Positions 1 to 64,000 of a DNA stretch of 64,000 nucleotides are shown in pieces. The stretch's first letter is position 1. Every line of letters begins with the position of its first letter. The position numbers and the translations under genes are program-made. This DNA is from Zymoseptoria tritici IPO323. Taxonomy: Eukaryota; Ascomycota; Dothideomycetes; Mycosphaerellales; Mycosphaerellaceae. The notes under the pieces are model-generated. The model was not told the DNA's origin, did not search any database, and was given only the letters and a program-made list of their open reading frames with translations. The stretch spans positions 1 through 64,000 of the forward strand of contig NC_018199.1 of NCBI RefSeq assembly GCF_000219625.1, given 5' to 3'.

Positions 1-138
1 CCCTAACCCTAACCCTAACCCTAACCCTAACCCTAACCCTAACCCTAACCCTAACCCTAACCCTAACCCTAACCCTAACCCTAACCCTAACCCTAACCCT
101 AACCCTAACCCTAACCCTAACCCTAACCCTAACCCTAA
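1..138. repeat. Telomere repeat array (CCCTAA)23
   Basis: Twenty-three perfect tandem CCCTAA hexamers, the C-rich strand of the TTAGGG telomere used by most filamentous fungi. The C-strand reads inward from base 1, so base 1 is at or near a true chromosome end and the centromere lies to the right. The hexamer contains neither CpA nor TpG, so it is intrinsically not a substrate for CpA-directed RIP. Confidence 0.98.
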
Positions 139-180
139 CCCTCACCCTCACCGCCGCGCGCTTACGCGCGCGCCTAACCC
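139..180. repeat. Telomere junction: CCCTCA variants and GC-only hairpin
   Basis: Two variant hexamers CCCTCA (139-150) end the telomere. They are followed at about 152-173 by alternating GC runs on both sides of a short TTAC centre, able to fold as a GC-rich hairpin. This is the outer boundary of the CpA/TpG-poor block, whose inner boundary is also a hairpin (6457-6505). Confidence 0.8.
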
Positions 181-240
181 TACGACTTTAACCTACTCTA
201 AACTCTACTACTAATACGTCTTAACCCTAACTCGTACTTT

Positions 241-361
241 TACCTATTTAACGGGTTACGCTTCGCGTCGATTTTATTAAATCTATTAACCCTAATACTA
301 TTACCTATTTAACGGGTTACGCTTTACGTCGACTTAATTAAACCTATTAACCGGGTTAGCG
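241..361. repeat. Two tandem 61-bp direct repeats
   Basis: A 22-base start (TACCTATTTAACGGGTTACG plus CT) recurs at 241 and 302, an exact 61-bp period. The rest of each copy is recognisable with point differences (TTCGCGTCG against TTTACGTCG). Telomere-like CCTAA words are scattered around it. No gene seen. Confidence 0.75.
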
Positions 362-748
362 CTACGCGGATTCGGGTTCTACCCTATCTACTTCTATATC
401 TTTATTCTATTTACTAATATTCTTATTATATAGGTTACGCTTTATATTTACCTTAGTTAATTAATTTATCTCTATATTATAGCTCTAAGTAGTCTAAGAA
501 GAATAAGAAATAGTATATACTCTATATTATATCTATACTCTAGAACTACTAGCTAAAGTATATTATATATATAAGCTATACTTAAAGTATTAATCTATTA
601 GGTTCTCGGCTTTTATATTATATATAATAGAGCCCTAATATATAATACTCTATACTTCTAGGCGCCTATACTATATACTATATATTTAGAGACCTTTATA
701 GTATATAGTTCTAAGCTACTATAGTATATCTAGATACTAGTATACTCT

Positions 749-927
749 AAACCGCTATACTCTATATTCTATACTCTATACTTTAGGACCGCTATGCTAT
801 ATACTTAGAAACCGCTATATCTTATATCTCTAGACTACTATACTATATACTTAGAAACCGCTATATCTTATATCTCTAGACCGCTATATCTTATATTCTA
901 AAACCGCTATACTATATACTTAGAAAT
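749..927. repeat. Degenerate short tandem repeats (ACCGCTATA type)
   Basis: The words ACCGCTATA, CTTATATCTCTAGA and ATATACTTAGAAA recur about every 20-40 bases. The array lacks CA and has a single TG. It lies upstream of the 1145-residue gene and has no coding potential. Confidence 0.65.
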
Positions 928-949
928 AGAATAGACTATATAAACCTTT

Positions 950-1091
950 AGTTTTCGTCTTACTCTTCTCTTCCTTTTCTTAACCTTCTCTCTTATATTA
1001 TCTACTCTATTACTACCTTTTATACTCTTTACTACTACTACCTTATATACTCTTTACTACTACTACCTCTTATACTCTTTATTACTACTAG
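950..1091 (+). promoter_or_regulatory. Pyrimidine-rich leader with 25-bp repeats before the OrsD-like gene
   Basis: The 140 bases before the ATG at 1092 are almost pure C/T/A on the coding strand. A 25-bp unit beginning TATACTCTTT is repeated three times (starting at 1021, 1046 and 1071), the last ending right at the start codon. CT-rich tracts just upstream of the start are typical of fungal promoters and 5' leaders. The assignment as promoter/leader is inference from position and composition. Confidence 0.5.
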
Positions 1092-4000
1092 ATGTCTTCT
1101 ACTACTAGTAGTATCTATTATAAGAATATAGAGAGAATTAGGCCTCTTACTATAGAAGAATTTAATAAACTACTAGAGGATAATAGGCCTTATACTAAGG
1201 AGACCTTTAAAGCTATTACTCCTAGTAGTATAGAGTCCTTAGAAGGGTTACCGCTAGACTATAATCCGGATCTAAAGCTATTAATTTGCTCGGAGTGTTC
1301 TACTACTCTTAATAAGGATATTAATAATATAGTAAAACATTTAAAGGTAAGTATAGTCTAGAGAGTATATTAGAAAGCCTACTAACTATATATAATAGGG
1401 ACATTCGAATAAGAATAATAAGGAGACTAGAGAATACTATAACTCTACCTCTATTCTAGATTTAATTAAGAGCTTTATAGAGGGTAAAGATATACTTATT
1501 AAAGACGAAAAGAATTCTAAGGAGGTACTTAGTAATATAAGTTATAATACCTACTACTATCCTAACTTAGAGCTAAACTTAGACGGATATAAATGCCGAC
1601 TTTGTCTCTATCTTAATCCGAGCGCTAAAGAAGTACGAAGACATCTAAATAAAAAACATAACTATAAAAGTACGACTACTCTTAACCCTAACGTTCTAAG
1701 AGAGGTTCCTATTATATCTATTAAAGGATTTAAGGATAATCTAAAGTATAGGTTTATACCTAAGTTTATTAAAGAGAATAGTAATACCTATACTAGTAGT
1801 ATATCTAATACGGATCTAAATCTAGATACGTATAAAGACGTCTTTAGTAGTATAAAGAAGGATACACTTTCTAACGCGCCTAAAGAATCTAATATAAATA
1901 GAGAGGAAGAGTTTTTTAATAGAAGTACCTACTACTTCCGATATCTAGAGGATAAGGACCTAGAACTACTTCTAAATACGATAGATCCTAATATCTTTCT
2001 TAAGAATAGGCTACTAGCCTTTATCTATTATACAACTATAAATCTAGGCTTAGAAACCTTTAGTTCTATCGAAGATCTCTCTATAAATACTAGAAAGGCT
2101 CTTAATAACTATAACCCGGGAAATAATAATCTAGAAGTAAAAGCCTTTAAAGAGCTCGATATAGCTACGAGAAAGTCTTACCTTAAGCCTATCGCTACCT
2201 TCTTCGTCTATCTCTATACTATATATCGAGAGCCGGAAGCCTACTACTCTAAGCCTACTATAGAGTCTTCTCTTAGTAGTCTTTTATTTAAAGTATCTAC
2301 TATTAGTACGTATTTAATAGAGGATAGTAATAGAGCTAAAGAAGATCTAAAGAGAGTTTTATTAGAGACTCTAGATTATCTTCTTACTCTAGGGATAGAT
2401 ATAGTATTCTACGAGAATAGTAGTTTTAATAATCCTTTAATAACCTATTTGATTATAGCGAGCTTAGATCCGGCTAAGATCCTAGCTCTAGAAGATAAGA
2501 ATACTATTATATTTAGAAAGACGACTTCGGTACAATCTCTATTATCTAAGTTAATCTACTCTAGCCGCCTATTTACTTTAAAGTATTTAGTACTTCTAAG
2601 TACTACTACTACTAAAGTAGATAACGCCTTAAAGTTTATCGAGTCTAGATTAACTATAAATGCTAGTAACTACTTTACGGAGTACTATAGCCTTCGGATT
2701 AAGCTAAAGTATTATAATTATAATAAGATTAGTAGCTATAAGCCTATAGACGATATAGATCCGGATACTTTAGCTATAGATAATATTAAAATTAATATAA
2801 ATACGCTACGGACCTTATTTATAAAATCCTTAGAAGATCTAGAGGATCTATTCTTTAAGGACATTATACTATTTAATAAGGAGGAGGAAAATATAATAGA
2901 CCTAGATCTAAGTAAAGTTCTCGATCGAAAAGATAATAATACGCCTTTAGAGGATCTAACGAGCTCTAAGTACCTAGTAAAATATAAGGATATTCTTATT
3001 AAGAAGTTTATAAATAAAGACCTCTTACTAGATCCTACTCTAGGTAGTAAGGCGAATATTAAAGACGGTATTCTAAGCTACTTTAAAAAGATCTATAACT
3101 TCTTAGTATCTTTAGCGCTAAATATCTACTTACTATCGAGTAGTCCCTTAAGAGGGAAAGCGGTTATTCTACTTAAGTTTCGAAATACTAGTCTAGGATC
3201 CCTACGAGATATCTTCCTCGATAAGAGTAATAATTTAATAGCTTTAGATACGAGTAACCTCGATAAGAACCGGGACTCTACTACCCTAAATACTAATACT
3301 ATTCGGTTTCTACCTATACGCATAACGAGGATAATAGTCTACTATATTACTTTTATTATTCCGCTAATAGAGTATCTACGGATTAACTATCTAGACGTTA
3401 CAACCCTAGAAACAAAGCTTTTCTTTAAGCTTTATAATAAGAATATTACGAGCCTTACTCTAAGTAAAGCTCTAAAGGATATAACTAAAAAGTACTTTAA
3501 TAAAGGAATTGGTATTAAAGAGTATAGACATTTAATAACCTATATAATTAAAGAGCGTATACTAGTAGAGAGGCCGGAGCTATTAAGCCCTCGATCGAAC
3601 AAAACGGCTATAAAATTAAGTAATCGAGAACAATCTAATATCGAGGATATACTAGCGGGACATTCTACTAAAGTAGCGAATCTAAACTACGCTAGAGAAA
3701 CAAACTACTTTAGTAATAAGACTAGAGATACTACGAACCGAAGCCTAGCTTTCTCTAAGCTATACTTTAACTACTTTAATTTACTAGAGGATAAATCGAT
3801 AAGAGAGATCTTAAAAGATAAAGTAGAGTATATCTCTCGAGTAAAAAGCTATAAGACGACTAGTAATAAAGAGGATAGTACTACCTCTTCTTCGATATCT
3901 TCTATCGACTCTAGTAGTCTTAACCTAAGTAATAATTCGGATAATAAAACGCTTACTATTCCTAAGGTACTCGAGTCCTCTAAAGATAATCTAAGCAACC

Positions 4001-4581
4001 CTAGCTCGGATTCTAATATATCTTTTACCTTTAAGAATACGTTTAATAGTCCTAAAACCCTTTTAACGGAAGAAAATACTAGAAAGAATCGACTTACTCC
4101 TAAAGCTCTTCGTCTACTTAATAATAAAGTCTTTAGCCCTTCTAAAGAGACTATTATCGAGGATTATATAACGACTATCGATCCGGAAAGAGAGAATCTT
4201 ATAGAACCTATATCTAACTCTAAAGAAAAGAGTAATACTAAGTCTTTACGGCCGTCTAGTAATTCTAGCCCTACCTCTAATAATTCTATTAAATCTAAGA
4301 ATTCTTCTCGAGTAAAGAACCCTAAGAATCCTATAAAGACTCTAGAGTTAAGATCGAATCTAGTAGTACCTAGTAGCTCTAAACCCCTAGTACCGAAGCT
4401 TTCTACTAAGCGGTCTTTTAGTAATAGAAATAGTTCTAATAGTAGTAAATCGAAATCTTCTAATAATAATCTAGACGTAGAAGAGAATATAGAAGAGGCT
4501 AAAGAGATAGTTAAAAAGAAAGGAGGTAGACCGAAGAAGATTAAGAGCGGTAAAAAAGGCGGACGGCCTAAAAAGGGATAA
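1092..4581 (+). CDS. OrsD/telomere-linked-helicase-like zinc-finger protein with tyrosine-recombinase-like domain and AT-hooks
   Basis: Spliced gene: exon 1 1092-1346, intron 1347-1398, exon 2 1399-4581, phase 0, 1145 residues, no internal stop. I checked every codon from 1399 to 2451, where the frame joins the long downstream ORF. Zinc finger 1 is C66-x2-C69-x13-H83-x3-H87, spanning the intron; zinc finger 2 is C151-x2-C154-x12-H167-x4-H172. Both resemble the paired fingers of OrsD-domain proteins and of fungal telomere-linked RecQ helicases. The middle also resembles the non-helicase part of those proteins, from memory of the family. It holds R670 in PLRG, K708, K792-x-x-R795-H796, H840 in AGHS and Y849 nine residues after H840, the order and final spacing of tyrosine recombinases. 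A Ser/Asn-rich tail (about 904-1120) ends in two GGRPKK AT-hooks. No helicase domain is present. Likely nuclear and DNA-binding. Function as a recombinase is inference. Confidence 0.85.
1347..1398 (+). other. Spliceosomal intron of the OrsD-like gene
   Basis: Starts GTAAGT, has a perfect TACTAAC branch site at 1380-1386 and ends TAG at 1398; 52 nt, a normal fungal size. Removal joins codon 85 to GGA in phase 0 and brings H83 and H87 of zinc finger 1 together, a strong internal check. The 3' end uses TAG rather than the commoner CAG, in keeping with the absence of CpA in the region. Confidence 0.92.
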
Positions 4582-4719
4582 AGCTTTTAAATTCTAATAT
4601 AAGGGATTAAGTATAGAAGGTTAGGCGTTTAGGGAACGGTATCTAGACTACTTTATATAGCTATCTTATAGGATTTTATTCTATTTCTCTACTATAGCTT
4701 TTCTTAAAGTACTATTTTT

Positions 4720-6340
4720 AATATAGTTTTATATTCTTTCTAAGAGTTTTCTAGGACTAAGCTATAGTTTTCTAGGCTTTCTTAGTTAGGTAAGAGTATA
4801 AGAAAACTATAACTTAGTCTATTAAAACTTCTAGGCTCTTATAAAAACCCTAAGTCTAATACTTTTAATACTAGGTCTATCTTAGGTTTTCTATTCTTCC
4901 TTATAGTTTTCTAGTACTAGCTAATAGTTTTCTAGCCTTTCTAGAGTAGTAATAAAGATAGGAAAACTACTACTTAGATAATAGAAACTCTAGAGATCTA
5001 ATAAAAACCTAAGGTCCGACTTTCTTAGTACTAGGTCTATCTTAGTTTTTAATTTCTTTATAGAGTTTTTAGGAACTATTTAATAGTTTTCTAGGCTTTA
5101 TTAGTCGGCTAGAATAATAGGAAAACTATTACTTAGTCTATAGAAACTCTAGGGCTTCTTAGAAAACTTAGAGTTTAGCTATAGTAATAATTTTTTTAGA
5201 CTTTAAGAGACTTTAGGTTTTCTATTTCTTTATAGAGTTTCTAAGAACTAGGTAATAGTTTTATAGGCTTTCTTATTTAGCCTAAATAGTAGGAAAACTA
5301 TTATATAAGCTATAGAAACTCTAGGGCTTCTATTAAAACCTCGAGTCCGACTTTCTTAGTACTAAGTAGAACCTAGGTTTTCTATTTATCTATAGAGTTT
5401 TTTAAGCTTAAGTAATAGTTTTCTAAGGTTCTTAATATATAAAAGGATATAAGAAAACTATTAGTTAGTCTATTAAAACTTCCTAAGCCTAACTAAAACT
5501 TCGCGTCTAGATTTCCTAGTACTATATCTACCTTAGGTTTTCTATTTCTTCCTCGGGTTTTCTAAGACTAAGTAGTAGTTTTCTAAGCTTCCTAATCTAT
5601 TAAAGAGTAGAAGAAAACTACTAGCTAGTCTTTAGAAACTCTAGAGCTTTTACTAAAACTTCGAGTCTAGATTTCTTAGTACTAGATATACCTTTAGTTT
5701 TCTATTCTTTCCTAGAGTTTTCTAGGACTAACTTATAGTTTTCTAGGCTTTCTAGGTTAGTATAGAATACCCTAAAACTATTATTTAGTCTATAGAAACC
5801 CTAGGGCTTAAAGTAAAACTCTAGGCCCGTCGTTTATATTTTATTTCGGATATTAAGTTTTCTATTCTTTTATAGAGTTTTCTAGGACTAGCTAATAGTT
5901 TTCTAAGCTTTCTTATTTACGTAAGAATCTACTAAAACTATACACTAGTCTATAGAAACCTCCTAGATTAATATAAAACTCTAAGTCCGTCTTTACTAAG
6001 AAATTTCTTAGGACTAAAACTTAGGGTTTTATAAACTTTAGTAGAGTTTATATAGACTAGTTAGAGGTTTTCTAAGCTTCTTTATCTATTTAAGAATCTA
6101 GGAAAACTATACCCTAAGCCCTTAAAACTCTAGGAAGAATATTAAAACCTTAAGTCTCTATATATACTAGTACTTTAGGTTTTCTAGCGAGTACTAGAGT
6201 TTTCTACGACTAGCTAGTAGTTTTCTCTTACTCTTTAGAGCCTCTTATATCTTATAAAACCTACTCTATATACCTAGAAACTTAAGAGCCTCTAATAAAA
6301 CCTCGGAACCCTTATTTTCTAGTACTAAAATAGGGTATTT
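4720..6340. repeat. Satellite: about ten ~160-bp units, each internally palindromic
   Basis: A landmark of the type TTAGGTTTTCTATT recurs near 4886, 5046, 5215, 5375, 5535, 5695, 5855, 6025, 6174 and 6335, giving a period of about 160 bp with indels. Within each unit TAGTTTTCT is followed about 30-40 bases later by AGAAAACTA, and TAGAGTTT by AAACTCTA. An outer GGTTTT pairs with AAAACC. The arms are nested, so each unit can fold into one long imperfect hairpin or cruciform. No coding potential is seen. The segment 4582-4719 just after the gene is AT-rich and probably holds its 3' UTR. Confidence 0.8.
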
Positions 6341-6344
6341 TTAT

Positions 6345-6505
6345 CTATAAGCCTTAAGGGCTTATAGAAAGATCCCCTAAGCCTTCTCGAAGGGCTTACG
6401 ACCTCTCGAACGAATAGTCGCTTCGCGAGAAGTCGCGTCGCTTCGCGAAAAATCGCCTTATAGCTCCGCTCGGGTCGACTTCGTCGACCCGAGCTACGCT
6501 ATAAG
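6345..6505. repeat. Cluster of GC-rich palindromes at the inner edge of the CpA-free block
   Basis: Three structures are visible. 6345-6353 (CTATAAGCC) pairs with 6359-6367. TCGCTTCGCGA occurs twice, at about 6418-6448. 6457-6505 is a near-perfect inverted repeat with an inner 12-bp arm (GCTCGGGTCGAC) and an outer 8-bp arm (CTTATAGC) around a TTC loop. None contains CA or TG, and normal dinucleotide use begins within a few bases of 6505. I read this as the terminus of the chromosome-end element; a purely mutational boundary is possible. Confidence 0.75.
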
Positions 6506-7399
6506 TAGGAGACGCACACCTCGTCCGTCACCTAGGAGGTTTGGAAAACCAAGGTACGATGGACGGTGAGCGATTGCCGGAGCGATATTTTACGTTAGGA
6601 TGCGGACTAGCCCATCGGTGGTCTCTCTTTTTGGCGGTTTGGTCAACTCGGGAGATGGTAAAAAGGACACCGTAAAACGTAGTTGGGCTGGGAGTAGCTG
6701 CGGTGCCGTGCATTGCGAGGCGCTTTACGTGGGAGCGTAGGTCTGTTTCCTCCCCTCTGAAGACGGCCAAAAGAGCCGGGAGCAAGGGCTTGGATGGGGC
6801 TTCGGTTCAGATCAGGTGCAAAGGTAGACTAGCCTATATAAACAAGTACAATGAACCCCTAACCCTAACCCTAACCCTAAGCGCTCCGCGAGCCGCAGTG
6901 CAGGAACGCCGGTATGGCGACACTGTCCGCTGGTACCAACACCAAGAGAACCCACCGCATCGGCCAAATACTCAGCTCTGCATAGCTACCGTACAGCGAA
7001 GGTCTCTAAGATATTGCGTGGAACCCATGACCAAGCAATTGTAGAGGTTGAGCTGCAATCAGACAAGGAGACTTGAACTCGCTACGGCGATTATCAAGCG
7101 AATCTTCTTTAGATCCACCAGCACTGTATAATCCGGGCAATGAGCTCGCGATGAATGCAGCTTGCCTTGCATTCCAAGCGTCTCGCTCAGGATCGCACCT
7201 TCTGGGATCGCGTGGAAGCAAACACAACCCTCGACGGATTGCTTTACACAATGTGCGATAGATTGCTTTACACAATGGTGCATTCAGGTGAATGCAGGTG
7301 CAAATTTCCATCAGCTCCATCTTCTCATTATCGACACCATTACGATCTCTATTATTTCCATCATCTTTCGACTCTTCAGCCAGCTCAATCCCGCAGAAA
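6506..7399. other. GC-rich transition segment without recognised gene
   Basis: Base composition and CA/TG use are normal from here. It contains the interstitial telomere tract at 6857-6880 and a TATATAA word shortly before it (about 6836). Overlapping short open frames on both strands look like chance. An in-frame ATG at 7292 could extend the next ORF upstream. Confidence 0.5.
6857..6880. repeat. Interstitial telomeric repeat (CCCTAA)4
   Basis: Four perfect CCCTAA units in the same orientation as the terminal array, 350 bp inside the palindrome cluster. It is followed by GCGCTCCGCG, a GC-rich sequence comparable to that after the terminal array. This fits a former chromosome end or telomere-mediated join (inference). 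Confidence 0.85.
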
Positions 7400-8071
7400 A
7401 TGATGGGTTCAGACATGTCCTCCCCTTCTCACCCGAAGGGCAGTCACTCGTCCCACCCGATTGACATCCCTTCGGATAATTCCTCTAATGGTTCTTTAGA
7501 TCATGTCTCGAAAGGTCCAGTCGACCTTGTCGATGCTCTTCCACGGAGCCTTGGGTCTGGTCCTGCACTCGGATCACTTCCCCTTTCCCGCAAGAGAACT
7601 TCCAGCATACTCGACAACAACGGCGGTGATCTCAATTCTACAACGCCGAATACCAACAACACACAATCTTCTCGTCACACTAACGTCCGTGGACCGGTCA
7701 AGTCTACCTTTGCAGCTCCGTCTCGCAAACCACGAAGCCGAAGCGACAGGGCGAAGCTCGATCCTGCGGCTCGCACTAAGAGCGCAACGACAGTCAAGGT
7801 CTCATCTGCAACGCCGTTATCACCTACAACATCGCGAGTCGACACAACGATCCATGTCACCTCTCCCGAAAGTGGTCTTGCTATTGGAGTGCCACCCCCG
7901 CCGAAACGCCGCCGCACGTATCGCCGACCATCTCGTTCCGAGCCCAAGACCAGCGACAGCAGGCGCATGCCCGGCGCCTGGCCTTCGAGTCCAAGCAGCT
8001 CCGAGGGCTTCGCACAACAACACGGGACTGCTAATAGTGACGGTCCTGGTAGTGTTCAGGACGAATCGTGA
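7292..8071 (+). CDS. Hypothetical Ser/Pro/Arg-rich protein with basic nuclear-type motif
   Basis: Open for 259 codons from ATG 7292. A second start at 7400 (two consecutive Met codons) gives 223 codons and is the more convincing start, because residues before it look less protein-like. Codons end mostly in C or T as in expressed fungal genes. The product is low in complexity and rich in Ser, Thr, Pro and Arg. It carries a proline run followed by a basic stretch (PPPPKRRRTYRRP) near residue 205 of the long form, which resembles a nuclear localisation signal. No enzymatic domain is recognised. It is the first gene-like ORF inside the CpA-free block and shows no internal stop, unlike most frames further in. 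Function unknown; a chance ORF is unlikely but the gene could be a relic. Confidence 0.5.
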   Translation: MQVQISISSIFSLSTPLRSLLFPSSFDSSASSIPQKMMGSDMSSPSHPKGSHSSHPIDIPSDNSSNGSLDHVSKGPVDLVDALPRSLGSGPALGSLPLSRKRTSSILDNNGGDLNSTTPNTNNTQSSRHTNVRGPVKSTFAAPSRKPRSRSDRAKLDPAARTKSATTVKVSSATPLSPTTSRVDTTIHVTSPESGLAIGVPPPPKRRRTYRRPSRSEPKTSDSRRMPGAWPSSPSSSEGFAQQHGTANSDGPGSVQDES

Positions 8072-8699
8072 AGCTGACGCCAATTCGTCACCGTCGATCT
8101 GCCAGGGAGAAGCGATATCAGCAATCATGTCGCAGCGAAACTGGTAACGAGGCGAAGGATCAGAGCTTCCGCCGTGGTATTCAATCGCGGACAGCCCGTA
8201 ACAAGATCGGAACCGAAGCCCGCCGCATAGATCATACAAGCAAGTTAAAGCTCCATTGGTCCCTATCTTCCAATCCTTACACACATCATCTCCGCAACAT
8301 CAGTCATACCCCCCAACCTAGCATGTCTCGATTCTATATCCATATCTCTCGCTTTGCATAATCCAGTCGTCCAACTTGTATACGGTCCGGTATTGTGTCG
8401 TCCCAGTCATTCTCCTGAAGGGCGAGCCGATCTCGCTGCGCCACAGTTTCCCACTTGTCCGGGCCTTCTCTGAGCGCTTTGCTCCTTATCACTCTCACCT
8501 CCATCTGGTCTATGTTGAAGCTAAGCTAGAACACAACTCCTTCCACAACACTACTAGTCCCACAACTTCCGGAGCCACAGCAACACTATAAAGTCACCAA
8601 GTCTGATCCAGAAACTCTGTCTTGAGTCCGCCGTCAACCCGTACACCTCCTCCTATCCCTCCCTCTCCGCCCAGCCGGGTCCGCTCGACTGGCTGACTC

Positions 8700-9425
8700 T
8701 GCATTACAACTTCTACATCAGCCGTGCACCACCGAAATCTTGCGACACGACGGAAGAACAGTGTCGATCTCGCGCTCCACGGGCTTCACGCTTGTCGCCG
8801 GTATTGGATTGTAGCCCGACTCCGCCACCCCCGTCTTAATCATGCAATTCCTTGCTTGACCGCGCTCGTGAAGAATCGAGCATGGTTATGTCGTTGGTCT
8901 CGAGAATTACGAGAAGGATGCAAGGTTGCGGCGGCGGCGCTGGGTCGTGGCTATAGCGTCGAGGGCTGGTCCAGTCGGTAGAGTCGAATGACCGCGGCGT
9001 CGGAGGTTAACGCAGCGGGACGCGAGTGTCGTCGTCTGGCCGGGCGAAGGTTGTGAGCCTTGCCGCTCCCACTTTGCTTAAATCTGCTCATACCGAGCGG
9101 TATCAGGACAGAGTCGACCTACCGGGTCCGGGGTGTCGGCTGCCTACGAGAAAGCTCGATCCTCCAAAGCTATCTTATCGTACATGCGTACAACGCCAAT
9201 GGGAGTAGTCAGGATCTGAGTGAGGGAACGAATGGAAATGGTAGATGTGCTCCAGCAACGAGCAGCTGGGGTGAAGACCAACTGCGCTGTCCCGCCGGAC
9301 TCTGCAGACCGCCCTTAGAGTACAATCAAGTTTCATTCATCCTTGGAGGTGAAGAAGTTAACGGCAGTATTCCGGTCGGCCCACGCCATGGCGCCCAAGT
9401 GTCCAGACACGAGGAGGAGCATTAA
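8700..9425 (+). pseudogene. Weak coding relic, one frame with two stops
   Basis: One plus-strand frame stays open from about 8700 to 9425 except for a TAG at 8979-8981 and a TGA at about 9056, far fewer stops than chance. Its last third (from about 9170) looks most protein-like, ending with a Gly/Glu-rich stretch (FILGGEEVNGSIPVG). A competing frame between 8640 and 8830 also looks partly protein-like, so frameshifts are likely. No family recognised. The stretch 8072-8700 before it has only short overlapping frames. Confidence 0.25.
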
Positions 9426-10780
9426 GCTGTCTTGAGTTGTCTCGCCAGCACGATAGTAGTCAATCCGCCATTCGGCCGGCCCCTACGCGACAGTTCTGTC
9501 CGACCTCGAACATTTCCTCGACACGCTAGCATGCACTCTCAAGCGCAGAGGTTGCACCAGTAACGCAGTGGACGTTTGGGACGACGTAAAAGTCGATGTC
9601 GGATGCGTCCTCGGTTGAAATTGGACGCATAAGCTCGAGCGTCATCTATCCTAACATGCCTATGTGGCAGGAGAGCATTTGTTGCCATAGCATATCTTCG
9701 CGGGTAAAGTCGGGTGCTCCGCCAGAAAGCTCAGAACCTTTTCCTCGCGGGGCAGATGCTGATAAGGCCCATAAGGCGAAGAATCATCAGTTCCTTGCAT
9801 GATGGCATCTTCTTCAGGTGCAGGGTTGGAAAGATCGGCCATGGCGGGAAGGACGACCGACTACGATGTCCAACTAGTGGGCCATGAACTAATGCCAAAA
9901 AACCGGCGGCGGCGGATCCAATTCGGTCACGCAGCAAGAGAAGAGTGTCTTAAGAGATGCTTCCATGACCGGCGCCTGCACTATCGCGCCTCAGCCAGGC
10001 GAGTCACTCGCTATCTCCTTTGCAGACCCTTTACTCCGGATCGAATGTTCGAGGCTTCACAAAGGGCTGCTTACATACACCGCAATCCGCTCCTGCACTC
10101 GTATGCCCTGGTCCTTCCAAGATTCCGAAGCGCCTGAAGAGGAGGTAGGTTACTCGGATAGATTGATGGCATCGATTCATGCTCCCAAGTTTGCTCCGAG
10201 CCACAGCATAGCCCGTCGAAGCCGTCATCAAGCAACAAGCCAGCGACGCAACAGCAACTTGCGGTCAGAAATGGCTTCCACGTTGCTGCTACACGCCACA
10301 CGCCGCTTGAGCAGCTGCCGCTGGGGGCCACCGCCGGGGCGGAAATTCGGCCTCTTCAACAAAGCCGCTAACGCTGCTCCTAGGCGTGTCTTCGCTATAC
10401 CGTCCCTATCTGGTAAGTATTAGACACAACCGTTAATCCCACTCCCGCAGCCGTCCTTGCACAGGACCCCCTTTTTAATTAACTCGCAGTCTGGAAACCG
10501 GTCTGGCGGCGGCAAGACGTGCGCAGCACGTACGGCGGAGAAGGTTAGGTGGCGGGCTAGCGGCGGTGGTGAAGAAGGTGGCGGTCCTGTCGACAATAAT
10601 AGTGGGGAGGAAGGGATAAGAAGATCGTCGTGTGCGTGCTATTATTGTCTACAAGGAGGACCGTGGTGTCCTTGAGGCTTCGCGATTTCATTGGGCTGGT
10701 CTACCCGAAGTCGGCAAGGTGGAGTAGTGCAACTTATATTCCAACCGCAGATTGCTGACGATCTCTGGCTGCATTAGCTT
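9426..10780. other. No recognised gene
   Basis: Many short overlapping ORFs on both strands. The only one with a protein-like beginning is on the minus strand at 9660-9842 (MADLSNPAPEED start, 60 codons), too short to assign. I see no transposon motif, RNA gene or repeat. Confidence 0.4.
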
Positions 10781-10783
10781 AAC

Positions 10784-11215
10784 ATGGTCAAGCATCTGGC
10801 GACCTTTCTGTCTTCGACAATTCCATCCCCTTCCATCTCCTCGCCTTGCTACGGCCCCTCCGGCAGGGCCTCCTCCACAATCCTCTTGGCCCACTCAAAG
10901 GCCTCCGACGCCCGTGCAGAAGGCGGAAGGCACGTCCATCTCCTTTTCTTGACCGCCGCTCTGCGCGCGCATTGTGATTCCGCGACAGCGCCTGCCTTTG
11001 CTCCTCTTCGAGTCTCGTCGTCGTTGAACGTCGTTATGAGCGAGCATCATCACCGTCATCACAATCGTCCTCTTCGAGAAAAAGCATGTCTTCCTCCTAA
11101 TGAAGCTCCCTATACATCGGCTCCATCCCTCTACCAGATCTATGCCGCGCTCGGCCACCCGGTACCCTCCGCTGGCTTTTCCTATCCAAGCCTCCCATCG
11201 GACACAGCACTGTAG
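10784..11215 (+). repeat. Duplicated segment, copy 1 (partner at 25.7-26.0 kb)
   Basis: The DNA from about 10905 to 11160 is collinear with 25756-26035. Shared blocks include GCGGAAGGCACG, CATTGTG-TTCCGC, AGCGCCTGC--TTGCTCCTCT, GTCTTCCTCCT and GCGCTCGGCC, separated by diverged spacers. In the plus frame both copies read HC-S-A-APA-APLR, so the duplicated unit may once have been coding. No family recognised and both copies are decayed. Confidence 0.45.
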
Positions 11216-14200
11216 GCTGGGTAGCGGACAAGTAAGGCGGCGTAGAGTTGGAGTGTGCGAGTCCATAGTTCAATGCGGCGAATTCACGGGTTGTAGTGGA
11301 GGATGAGGGAGGTGTGGACGGAGTCGCGAAGGGAAACGATTCAGTGGCTTCGCGATGATTTCCACCGCAACCTCCATTATTCTGCGCGCCGGCCAGTGAG
11401 AACCGGACTCCTGATGGGCGATTTCGGAGAGGGGTTCCAAAGCGACGGAGTCGTGATTAGCGGCGGCGAGGTGGCACAAGGAGAGAGAGTGGAAGATGAA
11501 GAAGATGCATGCCATAATCACTATGCAGGAGGTGCAAGAGGGTAAGCCTCGTCGTCGAGGAGGAGGCGGAGGTAGCGGTCCTGGGATGTGTTGCGTCGTA
11601 GCTGGAGGGGTATCCTTTTGGTGTTGCCTCGTGGCCGAGGAAAGGTGTTTCTGGGGAGTGGCGTCCTGAGGAGACTGATCTCGAGCAAATGGAGATGTCT
11701 TGGGTGAAGTCTTGGTTGTCGAGGGTTTGACGACTTTGATGGGTATATCCTTCAACTGAGGCTTCCTCGACTGCCGGATCGCGGCATACACCATGTTCGA
11801 CCACCCTTCCTCCTCTGCTCTCTTCTTGTTCTCGTCCTGTTCTTCGGTCCTCTACTTCCCATCTCCCGACTCATCGCTACTATCGGCACTGCCTCGGTCA
11901 TCATCTTTCCGACAAAACAAGCAAGCGAACGATGTGAGACCTCCAGCTATTGAATATCAACCAGGAACACAGTCGGTACACCCCCTTGAAGAAGTGCTCC
12001 GAGCATAGAGGTCCATGTAACGATGTATCCATCATTTTCTTTCTCGATTCGGATGATGGACACCATGCGGTAAGGAGGTTAGGTTGCTGTTGTTCTTGCC
12101 GAGGTTGATACTGATCGTGATTCCGATCGCTCTTCGCAGGATTTGGACGTTGCCGATAGAGGTAAAACTATTGGCGGACATGGCGTGGGCAAAGAGTTTA
12201 GACAAGGAAGCTGGCCGCGGCAGTCTTGAGGCGATGCTTCTCGGGACGGTCTCGGTGTTCGAAGCGGTCGGCTTTCCGAGACGGTCGTGTTGCATGTGTT
12301 GGTGGTGGAATTGCAGTTCTCGTAGCTCATTCCACCGGTGTTGGTAATCGGAAGATCGTCTGCGCTGCGATTGTTGGCGAGTGAGATAAAGGCTGTAACG
12401 GTAATAGCGATAACTCGGTATAGGTTTGTGGCTGAGACCGGTTCTGGGCCTTGATGTACTATGCCGTCGCCGGAACCGCTGCTGGCTCTTCAATCGCTTT
12501 TGCTTCGGCAAGTGTCTTCCGCGTCGAGGACGCAGATGCCATGTAGAGCTCGAAAAGGGCCTCAAGGATCCCAATAGAAGCGCTGTCACGTAGAGATGTC
12601 GTACCTGTGATTAGAGATGTGCAGGAGGTTGATTGGTGCTCGAATCGTCGAAGATGAACCGGCGCCGCCTTTTTCATCACCTTTACCATCCATGACCAAC
12701 CATCAGCGATTCTTCCGCGCTACCCTCGATTTGACAGTCCTCGCTCACGCTCCTCGTGCTCTATCCAGTCGTCTAGCAATTATTGCATTGTTTGTTAGCA
12801 GCGAGCATAAGGGTGTCAACTGCCTTCTTGCCGTCAATCCGTCTCCCCTGACCTTGTGCAGAAGGCCGATGGGACCCACAACAACATCGAGTTCAAGGGG
12901 AGGTTCAAGAAGCAGCGCGAATCTTCGCGTAAGCTTGCGGTTGACGCGATCAAGGCTAAGAGGGGTAGGCTCCCGGTCGTGATTACAGCGTAGGAGAGTG
13001 TGCTAGAGGGGAGATGAGGCGCAATAGCTTGGGCGTAAGTGAATCGAAGGCTCTAACAGCTCCGAAGGCGGCAAAAAAAAAGCAAGCAGAATGCTCCGAC
13101 AAGCGACGTGCTGTCCCAGAGTGAGGCGCATGCGCTCTCTCACGAGACTGCACAAGAGAAAGACCAGAACTCGGCGTGACTTGTAGCTGTGCGGCGGACG
13201 GCCAGAATCGTTTGGCGCCGGTGGGATCTTGACAGGCATCGTCGCTCTATGTTGCTGCACGCAGCTGGGATAAGTTCGCCGTTAGCGTACGGCGGAATTT
13301 CGTAGATTGAGGAGCGCAATAGACTGTTCGCGGACTGCACTCGACATTGTGAAGCAGGATATCGGACAATTTGAAGTACAATCCTCGATTGTAGCTATTT
13401 CCTAACAGTTCAACAACAATGGTAGATCATCATCCAGAGTACGTAGGACGTATGTCCTACTTCACTTCGCCTATCCAGTGCTTAGCTTTGGAGATTGCTG
13501 TCTCCATTTCCGCAAACACACCCTCTTGGTCCCGCTTAACATTTTGGGAGTTCCGGGCCGTACTCTATCCGAGTCTCCCTACGTCTTTAGATGCGGCATG
13601 ATTGACGCAGATTGTAGTTTTACAAGTTTCACTTCTAGTAAGAGGAGGTATCCGCTTGCTAGTTTGTGACCCTCGCTGCCCGGCACATGCTCGTCCTCTA
13701 AGGTTCGGCTGGAGGCAATTTGGTCCTGCAAAGACTATACCTTACGAGAGACGGAGGCTCGAGCTAAGAAGGTGTCGATGCACTTCCGTATGTTTCTAGT
13801 GTTGTTGACGTATAATTCAATCGACTTCGTCCGCTCTAACAGCCCGTTGAAGTTCTGTTGATAGGCATAGATCGCTTTCCGGAGAAGCTTCTGCTCTTCC
13901 GATGCGCCTGGCTCCGATAGTAGCTTGCGGATGGCGTGCTATGTGTCCTTGCTAACATCTCCGAGTATCGACGACCGTCTTATCCCGCTTTTCAATGTCC
14001 TGTCCCCCTTCTCCCTCCTCGTCGATCACTTAACAGTCGGAAGCAAGTCCTTAGCTAGGACTGGCGGCGGCGAAATCTCATCTGGCCCGGATTACTAGCT
14101 ATGGAACTCGGATGCAAAAGACGGTCTTGCTGCTAGAGGTAGTGGGTGTAGGTATTATGTTGGATTCCGTTGCTTTCGCTCGCTTGTTCTTACGCTGGTC

Positions 14201-17200
14201 GTCGCGCCGACTAAGGAGGAGGCTCGGCGGCGGCCTTGCACTTGCGGGTCGCGGGTATCGATAAGGTAGACTCTACGGAAGTGCTATCGTCGTCGTCGGC
14301 AATGAGCCTCGCGGTGGCGGAACGGGTGGTTCGCTGGCTTGGAGGCATTTGTCAATGATGGTCGGAGTGAAAAGCTGTAGGGACGCAAGAGGAATGGCGC
14401 GAGTAAGCACGTTGCATCTAGTATCGCTGAAAGCAACATCGATGTAGTGTAAGAGTCCTTGAATCTCGAACATGACCTAGTCGTGCTAGGTCTCTATCTT
14501 CTACATTGCATCGGCATGTCACCACTGATCGAAAAGCTTGCCTTAACCTCAATTGTCAACAACCCGGAAGAGTAGGATCAGAGGCGGACCGATGCCACGA
14601 GTGTGAGTAACTTTTGACCACATTCTGAAACATGCTGCGAGTATCTCCTCCCATCCATAGTCATGGTTTCCCTGTTTGGATCCTTGTTCAACACGTCGGC
14701 GTCGCCTCTTGTGTTTTGTACCCGTCGAGCTCTGAGCTCTGAGCTCTTAGTGCAGGTGTACATCACTCCCGATGCCTTGAAGTGAAGGGCGAGTTTGGCG
14801 TTGAATTCGTCCTCGGATGGGAGATCTGGGTGCTCTAAGCGGGGTCTGGCGGGAACTCGGTGCCCTGACGCTGGAGTTCGTAAGTGCCTGTAGTGAGGTC
14901 GGACTGGGTGGATATGCCAGAGGCCGCTACACAGGACATCGTGGTCATCGAGAGCAAGCCTCGCGCTGCTTCGGGTGGTGCGTTTGTAGGTAGAGGGTGG
15001 ATTGCGGCGGGAAATGTAACGAAGCTGGCAGTCGCTGTTGATCAAGGTGGCGACGCGGTCGTTTGTCGTGTAAATGGGCTGGTTGGGAGGAAGTAAAGGA
15101 CTGCGGTATCCGCGAGCAGGGTGTGAGGTCCGAGCCTGATATCAAAATCTGCGTTAGTCAAGTCGTGTCCATCATGTAGATGAACTGCCAAGTCTGGATG
15201 GTGTCCAATGCGCCTCACATGGTGGCCACTCTTCTCCGCGTCAACACATTGACCACGTTTCTCGCCATGCTCGACCTTGTCATATTTGTGACTCTCCTCC
15301 CACGCGTCCACTGCCTTGTGCAATGAAGTTCGCAGCCTGACCACGTTTATCCTGTATCCATTGCTGCGAGCCAGCCGCTGACACTGTCGTCCTCATGAAC
15401 TGCCAAGATCATTCCGACAAAGACCTTGACCTTGTTCCCTCTTCAGAACAACAGCCTTCTGCCTTGTGCTGTGATATCAATGGTTGTATGTCCCCCATTC
15501 TCTCATCTTCTGGCGTCGCCGCCGTGTCGGTCTGTTCTCTGACGGTGGAGTGTAGCTTGCGTTCGCATGGCTGCTGTTGACTAGCATGTCCGATGAGAGA
15601 CTGCCGCCGTCGCTTTGGACTTCGTTGTTCTGAGGCCGACTCCATTACCAGACGCGGCGGAAGGTGGTGCGGTTGGACGAGAGTCCTGTCGTCGGCCGAG
15701 GACTCACGATGAGAGAAGGCTGTCGTCCATGACGGGTTTTTGTCTAAGGATATCGAAAGAGGAGGAGAGAGAATTATGCCTCAGGTGGTGGTGATCATAG
15801 GCGTCATGGCGAGGTCCTTGCCTGGAAGTGGTTTCCATTGCTCGCGGAGCCCGGTCCGAGTCCGCAATGCGAAAGCAGGAACGGGAGCTTCCATTCTCCT
15901 GGATTCCTGGATTCGAAAGCCGGGAGCTCAAGACGAGATTCCAAACATACATGCATCGCCCATAGAGCACGTACCTGCTTGGCTCTACAAACCACATCAT
16001 CGCCACGACGGCATCATCACATCACCACCTTGTCACCATTCCCATTTATCTCGTCATGTTCGTCACTGCCATCATTCGAACGCACAAGCCCACGCTTCCT
16101 ACCATGCTGCTGTTCGGACAGCAATACACCTCCTTGCCTACTTTGGCTCGTGGGCACTTGTCCCGGGAGGTTGTTGTTTGGTGAATTCCGGCCGTCGCCT
16201 ACCAGACAGTTCTTTTTGAGCTGGAAGACGTCCTTCATGGGAGCTTGACGGTCAGGTGGACTGAAGAGTGTGCTCTGAAGATGGTCGCTGAGGAACTCAT
16301 TCTTTGATAGAGAGACGGACATGGTGGATTATGTGATGGACATCCGCCGACCTCGACACTCGCCAAATCACCAAGTCACCGTCACCCGGCGTGCACATCT
16401 CTGGAGTTGTTCCATCACACGTACTGCCTCCATAATTTGATCATACTCAGGTTTGTGGTACATATTGACACGACGTGACATCGAGGCGACGAGAGGTCCA
16501 AGAAAAGGTGGGCAGAAAGTGAGTGTTAGTAAAGGATTGGTAACTGGACGGATGCGGCGGCAGCTACCAGAATCTAGTCGTTTTTTTTGCCTAGATTCTA
16601 GCAGCTTGCCTTAGGCACGAATCACCCCTATATCCACGTCCATCCACACCCTCGACCTTACTCGTAACCATACTTCGAAGCACTTCAACACTCCTCGACT
16701 ACCACATAATCACTGCAGCATGGTACCTCGCAGCATTGCACCACTTCAACAGCACGGCACAACTTTCATTGCACGGCACGAGTCTTGCAGCAGGCATACC
16801 CCAATTTCCGCGCCAGGGTATAGCCCGATCTGCACATCTTTGCTCGCCCTCCTCACCATCGCACCTCCGCAGTCCTGTCAACCTCCGCGTACTTCCGCTC
16901 TACCTCCGCGCATTCGATCGACCTCTGCAGCATCGCCTATTGGTCGCCACCATCGCTCGCAATCGTCGACGTCGAGGATCCCTGCTCTTCCCACACCTCG
17001 CCTTTCGCCTCGCCGTCTGCGCAGATACCATCCTTGACGTGACGTTGTCACCCGACGTCGCAAGCCCATCTACATGGCTCAAAAGAAAAAGGTGCGAGGA
17101 ACACGACGAGAGCGGTCATTGCAGCTGAACGGACACACAGTGGAGTGGAGGGATTAAACACTGAGCTCCACAACGCCTCGCCGCCAGAGCCAGCAGGATC

Positions 17201-17503
17201 GTTGTACTCGCCCGAGCCACGACCGCTCCGCTCTCGCAAACGGTTTTACCGACTCGCCCACCCACCAGCCCCGTCAATCAAGACCGCCGAGAAGACAGGA
17301 TGACGTTGACAGGCGCGCCGCGCGGCAACTGAAGCTGGTGTGTAGTTCTAGTTCCCGTTCCGGTTCCTACCTTGAGAATTCACGCCTCCGCCCGCGACCA
17401 CGCCCATTCTTCCATCACCTCCCTGGACATCCACAGCAAGGCTGGATCCGCCTCGACGAGATCAAAGCCATGGAAACAAAGACCGGGCTGCTAATTTGAC
17501 AAA
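11216..17503. other. Gene-poor stretch with short fragmented frames
   Basis: No intact gene recognised over 6 kb. Minus-strand frames at 14578-15045 and 15042-15344 overlap and look partly protein-like but lie in different frames, suggesting a frameshifted relic. A 10-A run lies near 13073. No repeat family, RNA gene or transposon motif is recognised. Confidence 0.4.
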
Positions 17504-17935
17504 GTGAAACGCCAATGCATCCGCCAAAACCTGGAGCTCGCCAAAATCAACTCGACGCAATCATTTGGGAACGAGCTGCAGGGCGCGATGCAGCAGGCGT
17601 TCAAAGGACTTGGCCACGCTCTGTGCGGAATCCTTGCGCGCACTGGGCAGGTCCTAATGAGAGTGGTGGAATCGGCCATGGCATCCAAGAACATCCACAA
17701 GATCGAAGCGCAAGGCCGCAGAAGTGCTCGAGGTGGGACATCTACAGAAGGAGAAGGAGACGGAGAAGATGAATGCTCTACGCAAGACAACGATGAACTT
17801 CAAGGATATTCGCAGATTGAAGCACAAGGCTGCAGAAGTGTTCGAGGAGGAGATCGAGAAGCGCCGTCGAGGAGAAGGCCACAAAGCGCTATCGTGGAGA
17901 ACGCCAATGAGGAGGACGAGGAAGTCGACGTAAGC
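17504..17935 (+). pseudogene. Coiled-coil-like coding relic with internal duplication and frameshift
   Basis: The first half reads as a helical segment in one frame (RQNLELAKINSTQSFGNEL). From about 17700 a second frame reads as a Lys/Glu-rich coiled coil in which a segment is duplicated: KRKAAEVLEVG then, about 38 codons on, KHKAAEVFEEE. The DNA shows the duplication directly as AAGGC-GCAGAAGTG-TCGAGG repeated at about 17712 and 17826. A frameshift between the halves is the simplest reading. No family assigned. Confidence 0.35.
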
Positions 17936-20900
17936 TGGGGGCTACCACGACACTGAACCACAAGCATCCGTCAAGACCAACCTTCGACACCGTCAGATCG
18001 CCATCATCCCGCGATAGTCGCTCAAGACTGGCGTGCCTGAGGCATCATCCGGACTAAGGTCCGATGCTTGGCTTTCCCGTCGGTGAACCTTTGCTTTTGA
18101 AAGTAACTCCCGACCGAGCGCGGGCACCCGGCAAGTGACTGGCCATCCGAAAGAACTCTGAACGCGGCGTCCAGGTCGTCATTGTTTCCCCAGGACTGGA
18201 GAATGTCATGCGAGCCGGTCTCAATCACCACATCATCTCCGTCTTCGGCACGGGAAAGAGCACATTGCTGAACTGCCAGCCGGCTTGACCCTCCGTCTGG
18301 CCTGATGAGCGAGCTGGAGCGAGATTTGACCACGAAGGGAATAGGAATGTCAGGATGACACGGGAATGGCCAATGGCCGACAGCTGTCTTCGCTCAATCC
18401 TGCGTACCCTACCCTGGCCGCTCACGAATCGAATTGTCTTTCACCAAGCCTCCGCAACTGGGCTACAGCTACGATGACCACGCGTCGACAAATTAGATCA
18501 CAGAACCTGCGTAAAACAACGACAACTTCATCAACGAAACCATCATCAACCTCGACCAAGTCCGCGCTGAGAAGAAGAAGTCTGTCCCTACCTCATCACC
18601 CACTCGACACCCTGTGTCGATCAATCCACCACCACAGTTGCTTTCAATGAAGCCTTCACCGCCGCGCCCAAAATTCCTCTCGCTGCCGGCTTGCACAACT
18701 CATCTTACCTTGGTGTGTCGACGCTGCCGATCCAGTCGCTGCGCACATTGTGCGTCTTCGACACCACGTCCGATACGAACCCTCAGCTGGCGCACCGCAA
18801 CACTTCCACGACTGGCAGACGAAGATCGATCAAGTGGACGCCGGAGGTTAGAGAAGCTAGCACAGCGGCATTAAAGAGTCTAAACAAGCAGACTGGAGGT
18901 TCGGACCTTTTTGTGTTGAAGTATCGGTAGCTAGCAATAGCTGGCGAGTGCTAACGGGAATAGAGGTCCGGTCTCTCTCTTACAAATCGTCATTAGTTCT
19001 AGTCCCTCGACCAATCACTTGATCAAAAGTCGTCATGGACGCCTTCACAATCCCCGGAGGAAGATGCGTGTCAAGGTCCACAGAGCCAGGACTGAGATGT
19101 ACAAGGCAACTGGCCACGAAACCGGACATACCACATCTTCTCGGCAGCCTCGTGTTCGTACAGCAGCAGACGATGGACCCAGATCTCGGTACCAGCGCGT
19201 ACCTGATATTCATTGGAGGCGCAGGCTGCGCGGATCACCACCTACGACAAGTTGATCCAGCATGGTCGGCGATCCGGTACGTCTTGCCATTGCGTCATGT
19301 GGATGTTCTTCTGTGAGGCTGGCCGCTGGCTTCAGCTAACTTGACCCGCGCAGCACGATCCCATGGAGCATCCCGTCTTCCTTTTGCGACCCTTTGAGAC
19401 CGCACCCGCCGTACCTCTAGTCTCGAGGGAAATCGAAGTACATGTTACAAGGTTTCAATCAGGTGAAATCATGCGCAACTCAATCCCGGTTCACAACAAA
19501 CCACACCCGAATCTCGTCATAGCGCACAGTTTCTCAAGACCGGCTGCACCTCCGCAGTCTGCACATCTACTTTTGCGCCCACGACTATGACAACAATCCC
19601 GCCGTGCAAGACAAAACACCTGGCAGAGATCGACCTCCTTCTCCGATCACCGTCGCCAAGAACCGTTCGAGCCTACTCAAACTTCAACCTCTCCAAGATT
19701 CCAAACCCTCGACGGCCTGGCGCCTCCGGACACCACCTTGACCCGAACCACGCCTATGCTTGAACCATCCCCGATTGCACCTCCGTGCAAGCGTGCTTTT
19801 GAGAAGCTTTGTCGCCTTACTATCCGGAACTACCCTTTAAAACCCCAAGCTCTGCTGCCAACGTGCCCAACGCCATCAACTGGCCGCCCTTCGATACCCT
19901 CGCCACGGCCGGAAGCTCTCCCGCCGACGTGCCCAACGCCATTAACATTGCCCTTCGGAAGAGATACCGCGAGAGCACAGCTCCTTGTCCTCCGTACGAC
20001 ACACGATCGACTACCGCCCTGCCTATTCGCCTCTGTTTTCCACCGAGACGGCGCTTCCCCTCCTAGCAAATTACGACAAGTTACCCATCTCCGGAGAAGC
20101 ACTTCTTTCTCCCTCTCTAGACTCGTTGTCCCTTGCCTCGGGAAGTGTAGCTAGACTACAGCCAGTCGCGCTTTCTAGGCTTGAGGGGGGTTAAGATACA
20201 GGTACTGCTTTCAAACTTTGGGAGTCTCCAAGCCAGCCGCCGACCACCGACCACCGCCACCGACACCAGCTAGTCTACTACTCCGACTACTACCACCACC
20301 ACTTTCCTCAACTGGAGCCGGGAACCCTACGACCGACGGTCTCCTACCCGTCCTCGGACATCATCATCATCAGCGTGCTTATCGCTATACTGTATCCGCA
20401 ACGCTTCTCCTCAGGACGTAAGTTTTGCGCGTTGGGAGGACTGGTTTCGGTTTTTCCCCTTTTGCATCCTTTGTGGTCTGACCAGCCATTGTGATCCGTG
20501 TGTGGATCTTGGGAGAAGCGGGAGTGGTGAGTTTCTGAGAAGCGGGAGGGAATTGGTAGAGAGGACGAGAGCAAGAAACACTCTTTCGCCGTCATTGAGA
20601 GGAGACCAAATGAGCTCTTTCCAACACATCCTCAACCATTACTTCGCGGGTGCCAACACCACGTTTTTCGGCAGCCGGATAGACAGCAAACCGGAGATAC
20701 TATACACCGCAGACATGCAGGCAAACCGAGACCGACAGCTTAACAGACAGCAATTGAAGGATTGGCTCCCACTCAAGAACCCTAACACCGGGCATCAATC
20801 TTCCAAAGGACCATCAATCGGCACTCCCCAGCACGCATCAACGCACTCATCTCGTCGGCCGGAACGTGTCGCTCTGCACCAGCCAATCACACAGCACGAT

Positions 20901-22318
20901 TCAGTGAATTTCAGAGTCTTGATCCAGATCGACAATTCGAGCACACTGGCAGTCACTTCCACCGAATCATTTGATCGACACCACACTGGCCTGCGAACCA
21001 CGAACCACATATTCTTCCACTTCTTCAGTAGCATGGCTCGCACAACACCGGCCAATTGGCACGGCTGAGAGACACAGTGTCGCCGCGGAAGCCGGCTTGA
21101 ATGCAGAGGGAGCCGATGGCGTCGAGATATCCGCGTGCGAATGGAGGGAGAAAGTGGTAGTTCGATCGAGAAGAGCCGAGAGACGGGATCGAAGGTGGGG
21201 AGCTGCAGGCGGATTGACCGAGCATACACGCTGGAAAGAAGCGTTGTGGCTGGTGTTTGATGGTGCAGCGTGACGAGCAGGTCATGGAGGCAATGCAGGC
21301 CAAGGGATCCGAGGGAAGGCTGGCGGCGTCCGTTTAGACGGAAGGCGAAGTTAAGTAGGGTTTTATAGTTAATCTTTGTAGCTAGTAATCTAGCCGCCGT
21401 AGATTAAGATTTAGTTACTAACATACCCCGTTACGCAATTTTATATTCTTTAACATATCGAGCCTCGGAGTCTTCGGAGCACAGAATGGGATGCTGCGTT
21501 CCAGACCTGGGGAAGATTCTCCGCCCGACTGACCGACCCCACATGGTGCGGATCCAATGATCCCTCACTTGAGCCTTGGCAATGCTGTTACAATTGCCTC
21601 CTCTCCTCACAAGCATTAGTCCCCAATGCGCTAAAGAGTCACGAGTTGGCTCACTTCGTGATCACTACGCCCCGTGAACGCAGCACATGCGCAGCACATG
21701 CGTGCGGGCGTCCGATGACTTATTGCGTCATCGCCGTCGTTGTCGTGGTATATCCCTTTGCTTCAGTCGCACAGGGAACACATAATTAACATTAACATCT
21801 TCCACCTTCCTTAGCAACGAGGGAGGGGGTGAGAGCGTTATCCCTTCGGCAAGCTCCCGCATGTTGTTTATAATGTTTTCCGAAGCTGACTTTTCACCAG
21901 CTCCTCACGAATATTAACATTAACTTCTCGAACATCGTACACCACTCGTTCCGCACTCGCAAACATGCCTAGTCGGGCGCTTAGCCACCACTCGCAGAAC
22001 ACTCCTTCGACACTCTCCCCAACAACCATTCTTCAACAACAACGCTCGATGGGTACTAAGGTACGGTACCGTTCCGGCCGTCGCAACACGCCTTTCAAGA
22101 CTTGCGACGAGCGGTACCGTAAGGAGAACGGCGTTAAGAGCGTAATAGAAGCGCGGAGCCTGAGACTAATTAACAGTGTGGAGACGACGATGCCTTCCCA
22201 ACGTAGCGAGCACTACTCGCACGCTCGGCGTCCGTCACTCCTTCCGCAAGCCAATAGATTTCGCCTAAGCTCTTTACTAAGGCTCGATTCTACCGCCGAA
22301 CCCGCAAACCCATCCTTA
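17936..22318. other. Gene-poor stretch with decayed frames
   Basis: Short ORFs only. A frame near 18640-18930 includes FNEAF--APKIP, which recalls H-type lectin repeats but is too short to call. At about 19809-20200 two adjacent frames show the word NVPNAIN / DVPNAIN twice, a small protein-level repeat. The segment 21340-21430 is locally AT-rich with few CA/TG, like region 1. Confidence 0.4.
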
Positions 22319-22534
22319 CCGCGCATCGATCACTCTTCTCCGTCGTAAACGCCCTCTCAGCTCTAGTCGGCTATCGCCCACAACCCAGGACCGATCACTC
22401 ATCGAAGAGCGCTTACTATCACCCTCATCATTACGCACATTACTCTCATTAACGCTAAGCGGCTCCAGCACGACAGGCACCGCGCATCTATTACTCTTCT
22501 CCGCCGTCAACGCCCTCTTAGCTCTAGTCGGCTC
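22319..22534. repeat. Direct repeat, about 53 bp, spaced 161 bp
   Basis: CCGCGCATC... through ...AGCTCTAGTCGGCT is present at 22319-22372 and again at 22480-22533 with a few C/T and A/C differences. Intervening DNA is unrelated. It lies just before the Cys-rich relic; significance unknown. Confidence 0.7.
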
Positions 22535-22659
22535 GCCGCGCCACCGATCCCTCCCTTTCTCGTGCCGCCGCAACACTGCATCGACTCCATCCCGCCGCAT
22601 CATCTCTCCAACGAGCATTCCTCGGCGATCCCGAGAAGTCTAGGAGCTCGTAGCAAGTT

Positions 22660-23190
22660 ATGAAGCATAAGCGTAGGTACACTGTCCACCCAGACGGCGT
22701 ATGCTATGGACCCTGCACAAGACCAAGACCTGCACAACTATATTTTATATGCACGCAGTGCGATGTTCCTAGAAAGATGTGGTCATACGAAGAAGTTACG
22801 GTATGCTAATGGTGCAAACGCAACAATTGGGGTAAGGAGATGAAATGGTGCATTTACGGCGCATACGACACGGAGCGGACACAATTCCAGACGGGCTTAA
22901 CGGAAAAGGCGACTATATGCAATCTATGCAATTATACTAAGCAAGCAGACGTGGAAAGCGAGCGCGCGCGCGAGCGCCGCGCCGCGCGAGAAAGCAGAGT
23001 TTCTAACGAATTGCAAGCGGAGGGAGGCTTGCCAGATGTGAACACAAGCGTGGTCGCAAAAGCAGGAGGCGTGAAGAAGTCAATGTCGAAGGATACCCAA
23101 ATGTTGATAGACTCGGACTCGTGTGAAATCAGCTGGGAAGAGCACCACCTACGAGCCGAGGAGAGATCCAGACGTCCAGTACCCCGTTAA
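22660..23190 (+). pseudogene. Cysteine-rich small protein relic with one TAA
   Basis: Frame from ATG 22660 to the stop at 23188-23190, 176 codons before it, interrupted only by TAA at 22807-22809. The first 95 codons carry paired cysteines: CTQC, a C-stop-WC group, WCIYG and CNLC, a layout like small fungal zinc-binding or Cys-rich hypothetical proteins. A very Arg/Glu-rich segment follows (GCGC-alternating DNA at 22960-22990), then a Ser/Lys-rich tail. TAA for CAA (Gln) fits one C-to-T change; a very short intron around it was considered but lacks room for a branch site. No family assigned. Confidence 0.4.
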
Positions 23191-26100
23191 CTCGTGCACT
23201 CGGACGAAATTGGATGGGATGCGCGGCCTTCGTCGCAGCGTACGCCACCATCGCGCAAGAGGCGGCAGTTTCGTAAACATGATGGTCCGACAGCCGCCCA
23301 TAAACGACCAAAGCAAAGCCATCCGTAGGATATGTCCATTCGAGCAGAGCGAGCATCTTCGGGAGGAAGGGAAGTGACATACAAGTATATCAGGCCTGGT
23401 TGGCTTGAGATTGGATGTCACCGCAGAGTCCATACTTTGGCCTGGGTCGTGCATAGATGAACCTTGAGGTGTGAATGAGAGACGCAAAAGTACCAAGCTG
23501 GTTTCTATGTCTTGTTGGTCCAAGACACACGCTCGCAAGTGCCGCAGCTTTTGCTGGGAGCAATTTATATGCAGGTCCAAAAGACATACGATAGCATTCA
23601 CGAATCGAACAATGGCAGTCTTTGAGGGAAGGTAACCGAGGCATTGACCGAGGCATGTTCGCTGTGCTGTCTGTTTTGGATGTAAAGTCATTCCTGCGAC
23701 GAAGAAGTCGTGGAGACATTTGCTGCAGTTTAAAGACGTCTTAGGAGGCAAACGACCCGGAAGAGAGAGGCGTCCAGAGTAAACATACTAAGCTAACACT
23801 TGTCCCATGTTCTAGGACAAACGCTACCTGGCCGGGAGGGGAGCAGTCTCTTGGCAAAATTCGCATGCAGCATGGACGATGGTAGCATGCAGGAGAGATC
23901 CGGCTGCAGTGGTATAAATGTTGGTCCTATAGAGATGGCATTTGGGTGTGTCAGATCACAGAGCTTTCTACTACTCGACCAGGTTCGATCGTTATACTAT
24001 AACAGCATGTCTCTTCTACTCGATTCTAACTGGGCTACTCGATTTTCGTCAAGCCCGCCATGAGGTTCAAGGACGAAGAGAGTTCGCGATTCGCCGAGGA
24101 AGGCTAGGCTACCGACTCCGTTGAGGAGTGGTGCACATCCACGAAGGCTTTGGATACCAGACGGCGATGTCTTGCGTGTATGAGAGCCGTGCTTACTATT
24201 TGAGGGTGTGTCTGTCTGCTGTGGAGATTGGACTGATAGAATATCTCGCAGTGCAGATATACTCGGAGACAGACCAGGTAGTATAGCAAAAAGTTTGGCC
24301 AACATCGTCGACGAGAGCTGCTCCATGAAAGACCTCTTGCCATCGATTCAGAAAGCCATGAACCTAACAGACGAGCTGGTCGAGGGCGAACATCTGCGGG
24401 TGGCAGTTTCTGGAACGACCATACCGATGAACGAATGCGGGAGATGGACAATCAAACACCAACTCGGTTCCCATGATCATCTCGTTCGCCTCCAGGATAA
24501 GGCACTGGTATGCCTCTGCTACACTTGCAACGAACGCATAGCCGGCCAGCGCCATTGGATACGATTGAACCACACTCGTGCACCGAGCGAGGTGACAGGT
24601 ACGAGGCATGCCCGATGACCTTCCAGAGCCTTGGATGGATGCAGGAGTGCTGAACATCAGACAGCGCGACCAAGAACAGTGCGTGGACTGAAACCGTGTA
24701 AGGTGAAGTTTCGACATTCAACACCCCCATCTCTGCTTTATTCAGGAGCTGATCGGACCTGAGAGCGTGCTTAGCCGCCCCGTCGTCGTCAACGAGAAGA
24801 GCAAGAAAACAGGTCACGCTAGATTTGGGTCGGCTTATGGTGTCATTGGCATCGCTGCTTGGATCGGAGACACCATGCGAGGTACGATGCGTTGAAGTGA
24901 GGACCAGCGCCGGTGCATCCGTTGGTGTTGTCACCAAAGGCGTGGATCATCGCGCTCGGTGTTGGGATTATTGCCAGTGATGTCTCATGTGATGGTGCTC
25001 TCGCCGCTTTACCGGAGGTCCGTTCGAAGGTCACGGTGCCCTTCACGTTGGAGTCTCCGCGATGAATAGCGACGGCTTCGACCACTGTAGTGCTGCTTGG
25101 TTGCAGAAGAGCACACAACGCAGCATCTTAGGCTGGAGTGGAACTGGGGTGTTGTTGTTGTCGTTTTCAGCATGATCGAACTTCCGTCTTCGCGAACGCC
25201 TTGCGCGAACAAGGCCCCTCGACTAATTTTCAGCTTCGTATGTTCCAGAACCAGTTTAGTCTTTCCAAACCATTAAACCATGCTTGGTGTTCCACAGTGT
25301 AAAACGTTGGCCTCGTTTCCCCAGCATCCTTGTCGTGCTTATATCTCGCTGTACTAGGCTCACAGTCGACCGCGGCATATGCAGTCGGATCGTTTGCAGA
25401 GTTCTCTAGCTACTATAACTATAGTCATCAAAATCTCGGTCGTGGTCGTGGTTTGGCTTCTTCTCTTCGGACAGGATCTGCAACCAAAAATACAACAGCT
25501 CTCCCGCCAAACCGTTTCCTCTTTCTCCTTCTCCTCGCCTATCAGACTTGCACCTCCACCGCCAGAACGCACGCCGCAAAAAAAAAAAAAGAACTCGAGC
25601 GAGTTAATTAAGCCAGTCCAGCTAGTCATCCGAACTATCACACTGCCAACACTACCGTCCCACCCTCCGTACCTGGCGCGGCGCTGCCAAAAGATTCCAG
25701 CCCTTTCTATACTCCACCTTTCCTCTACGACCTGCTCCAACAACTCCTTGATCCGCATACCTCCCACGCCTGTATGCAAGGCGGAAGGCACGATTCCCCT
25801 CCCTCTCCTTCGTCATCAACGTTTCCCGCTTGACCTTTTGAACCCCGTCCTCCCGCCCCATTGTGCTTCCGCAATAGCGCCTGCACTTGCTCCTCTCCGT
25901 AAACCCCTGTTGTCGGACAACAACCTCAGGCTCATCGCCGTTATTACAATGTCAAAATCAAGTCTTCCTCCTGGAAAAACTCACTAACACATTGTGTACG
26001 AGCCCTCCACCAAGCCCACGCTGCGCTCGGCCGTTCTTGGGTGGAACGCTAGGAGGCCGTCCGGCAAAAGGGTGCTAGATGTGGTTTTTCGCGGATGAAA

Positions 26101-28019
26101 TTGTGACATGTGTATCGGATGATGAAAGCTGCTTGAATCGGTGGTGGCGTGGCGGAGGAGGGTGGTAAATTTTCCTGCTTGTATTAGCTCAGAGTGAGTT
26201 TGGAGGAAGGGGTACGATCGGGAAAAGGGTAGCGTAAGTTTGGAGAGAGGTCAACCAGTGAAACGTTGTGCAAGAAGGAACAGTCAGGAGAAAGTTTAGC
26301 GCGACTACTGGAGAAAGAATAGGGGCAACACGACGTAGCAGGATTCCAGCGCCGACGCCACGCCCAAATCCAGTCGTCGACCATGCAGAAATCCTGGAAT
26401 GTCCAGCCGCAAGTTAAACCGCATCAGCTAAGCCCGTTCTCTTTCCCGAAGATCGACGTTGGCAGCCTCTCTTAGCAGAGCTCTCGATCCGACACCAGCT
26501 ACAAAGCCATTCGAGGAAAGGCTCACGATTCGGCCAGCGTAGTCGACTTCTCCGCGAACGGCGACATCGGCTCCTTCGGCGGCGACTTCGCTAACGATCC
26601 CGCAGGCGACTCAATTCGCCCACGGCCAGCTGAGGTCACATCTGTTTCTGCGCCTTTGTCTTGCCTGAAGCATCATAGTCACGGTTGGGCTGCTCTCCTT
26701 TATGACCCAACTCGGCATCGGATATGCCCATACTCCGGAAGCGCCACCACCCTCTTCCTCCTTTCCGCAAGCTCGCAAAAATGCGGCATGCTTCACTGAC
26801 TTACGATCACTATCTTTATACACGCCAAGAAGTGAGGACTGAAGTTTCATTTCGCGATTCCGGTGGGTTACAAAGCGTCTGGGGTGTGATTGGTAGCAGT
26901 AGGGAGGATTCGGTGAGACGTTTGTGATAGTGGGTTAGGAGGAGAAGGAGGAACGAGGCGGGAGAGGCAGATTGAGAGGAGGATGAAGAAGATGTTAGCT
27001 GTAATTCCTGTACGGGAGGAATGCGAATATCCGATACGAGCTTGGTTCTCCTGCTCCATACCCGGTCGTGCGTCCGGTCCCGTGTTCCGGCGTCAAGTCA
27101 GGCGGCGATCCAAATCGGCCGCTATCAATCTCCTTGACTTCGTACGTTCTGAGGGTTGGAGATTCGTCCTTGAGTCCCATTTCGGACATTGTTCAAACCA
27201 ACCACACGCCTGTTCGCCGTTCCGGCCGCTTGAGCGATCGTCACCCTGACTCCCCAGATCGATCATCTCTATCGGAAGTTCAGCTGCGGTCTCTTCCATC
27301 CAAGCCTGGCAAACGTGTAGCCGGTTTTGATGATGTCTGGTCAAGAGATGATGTCTGGTTAAGCTCGGCGGATTCAACGGAACTGGACCTTAAATGGCAC
27401 AGACCCGTTTCGGGTGGGCTCGGAGGACGCCTGAAGACACGGTCTGTGCTCGATCGACGACCGAGGACCGAGGACATGTCAGAAATGCTACAAAGTCGTT
27501 CCGGACTGAGAGGATTCATCTTGTTTTGATTGAAGTGCCCTGGGCCAAGATGTTGTTGTCAGCATACAGGCGCCTGCACTTAGGCCGAAATTGGCCGAAA
27601 TTGGCCAAAGCTAGCCCACACTGAGACGCGTGAACAGATAATCTCCAGCGCTCCGACATGAGTGGTTCCGAAGACTTCATTGAGTCAATCGAGGATTGAC
27701 GACACTTTCTTACAACAGACAAAAGACAGCAGAATAGGTAGGGACGCCAGTGCGACGGCGCACAAGACCCACGGTGAGTCCGACGAAGTCCGCCCACAGC
27801 AACCGTTCTACAGACAGTCACACTCAAGGCGGTTCTGCGCAAATCGATTACGAACTCACTCAAGTCCGACAAGGACGAGTCGAACTCCAAGTTGACCACG
27901 GATCCACCGGCCGCGAACAGTACAGCAACGATATGACGCTGGACCTCAGGTTAACCGTTCCCTTCGACATGGTCAAGAGCGGAGTCGGCGCAGGCAGACA
28001 TTGACACAACGTCTCACAC
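23191..28019. other. Gene-poor stretch, includes duplication copy 2
   Basis: No intact gene recognised. Frames on both strands overlap and none shows a known motif. It contains the second copy of the 10.9-kb segment (25756-26035), a 13-A run at about 25577, and a small direct repeat GATGATGTCTGGT at about 27330. A plus frame at 27068-27529 (153 codons) is open but unremarkable. Confidence 0.4.
25756..26035 (+). repeat. Duplicated segment, copy 2 (partner at 10.9 kb)
   Basis: Collinear with 10905-11160 over the blocks listed there. In the plus frame it reads LPPHCASAIAPALAPLR against LRAHCDSATAPAFAPLR in copy 1. The flanks differ. Both copies lie in gene-poor DNA and neither forms an intact gene. 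Confidence 0.45.
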
Positions 28020-28330
28020 TTGACGGGCATCAAGGACAAGGATAACCTTCTGAAGCGCCTACAAGACTACCCGTACAAGTGGTTGAATGCTCTGGACAAC
28101 GCCGAGATCCGACACGAGAAGGAAACCGAGCGAATCGTTGTGGTATGCTGGAATGCCGCTGTGGAGGATGACGGTGCATGCAGGGAGCGGCTGGACAGTA
28201 AGGACATCTCGGCCGGCGTAAGGTATGTTGCGGACTTCTGTCAGAGCCATGGTGAAGAGGGAGGTGCCGAGGGCTATCGATTTCCCTTTGCTTCCGGAAT
28301 GGTGATTCTTGGCGGTACGTGCCATCCCGG
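28020..28330 (+). pseudogene. Short coding relic upstream of a minisatellite
   Basis: About 100 codons of protein-like frame (IKDKDNLLKRLQDYPYKWL near the start) that then runs into a minisatellite at 28335. The helical, Lys/Asp-rich composition and its position 600 bp before a gag relic make an association with that retroelement possible, but no motif proves it. Confidence 0.3.
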
Positions 28331-28334
28331 CATA

Positions 28335-28510
28335 CGGTGGATAAGGAGAGAAGAGAATGTCATTTGGGTATGGTGGGTGAGGAGAGAAGGGAATAAATTT
28401 CATTCGGCCATGGTGGGTGAGGACACGAGGGAATGTCACTCGGGCATAGTGAATAAGGATGAGAGAGACTCTTATTTAGCGATGAGGACGAGAGAATGTC
28501 ATTTGCGCAC
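28335..28510 (+). repeat. Minisatellite, ~38-bp units, about five copies
   Basis: Units of the type GGTGGGTGAGGAGAGAAGGG...ATGTCATT...GGGCAT start near 28335, 28374, 28412, 28449 and 28485, with increasing divergence to the right. Confidence 0.7.
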
Positions 28511-28618
28511 CTGGTAGATTGGAGGAGGTGTTCAAAGAGCGAAGGTGGTGCCTTTCTTGCGCTCAAGGTGCTTGGGTAGCTTGGGCTCACCTTCCGTACC
28601 GGTCAACAGGACGACGCT

Positions 28619-29745
28619 CGTATCGCCGTAGCCAGCGGACGAGCCGATCAATGCTGAGATCTCGACCATGCTCGCCGCCGAGGATGACTCCAACGACGAG
28701 TTCAACACCGAAATCGAGCAGACTAACCCGTTCGTGCGCCAGCACGTTCCGACACGAGTCCCACTCACGCAAAGATACTCCCTACGCCGAGAAGTTCGCG
28801 CGCAACATGCGCCAGTCCGAGAACACCGGACACACCCCGGCGGCTGTTCCGAGACGCACTCGAGTCACGTTTATTGAACCGGCACCGGCCGCGCAATCCC
28901 CTGTGGTGCTGTCATCCGCCGACGATTCCAGCGACGACAACTTTCGCGTGCGCCGCAGCCGCCGTCGACACAACCCTCACAAAGCGCCACCCAGGAAAGG
29001 CGAAGGACAATGACGAACTCCTGTTCCCGGAGTGGAAGATCAGAATGACGACATTTCTGAAGTGCGAGCGTCAAAGGACCACGTCTCACTGGTCGTGAAC
29101 AACGTTACTGGCACCGCGTACGATCGTCTCCTCCCCGACCTGAACATCTTCAACTCCGGCTCCGAGGTCTTCGCCCGATTCGTGGGGAGATCATTTCTGA
29201 CGACAGAAGAAAAAGAACGGGTTCTATGCTCTGCATCAAGGCGCAAAGGAGGATTTCAGCGACTTCATCGCGAAGTTCAATGCATACCTCCCGTACCTTA
29301 TCCTTTGATGAAGCCGAGAAACAGGAGAAATTGCAGGACAAGTTGAATGCCAACTGCACCGCTGACATCCGGGGCAAGCATCCCCAGTCGCTCAATGAGA
29401 TGCGCGATCATCTACGGGTTGTCGAATTGGACCACCTCGAACCGCCACCCTGCCGCAAACACTCAAGGCGGCGCCGGTGGAGGCAACCTCAGCAACAGTA
29501 TCGCTCGCGCAAACACCTGGGCCGCGTTAGGCAAGACCTTCGTGCCCATCTCCCAGGCTGATATCGAGAAGCGTGACCGTTGCTTTGCTTGCAACGGCAT
29601 TGGCCACCCACTACCTCCGAGCACTGCCCTTGAGCTCCTCATCGCATCAGCAAGTCGGTCGTTCCGAAGAAACCTGGAGCGTCGTAACGTCAGCTTGGTG
29701 CAGCAACAGGGATTTGTGTCGGAACTGCCGACGGGAAAAGGGTAG
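28619..29745 (+). mobile_element. LTR-retrotransposon gag relic, frameshifted
   Basis: Successive frames on the plus strand carry pieces of one capsid-type protein. These are an acidic N-terminal part, a piece reading LLFPEWKIRM near 29020, a piece reading YALHQGAKEDFSDFIAKFN near 29220-29280, KLNANCTADIRGKHPQSL near 29345, and a zinc knuckle beginning CFACNGIGH (C-x2-C-x4-H) at 29581-29607. The final Cys of a normal CCHC knuckle is not found in frame. At least three frame changes are needed, so the copy is dead. The gag fold and knuckle are typical of fungal retroelements; the superfamily is not certain because no polymerase follows on this strand. Confidence 0.6.
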
Positions 29746-30392
29746 CACGGCCCGAAAAGGCACCTCTTCTCCGGTGTCCTTATCCTGGCGCGGCGGAATT
29801 TTCGAGAGTCTCAGACTTCTGCTCCTCGAACTGCTGCTCCTCGAAAATTGTTAATACGAGGGAGAGTTCCTTTACGACCAGCAACAGCCAGGGGTCCTTC
29901 AACAAGCTGTCCCATGAAGAAGCTCTATCCCCAAAGTATTCGTATCTCCTACTTCCTTTCGACACGAAGATCCTATCCCAGACACGATACCAATCCGCCG
30001 GGAGTTCCTATACTAGTCGACGGCCACGCACATGGATTATGCCGGTCTTTGTCCCTCAGACGAGCAGGGCGGATCCTTGGGATCCGGAGCTTGTCGCTAT
30101 GCCTTGTATAATACCAGTATAGCTCGTTGCTTCATGTTCTTCCAACAGCGCAGATCTGTTGCGGTCTCAGGCAAAGGCTGTGATTTTGAAGGATGCTTCC
30201 CAAGTTACTGCCGCGTTGGTCATTCGAGCGCTGTCTTCGTATGAAGGGTCCAAGTCCCTGTCTGAGGGCCTGTCGACTGCTATGACATGATTCCACTTCT
30301 CCTCCTCCCTTTTCGTGCTTATTGTGATCCTGGTTCCTCGAATTGTGTTGCTGAAAGTCCAGTCTTTCTGTCGTCAGTCGATGACATGACTG
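29746..30392. other. Downstream flank of the gag relic
   Basis: Short plus-strand frames continue but no protease, integrase or reverse transcriptase motif could be recognised. CTCGAACTGCTGCTCCTCGA marks a short direct repeat near 29822-29845. Confidence 0.35.
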
Positions 30393-30773
30393 TCACAATA
30401 CTCCTTTTGGGATTTCCGCCGGTGATGTTATCGCGACTAGTGCTTCGAGCAGCTCTCGCCTCTCGAGTTGGTGGGCGAGTTCCATGGTCTTCAACTGTTC
30501 TAGGTGTGTACCCAGAATGATCTCCACTGGGGGCGTATCCAAGTCAATCTTTCATATGCGGCAAGCATACAGTAGTTGGCGGCATAGTCCCAGTCCGTAG
30601 TACGGTCGGCGAACTTGTAACTCTTCTTGTCAATGTGTAACATTCAGTAAGCTTGCATCCGTGCCTGGTGCGCTGCTCGCCATGCTTCTCGTTTGTTCGT
30701 GATTGTGCCTGGGCCTTTGGTGACGGCTGGTATAATGGTCCGAGATCATACTGTCTCCCTTGCCCTCGTCCAT
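30393..30773 (-). pseudogene. Minus-strand coding relic with two TGA stops
   Basis: Reading from ATG 30773 the frame is open for 126 codons except for two TGA codons, both changeable to TGG by one base. The C-terminal half is helical (EIILGTHLEQLKTMELAHQL). TGG to TGA is what RIP on the opposite strand would produce. A TAA stands just upstream of the ATG. The segment PPVEIILG recalls the tail of retroelement integrases, but this is too weak to assign. Confidence 0.35.
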
Positions 30774-33700
30774 CGCTTCTTATAGTCTTGATGCTTGCCG
30801 CGCCGACGGTGCGAAAGGCATAGTCCAGCTTGTGCTTTGGCGTGGCTTGGAGATTTTGATCTTTCTACCGCTGATGGCCCCGACAGCCTCCCTCAGGTTA
30901 TGCATCTTGTCCAAGACCTCACCGCATCATGTTATTGTCACGCATGAGGGTGTTCCTCCACTTCAGTGTTGACTGTGACTTTGGCAGACGCGGTATCGTG
31001 TCCTGGAAGGTCTACAGCATCCATTCTTTGCAGCAGTGCTGTTCGGCGGTTGTGATCCATTTGCTTCTTGTGACAGTCGTTGGCGTATGCTCTGCAGCAG
31101 AAGTGCTTGCAGGTAGTTCACTCAAGGCAGGTCGGACCCTGCGGCGGTGAACTTTGCTTCACGCTCTTGTTCGCAGCATCCTCTCCTTATGATCTCAGCG
31201 GTAGTAGTAGCCTCTGAGGCTCTTGTTGCAGCCGGGTCTCTGTTCCAGGGTCAAACCGTGCGGGCAATTACCGCTGGATTGGTCTCAATGTAACACGAGA
31301 GCACCTGAGCGGCGTCAATAGTGACGTCGTACTCGGCTCTTGCGGCGGGATGTTTCTGTGAACTTGCTGATGGGTCGCCGGTAGGACATAGCGCTTCCCC
31401 TTCCAGCAATGTCTTCCTGCGTGCGTACGCCTAATACCATACTAAACCCTTTCCAGACCGACGCAACCGACGTCGACTCTCACCACATGGGCTAGTCCAC
31501 TCCAGGCCGCATCGAATCCATTACTTCAAATCTTCGACTCCTTCGGCTCTCTCTCGGGATCCAAAGTCGTTGAAAGGATGCATCGATTTATAGACATCAC
31601 CTTCAGTCAGCACTTCTCGCAACCCTCCCAACCCAAGCTCCACAACCAAATTTGGAAGACTGCAAAACGACTTACCCGATACAGTCAGATGCGATGTCGC
31701 CGACAGCATTGTCCACCAGATGACGGTGCTCTGCACATGCACAAGGGGCATACATGGAACCGTTTCCCAGATCCCTCGATCCTACTCCTGAGGGTATGCT
31801 GGTCGCGCTGCTGTCGCTAGGCTGTTCTCCCTGTCAAAACGGTTCATTCCTGCCGCTTTAGTCATGCCAGCCTGACGGTAGGTTGAGTGACCAGCTTAGA
31901 CTGGAGTTCCGGAGTGCGCTCTGAATGGCGCTGGTCGGGGGAAGTCTCTACCGGTCACGACCTCGCATCTCAGTACCAGTTCTAGGTCAATCTCTTCCTA
32001 AACGCTGGAAATCTCAGCAGTACCAATTCCTCGTTGTATCTCCTCGCTGTCTCCCTTTCCTCGCCCTTTAGCTGCGTTCGCTCCGCCTCCACCGCTCGAA
32101 TGTTCCTCGTGATCACGCTGGGCGTTAGGTGCGCCGTCGGCTTCCACTCCATTGTGATATCCTATGGAGCATATGCCGGGGAAAGGCGAACGCTCGTGTT
32201 TCTCTTGGCCGCTCTCCCAGTAGCCTAACGGATCGCCTCTTACTAAGGACTCCCTACACCCGTCTTCACAAAACTAACGACCCGCACAAGTCGTTGCCTA
32301 TCCGAATATCCTTTTCGATGCAGCCCGAGTCGCATCTTCAACTTACTTGCAGTCCTTCAAGCCAGCATGTTGCTCGGAACCGTCTCTCACTGCGCTTTCG
32401 TTCGGCCGTGCCGCGCGTGGGGCTTGTTGCGAGCAGATCGGCGGGTTGTGATCCGTGGTGGGCTTGCGAAAGGATGGGTAGATGGCGATGAGTCTTGGAG
32501 TTGCTGTACTGTGGCGTTAGTGGGGAAGTTCGGTAGCTGATTGATCGAGAGACTAACAATAACACTGCCCTGGAATTTGAGAATGAGATCGAATGCTTGC
32601 AGATATCTGGGGACTAGGTGACCTCGTTTCTCCATAAACAATGTCATCTCCGATGCGCTTTGATCAGCAGACCGGCATGGTTGGAGCAGGTAAAGACGAG
32701 TCTGGTACGTGAGAGGGTGTGCGGTGTGCAAGTAGATTGGACTGTAATACTGTAAACTCCACGCGTCGTCACCACTGCTGATTGATTACGTTTCGGGTAG
32801 TCGACATGATCCTTAGGACGAAAGTCAGGGACTTCGGCCACGGAGATTGGCAAACCAAATTCTGCGAAGTCGCACCCTCGGCTACTCTTATATGGAGCAA
32901 GCCATCGACTGCCTTACCCTGGCGACAAAAAAACGGCGTCCAAAAGGAGAGGCCGGAGTACTGGTACAACCAGGGAACGTCCGGAAATCCTCACATCTTA
33001 TCCTATACGACTGAGCCTGCGGCTGCTACGTTTCGCTGTGCCGCTCCGATCAGCGACCTCAACGAGGGTGACGGTCTGATGCTAGGCGCTTCCGGGGCCT
33101 CTACACGTCACCCGTCTAATTTTGATTCCTGCGTTGCGAGGGAGGGGAAGTGCTCCAAGTCCAGCTTCTGCTACTGTGGCAGGAGGATGTCGTTGAACGC
33201 CGGTCAAAGGGAGGCCATGAGGTCGGCGACCAAGGGGAAACCGACAGTCATTAGATTCAAGATTCATGCATAACCGACCGAACCAAGTCTCCATATCCTT
33301 GGTCAATCCGTACAGATATCGTGAAAACAAATATCGTCAAAATGCGCCTTTGTGTGACCATCTCCTTAGCTTCAATCGATTGATCCACGTCGTCAACTCA
33401 GCAGATCTGCGAGCCATTCATTTACCCTTCTTGTCACTCCTTCTCGTGCGTAGTCTCTATGATGCAGTATTCACCGGCCTGCAAATCTCGTTTCGCAATG
33501 CCGCGCTCGTTCCGATCTTTCCAGTTCGCCATCGCTAGGTGACGAAGCGGCCCTTTGTCCCAATCTCTGAAGAAGTGGAATATATTTTGGCCAAGTCCGG
33601 CGCGTACGAGGTCGATAGCAACACGCCGCAGTAGTGAGCCGGATACTTTGCTCTCGTAGATGTACGGCATGAAGTGCATTGTCCTCGGCTTTATTAACTC

Positions 33701-34933
33701 CATCGTCGGCCTTATCATCGCGGTCGGCCTTCATCTTCATAGCTTGTTTCAGGGTGTGTGTTTACGACTCCGTGTAGTATTGCGCACAGTCGAAACACTG
33801 CTTCGGGAAGACCTCCCTATTCCACCGCGCGGAGCCGCTTAAGTATGCATTTTCTTTAAGTCCGCCTAGGAAGTGCGGCGACGAGAGGAGTGGAGTCGAG
33901 GGCTGGGGTGGCTCGGATATCCGCCGTTGCGATTGTGAAGGCTGGATGTGATAAGACAAAGCGGTATGTCCTGCTTTACATTAGCTCCGTCAAGCCAGAC
34001 CTAAAGTGCCATTAGCTAATTCTCGCTCGACCCGGAGGTTATACTCCACAACTAGCTTTGTGCTAATCGCTAGGAGATAGCTACGGTATCGATTGCCTCC
34101 GGCTTCACAGGACGGCTCTGCGGCAGCCTTTTTGCCCTCCTGAGCACACTTAGCATGAACATCGCTCACTGGCTGATCAAGATCGCGCAAGAAGCTGTAA
34201 TCGTGGCTAGACACGTCGTTCTTCAAAGCAAAGAGAAGAGTGCCGGTGCGGAATCTTTCAATATCCATGCGGCTGAGATGAACCATAGAGCGCGAGCTGA
34301 GATGCTTGGCCGCAGTGGCTCCAATGCGCAGATTTTCTAATGTAGCCTTGGACTGAGGTTGTCCTCATCGACCGTACCTTGGTAAATCTGCTGCTTCAAA
34401 AACAATCGTCTTGTCGAACCAGTGGTATGCAGCTGGGCCGCGAAGTTCGTCGGACTCCAGTCGGTATGAGATGATGTCTGGCTCAGTTACCCTTCGACGT
34501 CTTCCTAGGTTCTTCATTTTGACGATGCAGAGCCGGTGAGGGTATCGTGAATCGTGAAGGATGTTGTCGCTGAATTGGTGCTGCATACTGTTTTGAAGGG
34601 GAGCGACGACCACTGTTGCATAGTTTTGCTTGTAATGCTCGCAGTGGAGCTTGCTGGTACTGCGTGTCGGTCGATGGAGATGCTGCCTGTGGAAACGCTC
34701 TGGATGGAAATGCTCTCGGTGCAAATGCTGTCGATGGAGTGGCCCTCAAGCCTACGGTGATGCCCACGCAGATGCAGTAGAAGCCCTCGGATACATCCTC
34801 TCAACTGCCTGTCGCTGTAGGACGGAGAAACTTGTCGCACTGTGCAAGCACATGCATCGCACAATGCCTACTGGTACTGGAGGCTTCACCTCTCCTCTGC
34901 TCGATGCAACGCAGACCCTTATTCATTCGCCCT
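30774..34933. other. Gene-poor stretch
   Basis: No intact gene recognised. A minus-strand frame at 31521-31751 and plus frames at 32782-33273 look partly protein-like but match nothing I recognise. 34672-34742 is an imperfect tandem of about 18-20 bp (GGAAATGCTCTCGGTGCAAA type). Confidence 0.4.
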
Positions 34934-35995
34934 TCAAAAATTAGAATGGTCTTTGTCTGTCGTGGACATAATGCTCCAATTTGGCAGAAGAAATGGCTTT
35001 GGTCGATCGGGTTTCACAAAGGCCGGGTCGACGCAGTTCCATTTCCAAGGTGCCATCAACGCAAGACATAATGAGATTGGTTCTCCGGAGATCCACTCTT
35101 CATCAATAAGAAGATCGATAGCAGCATCTGGCGTCATAACTGCAAGCGGCCTGGGCCGTGCAGTGTCCAGCGTAACGTGTGCATAGGTCGACATCTTCCG
35201 CTTTTTCGATGCGACTAGCGAGTAGGTGTCTGGTGCAGGTACCTGCATCGTCGACATCAAGGGAGAATCTTGACGTATATACGGCAACCGTGTTAGCAGG
35301 ACCGTTGGTAGTGAAGGGCGAGGTGTAGGCCAAAAAGATATAGGTGGCGGATGCGTCGACGGAAGTGCCACCTTATCGTTCAGTCTTCGGGAACGAAGAA
35401 CTGTCATTCCGTCCGAGGGTCTTTTCAGGGTAGAGTCGCCATATGTGTTAGTGGGTTCGGGTTCCGGCGAGCTGTTCGAAATCTCCCGGTCCAATACAGC
35501 ACTGTTTGATTTGGGTAAGTCTTCCGAGGCAACAGATGAGGACCGATCAAAGGGAGATAACGGAGCAGGCCGTCTCATCTCCATCGCCACCTCGTCGACG
35601 CTGCAACTCGCCTCGCCGTCGATTCCGTGCTGGGCTTCGCCAACGTCTTCGTCCTGCACTTCTTCGCGGTCTTTGTCCTGCACTCCTTGCCGGTCTTTGT
35701 CCTGCTTTCTTTCCTAGCCTGTGTCCTATACTTCTTCACGCTCTTCGTTGTCGCTAGCAAGTCGTTTTCGCTTTCGACGGACGTTGGCTGTGGATAACGG
35801 TGCTGAAGGCGGATGGATTTCGAATTGCTCCAGAACACGAGTCCGGGCGGCGGCGACGTCTCGAGGCGCCAGGCGTTTCTTGCTCGCCTGTCTTTTCCGG
35901 TTGCCGTTTTTATCAACCACACACGGCTGGCTCTGACCGTGCGCAGACTCCAGGATGTGAGAGCAAGGACCTGAAACCAAGTGATCTCTCAGCAA
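34934..35995 (-). pseudogene. Long minus-strand reading frame with two TAG stops and tandem DKDREEVQ repeats
   Basis: A single minus-strand frame runs from 35995 to the stop at 34934. It is broken only by TAG at 35726-35728 and TAG at 35714-35716, giving about 353 codons. The N-terminal part is basic and Lys/Arg-rich. Around the stops the protein is a tandem of an 8-residue unit (QDKDREEV), from a 24-bp DNA repeat at about 35640-35740. The first TAG lies where neighbouring units have CAG (Gln), direct evidence that a C became T. The C-terminal 230 residues are non-repetitive, with a Pro-rich centre and a Trp-containing end. A possible 3' splice site (TTGGTTTCAG) sits just inside the upstream end at about 35974. 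Function unknown. Confidence 0.5.
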
Positions 35996-36922
35996 TCTTT
36001 TGGCTAGAATTGGGATGTATTTGTTCTGCCTACGTTTTGCTCAGTGCGCTTACTGAAGCTTGACTCCCTTTGTCAGTCCGTCCAAAAGCTTCTGTACCCT
36101 CTCCTTCTGCCGTACTTCGCTTCATCATCGCCGTCCCTCCGATCTGTCCGGTCTCCTCCCAGACTCGTCGTGATCCATACCTTGCATCTGACCTCCTGGC
36201 CATGCTTCTTTGACATGCCTTGCACACTTCTCTTCACATGCATCTAGGAAGATGATGAGACCCGATTCCGTGATCTGGAATCCGGCAGAGGCTGGATGGT
36301 TTCGCGAGCGGGCGGATGCGATTGCTGACGTGAGGCATGGCGGAAGTCCTGTATCGTCGCATGATTCTTCAGATGTCTCGAGAGCTGGACCTGAGGATGC
36401 GGACGGCAGGAGGATCTGCTGACTTGAAGTCGGGTAGCAGATAATCAAGACAAGATGGTGAGGATCAAAATGATGAACTCGAATCATTTTCTCCATCTAC
36501 CGTTGTGCCGGTAAGAGGATGACGACGAAGTGTGCACGTGAGGTATTGGAACGACGTCCATCTTCGTGTCCTGACCATCTTCGTGTCCTGATAGCGACGA
36601 CGGGGCACCAGCACAGACCTGAGACTTGGATGGGCGTCAAGTTGACTGGAAATCTTCATGCCTGAGGCGGAGACGAAACCGGACGACCTCGGACCAACCA
36701 CTCCGTTCAGAGCGTCTACGAGCAACACTCCATCCTCCCACTCAGGACGGTGCCTGGCCTTCGAGTACGCCATGTCTCCTGCCTCTGTCCAGAAGCCGGC
36801 ATTCTCAATCCTCCACGAAACAACACCGCTTCTCAGCCTCAGCACCACTCGATCCCACTCGATCAGAATCCCGACTTCGACGCTTTCCGTCTTGCAATCA
36901 ACAGAAGCACCGCCTCTCAGCT
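35996..36922. other. Segment without a firm gene
   Basis: Minus-strand frames at 36030-36227 and 36125-36496 are protein-like but overlap in different registers. The plus frame at 36626-36922 looks like leader or chance. No motif recognised. Confidence 0.35.
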
Positions 36923-37769
36923 ATGTCAAGTCCGCACAATAACATCACCATGTGGGACGAGGTTCTTCAAGCCGTGAAAAGAGTGGAGAAAGCCGCGGAA
37001 TCCACGGCGAAGATACATAAGGAGCATGTCGCGGTCTCGAATACCCATCCTGCACGGTTTCAAGATGCGCGCGACCTACCCGTGAATCTGTTGATACCAG
37101 CAAGAGACACATCCCGCATCGCCACTATATATGCCAGGCCACGCACATCTTCCCAGCCTCTCCTCTTGATTCTCGCCCTACAATTCTCCGCCCTCTTGGA
37201 CTTTTTCGTCGCGAGAAAGCGCGCCCGTGATGGAGAAGTCGATAGGGATGGGTGGATTGTGGAGGCCCACGTGGATGCTTCACCTGTGGTATGAGCCATC
37301 GCACCTTTGCCGGACCAATAACCAGCCCGACTTGGAGTCCACTCGGACCCGGTACGTATGTATCCCCATCAATTGGCCCACAACGGAAAACCAGACTAAT
37401 AGGAACGCCCTCCACCAGACAATAGCATGCATTGTCTCCAAAATGCGATCTACCAGCAACACGCCGAACTTCAAACTCAACCTCCCAAACTTCTCGGACT
37501 TCCAAATCAAACCCACGAAGAATGGGAAACAACTCCCTATTGCACCCGCAGATGGAAATACATCTTCTACCTCTGCGCCGGCAATGCTATGCATCCTCTC
37601 GCATCCACATACACACACACACAGACACACACCTACCACATCCGCATCTACACATTCGACGAACCGTCCATCTCATTCAGGTATGCTTCTTCCCTTCCTT
37701 ATTCCCCACCCCGACACGAGCGCTAACTTTCCTCGAGCAGAACAACTTCCGGGTCAGGAGTCCAGCTGA
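36923..37769 (+). CDS. Candidate spliced gene of unknown function
   Basis: From ATG 36923 the frame is open to 37294 and begins with a helical segment (NITMWDEVLQAVKRVEKAA) that looks genuinely coding. Further on, 37427-37680 is open in a different register, and 37681-37740 is a convincing intron: GTATGC start, CTAAC branch, CTCGAGCAG end, 60 nt. One or more introns must lie between 37090 and 37430; candidates with GTATGAG (37289) and GTACGT are visible but too short or weak to fix. After the 60-nt intron one frame reads straight into an 18-bp minisatellite, another stops at 37769. The exact protein is therefore uncertain. A (CA)n tract lies at about 37608-37626. Confidence 0.4.
37681..37740 (+). 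other. Probable spliceosomal intron
   Basis: GTATGC at the 5' end, long pyrimidine tracts, CGCTAAC branch sequence and GAGCAG at the 3' end; 60 nt. The signals match ascomycete introns closely even though the flanking exon frame is uncertain. Confidence 0.7.
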
Positions 37770-37810
37770 CACCTTTCAACCGTGCCAATCGAAAGAATCC
37801 CGACCATCCT

Positions 37811-38052
37811 ACTCTCTCCCTCCATCCCACACTCTCCCTCCATCCCACTCTCTCCCTCCATCCCATTCTCTCCCTCCATCCCACTCTCTCCCTCCATCCC
37901 ACACTCTCCCCCCATCCCACTCTCTCCCTCCATCCCATTCTCTCCCTCCATCCCATTCTCTCCCTCCATCCCATTCTCTCCCTCCATCTAATTCTCTCCC
38001 TCCATCCCATTCTCTCCCTCCATCCCATTCTCTCCCTCCATCCCACTCTTCC
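37811..38052. repeat. 18-bp minisatellite, about 13 copies
   Basis: Tandem units TCTCCCTCCATCCCATTC with C/T variants at the CATTC/CACTC positions. Because 18 is a multiple of 3 every frame stays open on both strands, so six-residue protein repeats appear in several frames; these should not be taken as separate genes. It lies directly behind a probable exon. Confidence 0.92.
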
Positions 38053-41000
38053 TTCTCCATGGTCTGATCAGCCATGTGGAAAAGAAAAGCGGGTAAAAGG
38101 AAGTCGAGAGGGAGGGAAGGGAGGCAAGGGATCCACCCCTCCTTTGTCTCTCCGCACGAACAGACCGGCTCGCGTCCCGCTGGTCCATCCGCCCAACCTT
38201 GGATGTTCTCGCAATACTCAGCCGCACAACATGTGCCGGATTTACAGCCCTCGCCTCCGAAAGGATCGAGGAGAACCCCCACCTGGCCCGACGCCGGAGA
38301 TTTCCAGATTGCCAAGGGCGAGTCTGGCGAAGTTCTTGCGTGAATCCACGGATGAGGAAGCTGGAATTGGTGGAAACAACCACCACAACAAGCCAGCCCA
38401 CCTGTCGACGGAGAACAGCCCAGCCATGGACCTACCCAAGTCAAGTCGTGCTGCTCGAGCGACCGGAAGCGACCACTGAGATCGACCCTATCCGAACCAC
38501 CGGCGGCGAGGACGGCGACGAGGCGGCGGCCGAGCGCATCCGTCTGACCCGCTTCCCGCTCCGTCGCGTGTTATGCCGTGCACCATTGGCTAGTGGTCGG
38601 TGTTGGTCTCGTTAACTCTGTCGGCAGAAACGCCGTCGCCAGCGTTGCTGTTAAGTTGTAAACAGATCTGACATCTAGACATGTCGGGATTGGGAAGCAT
38701 CATTCCCGTTGAATAAGGAACTCCTACATTCATCACCTCAATCGCAATAGCAGCTCTGCAGCATTTCTTCTCGTCGCCAGTCTCCGTCGCCCAAATTCAG
38801 ATTACACTGCAACCAACACCATCTACCCTCATCGTCTCGCGAGCGCGGATATTTCGGCGATGGCTTGTTGATGTCCTCAACCTGATCCAGTAGCATTGCG
38901 ATCCTGTCCGAGGTCGTAAAAGGGTTGCATTGCGGTCAGTTGGTTGGTGAGTTGGTTGGTGCCTCAGGCCGGCTGCCAAATTCTAGGCGTTTTTTGACCA
39001 GAATTTGACTAGCGCCGGGATGTCCCGTGAAAGTTCTGCCGGCCAAAGTTATCGTTGCATCATCGTGCGCCGGGGCTGGATCCTCGATCGCTGTGGCTTT
39101 GGCAAACTGAGCGAACCTTCGCCCATGTTCTCCTCCCAACCGGACTCGATCATGTCCTTGAAGGTGCAGCTATATCTCTTGCCTGAAGCTTCTGTCATGT
39201 CGCACCACGGTTGGGTCGTGAGGCGGAGATGGACGCGAGCGGGCGAAGGGATTGAACGTGAACGACACACATCTTGTGATGCTGACATCTCGGCCAGGCT
39301 CCCAAGCGGATTGTGTTCGAGGAGGTGACACGTCCCGGATTCCGGACTTCCTCTGAACTTCGCAAGTCTTAGCAGCCCGCAGCAGCAGCCCTCGGAAGCT
39401 CCTCCCGTCCGCTCGCCTTGCAAAGGAACAAACGACATCCTCGATCTACACCGAAGGACATCCTCCATCGACCTCAGCATCGACCTCAGCATCCACATCA
39501 GCTGCCGACCACTCGACCGCAACGCCGCCAAGCCCACCTGTTCGATGCCATCACATCCTCCTTGCGCCACGGCCAGACAACGTGTCAGTCAACATCACTA
39601 TCCTGCCGCTTGGTGCCACCCTCGCACGCCAGCGATCTCCTGAACAACAATTCTATACACTCATGCAGCTTCGCACCTCGCCACGAACTCCGACATCGGT
39701 GCTGGTATTCAAGATCTGGGATGATCGGGTGTATTTGGAGGAACAGAAGACGTTGGCCTGCGAAAAGGAAATACTACTCCGACGGGTAGTGCAGGTCGAG
39801 AGGGATAGACAGGCTATACTTGCGAGTGCGACAAGCCGTGCCGACTTCGATTCACCATTGCCAGGACACACACTTCAAGTTGCGCCCACGCGACTTCTCG
39901 CGCCGCCAGCATGCGAGGTCCCTGATTATACTACATCCGTGATGGCCGCTGACGAGTTCGGCAGGAAAGGTCTCATCGTCGACAGGATCGCTCGTCCTAA
40001 GCGGAGCTTTACAAGAACGAGCTCCTCGGCAGCAAGATCGTGCGCTCATAGTATCCGACATTGCTCGCCCTCTAATCAAGGTTGTCTCCTCGAGAGCCGA
40101 GATTGTTCTTGTCTACCAACCCTGTTCCGAGGTGTCCACAAAAAGCGAGATCTTTTACTGGATGCCCGCACTTCCGCCATCGGGATGATTCTGTTTGATT
40201 AACACACACGGAAATGCATTTCGTGCGGAGTGTACAATTCGACATCGCTCTTCAGCTGGAATTCTCTTCAAAAGTTGGATTCTTGTTGCGGTCTTGCTTG
40301 ACACTACCATGACAGCTCCTCAACATCGGTATCCTACGGATGCACCAAGTTGTCCGCATTTGATGGAATGTATGTCCGCAACACGGTACCCTTGGACATC
40401 CCAGAGCTCGATATTACTAGACTGGTGCTGGGGATGATTGCCGCTACTATTAGCCGCACGAGCAGTCTCTCAGGAACATGTCTCTGCGCCCAGCCACAAA
40501 ATAAAATCAAATTCGAACGACTTCGCTGTGGTCCTTTCTTCAGCTCGATATCACAATTACTTCGACAATCGAGGTATGTTGATGCATCTTCCACCACTCG
40601 CCAACGTTACAATTCGGTGATGCATTCGCTCCACGGCCTGGACTCTCGTCCGCTAGCATCCGTCGTGTCTTGATCGATTCGAAGGACCTACAGACAACTA
40701 GTCAGCTAATCAGCTTGGCGATTGATCAAGAACAAAGTAGCAAATTGAGCAGAATGGAGGTCCACACTGAAGTAGCCACATGTATCCGCGAGGAAAGACT
40801 TCCCGTGGCCACCGTGTAGAAGCAGCCCATTTATGTCTAGTCACGGAGCTCGATATGTCAAACAGTCTTACAGAACCGCCTTCAGGACTCTCAGAATTGA
40901 AAGCACTACCAGCATCGCCATCCTGCTGTGGTTTCGATTCACCCTGGACTTCCGGGGAGTGGTAGTTCTACGACGAACCACCAACAGTTTTGATCAATGC

Positions 41001-41580
41001 CTGCATATCGAGCTTGCCATCCAATTTATTGCTTTAAGAGCTCCGGCCTCGGAGTTCCTGCCCTAACTTGGTTAAGAGATTTATCCTTTATTTGCTAGAG
41101 GAACAAGTCAAAGTCTCATCCGGTCTTGCTTGATTATCGTCCCGCACTATCTACCTGGGACGTTGAACAGCGAAAGTAACTCCCAACAGACTCCAGGCCT
41201 TGCCTGCTCACCGCCGCCCGTTCCGACGTACGTTCCCAATCGACCCTCACTATCCTGCGATCACATCCTATCCAGCTTCAGGATGCGCTATTCTTTTCTA
41301 CATTAGCGGCATCCCCACTCGCAATATCATGTCGGGCAGGTCGCTAGGTTCGCCAAAGCCTGAGACCTGTCCGGGGCAGGAGCAGTCGATCAGAGCTGCG
41401 CTGGTCTGGAGAAGCGTGCAAGGGAGCCTAGAGTTCCCTTGACGCTTGCCTCCTTTCTTGCCAGTAGCCTGTTCACGCATCTTACGACCTAGAATATGAG
41501 ATCCTCTGCTGACGTCGTGATACAAAGTCGCGACGAGCTTCTCTGCGATGATGAACCCTTACCTTAACACCAAAACAACC
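38053..41580. other. Gene-poor stretch with partial coding frames
   Basis: A plus frame at 39582-40202 (206 codons) looks coding in its first 150 codons, including a Glu-rich helical part (YLEEQKTLACEKEIL), but matches no family I know. A plus frame at 40350-40673 (PLDIPELDITRLVLG) also looks partly coding. On the minus strand 39049-39570 is open for 173 codons. None could be joined to a complete gene. Confidence 0.4.
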
Positions 41581-42115
41581 ATTCTGCTTCGCAAAGCGAT
41601 CTATGGTCTGCCTCTATTAAGCATGACACGGACTATCGCCACCCTTTGCCATTAACACACCACAAGAACGACGCCGCCTTCTTTACCGGCGACGATGTCG
41701 AACTTCGTCACCGAAAAAACAATGCGGCCAGCCCGGTTATTCGAAGAGCGGTTGCGAAAAGGTTCCGAGATCTATAGCTCAGAGGCTAGAATTAGGTCCC
41801 TCCCGCCAACGGCGCGCCTACGACGCAACGGCGCAGACTAGGCTAGCATGCTGGCAGGCTGCCTTTATGTGCTTTCTGGACGCCAGCATACCTTCGGCAC
41901 TTCTCACAAATTCCTGCGGTTCGTAGGTGTTGGGAGCGGTGAAATGCAAAGGTTAAAGCACATGCCCGGCTTCCTACGAGAGATACTGTTCGGCTCTCCG
42001 TCGCCTCGACGAACAGTGCCGCATCTATTAACAGGCGTCATCGTGCAACGCTGTGAGGCTTCTTGAACGCTACTTAAGACGCGGCACTCACTGCATGCGA
42101 TGCGACTGGAAAGAC
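41575..42115 (+). mobile_element. Possible copia reverse transcriptase/RNase H relic
   Basis: LLRKAIYGL at 41584-41610 resembles the conserved LxKALYGLKQ block of copia reverse transcriptases. About 470 bases downstream, in another frame, AVRLLERYLRRGT at about 42047-42085 resembles the AVKRILRYLKGT block that stands about 160-180 codons later in intact elements. Order and spacing fit, but the intervening frames are broken by stops and shifts and no YVDD box was found. The call rests on two short blocks. Confidence 0.35.
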
Positions 42116-42882
42116 TACCACCCGGCGATAGACAGCAGACGCCATTGACCACTGGCGACCCCAATGAGCATAGTTCTACCCATCTGGTAATGGTCAGTCT
42201 GCCCCAAGCGGTCTACTCTCTTCTAGCACAGGTCCCAGTATGCAAGGTGCATCATCTGGTCTGAACAAAATGTCAGGCTCTGTTAGGATCTGGCTTGAAG
42301 CAGTATATACGAGGTAAGAGCGTGCCAGTCCAAAAAACTGCGTCCATTGGGATCCTCTGCCAAACGAAAGCCGATCATACATCTCCAACTCAATTCCGAC
42401 TCTGTGCAAGGGCGCTCATCAGCGCCGAGACCGGCCATCCTACCGGCGAACCGGTCAATGTTATTGTCGGGAAGAGAGAGCTGTCTTCGGCGGGCATAGT
42501 AGTCAGGTGGAAGTTGGAGAGGTCTGTCGCGTTGCCATAGTGTAGGCTGGAAAGATGTCCGCGAAGATGAATCCAGCCGGTAGTGGTGCTGGAAATCGCA
42601 AATACGCCGAGCATTGCGATTGGAGAAGTCGGAGAAGTCGCACTTTCTCGCTCTTGCGAAGACGATAACGGCACTGCCCAGAGGACAGGTCTTCTCCATC
42701 GGCGACGAGCCGTTGTGGAATCTTCAGGGTCGTGGAGCCGGAACTTGGAAGACCTTGCTTCTGAGTAAGGGCGGTCTCAAGTCTTTAGCGGCGCCGTGCG
42801 CATCTCCTGCATCTGCCCGGCGGGAATGTTCGTAGTAGGCAACCAGAACCAGAATGACGGCCGGAGTCAGAGCGAAGCACGA
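42116..42882. other. Segment with partial frames
   Basis: A minus-strand frame at 42283-42699 has a protein-like second half (about 70 codons). On the plus strand nothing continues the copia blocks recognisably. No repeat seen. Confidence 0.3.
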
Positions 42883-43410
42883 TCAGAGAAATTCCTGCGA
42901 GCAACTGAACAGGTTTCTCAGACTTCCTCTTTCTTGATCAGAGCGTACATATATGTGTACGTACATGCCAGCGTCCTGTGGGTCATTGCTCTGCTGCCCG
43001 TCCACTTCTGGTCCCATGACCTGCATGTCGGTGTGAAGCTGCTCGTCTTCTTGTCCAGTGTCCTGCTCGGCACTCTTGAGCTCCTCGCTTTGCACACCGA
43101 GCTTCTTTTTCTGCCTCGTCGTCGGTTTGGTAGGCCCACACATTCGATCTTCTTCTCTCGCCCGTTGACGTGCAACCTGGGGGACCAACGGGTGCCATTC
43201 GTAAATACGGCTGGTTACCTTAATGCCGGAGCGATTGCTCCGTTGCACGCTGCTGGCATCCTTAAGAAGCTCCACGGCGCGTGCCAATGGCAGAGGGTCG
43301 TTTCCAAGTGTTCTCAATCCTGCCAGATCGTGAAGGGCCTCGAGCAAGCTTCTCTAAGCTCTAAACGTTCCAAACAATGCGTAGATGCCTAGAACACACT
43401 TAAAGTCCTG
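42883..43410 (-). pseudogene. Decayed relative of the 56.8-kb acidic-protein gene
   Basis: On the minus strand the frame reads GIYALFG, then TAG (43354-43356), then a long open part containing ELLKDASS and later YEWHPL. It lines up with residues about 185-245 of the intact protein at 56844-58028: VYALFG, LLRDASRARR and DEWAA in the same order and similar spacing. The in-frame TAG falls at a Gln of the intact protein, fitting a CAG-to-TAG change. The C-terminal part is Lys/Arg-rich then Asp/Glu/Gln-rich, again like the intact protein. N-terminal sequence was not found, so it is also truncated. The frame ends at a stop at 42883-42885. Confidence 0.55.
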
Positions 43411-43485
43411 ACTTCTGCGACCAAGACACGCTCACACACCGCCTTCCTTCCAAGATCCGTCGCGTCCAGTGCTTCTGCGGGGGCT

Positions 43486-44030
43486 TCAAGCGTCCACGAT
43501 CGTAATGGATAAGGAGCTACGGATCGCCCCTGGTGACGGGCCTGTCCTCCAAATCATCGGCTTCATCATGATTTGCAAGTGCAAGGACCCTTTGAATGTC
43601 TGGCCATTAGGCCCGCACATTGTCCTTGACGAGGTCTGCTGTGCTCTTGGCTTTGGGGCGGTGGGAGAGCTGAGACGGGGTGGAGGGAGAACCTGCTGTT
43701 GCTGCTGCTGTTGCTTCTCGGCAAAAGGGCTCTCGGAGTCGTTTCCGAGGCCGTTGGCAGGGTTTGGGTTTGCTTGGTGCGAAGAGGGAGGAGGAGTCGC
43801 GTGCTGATTGTTGTCGGTAGTAATGTTAAGCAACAGCAATAGCAACGGCCTGGACTGCTGCTGCTGCTGCTCCTCGGCAAAAGGATGCTGAAAGTGGTTG
43901 CCGAGGCCGCCGATAGGGGATGGATTGATCAGGCCCCAAGAAGGAAGAGGTATCCCGTGCTGGTAGTTGTCGGCAAGATTCTCAAGCGACGGATCGAATC
44001 GCTGCTGCTGCGGGAGGACCGCAGCCAGAA
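43486..44030 (-). pseudogene. Poly-Gln protein fragment with ~55-residue repeats
   Basis: The minus-strand frame ending at 43486 contains at least two tandem copies of a ~55-residue unit, each with GLGN, then PFAE and then a run of five to seven Gln (CAG/CAA, visible on the plus strand as CTG/TTG runs at about 43694 and 43858). An earlier CAG run near 44000 suggests a third. Between the units the protein is Pro/Asn/His-rich. This composition is typical of fungal transcription regulators, but no DNA-binding domain is seen, so no function is assigned. The upstream part (44031-44480) stays partly open in shifted frames. Confidence 0.4.
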
Positions 44031-46681
44031 TGTACCTGGTTGTTGTTCACGGCGACGCTACGTGACGGTTTGAACTGCTGCGGCGGCGGAGAGCTCACCC
44101 ACGGGATGGATCGATTCTGCAGGTCTTTGTAGAGTGAGGTGATTTGGTCCTTTGTGATATGAGACCGCGAATTGGTAAGACATGGGACGTTGGGAAGGGA
44201 ACAGGAGCTGTGCGATGGACTGGGATAGTGCTCGGATGCATAGAGCGGGATCAGAAGTGTGCGTAGACGGTAGTCTTTGAAATGTTCGAGTTTGCATTCG
44301 AGGAGATAGGTGGAGGATTGTCCGGCTGCGATATCTCGTCGTGACCGGGTTGTGTGGACTGTGATTGCCGTAGATTCATGTCCGTCGATCGAGGAGGCAT
44401 TGCGGTTGCAGCAGCTGACACCGCGTCGCGCTGCTGCGTCTTCGATCTTGGTCCGCTATCGCGATACTCGTCACGCAGCATCCGATCGCTGTGCTTGTGC
44501 TTGAGGGTGTTTCGACAGAACGACGCCGATGGCCGGATGATTGGGACAGGTTTGGTTCTGCCGTCCTGGGTCCAGTAGTAGAACTTGGCTCAGATCCATT
44601 CGAGCTAGTTCGCAAGCAGCAAAGCCGACGCCTTTGCTGATTGTTTCGAATCCAAGAAGCTGTGATTGTGGAAGCCTGGGCATGGGGAGGCTGGTACTGA
44701 TGGAGGCAGCCAAGTCTCGCCGGTTGCACGACCGGCAACACGACAACGTCGCCGCGCGACAACAACGGAAGGCGGAGGAGGGAGGACCCAGTCGACGATG
44801 TGGAGGTGTACCTTGTCGTGCTCGTTGTCGTTATATTCCACCATTGGTCCATTTCTCTCCTCCATTCCTTTCCGTCAAGTTTCAACCCACAGCACCACCA
44901 TCATGTCTGTCCCTGTTCCGTCCGCCGAGCTGCCCGACTACCTTATACGTCGCACGCCGAACCGGACACGAAGCAAGAACATGTCAAACAAGAAACATCT
45001 CACCGAGCAAGAACATTTCGGCATTGGCCAGCAGGACGCCAAGGTCAAAGGAGTCTTCGACCTCGAAAACTTCCCCTCCACCACCAGACCCTCTCGAAAG
45101 TCTCCTCCGCCGACGAGAAATACCTCGTCTACCACTCTGTCCCGCCCCTCCGTGAAGGCGTGAGGATGGGATTTGGTGGGCGAAAGGATTGGTGAGCGAG
45201 ATTATTGCGTGTCGATGATGTGAACAATGGACGTTGAGGTGCGTGCATGTTTGTGTTGTGCTGCGTAACAATAATCGCTTGCGTGCTTAAGGTAACAAGA
45301 CTTCCATCTCCTCCTGGATCTGATGTGACCACATCTCGGTCAGATCTGACCGAGATCGAATCTGGATCTGACCACAACATATTGGTCAGATCTGACCAGT
45401 GCCAGCCCTCAAACCAGAATTGGACCCAAACATACTGGCTCCTGCTTGGAGGCGTCGGCGGAAACATCTGAAGCCGACACTCAGACTTCAAAGTGGTTGC
45501 ACCTCACACTCCCTCAATCCCTCCCGTCCTCCTTCTCAACGGAAGTCGACACTTCCGCCATGAACGGCTCAGCGTCATCGCCGACACACATTCCCGCCGA
45601 TGAGCATACGCCGACGACCCACCACCGCTGCCACACTTACTACGCTCACCGCAGCAGCACCAGTAGCCGCCAAGTCCGAGCCTGAACGCCAGTCAAGCCT
45701 GCGAAGACGCCCGCTCAAGTACCAGCGATCGAGCCGCTTGTCGTCAAGGAGATCTTGCTCACTCCAGAAAGTCTCCATCTTCTCCAGTTCTAGACACGAT
45801 GGGCTTGTTGTGCCAGCGCAACTTTCCACACGACAACATCACCGCGCCCGGAATGCCCAGCATTGACACGGACTCTGGTAGCTCGCTGGCCATCATCACA
45901 GCCTTGACGAAGAGGTTTTTTGGCCGACGATCGGATTCGACATTGCCTTTGAGCCATCTTCAAATTACGATTCCGAAAAGGGGTTCTGTGAACACCCATC
46001 GCCAAAAGCACTGCTCCTATTGCTCGACCACCGCCATCCCTCCCGCACAATCACACCGTCAAGAGGACACCCGGGCAACACCCACATCCGCACACCAGCA
46101 TCGCTATGCGTGAAGTCATCTCCTTGAACAGTGCGTCTCTGATGACATCGCGTCGAAAGAGGTGTAGCGGATGCTATGCCGAGCTCAGAGCCAGAGTCTG
46201 ATCTGCGCGCTAGCGGCGCTCCTGTTGAACAGCAAGCAGGATCAAGCGAAGAGGACATTGCGGGCGAGCGTTAGAAGCCAGTTTAGCGAACGAAGCAGAG
46301 GCCAAAATGCACCGCCAGGGATCAATAACTTCGGCAGCTCAAGTGTTTGCCGAACGCTCATTGTCTGGGCATCATGCTCCTCGAGCTTTTCCTCGTGGCT
46401 AGCTCCCAATTCTGACGGACGGAGCAATGCATCGCGTTGTGCAACGTTACGACCTCGTTGGAACGGGATCCCAGAGCCTTACTGTGGAGCCATTCGCTTG
46501 TGCTTCTAGCGACTCGGCTCTGCATCAAACACTCGAATGCCGTTGGCATGGTCCACATGCTGCACTGCGATTGCCGGCGTAGCGTTCGTCCACTTTATCC
46601 TGGAACATTGGAGGAGCTTTTGGTCGGCAAGTTTGCTAGCAACGACTCTTCCTTCCGGGTCATTTGCTCAAGATGTCTTGA
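44031..46681. other. Fragmented coding frames
   Basis: Minus-strand frames at 44251-44481 and 44376-44885 and a plus frame at 44904-45163 (MSVPVPSAELPDY start) look partly coding. The plus frame shifts register near 45075, after which DEKYLVYHSVPPLREGVRMG continues, so it is a frameshift relic. The palindrome pair at 45333-45398 is listed separately. Confidence 0.35.
45333..45398. repeat. Two perfect palindromes sharing a GGTCAGATCTGACC core
   Basis: 45333-45356 is a perfect 24-bp palindrome and 45383-45398 a perfect 16-bp palindrome; both contain GGTCAGATCTGACC and their centres lie about 46 bp apart. Two looser matches (GGATCTGATGTGACC and GGATCTGACCAC) flank them. Such paired dyads could be binding sites of a dimeric regulator or a small duplicated inverted repeat. 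No promoter can be assigned. Confidence 0.7.
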
Positions 46682-47131
46682 AACCTACAGCATACCTGGT
46701 CACCGGGCCGTGAGATTCCACTCAAGGAGCAGCTGGATTGGTACAAGGTCGAATATGTTCAGCTTGAGACTGGTCTCGCCGACTTCTAGGCATCTAGCAA
46801 GGAATTGGAAGAGCAACTCAAGAAGGATGTCGTGACCGCGGAAAAGAACGAGCTCAAATGGAAGCAGCAGGCAGAGAAGCTAACTTCGGAGGTGGAGGAA
46901 CGGAAAGAGAAACATAAGAAAGCAAAGGCAGAGGCGAATATCGCCCAAAACACGCTGCAGAAAGAAATTACGACAATGCGCGAGCAGAACCTCGCTCTGC
47001 AGCTAAGATTACGTAAAACGGAGTCTTGTAGCTATCCCCTTGCTGTATATCTCCACGACTTCCTCGGCGCAAGGACCAACTTCGCAGCTACGACAAACAA
47101 GCACACTAGCCCCAGCAGCAGCAATAACTAA
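46682..47131 (+). pseudogene. Coiled-coil protein relic
   Basis: One frame is open from just after a TGA (46679-46681) to 47131 except for TAG at 46787-46789. The stretch from about 46800 to 47010 is a classic coiled coil rich in Lys, Glu and Gln with heptad spacing (ELKWKQQAEKLTSEVEERK). Upstream of the TAG the frame reads PLKEQLDWYKVEYVQLETG, also helical, so the two parts belong together. Both stops can be explained by single transitions. The last 25 codons are low complexity. Family unknown. Confidence 0.45.
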
Positions 47132-47867
47132 CGTGCACATCCAACGCGTTTGGGCATTCCTCGAACATGTTAACGGTTAAAGGTTGATCCGATGGCTCGA
47201 GATTGACCTCCGCATGATGGGAAAGGAACCGCCGATCGCGGCTCGGAACAGCGACCTCTCCTTCCTCTTCAGTCTGAACAGCTATGTCATCTTCCTTCCT
47301 CACCTTATACATAGCCGGCTCGTCGCACTCGTTGTAAAGTCGAACGGCGTGTCCTTGCAGGCCTGCGCAGCCGCTTCCGATGTCGTTCCACGGAACATCT
47401 CCCAAGGCTCTTCGGTATCCTGCTATGCAACCTCCCAAAGCCGAGTATGCTTGTTTCTCTTGATTATGGTCTTGGACATCTGGCTCTTGTGTTTGCGAAA
47501 CCGCCGGTCGGCGATCCAGGAAGATCGCTAAGGGTGAGCGTCGGGTAGTTCTGACTGTCGGCGTGTGCGAGGGTTTTGGAAGTGGAGGAGGATGTTTGCT
47601 TTTTTCTTCTTCCGAGAGGTGACAAGGTGCATGGAGGATGGATTGTACGTCGTCGTCCAGAGTCGACAAGGATTCAAGTTTCGAACTTTTGCTACGACCT
47701 GTGCGGTAGTAGATGAGTGATTTGTTGGCGGTCCCACCCCGATGGTTTGAATATTTGTCTGCCGATGGTTCGGCCGCTGTTGTTGACGTGTGATGAAATG
47801 GCAGCGTCGTCGTGGACGAATAATAACAGTGGCGCCAGTGGCACAGACCCAATTCCGATGTGACCAT
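47106..47867 (-). CDS. Hypothetical protein, 253 codons
   Basis: Minus-strand ORF; the frame is open further upstream to 48104, but ATG 47867 is preferred because the part before it is rich in His/Cys/Ser and looks noncoding. The N-terminal third is Ser/Thr-rich. From about residue 80 the protein looks genuinely coding, with acidic, Leu-containing segments (LESLSTLDDDVQSIL), a Pro-rich part and a mixed C-terminal region. It ends four codons after a Cys run. It overlaps the end of the plus-strand coiled-coil relic by 26 bp. No domain recognised; it could be a pseudogene with lost flanking exons. Confidence 0.4.
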   Translation of the reverse strand: MVTSELGLCHWRHCYYSSTTTLPFHHTSTTAAEPSADKYSNHRGGTANKSLIYYRTGRSKSSKLESLSTLDDDVQSILHAPCHLSEEEKSKHPPPLPKPSHTPTVRTTRRSPLAIFLDRRPAVSQTQEPDVQDHNQEKQAYSALGGCIAGYRRALGDVPWNDIGSGCAGLQGHAVRLYNECDEPAMYKVRKEDDIAVQTEEEGEVAVPSRDRRFLSHHAEVNLEPSDQPLTVNMFEECPNALDVHVSYCCCWG

Positions 47868-48104
47868 TGTGGTTGATTTGTGATCGATGGCACTCCTCCT
47901 GCAGAGAGAAAGCGTGGCGACCTGGAGGAGGCCGTGATGGAAGGCTCGGGTTTGAATCGCAGTATACGGTTGACACGTGAGTGAGAGATTCACTGAATGT
48001 ATAGCCCGGGATGTGACCGTTTGGTGGTGCAACTGACTAGAAGGAAGAGGGAAGAAAGCACATATATGCTCGTGGAAGCCATATGACCAAGCATGTTGTG
48101 CCAC

Positions 48105-50150
48105 TCATTCACACTTTGCCAATCTTTCACTTCAGACACATCCCCTCGCTTCGCGTTTGTCTCTGCAAGTGATCAGAGGTCCACCTGCGGAACGGAACTG
48201 TAGACTCAGCAACCCCACATTCTGCCTCGTCCGCCATGCACAGCAGATTCGTGATGTTGGTCCCAGTAGGTGGAAAGGTGTTCGGTGACTTGGTGCGAGG
48301 GTTGAGTTGTTTTCCAAACTTCCTGCCGCGGAGCCGCCGGGTCGCAAAGCACCACGTGTTGCAGGGTGATCCAAGGAGGCCAGCGCCGTGAGCAATGAAA
48401 GCCGAAGCCGGCGCGAGACGGGGCGGAAGGAGGGGAGGAAGATCGATCTTGTGATGAGCATGGGTTTTTGAAGAGGCTGCTTGCTTGTCGCACAGCGTGG
48501 GCGCAGGATCGAAGAGCGGAAAGGTGAGACATTGAGGTGTTGACCGATTACACGCGAATATGTTATCCGATGTATGCAACAGGGCCGGGAAGGCTGGAGA
48601 ACTGCTCCGCGAAAGTCTCGCTCAACTTCTTGTTAGCATTACATCTCTGGTGCTTGTGTCGGCTTCTCCGCGATGACCAACGCGCACGCCATTCGATGCG
48701 GTATGTCGTCGCAGGTCTTGGCCATGGCAAGACTTGGACTTCTCAAGTACACATCTCACAACAGGCAGACATTGATGTAGGCGGAGGTGGTATTGTACCA
48801 AAGCGGCCCAGACGAGCTTTGGCACTCCACGCTTGCGAGGTGTGATCGTCACGAAGAATGTTTCGATGGTGTCCGGATCACGTTGGAGACGACTTCGTCA
48901 GACTATCGAGCTCTGCAGGCAGCCTGATGGTGTTTCCAGGGGTTTCGCTGGGAGCAAATTTGCAGCGTGCTTGCAGGCTTCTGCCTCTGGAGCTGAGAGC
49001 AGCATCCTGCGAGCCATCCGTGGCACGGGTCAATCAGAGGCCTCCTCCAGGCCGTTTTGATGTGTGAATATCAGACCTGAACTCTCGGGACAGAGCTTTG
49101 AGGCTATTGACGCCATTCTCACGACCGCCATCGAGTCGAATGATCTGAGAGGTCCAGCCAAGCTTGTTGTTGTGTTTGGGCGATGCTGTCTCGAAGAAAC
49201 GCTTGTGAGGAACCTCTGGAGCCTGCAGATTCTGCCCATGTGCATAGTGGTAGGAGATGGAGAGGAGAACATCGAAGACTGGCGTGGTCTCTTTCGCTCA
49301 ATGGCGCCGGTGTCGAGCATGTGCGGCATGCGGTGTTCGGTCGTCGTTCGGCCATGGTAGGTGTGTGTCCAGCGTTCCGTCCATATCTTGCTGGAGGGCG
49401 CCGGTGAGAGCGAACATGTGCGGCATGCGGTAGTCGGTAGTTGGTGAGCCAGCCTTTCAGAGCGCCCCTGCGAGGCAGCAGTGAACGTACCAAGCTGATG
49501 AGGACGGTGGAGGTGCTCAGATGTAACAGAGGCGGGGTGGCATGGTCCAAGCGGCGAGATGAGGTGACAGTTTCACTACTGCCCGCGACTGGTGCATGAG
49601 GTGGACATTCGTCTTTGCGCATCCGCTTTGACTACTGTCTCTTATGGTACCCGCGAGGGTGCTTCGATATTCCATATCGCAGTGTGCTCTGCCATGGCAT
49701 GTTTCCCGCGTTCGTCCCATCTTTTGCTCAATGGCGCTGGTGCGTGATTCGTAGTGTGGTGGACCGACAGCTCTGCGGCGTTGGTCGGTCATTCGGCGCC
49801 AGGCGTAGGCGTTGTGGGTGGTAGATTGCGAGCGTTCACAGCATACCGAGCTTTCGGGGCCAACAGCACGACTGTAGGGCGATGTGATCGGGCCTGTCAA
49901 GGCTTGATGCGGTGATTCGAGGTGCCAGCGAGGCAATGGTGTCGAAGGCTCGGTCGAGTTGACAGATCCGGTGAAGTCTGAAGATTTGCAAAAGGTCGTC
50001 AACGGCGCGGGTTTCACGCTGGCAGCTCTGCGTCCTGCATCGTGGTGGTTGTCGTCGTTGTTGTCGTTGGTCTTGTTCAATCGAGTGTGAAGTTCACGTC
50101 TAACCTGACCGAGCTGGATCACGCCAAGGACGAGTTGTGGCCTGAGGCCT
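48105..50150. other. Gene-poor stretch with a diverged repeat
   Basis: No gene recognised. CATGTGCGGCATGCGGT occurs near 49317 and 49415 (spacing about 98). The word TTGCT----GGCGC-GGTG recurs near 49290, 49390 and 49725, suggesting three diverged copies of a longer unit. Minus-strand frames at 48127-48579 and 49517-50122 are open but featureless. Confidence 0.4.
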
Positions 50151-50153
50151 CAG

Positions 50154-50395
50154 TAAAATGTGGTATACTTCTCATACAAAGTATACCACATTTTACGAAC
50201 TCGTACACACAGTAGTTAATCTTAGTGCCAATCTCTTCGGTAGGCAATGCAGATAGGTTGCATAACAAAAAAATACTGGAATACGGGCGGGGGAGTCGAG
50301 TATTAAGAAATGTGGTACACTTGGAAGAAGTCAGAATTGTAGCCTAAGGCCCCTACAAAATGTGGTACACTTCCTATACAAAGTATACCACATTT
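50154..50395. repeat. Small element with two hairpins and one half-hairpin
   Basis: 50154-50170 and 50179-50195 form a perfect 17-bp inverted repeat around an 8-nt loop (CTCATACA). 50358-50372 and 50381-50395 form a nearly identical 15-bp inverted repeat around CCTATACA with one mismatch. AAATGTGGTACACTT at 50308-50322 is a third half-site. The two hairpins and a little flank are direct repeats of each other about 203 bp apart. AT-rich compared with its surroundings. Possibly a miniature transposon or a regulator binding array. Confidence 0.75.
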
Positions 50396-50558
50396 CACTA
50401 GATGGAAGACCAGGTAGTCTTTTGCCTCTCCAATACTTCCTTTGCTGGATACTCGACTGCACAGCGGTTGTATAAGATCGAGTATTCATTCAGCAGAGAA
50501 TCGTTGAAGCAAGCCGTCCTTAACGCTGATCAACGGGGGCAGCATCTCGCTCGTCTCG

Positions 50559-50936
50559 TTGGAAGCAGCTCCACTTCTAGGAGTCAGCATCGGCAGCATC
50601 GGCAGCGGCATCAACAGCATCGGCCTGGAAAACAACCCAATGTCAGGCTTGACATGGTCACATTCAGCTGCGGACTCGCTTTTGCTTCGCGGCGACGCCA
50701 GGCCGCACAGTCAAGTCCATTCGGAGTCCACGCGCCGCAAGCAAGATGACGACAGGCAGGAGGACACACTGCAAGATCATCCTCATCACGCGGACATTAA
50801 GCAAGAAGTCATTGAAGAAGCTGATCTGAGTGACGCCAAGACCGACCGCAACGGCCACGAAGACTCCGCGTCCCTCCTGAACTTGTTCTTGTCGATGCTG
50901 GGATTGGGAGGATCCCGTCGCCTGCAGTCGCCTTGA
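50559..50936 (+). CDS. Possible hypothetical protein or C-terminal fragment
   Basis: Plus-strand frame of 125 codons without a convincing ATG at its start. Gly/Ser/Ile repeats come first (SIGSIGSGINSIG), then an acidic, Lys-containing middle (ADIKQEVIEEADLSDAKTD) and a hydrophobic Leu-rich end. Composition is protein-like but the upstream part (50402-50558) has stops. Probably a fragment. Confidence 0.3.
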   Translation: MEAAPLLGVSIGSIGSGINSIGLENNPMSGLTWSHSAADSLLLRGDARPHSQVHSESTRRKQDDDRQEDTLQDHPHHADIKQEVIEEADLSDAKTDRNGHEDSASLLNLFLSMLGLGGSRRLQSP

Positions 50937-51640
50937 AGCCGTACAGCTTCATGCACTTGATCAAGTCCGTTATCATGTCCTCGTTCGCCTCCTCGGGCTT
51001 GGAGATGATCTCGATCGAGTTGTAGTTCCCATTCTCGCCTGCGTAGTAACCTTCATCGTCTTCCTCTTGATGTACTTGCGCTACTTCTCGCCCAGTTGCG
51101 GATTCTCGTAGCTATGGATATCGATAGCCATACCGGACAGCACCGTGATCTAGGCCCTGTCGAACGTTGTCTTCGGCCAGCGTAGGAGCTCCTGAACTTG
51201 TCGTTGACCTTGAGCTTCTCGAAGTCGTCCCACCTCTTCTTGCACTTCTCCTGGTACTCATCCACCGACTTTAACGTCTTGTTTATGTCGGGCATGCGCA
51301 GGTGGGAGGTCTCTTGCATGTCCTGGATCACGTATGTGCCTATGGTCGAGTGTCTCGGCTGGTCTTTGCGCCGCTTCGTTGCTGTGTTCCCCGTCGTAAG
51401 TATGTTATGCGCATTAACCAACTCGTCATCACGTGCAGCCTGGGCACACGAAGTTATATACGTCGAGAGCGCATGCTCTTTGAGTACACGATAGCGATAA
51501 TCAGACACAAGATCATCCTTATCATGTGCCACATCCTCCAGAACCAGTGCAACGTCTGCTCGAAGATGATCTTGTTCAAGATAGTGATGTGGAACACGGC
51601 CCCGAGTCCGCGCCTGCATGAAGTGGGATAACTCCAACAT
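50900..51640 (-). pseudogene. Frameshifted minus-strand coding relic
   Basis: From about 51640 the frame reads as a Lys/Asp/Glu-rich helical protein (INKTLKSVDEYQEKCKKRW near the middle). Near 51200 the coding character moves to a second frame (VLSGMAIDIHSYENPQLGEK, followed by TAG), then near 51065 to a third (GYYAGENGNYNSIEII ... MITDLIKCMKLYG). Two frameshifts and a TAG for a probable Gln make this a pseudogene. Family not recognised. Confidence 0.45.
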
Positions 51641-54400
51641 CCCGCCTACCGACCGAAACCCGTTCTATAGCACGGGCGGGATCCAGATTCGGTATGCTTG
51701 TAACACCTTAATAGGTTGAATGCTCACCGTCGTTGCCAGCGAAGTGTAAGTAGATGCAGAGGAAGGCCAGCATCATTGCGGTGAAAATCGTAGCAAGAAC
51801 CCCGTTTGCCTTGCGTTGACTTGCTGGGTGGCGAGGTGATGCTGGTGGCACAATGTGAGGTTGCCTGTGCTTGTTGCTGCTAGTGGAGCCGTACACGAAA
51901 CGACGAGAGATGGCTGCTGGCAACTTGCAACTGGCCGCACTTTATGTTAAGATGCATGAAAGGTCCGAACCAGGGATCAGACATTTGATTACATTTTGTC
52001 TTGCGCAGTAGGCGTCGGCGCATAGGGAGCCTGGGATTCAAGTCCAGAATTTCAAGCAGAGCACGGCTTTCGTGTGTAGTACTCGAACATGAGTTAGTAA
52101 CAGTCGGCCAGTCGCGGGACCGGCGGGACAGCGTAGCCTTTCTGTTGCGCGTGATTTTATGTATGATGCTGCGAGGAGCGTCAAGCGGTGCTGCTCTGGC
52201 CAAGTACGGGAAATGAATCGTGTTGGAAGTAATGGTAAGATATGTGCTGATCATTTGTTTTCGACAACGAGTATCGAATTGGTACAAGCTTTGAAGGGCT
52301 TAGGAGAAATTGAGTGGAGATCCTGCGTGAAAGCTAGGTGCTATCTCCAGTGAACTGAATCGATTGCCTGAACCATTCAAGACACCTCCCTCTTACGAGG
52401 CGGTCGAGAGCAGATACGATCGCCGGACCGGCTTCCTCGTGAATACCGTTCGCGACTTCCTCGTGGGATACATCCATATTTCAAAGTCCGTTGCACCGAT
52501 AGTCCCAGATATGCCGTAGTAGCCAGGGAAGAACCAAAGTGGTGACTTTTTGAAATGCCGAGGGCATTTCCAATCCAGTGTGACATTCCGGCAACCTTCC
52601 GCGGCACGTTCTCCTCATCTTTGCTCCTGCATCCATGATATTTCCGCGTAACAAGCGAGCCTCGGTTCACTGTCTATTCTCACCCAACTAAGTGTTGCTC
52701 TCGTGGTATCCTAACCTGTCTTTGCTCCGCACCCACTCTCTTCGACCTTCTCGACCTTTGCAGGACTCCCCGAGCGATTCCCGATGCTGCCTCCGATCCA
52801 GTGACAAGGATGCTGTGTGCGGCTCTTCTGGCTGCGGTGTGAAAACGCCCAGGAAGAATTCATCAGAGAGAGGGAGAGAGAGATCCAGAGAGCGGCGCCG
52901 CAGGCCGACGAGCATTGTGTTTCACGGTTTGTGGATGGAGGCCCGGCCTGTGGTGGGTGGATCTTGGAAGAGCTGGTTTGACATGGCTTGGCGATGGTGA
53001 TGGATGCGCTGTCTGGGCGATTTTTGGGACGGGATGACCTCGTGGACTCGACGCCACAGAATCAGCACTCAGCCGCAGATTCGCTGACCTGGAACATCCG
53101 GATTATTGTACTGAATGCCAAACTCCTGACAGCTTCCTCCGGCTTGGTCGGCGAGCGCTGTGATGTCGTGGTTGCTGGAACGATCCAAAACCGGTCGTGT
53201 TCGCAAGGTATAAATGGACGGAAGGCTGGTGAGATAGGGTCGCTGTGAGTAACTGATGCTATTGGAAGAGTGTGGTCGAATATTGACCACGGTCCCGCGT
53301 GAAGGTGAAGGTTTTCATGATTGGACCCGTAGACTTGACTGGCTTGGTTATCTCAGAATTTGAGGGTCCCGTCCGCCCAGGGCACTTTACACGTCCTCCC
53401 CTCCACCGACTCATACACGTCCTCCACCGACTCACACATCTCCTACCGACTCTCGCATCTCCCACCGACGTTTATATCTCCACCGACACCATTTGTCCAT
53501 CCTCTCCAAGTCCAGTGCTGCTTGCTGTCTCGGCAACATTGCTACGCTACATGCCTTGCCGAATGCTACGCAACACCGGTTGTATCTCCGCCTCCGCCTC
53601 CGCCTCGTCATTCGCTCACCCTTCACCGCCTTCTAAAAGGTCATCAAAATAGTTTTACAATTACAAATGAGCTTCTCCATAGAGAACATCCTAGCGCAAA
53701 AAGTTTGACAGAAGCATAGGCACCGTCGGAGAGCGCAAGCGATACTTGGAGGACTCTCTGCTCGGACAAAATCTGCACCGCGAAAGCCGAGTCCAAGAAG
53801 CGTTGGCTGACGGGCCCGGTGTCAATTGCCGGTAGAGGTTAATGCTTTGTGAAGTCGAGACATGTTAGCAAATGCTGCGCCTGGCGAGCACGGGACATGC
53901 GTTTTGAAAAGAAGGCGGCATAACGACTGAAATTCGACGCTGGCCAAGCTAGCGGCGATGCTACGCATTACGTGATGAGGTCTGGAGCAGTTCGCTCGAA
54001 ATCTCCTGCGAGGCAGACTCCGATCCGGTTGACGGTATGTATGTTGACGGTAGGTAGGAATGTATCTTCCACGTGCTGGACTGGGTCCACATCTCATCAG
54101 TGCTCCACATCTCATCAGTGCGAACCATTGAGAATACCATACTCATCATCATCGCCTCCATTTCACCGCCGCCAACAAAGCTATCAAGACTCGAGGCCCA
54201 TGTCTCACGTGAGCTGGTCATCTCTTTCTGGGGTCGCCGGCCTTTCTCTTTGTCGGCACTTTCTGAAAACCGGCGAAAGAGCGGCGCTAGCGAGGTGCCT
54301 CCGCTAGCTCAAGTTCGTCCTTCCTGACATCACGCACTCGGGCTCTGTCATTGATGTCTTTTCGCTCGCTTCTCTCACAACTGGAGTCTCCGGAGTCCGT
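51641..54400. other. Gene-poor stretch
   Basis: No gene recognised. A minus-strand frame at 51708-51923 includes a hydrophobic segment (LATIFTAMMLAFLCIYL) that could be one membrane helix but has no partner. Short repeats CACCGACTC are seen at about 53405-53470 and CTCCACATCTCATCAGTG twice at about 54089-54121. Confidence 0.4.
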
Positions 54401-54785
54401 TCAGGAATCGGTAAGTGAGGCGGAAGCCCAGGAGGGAGTACAGGAGGTCTTGCGGAAGAGGATAAACCGGCGTTCGAAGTGGGCGTCCGCAATGTGTGAA
54501 ATGTCGCGCAGGTGTTCACGGGCAAGGCGAGAACGATCATCTAGCTGAAGCCTCAACCACTCCTTCAACCGCGACATGTGGCGAGCGACGTCAATCCATT
54601 CGAGGTCGGCGGCGCTGAGAGTCATCAACATGTCAGGCTTGCCAAGTCCGGCCATGAACGTCAAGAGATTCATCTTGCGAGCCATCTTGCATGACCGGGT
54701 GCCACGCAACCCACTGCCGGAAGCGATGACGGAGTTGAGCAGGATTCTACACTCGCGCTCTGGTAGATTGTCGAGTGAGTAGGAA
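54401..54785 (-). mobile_element. Helitron-type (Helitron_like_N) protein relic
   Basis: The minus-strand frame reads, in order, LRGTRSCKMARKMNLL, GLGKPDMLMTLSAADLEW and HIADAHFERRFILF. This matches, from memory of the family, the fungal Helitron-like N-terminal region: a GT-x-x-Y-like start, then a G-x-P-x-x-F-x-T-L-S-A-A-D-x-x-W motif and an F-x-R-R-F-x-x-F end. Only about 125 codons remain. The catalytic Rep HxH and helicase parts were not found, so it is a fragment. Confidence 0.55.
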
Positions 54786-55215
54786 ATCGGTTCCGTAGTG
54801 ACTGGACTACCTTTTCCTCAAATCGATTGGCGAGGAAACCCGCCGGATCAGTAGTCCGGCATGGCCTTCTTGCGTGGAGAGGTTCGTCGGACTGTTGACT
54901 TTTCTTCGAAAGTTGCGCCAGGAGTCCTCGATGTCAACAACACTGATCATTCGTACTGGCCTGTTAATCTTTCAAATAGCATTCTGGTAGATAGCTGCAT
55001 ATTCAGCATCTCCGATATCGTGCTCTTTCACGGAACGATCGATGCCAGACTGCCTGTAGTGATGCAGGTTCGTTGTACTCGGCAACCGAAGGAGGAGGCA
55101 TAGTGCTTGCTGGTCGTAAAGAAGGAGGAGAAACTGGTGCAAAAGGGTCTTCAAACTTAGCCGGATGTTGCCCAACCCATCGCTGCGTCGCTGGCATATG
55201 TCCGAAGGTGCATTG
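54786..55215. other. Spacer between two transposon relics
   Basis: Short frames on both strands. The minus-strand frame at 55003-55197 is Pro/Ser-rich and may be the variable linker of the copia relic that follows on the same strand. Confidence 0.3.
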
Positions 55216-56010
55216 CTATGCTGCTTCTGCATCATCAGGAGGCATGACTTGACTGCCAAGTAGAGGTGCACCATGGTCCAATCCCACACCCCCCAAACTG
55301 CGTTGCACACCCCCGGTCTCGGGACTCTCGTGATAATCAGACTCAGGGATAGTGCGATGACTCGGACGCGCAGATTCATGCTCGGATTCTCGCTCAGGAC
55401 TGTAGGGTGGATCTTGAGTACCGTCACTGGACGGCGGTGGATCGAAGTCTCCAGAATGCAAGGAGATCAGCGACTTGAGATCCTGCACCTTGATGGTTGT
55501 ATTAGCGGAGTTGTGTCAGTGTCGCTGAGGTTTCCGCAAATGGCACTCATCGAATGGCGCTTGTGCGTTGGATAGGGCGTCTTCCCAGGAATATACATGC
55601 GATAGATTTGCGTCCTTCGATGCCAACCATAGTTGCTGCGATTGAGCGCTCCTCAAATTTGGCTCCTCTGGGGAGCTTCTCATCGTGAATTCAGCCCATC
55701 TGCCCAATGACTTCTGACCAGCCCGTACCGTGCTGGGATCTCCTAGGGCGGCTTCCACCTGAGAGCCTTGCCTGGAATGAATGTAAGGAGGCAAGCGGTA
55801 TGTTTCGAAGCCTCTGACCACATGTCCTGAGGGAGCCAAGGTGCGGCGAGCAGCACCGTTCGTGTCAGCACGATTAGATGCCTCGGCAAGTCCGTTCTGG
55901 TGGTGTTGAGGAGAGCTGCACGGAATGCTTCAGCATCGGCGTGGCAAGACGACCGTGCCATTCATCTGCAGACGCAGTTGATGAGGGCATGACATGTGAG
56001 GGTGGAGTCG
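55216..56010 (-). mobile_element. Copia-type integrase/linker relic
   Basis: Minus strand, several frames in the expected order. HHQNGLAEASNR at about 55880 resembles the PHQNGVAERxNR block at the end of the copia integrase core. LPQDMWSEASKHTACLL and IPGKALRWKPP follow at about 55750-55820, like LPxxxWxEAxxTAxYLxN and PxKxLxxxxPYE. Next comes LPRGAKFEERSIAATMVG near 55660, like LPRxxKFxxRAxxGxLVG. A Pro/Ser/Glu-rich stretch (55216-55488) corresponds to the variable linker before the reverse transcriptase. Frameshifts and TGA/TAG stops break it. No reverse transcriptase follows. Confidence 0.55.
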
Positions 56011-56843
56011 TCGTTGATCAGTTCTGGGGAGTCTTGAGATCATCCAGGTCGTGTTGCATTGCTTTGGTCTCTTTTCGCCTTTTCTGCCCGAAGTTCCATT
56101 CGCAGCGCTGAGTCCTCCGACTGCGACATTTCCAGCAGCTTTTTGTTCAAACCCTCCCTCTCCCTCTCCGCCTTCTCCCTCCCGACCGCCAGCTCGGATA
56201 TCGAACAACTCACGCCAATCTCTCCTTTTGCTCCTCGCTCGGCATATTCGCAAGCGCATGACTCCGGGCGTTCGATCGTCGGTGAAAGGGTCTCGATGCT
56301 GACGCTGGTAGTAGCTGAGGCGGGACGAGACTCGGGTTTCGTGAGCTGTCTGGGAGAAGGTTGCGCGATCAGATGAATCACAGACTTGTCCGAGGGATTC
56401 GTCCAAGAGCGGGCCGGTCGCAGATGAGAGGCACCCCGGCTGTATCTACCACAAGCCAGCACACCTTTTCGCCCATGCTGGCATTGTCCCGTCATGTTCT
56501 CCTACCCAACCCGCTGGAAGGGTTTTTCATCCCGTTGTCAAGTTCTCTCACGAGTGACCAAAGTCGAGACCGAGGAGGAAGGTACTCTCGCAAGCTTGGA
56601 GCGCTTCACGACGAAAGTGCTCTTTTGATGCTCGAATATCCGTCAGCTTACTGCCTTGCCGTCGCCGACACTGCCGCCTACAAATCGCCACCCATTGTCC
56701 GCGATACCTTGGACCTGAGACCACTCCGCGGTACCTTTGACCTCCTCCCACATCAATAGGCGGCTCCTGCCTCAAACGTCCCGATCACTTCTTCTTCTTC
56801 GCACGGCAAATCGGACGCAACGCCCCGACATCATATCAGCATC
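56011..56843. other. Upstream flank of the copia relic and of the 56.8-kb gene
   Basis: On the minus strand a frame around 56050-56220 is a Glu/Arg/Lys coiled-coil-like segment (REKAEREREGLNKKLLEM), perhaps a further gene relic. The plus strand just before 56844 is rich in CTTCTTCTTC (about 56788), a pyrimidine tract suitable as leader of the next gene. Confidence 0.4.
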
Positions 56844-58028
56844 ATGCCCCGCACGACAGCACCCAAGAGCTCGACTGCCCGCCCGGCTGAGAGAGCGAGC
56901 GAAAGTGGAGCCAATGACAAGGGAGAGGAACAAGACCCGGATGAGGAGGAGGATGAACAAGACCAGGAGGAGGAGGAGGAAGAAGACCCGGATGAGGAGG
57001 AAGAAGACCATGATGAGGAGGAGGAGAAGGAGCATAAGCGCGGGATCAAAGCTCGCGAGGCCTATAGACACCTCCTACGTCTACTGGACCACGATCCGAC
57101 TGAACCCGACGCTGCGAGCTCGGACAGTGGTGATGACACGCTTTCTCTCAGGCGACCCAGCGCTGACGGCTCATGTCGCGACGCGCTCAAGGTTTTCCGG
57201 AAGTGGTGGTGGTTGCGAGCAGATGTAAAGGACACACCGACTTGCTTCTGGGCCTCTAGCGGTGTTCTTGGTGAGCTTCCGGCCGCCAAAGCTCAGGCGC
57301 TTGAAGACCTCGTGGTCGAGCAGGTGAGTACCAGGGTGCAAATATGTCACAGGAAATTTGCCAAGACGATGGGATGGAAACATCACTCGATGTTGAACGT
57401 GTACGCGTTGTTCGGCGCGGAAATGTGTCAAAGCCGCAAGTTTATGGAGGGTATCCAGCGGCTCATGGGTGTGTCGAGCTCGCATGAGGCTGCGATGGCA
57501 CTGCTGAGGGATGCGTCGCGTGCGAGGAGAACCAAAAAGTACACAAAGCGCAGGGTCAGTCCGAAGGACGAGTGGGCGGCCATAGACACGGATTTGGCCT
57601 ACAAGGTGGCGACCGACAAGGAATCAGACTCGGATGGATGCGACAACAGCGGACTCGATGACACGGAAGAGGGGGGAGAGAAGCTTCAAGATGAGGAGGA
57701 GGAGCAAAGTGAGCATCAGGAAGATGAGGAGATTGACGACACTGACGGATCGTCCATGGAGACAGACCAGCATGGCTCGAACTCGAGGACGAGTCGGAGC
57801 AGGAGTGGAAGTGCGTCACCCTCCTTCGCATACACCAAATCACGATCACGAGCAGTACCCAACAACGAGAGCCCATTCCCAGACCAGAACGAAATGACCA
57901 CGCCGCGGGCTGACGATGGAGGTGACGATTCCGAGGCCAGCCCGCTCGAAAATTCCCCTGAGCAGGGCCATGGAGCAAGAGGCGCAGGAAATGCGCTCGT
58001 CGACGATGCATCATTCGATCTGAACTGA
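56844..58028 (+). CDS. Hypothetical acidic protein, intact, 394 residues
   Basis: Single intact ORF with codon use of an expressed gene; the best-preserved gene of the GC-rich part. Residues 27-63 are almost entirely Glu/Asp. Residues about 68-245 form the only ordered-looking part, with a Trp-rich segment (FRKWWWLRADVKD, 118-130), conserved-looking VYALFG (186-191) and LLRDASRARR (220-229), then a basic stretch. Residues about 255-305 are acidic again, followed by a Ser/Arg-rich part and an acidic end. Acidic and basic tracts suggest a nuclear, nucleic-acid- or chromatin-associated role, but no known domain is recognised. A decayed relative lies at 42883-43410. The acidic run comes from GAG/GAA-rich DNA at 56930-57035. 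The start ATG is preceded by a CT-rich leader. Confidence 0.65.
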   Translation: MPRTTAPKSSTARPAERASESGANDKGEEQDPDEEEDEQDQEEEEEEDPDEEEEDHDEEEEKEHKRGIKAREAYRHLLRLLDHDPTEPDAASSDSGDDTLSLRRPSADGSCRDALKVFRKWWWLRADVKDTPTCFWASSGVLGELPAAKAQALEDLVVEQVSTRVQICHRKFAKTMGWKHHSMLNVYALFGAEMCQSRKFMEGIQRLMGVSSSHEAAMALLRDASRARRTKKYTKRRVSPKDEWAAIDTDLAYKVATDKESDSDGCDNSGLDDTEEGGEKLQDEEEEQSEHQEDEEIDDTDGSSMETDQHGSNSRTSRSRSGSASPSFAYTKSRSRAVPNNESPFPDQNEMTTPRADDGGDDSEASPLENSPEQGHGARGAGNALVDDASFDLN

Positions 58029-58111
58029 GCGGCCTGGTCTGCAGGCGATTCCGGGATCGAGACGGGAGTGATGGTCCGTCACGCGACCCAACGCCCAGCT
58101 TCAATGGGGCC

Positions 58112-59730
58112 ATGGTTGGCAGTGTCGCTTCAGCTTCCGTTTTCCCTCCCAACGTCAACATCCACACGCCGACACCACCGACACTACCTGTACGCCTCCC
58201 TCATATCCTTGCCCGCCACTTCTCCTTACTGACGAGCCTTCTCATTAGAATGACGGTTCCAATGTCCAGCCAAACCACACCATCCGCCACCATTCTCGCG
58301 ACATGAGCCGCAAGCGCAAATCGCCGGAGCTGCCCGACGACACTGACACCCTCATCACGAAGCGACGTCGACTGCTTGGCAACATGCTCGGAAGCGCACC
58401 CTCGACGGCCGATCCGCCACCAGACTCGCTCGACACGTAGCTCAACGCCGTATCGGTCGCAGAACATGGCACCGACGAAGGCAGCTTGGTCATTCATCGT
58501 CGCAGCGCCGATGATGCTAATCCAATACCCTGTGGCCTACGGACATGCATCCTGTACACAAGCAAAGGAGGAGGGACTCTAGTGGCATGTGCCTACGTAG
58601 ACAATCGGTCCGGAATACCGGAGTCGAAGATCTACGTGCCGGACAACACGGCCATCAATGCCGCAACTATCGAGCAAGTTATTCGCTACGGAGAGAATGA
58701 TCTTATCGAGGAGCTGCACTTGGTCCCGATGTGCGCGCCGTATGCGGTCGTCGCTGTAGCGACATGCCTTTGCATGCACCGCCCAGTCTCTAACACCATC
58801 GCCGCCTTTCCTCCAATCTGGTCATATGCGATCGACACACATTCCGCCTCATCCACCGTCGACGACCTCGATATGCGCGACGCCCTTGCGACCGTGGACG
58901 CCTTGTTGCCACCTGCTGCCGCTGTTATCTCCGCTGCCGCTGAGGTTGGCAGCGCTAAACAAGGTGGTCGTCTCTCTACGGTCCATCTATCGACGTTCAT
59001 TCAGTCTTAAAGACATGCCAAGTCATTTCGCGACGCTCTATAAGTTAAGACGGTTATAGCCGCCAGCCTGCTCGCCGATGCTGCGCACATCGTATACCTC
59101 ACCCCCATCGCCTTGGGCAGACTTGTGTCTACGGATGAGAGTTCCGACGTTCAAGCCGAAGTCGACTCTTACAAAGCGAAACCAAAACAGTCTCGCAATC
59201 TCCCTCAAGGTCGGATTGAACGTGCTAGGGTTGCCTCTTTGGAAAGGGAACTGGAGCAGCTCGAAGGTGGCCGTTCCGAGGTTCCCGATAAGCGTCCTCT
59301 GGAGGTCGTTCGGCAGCACATGCATTCTCTAGCGGGATTCATTGCTGCACGACGCATGGAGTATAAGGATAAGATCTCGTTGTGTGAGCCAAAATGAGCG
59401 ACTACAGCGCATAGGATAGATGATGCTCTTGCACCTTTCCGGGAGTGTTCAATACCTATGACAGCGCAAGCAGTTCTCAAAATTGCCTTTGCCCGCGCGA
59501 CAGTAATACTCTTGCTCGACATCCGTTTGGCCCTCACTTCCGTGCTCGTGAAACTTTCCATATGCACGAATGCAACTGGGAGATTGCTCTTCCTAGAGAT
59601 TTGCGCGAAGAACTCCACAGCGCGGCATCTGCAACACATCATTCACAAGCGCTGTTCGCACTACCTTTCTTACATTGTATTAACTGATAGAATGCTTCTA
59701 CTTGACGATACCCCTCTTATGCCAACATGA
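58112..59730 (+). pseudogene. Spliced reading frame of about 520 codons with four stops
   Basis: ATG 58112, exon 58112-58189 (26 codons), intron 58190-58248 (GTACGC start, TACTGAC branch, CATTAG end, 59 nt), then one frame from 58249 to the TGA at 59728-59730. This frame is broken only at 58438 (TAG), 59008 (TAA), 59041 (TAA) and 59395 (TGA). About 494 codons with four stops is far below chance. The first three stops become Gln by one C-for-T change. The N-terminal part is Pro-rich, with a basic nuclear-type stretch (TKRRRLLGN). The middle has a segment reading YVDNRSGIPESKIYVPDNT. A Leu/Arg/Glu helical segment (ERARVASLERELEQLEGG) follows at about 59220. A shorter product of 89 residues ending at 58440 is possible. 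Family unknown. Confidence 0.6.
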
Positions 59731-59776
59731 AGATTCCAGCTTTAATGAATGGTAACGGAAACCTCTGGAGCGAACG

Positions 59777-60379
59777 ATGGCCGCCGCCTCGAGCAACTTC
59801 ACGACGACGACAAGCATGTTAATGGGCAAACGTGCTCACGATGCATACAGACCATATCCGGAGCCACATTCACGATTGAGCTCGACAGCCCGCGTTCTTT
59901 CTCCCACATCACAGACAAAGAAATCCTCGTTCGAACCGATGTCGACGGCTAGACTTCAGATAATGCGGTTCTAGAAGTACCGTAAGGATCTCGAACAACT
60001 CTCGACGGCGGACTCCCCCAAAACGCTCAACAAAGAAAAGCAAAGACAGTCCCCACCTCCGCTTGTGTCGATGTCTTGTTGCCTTGAAAAAGCGAGACCG
60101 GCCATTAAGAACAAAGCCAATCCGAAGCCTGGAAACTCCCACCGTCCACAGACAAAATAGCAAACGTCGTCCATCCTTTCTCCTCCAGGTCCATCCACGC
60201 CTCCAACCATTCCCCACGGCCGACTCCATCGCTCCAGCCCCATCAGGGCTTTCAAATCGATCCACGTGGATAGGTACACCTCGGGCCACGCAGTACGAAG
60301 ACCCCCACCATCACCCCTATCTAGCATCCTGCACCGAAAATCCTCCCATCTCTCCCCGACGCCGAGAAAATTCGTATAA
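59777..60379 (+). pseudogene. Ser/Pro/Lys-rich reading frame with two internal TAGs
   Basis: From ATG 59777 the frame is open to TAA 60377-60379 (200 codons) except for TAG at 59972-59974 and 60158-60160. Between them the sequence is clearly coding in style: KYRKDLEQLSTADSPKTLN, then Pro/Lys-rich. TAG for CAG (Gln) fits C-to-T mutation in both. It follows the previous pseudogene by 46 bp in another register and could be a further exon of it, since GTAACG occurs at about 59752. Function unknown. Confidence 0.45.
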
Positions 60380-60398
60380 TCCACTGTGTCAGCGACGT

Positions 60399-62476
60399 CT
60401 AGGCCGGCGAAGAGCAGGGTAAGAGCAGGGCCGACTCAATCGCCATCTTCAACCCGCCGGTAGGGAGGTCGGCACGGCTTGTCGGGCCGGATCCTTCCCA
60501 GTGCCAGCTTGCGGCGCCGAGAGTAGGAGTGCCAGATATGGTTGTGGAGTTGGAAGGCGACAGTAGATGTTCGGCGGGAGAGGCGTGGATTGCCGCCGGA
60601 CTGGTTTTGATGTTTCCTTGCTTCGAGTGAATGCGTATGCGTGGCCATCCATTCGAGCGCGGAACTGCGAATGATCTGCGCATCGAGGTGAAATTTCCCT
60701 GGTCACCACGTCCAGTTCCGCTATATTCGGCAAGCGCCTCACGACTAGCGCAAAGCGGTTTTGTTAATCGAAAGATCTCGTAGTAAAGATGCCCTCCTTT
60801 ATAGCAGTGTAGAGGCAGAAGGAGAGGAGGAGAGGAGGTGGGAGAAAGTGAGGTTGAGGCGGCTGCTCGGACGGAGGAGGGGAAAGAGGAGAGGGAACTA
60901 CTGACGGAGGAGGAAGAAGAAGAGGGGAAGGCAGATGAGGAAGCACAGGAGGTAGTGTTTCCAACCCGAGTTCTCCGAGCCTTCTTGGTGCTGGCGGGAA
61001 TAGATGTGAGACCGGGACTTCCGGCGGCCTTCTCAAGATCATCCTTTCGGCTTCGCACGCCTGACTCGCGGCTCTGCCGCCTATCGTTAATCCTCGAATG
61101 ACAGGACCCAGCTCGAATAGGGACTTCCGCAGCTGCATTGCTCTCGAACGTGGACGTGCTGCTCTTGGTCACTTCGGACCACGGACGTGCAGGAACCTGT
61201 AATGTCCAATCATCATGGGAAGAAGGAACAGCAGGATCGTGAAAAGGGGAGAAGCGCACTTTGACGTCGTCAAATGCTATTGAGGGGTAGTTCGCCAGGC
61301 TTGCTGGCCGTGAGTTCGGTGCAAAAGACTTCCTTCCGCGTTCCGCTGGACCTTCATGACTCTCGGACTGGTGTTCGAAGGCGGCGCGGAGCTGTGGAGG
61401 TCGCGTGGTCAGTGCCGGTATTCCCCTGGAAGCAAATGCCACGTGAGCAACACATGCAGAGGAAGATGTAGCTCCTTACTCCCAGCGCTCTCACTTCCCT
61501 TGTTTTCACTTCCTTCATTCTCACCTCCCTCACTCTCACCTCCCTCATCCTTACCTCCCTCATCTTTACCTCCCTCATCCTTCCTGTGCCAATCATCACC
61601 GTACTCCGAACTGACGCTCCCACCGCGGTCCTGCAGCAGCTTCCTCGCGCGTGCCTAAATTTCCTCGGAAGCTTCCTCATCCGGAGGCAAACCCTGCACA
61701 TCATCCTTGAGATCCTCGAAATCCTCAAGAGAGCTTGCCTCGTCTTGCACGTCGGGCCAGGAGGGTTCAGGTACGACCCGGAAGTTGGAGCTTTCTCCGC
61801 CGTCGGCTAAAGATTCGAGTGAGACAGCGCGACGTAGAGGTTGGGTCTGAACCGGAGCTGCAGGGGAGGATCCGCGAGTTGGAGAAGGTCGGTCGAGGCT
61901 GGACAGAGTCGATTCGAGCAAAATTCCAAGTCCGTCCGAGGCGACCGGGAGGTTGCTTAAACTCGACAGAGAGCCGGGTTCTGGTAAAGATGGATCGGCC
62001 ATCGGTTCAAGTGGGGCGTCGTCTTGTACGTTTGAAAGGAGGATCGGGCTCTGGGTTGGCGATGGACGGTCTGGGCTCGAGGGGCTAGAGTTGAATGTGT
62101 CTCCTAGTGGAGCCGGAGGTGCTCGAGAGCTCGGAGCCAGGTCGAGATGCAACGATCTCCACCCTGCAAACGCGAGTCGAGTAGTCCTTTCAGGAAGAGG
62201 GATTTCTTCGGGGCGCGAGCGTACTCCTCGGATTCGACCCCTTCTGTGAAGGATAGGAGTCCGGTTGTGGGCTGTTGAGGTGCAATTCCAGCAGTCTCGG
62301 ATGAATTCGTGGTAGTAGTAGAAGGGGATGAGACCGTAAGGGGAAGAGCGGTGTTTTCCGAAGGGATCTGGCTGGTTTCCGGCGAGCTGCCCGCGGAGCG
62401 GTGTGCTGTATTTGCGGTGCTCACTACTGCTGGCCATGTAAACTTGTTCGATCAAGCGTTCAAAGAACCGTGACAA
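60399..62476 (-). pseudogene. Long minus-strand gene candidate in two parts
   Basis: Part 1 (62476-61655, 273 codons) begins with a mixed segment including FYYYHEFIRDCW. It continues Ser/Pro-rich with repeated DRPSPT words and ends with an acidic part (SLEDFEDLKDDVQGL), then TAG at 61655-61657. The same frame continues beyond the TAG into a 15-bp minisatellite (about 61488-61578) coding DEGGK-type repeats, so the TAG probably replaced a Gln. A likely intron follows (GTAAGG about 61483 to TTCCAG about 61430). Part 2 (61442-60399, 347 codons) is a long open frame, Ser/Pro/Arg-rich with Ser runs. The joined phase across that intron does not fit perfectly, so the model is provisional. No domain recognised. 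Confidence 0.45.
61488..61578. repeat. 15-bp minisatellite, about six copies
   Basis: Units TCACCTCCCTCATCC with one or two changes each, coding a five-residue acidic/Gly repeat (DEGGK type) on the minus strand in the frame of the neighbouring gene candidate. Confidence 0.85.
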
Positions 62477-63079
62477 CCAACCCAGTGTCTGCAGACAGTA
62501 ATAGGCGTTCGATGTTGGGGATGTGATGGAGGGACAGCAGAGGCGAGACGGACTGCTTCGATCTCTTCAACTGTCACCTCTGTCGACCGCACGTGTCATC
62601 CGCCATATCCGGGAGTATGATTGCGGGTGCCGCCCAGCGGAAATACTGCCGCCAACAGGAGATGCTGCCGCCAACGTTGCTGTAACAGATCTCCGCCGTC
62701 GAGATCCATCCCTCAATGTCGAGGTCGTGCGGCCGTCCATCCAACAGAACTGCCGTCACGCAGTCCGACAGCATTCATTGCAAAGAGCGTCGCTGTCGTC
62801 AACTTCGGCAAAGGTCATGGTGTGACGCCCACTCCTGCAGTCACCCGGCGGGCCCCGTTCAGCACCAGTACTGATGTTCAGCATTGTTGTTCAACACCTT
62901 CATGACGATGTAAAGCCCTGGCAGAGATCAACATCATCCTACCCATCGCCACTCTCGGGTGCCCACGTTGAGCCTACACTGCAAAGACCAATCTCGCTGC
63001 ACAATTCCTCCTGTCAAAAAAACTCCCCTGCCTATCCGTCAGCTCTGGCAGCCAGAATCATTTCCCCTTCACCAAGACC
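62477..63079. other. Intergenic region between divergent gene candidates
   Basis: Lies between the start of the minus-strand candidate (62476) and the plus-strand ORF at 63080, so it may hold both promoters. Short plus-strand frames (62523-62825, 62874-63425) are present; the second overlaps the next ORF in another register. Confidence 0.4.
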
Positions 63080-63736
63080 ATGTCGAGCGTCAAAGTCACC
63101 CGTCTCCGAAACTCCACCTTTGGCCGCGCCGAACTCTCCCGATCTTCTCCTCGATACCGACCTGGTCGACATCGACACCGCCGCGAATCCGCCATGGCCG
63201 AAGAGGAGACAAGCTTGGAGGAGGCGGAGGAGGCAGACAACGAGTGCTCGTCCGGCGACTCCAGCTTCTCGGCAAAAGAAGGACGCCGTCTGCAAGTCGG
63301 CTGGGCGGCGGAGGCGGACCGGTACGAGAGGGAGCGGCGGCGGTTGGAACGGAAGCAGACGATGGCTGGGAGATGTCAGGAGAGGCCTCACGGTGAAGGA
63401 TTCGTGGTCACGGACATGGAAATAGATGCCTCTCTCCCTTGGTCGGCGGAGCGGGTGGAGCGGGCGGAGCGGGGTGGGATCGCGAGGTCCGGCGGAGGAG
63501 GATGGAGGAGGACGGGAGACGTGATTCAGCCATCATCAATCATCCATACACCATTCGATGTGGCCATGTCGAGAGAAGAACAGAACAGAACCGCAACATC
63601 AACAAAACTCCCCCCAAACACCCGGGCAACCCAAACCTCTCCCACAAGACCTTTCAACAGGAAACCTCCGATCTTCGTCGGCGATGGTCGTGGCTCACAC
63701 TGTAGTTGCAGTCTTCCACTTATCGCTGAGGAATGA
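63080..63736 (+). CDS. Hypothetical protein, 218 residues
   Basis: Open from ATG 63080. The N-terminal 35 residues are basic. From the second Met (about residue 39) the protein reads as an acidic helix (EEETSLEEAEEADN), then an Arg/Glu helical stretch (ADRYERERRRLERKQ), a Glu/Arg repeat from GCGGAGCGGG-type DNA, and a Ser/Thr/Pro tail. A competing frame (62874-63425) covers the same DNA, so the choice is by amino-acid character only. No domain recognised. Confidence 0.4.
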   Translation: MSSVKVTRLRNSTFGRAELSRSSPRYRPGRHRHRRESAMAEEETSLEEAEEADNECSSGDSSFSAKEGRRLQVGWAAEADRYERERRRLERKQTMAGRCQERPHGEGFVVTDMEIDASLPWSAERVERAERGGIARSGGGGWRRTGDVIQPSSIIHTPFDVAMSREEQNRTATSTKLPPNTRATQTSPTRPFNRKPPIFVGDGRGSHCSCSLPLIAEE

Positions 63737-64000
63737 CCCAAAACCTTTCGAAGGCCTCGCGAAAAAGAGGGTACAACGAAAACTCATGTACTCGTGAAAC
63801 ACTATGTCATGCTCTGGATGTCGTTGGTTGGCCTTCACGATGCGAGACGGGCCCTGCCGGACGAGAGGGAATTGTCAGACAGACACATTACCACCCGAGA
63901 AAGCTGAAAGAAATCCCAACAAGCCGAGGAGGTGTTGATGGCGGATGCGCATGATGAGAGCGGAGAGTCCGATCGTGGTCGGCCAGGAAAACCACCAGTG
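63737..64000. other. End of window, no gene recognised
   Basis: Short open frames only; the window is cut here, so a gene continuing to the right cannot be excluded. Confidence 0.4.

Follow-up and report, generated by a model that had tools for sequence, protein, structure and literature searches.

One end of a chromosome of Zymoseptoria tritici IPO323 carries an intact 1145-codon gene that has been stripped of nearly every CA and TG, the dinucleotides targeted by RIP, and whose full-length copies at other chromosome ends are open and under purifying selection. RIP is usually regarded as lethal to repeated genes, and the hardening of this multi-copy subtelomeric gene against RIP by selection is well supported by the results below. 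Taken as a whole, the gene is probably a copy of a subtelomeric family that has been hardened by RIP and selection together, is related to the N-terminal half of a helicase and is spreading between chromosome ends. The window, the whole stretch of 64,000 nucleotides analysed (C20:1-64000), is presumably one end of accessory chromosome 20 and was searched against the 39,686,251-base assembly of 21 contigs (given as C with a number, their left and right ends as L and R).

The two exons, when joined, encode 1145 codons and a stop with no internal stop (Table 1), so that the gene model proposed in a sequence-only reading of this DNA is borne out. Because exon 2 has no stop in its own frame vs 40–197 in each of the five others, its frame is not a product of chance; an assembly error hiding a broken frame, which that reading had allowed for, is unlikely, as seven copies agree on the open frame. 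The predicted intron follows the splice-site consensus GTAAGT...TACTAAC...TAG, and its length, GTAAGT start and TAG end are identical in all seven full-length copies. The protein contains 4 Cys, 6 His, 2 Gln, a single Met and no Trp, exactly the tally claimed earlier. A genome search with the 5′ flank gave 11 matches, and 8 of these fall no farther than 1.2 kb from the end of a contig.

Table 1. Features at the telomeric end of the window (positions are those of the window).
Feature	Positions	Strand	Basis or remark
Telomeric repeats, CCCTAA, 25.3 copies, contig end	1..152	+	Repeat analysis
RIP-saturated 5′ flank, common to other chromosome ends	180..1091	+	CA 0, TG 1
Exon 1, codons 1-85, start codon and ligands C66, C69, H83	1092..1346	+	Kept in 7/7 full-length copies
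C2H2 finger 1 (C66, C69, H83, H87), across the intron	1287..1404	+	Residue positions, layout by eye
Predicted intron, 52 bp, GTAAGT...TACTAAC...TAG, without CA or TG	1347..1398	+	
Exon 2, codons 86-1145 and TAA	1399..4581	+	
C2H2 finger 2 (C151, C154, H167, H172)	1594..1659	+	Sub-threshold C2H2 and OrsD matches
Tyrosine-recombinase-like region: R670, K708 (uncertain), K792-x-x-R795-H796, G-H840-S, Y849	3076..3750	+	Motif by eye, alignment A1
C-terminal tail, two GRPKK AT-hook-like motifs	4525..4578	+	
RIP-saturated tandem array, unit ~160 bp, downstream of the gene, almost without CA/TG	4727..5995	+	

The coding sequence (CDS) holds 17 CA (observed/expected, o/e, 0.081) and 8 TG (o/e 0.049), 25 in total where base composition predicts about 370, close to the two dozen against hundreds counted by eye before. 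Resampling synonymous codons with the protein held fixed gave on average 319 CA/TG under uniform codon choice and 360 under the codon use of four open reading frames (ORFs) of the window, and the depletion also holds against the control suggested earlier, a shuffle of the CDS's own codons (mean 140, minimum 119 in 1000 shuffles). Silent targets are nearly exhausted: the window copy retains 1.0% of them (5 silent CA/TG, compared with 480 TA that would be silent if un-RIPped), whereas the four mechanical ORFs from this window retain 68–84%. The other 20 of the 25 targets are non-silent, 2 of them stop-making, compared with 64 stop-making targets in 1419 codons of the four window ORFs (about 52 when scaled). 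The depletion ends at about 6.5 kb, and beyond 7 kb the window is normal (CA and TG o/e 1.10 and 1.08). Across the eight gene copies examined, CA/TG o/e is 0.02–0.08, and the family thus shows the CpA/TpG depletion and TpA excess of RIP, in repeated DNA.

At least seven full-length intact copies, six of them distinct, occur in the genome (C20L, which is the window copy, C20R, C4L, C3L, C12L, C17L and C17R), the six haplotypes being spread over five contigs. The start codon lies 1.0–1.1 kb from the contig end in six of the seven and 8.5 kb inside the contig, behind less depleted DNA, in C4L; all seven are oriented away from the telomere. Two truncated copies, C5L and C13R, have neither the start codon nor the fingers and are still open (888 and 896 codons), so that none of the nine long copies has a stop, and the stop-broken frames that are RIP's usual outcome are absent from them. 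More distant relatives are found inside C12 (61%) and at C6R (N-terminal part only), while C18L and the C13R end have 5′-flank matches with no adjoining CDS match among the matches listed. The copies end in one of two protein tails; GRPKK motifs are present in both types and, once exact and once as GRPRK, in the C12 internal relative. Exchange between copies is likely, because the 5′ flanks diverge far less than silent sites of the CDS (0.1% where dS is 2% for C20L-C3L, 0.8% where dS is 9% for C20L-C17L); the copies are mosaic, and their sites are not independent. C17L and C17R are identical over the 1000 codons compared, and the presence of identical copies at both ends of one contig (L014 left, L015 right) is a sign of recent end-to-end exchange. 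On C5 (L016, ~6170-6190), telomeric repeats run into a copy in mid-gene with other DNA outside them, a junction that looks like a broken end healed via telomere addition.

Selection and the placement of targets were examined over codons 1–1000 of the seven full-length copies, with the tails, C5L and C13R set aside. All 20 non-identical pairs gave dN/dS of 0.08–0.16, the 21st pair being identical, with the proviso that the copies are paralogues with signs of exchange and their sites are not fully independent. Of 158 two-state sites, 100 are silent and 58 non-silent, where 47 silent and 111 non-silent or stop changes would be expected under a neutral null that places the same base changes at random; the highest silent count in 2000 random sets was 66. 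Among more distant relatives, the C12 internal one and the window copy give 0.13 over 230 codons at dS 1.38 and 0.23 over 461 codons; the C6R fragment, which is without a start codon and has stops after the homologous part, gives a higher ratio, 0.37. The 5′ flank was dropped as a neutral yardstick, being less diverged than silent CDS sites. The sequence-only reading had expected dN/dS below 1 among copies from other chromosome ends, and a ratio near 1 is rejected; its proposal that the gene survived saturating RIP under strong selection is supported by these ratios and by the exhaustion of silent targets alongside the retention of non-silent ones.

The six haplotypes carry CA/TG at 31 sites, 14 fixed and 17 polymorphic. 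All 14 fixed sites are non-silent, namely the start codon, Cys 66, 69, 151 and 154, His 83, 87, 167, 172, 796 and 840, Gln 464 and 830 (both CAA), and the codon junction (T|G) that sets Ala507, whereas 9 of the 17 polymorphic sites are silent and 6 of the 8 non-silent ones are Thr codons (Fisher p 0.0013 for the split between fixed non-silent and polymorphic silent). H796 and H840 are fixed even though one RIP hit suffices to replace either. In the C6R fragment (193 aligned codons, 61% identity, dS 0.76), 10 CA/TG precede the first stop, 8 at the eight zinc ligands and 2 near the end of the homologous part. The C12 internal relative has 7 in 496 codons: both recombinase-like His and the aligned Gln account for three, Thr codons for three more and a Ser codon for the last. 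The truncated copies have kept their Gln and His codons, with 1 of 9 CA/TG silent in C5L and 7 of 19 in C13R; open frames can outlast function, or recent RIP has been weak. The earlier observation that 11 of the remaining targets lie at the start codon, Cys and His is correct as a count and partly circular as evidence, because every Cys or His codon contains TG or CA; in the window copy alone, 20 of the 25 targets are non-silent and 5 silent, and 14 of the 25 lie outside the start codon, Cys and His. What carries weight is that Cys and His survive nowhere else, that the fixed sites are all non-silent and that no silent site is fixed.

Such a pattern probably arose as copies spread among chromosome ends and, because of that spread, became RIP targets repeatedly. 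RIP would then have converted nearly every silent CpA/TpG to TpA, while selection weeded out copies hit at essential codons; with about 1% of silent targets and few non-silent ones left in the CDS, a further RIP cycle would rarely break the gene. RIP as the mutagen is suggested by its footprint, and the copies may have spread via subtelomeric recombination or through the protein itself, which would act on DNA. 'RIP-proof', as the gene had been called on the argument that it cannot be killed this way, is too strong for a gene with 20 non-silent targets; 'RIP-hardened' fits.

The family protein would combine two OrsD-like C2H2 fingers, a tyrosine-recombinase-like domain and AT-hook-like tails, as which we take the GRPKK motifs. 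Exon 2 has no DEAD or Helicase_C domain in a Pfam search, and its only profile matches, C2H2 and OrsD (PF12013), are both sub-threshold (OrsD 17.9 bits for a 100-residue piece and 13.6 for exon 2, below the cut-off of 26.6). Helicase relatives in the same genome score 27.4 bits for OrsD, with neighbouring matches in frame, and the two-finger layout looks similar by eye in a helicase relative and in an OrsD protein encoded on C10. The C10 gene, whose OrsD match is far above the cut-off, has a locus o/e of 1.2 and 43 stop-making targets in a 609-codon frame; its match (C10:660754-661062, L030), of normal composition, could serve as an un-RIPped reference for the two fingers.

Tyrosine recombinases have the catalytic order R, K, H/K-x-x-R, H, Y. 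The residues R670, R795-H796, G-H840-S and Y849 appear by eye to follow this order, with Lys and not His at 792, and in the alignment R670, R795, H840 and Y849 are kept in all seven full-length copies; a recombinase function is suggested by these motifs read by eye. Searches of Pfam, NCBIfam and PHROGs with the recombinase-like region at E ≤10 (HMMER filters drop most matches >0.1) detected no YR family, PF00589 and DUF3435 included, and a profile search of the PDB with alignment A1 found no relevant match. PF00589 has no match anywhere in the genome; DUF3435, presumably the family of Starship captains, has four, including C14:257637-259051 and C7:96047-96984, with stops in two of the four. 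Two of these four loci, compared by tblastn, gave E 0.95 at best. A single-sequence AlphaFold2 model of residues 603–889 reached a pLDDT of 36 and is worthless as a fold. At E ≤10 the Crypton domain GCR1_C does not appear among the Pfam hits for exon 2, and no relatives outside this genome appeared in the viral contig and other-genome contig collections searched.

Relatives do exist at the C8 and C13 ends, where intact, CA/TG-depleted helicase genes with frames of 1644 and 1696 codons are 99% identical; the window gene aligns at 27–30% with the region that precedes the helicase in both. It shares with telomere-linked RecQ-type helicase genes of fungi a homologous N-terminal region and a subtelomeric place, but not the DEAD and Helicase_C domains, which the C8 gene has. 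R-H and G-H-S of the window gene are aligned with R-K and N-R-S in the C8 gene, whose recombinase-like domain may for that reason be inactive. Frames with finger, recombinase-like and helicase parts and no stop lie at L021:3305-8239 (C8:2437804-2442735) and C13:904-5835.

Two functions are conceivable for the protein, each compatible with hardening by RIP and selection. It could be a selfish telomere element whose active tyrosine recombinase moves its own gene among telomere-adjacent sites, so that selection acts via transposition. This tentative account, somewhat short of likely, draws on the conservation of the four putative catalytic residues, on the fixation of H796 and H840 despite their exposure to single hits, and on the distribution of the six haplotypes over five contigs, with all seven copies in one orientation and six of them at a similar distance from the end; against it, neither profile nor fold backs the recombinase, 792 is Lys, and ectopic recombination explains the places of the copies equally well. 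Alternatively, and more doubtfully, the gene could encode a host-serving telomere factor, a domesticated helicase relative or partner that aids chromosome ends and whose copies were spread by ectopic recombination. Such a role is favoured by the gene's place beside telomeres and by homology with the N-terminal portion of helicase genes that are intact at two further ends, and two fingers with AT-hook-like tails would suit DNA binding, yet among the matches listed full-length copies occupy few of the contig ends (7 of 42), and seven redundant copies should relax selection, whereas no non-identical pair exceeds a dN/dS of 0.16. The fullest version of our reading, a mobile telomere-adjacent recombinase gene hardened by RIP's own attack and still spreading among ends, with the C8 and C13 helicases as a second, less advanced case, falls just short of an even prospect; RIP would have left targets almost only at codons the gene cannot do without.

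Accounts that dispense with RIP or with selection fare far worse. A GC content of 32% and an extreme residue bias might suggest that the gene is foreign and AT-rich or that its codon preference avoids CA and TG, but the noncoding parts of the block (180-1091, the intron and 4582-6250), downstream array included, are equally purged (CA 1, TG 1, TA 514) and neither CG (o/e 1.2) nor CC (o/e 1.1) is depleted in the window copy, which makes this very improbable. Equally improbable is a dead repeat that is without stops merely for want of CAA, CAG and TGG codons: it would suit the open frames of truncated C5L and C13R, for which it may hold, and is contradicted for the full-length copies by their silent-biased divergence and because none of the six haplotypes has lost the start codon or either CAA codon.

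Hardening by RIP and selection also accords with the fate of other repeats. Stops interrupt 14 of the 17 genome matches to PF00145, and the five of these 14 relics that were analysed have CA/TG o/e of 0.55–0.99; the two matched parts of a helicase-family relic on C16 (o/e 0.40–0.72) contain 9 and 12 stops. Survival of the window family cannot be put down to light RIP, because these less RIPped relics of the same genome carry stops, and among the repeated genes compared the more RIPped are the intact ones. The C8 helicase gene, with o/e of 0.19 and 0.15 and 2.3% of silent targets left, and its C13 counterpart are perhaps a second case of survival under RIP.

The family has very probably been met before. 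A low-GC telomere-associated gene of Mycosphaerella graminicola was described in 2014 and named RecQ helicase for its similarity to a Schizosaccharomyces japonicus helicase (PMC4522978); its 3,480-bp CDS, of 34.7% GC, was first seen on chromosome 12, and nine chromosomes were found to carry copies (7 full-length, 6 truncated). The copies reported here, likewise at least seven full-length and one on C12, very probably belong to it, although the window gene has no helicase domain to match the label and only the related C8 gene does. The available text of that report gives copy number and GC, and does not mention selection or the loss of CA/TG from an intact frame; it also records a published genome of 39.7 Mb in 21 telomere-to-telomere chromosomes and a CpA to TpA bias in 70 of 94 repeat families of the species. 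Functional Dim2, with a locus on chromosome 6 and subtelomeric copies, promotes C to T at CpA and was recently inactivated in IPO323 and many isolates, according to the text seen of PMC8016269, and its recent loss would fit the few silent CA/TG now present in single copies.

Selection against RIP has milder precedents, as far as the accessible parts of the reports tell. In Pseudocercospora fijiensis the original, RIP-exposed histone H3 gene is proposed to be kept by purifying selection (PMC6710886), but there one original survives among dead extra copies, whereas every full-length copy of the window family is intact with hardly a target left. The FoTeR telomeric retrotransposons of Fusarium oxysporum resemble the window family in that they are repeats at telomeres whose intact copies evolve under purifying selection (mean dN/dS 0.344 and 0.303), and they show a RIP signal in 5 of 7 isolates (PMC12857005); unlike here, RIP is tied to decay, with no target exhaustion in an intact frame in the text available. 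Cryptons, fungal YR elements (PMC3212892), are a possible analogue of the catalytic region, CryptonF having GCR1_C where the window gene has OrsD-like fingers, AT-hook-like tails and no profile match. A stretch of 750 bp without CpA has been noted upstream of a RIPped pseudogene (PMC1805685, in the part seen). No description of an intact gene purged of RIP targets was found in a search that left out most subscription papers and all bioRxiv preprints, and covered others in part; the earlier statement that no description was known thus stands for the RIP pattern within this literature and fails for the gene family.

Among the repeated genes compared, those most strongly RIPped are the intact ones, an indication that a multi-copy gene under selection can come through saturating RIP. 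A gene should not, then, be dismissed as a relic on the strength of low CA/TG content or RIP indices alone, and the family now listed as RecQ helicase should be renamed. The residual CA/TG amount to a natural mutational scan, in which targets kept under recurrent attack point to essential residues.
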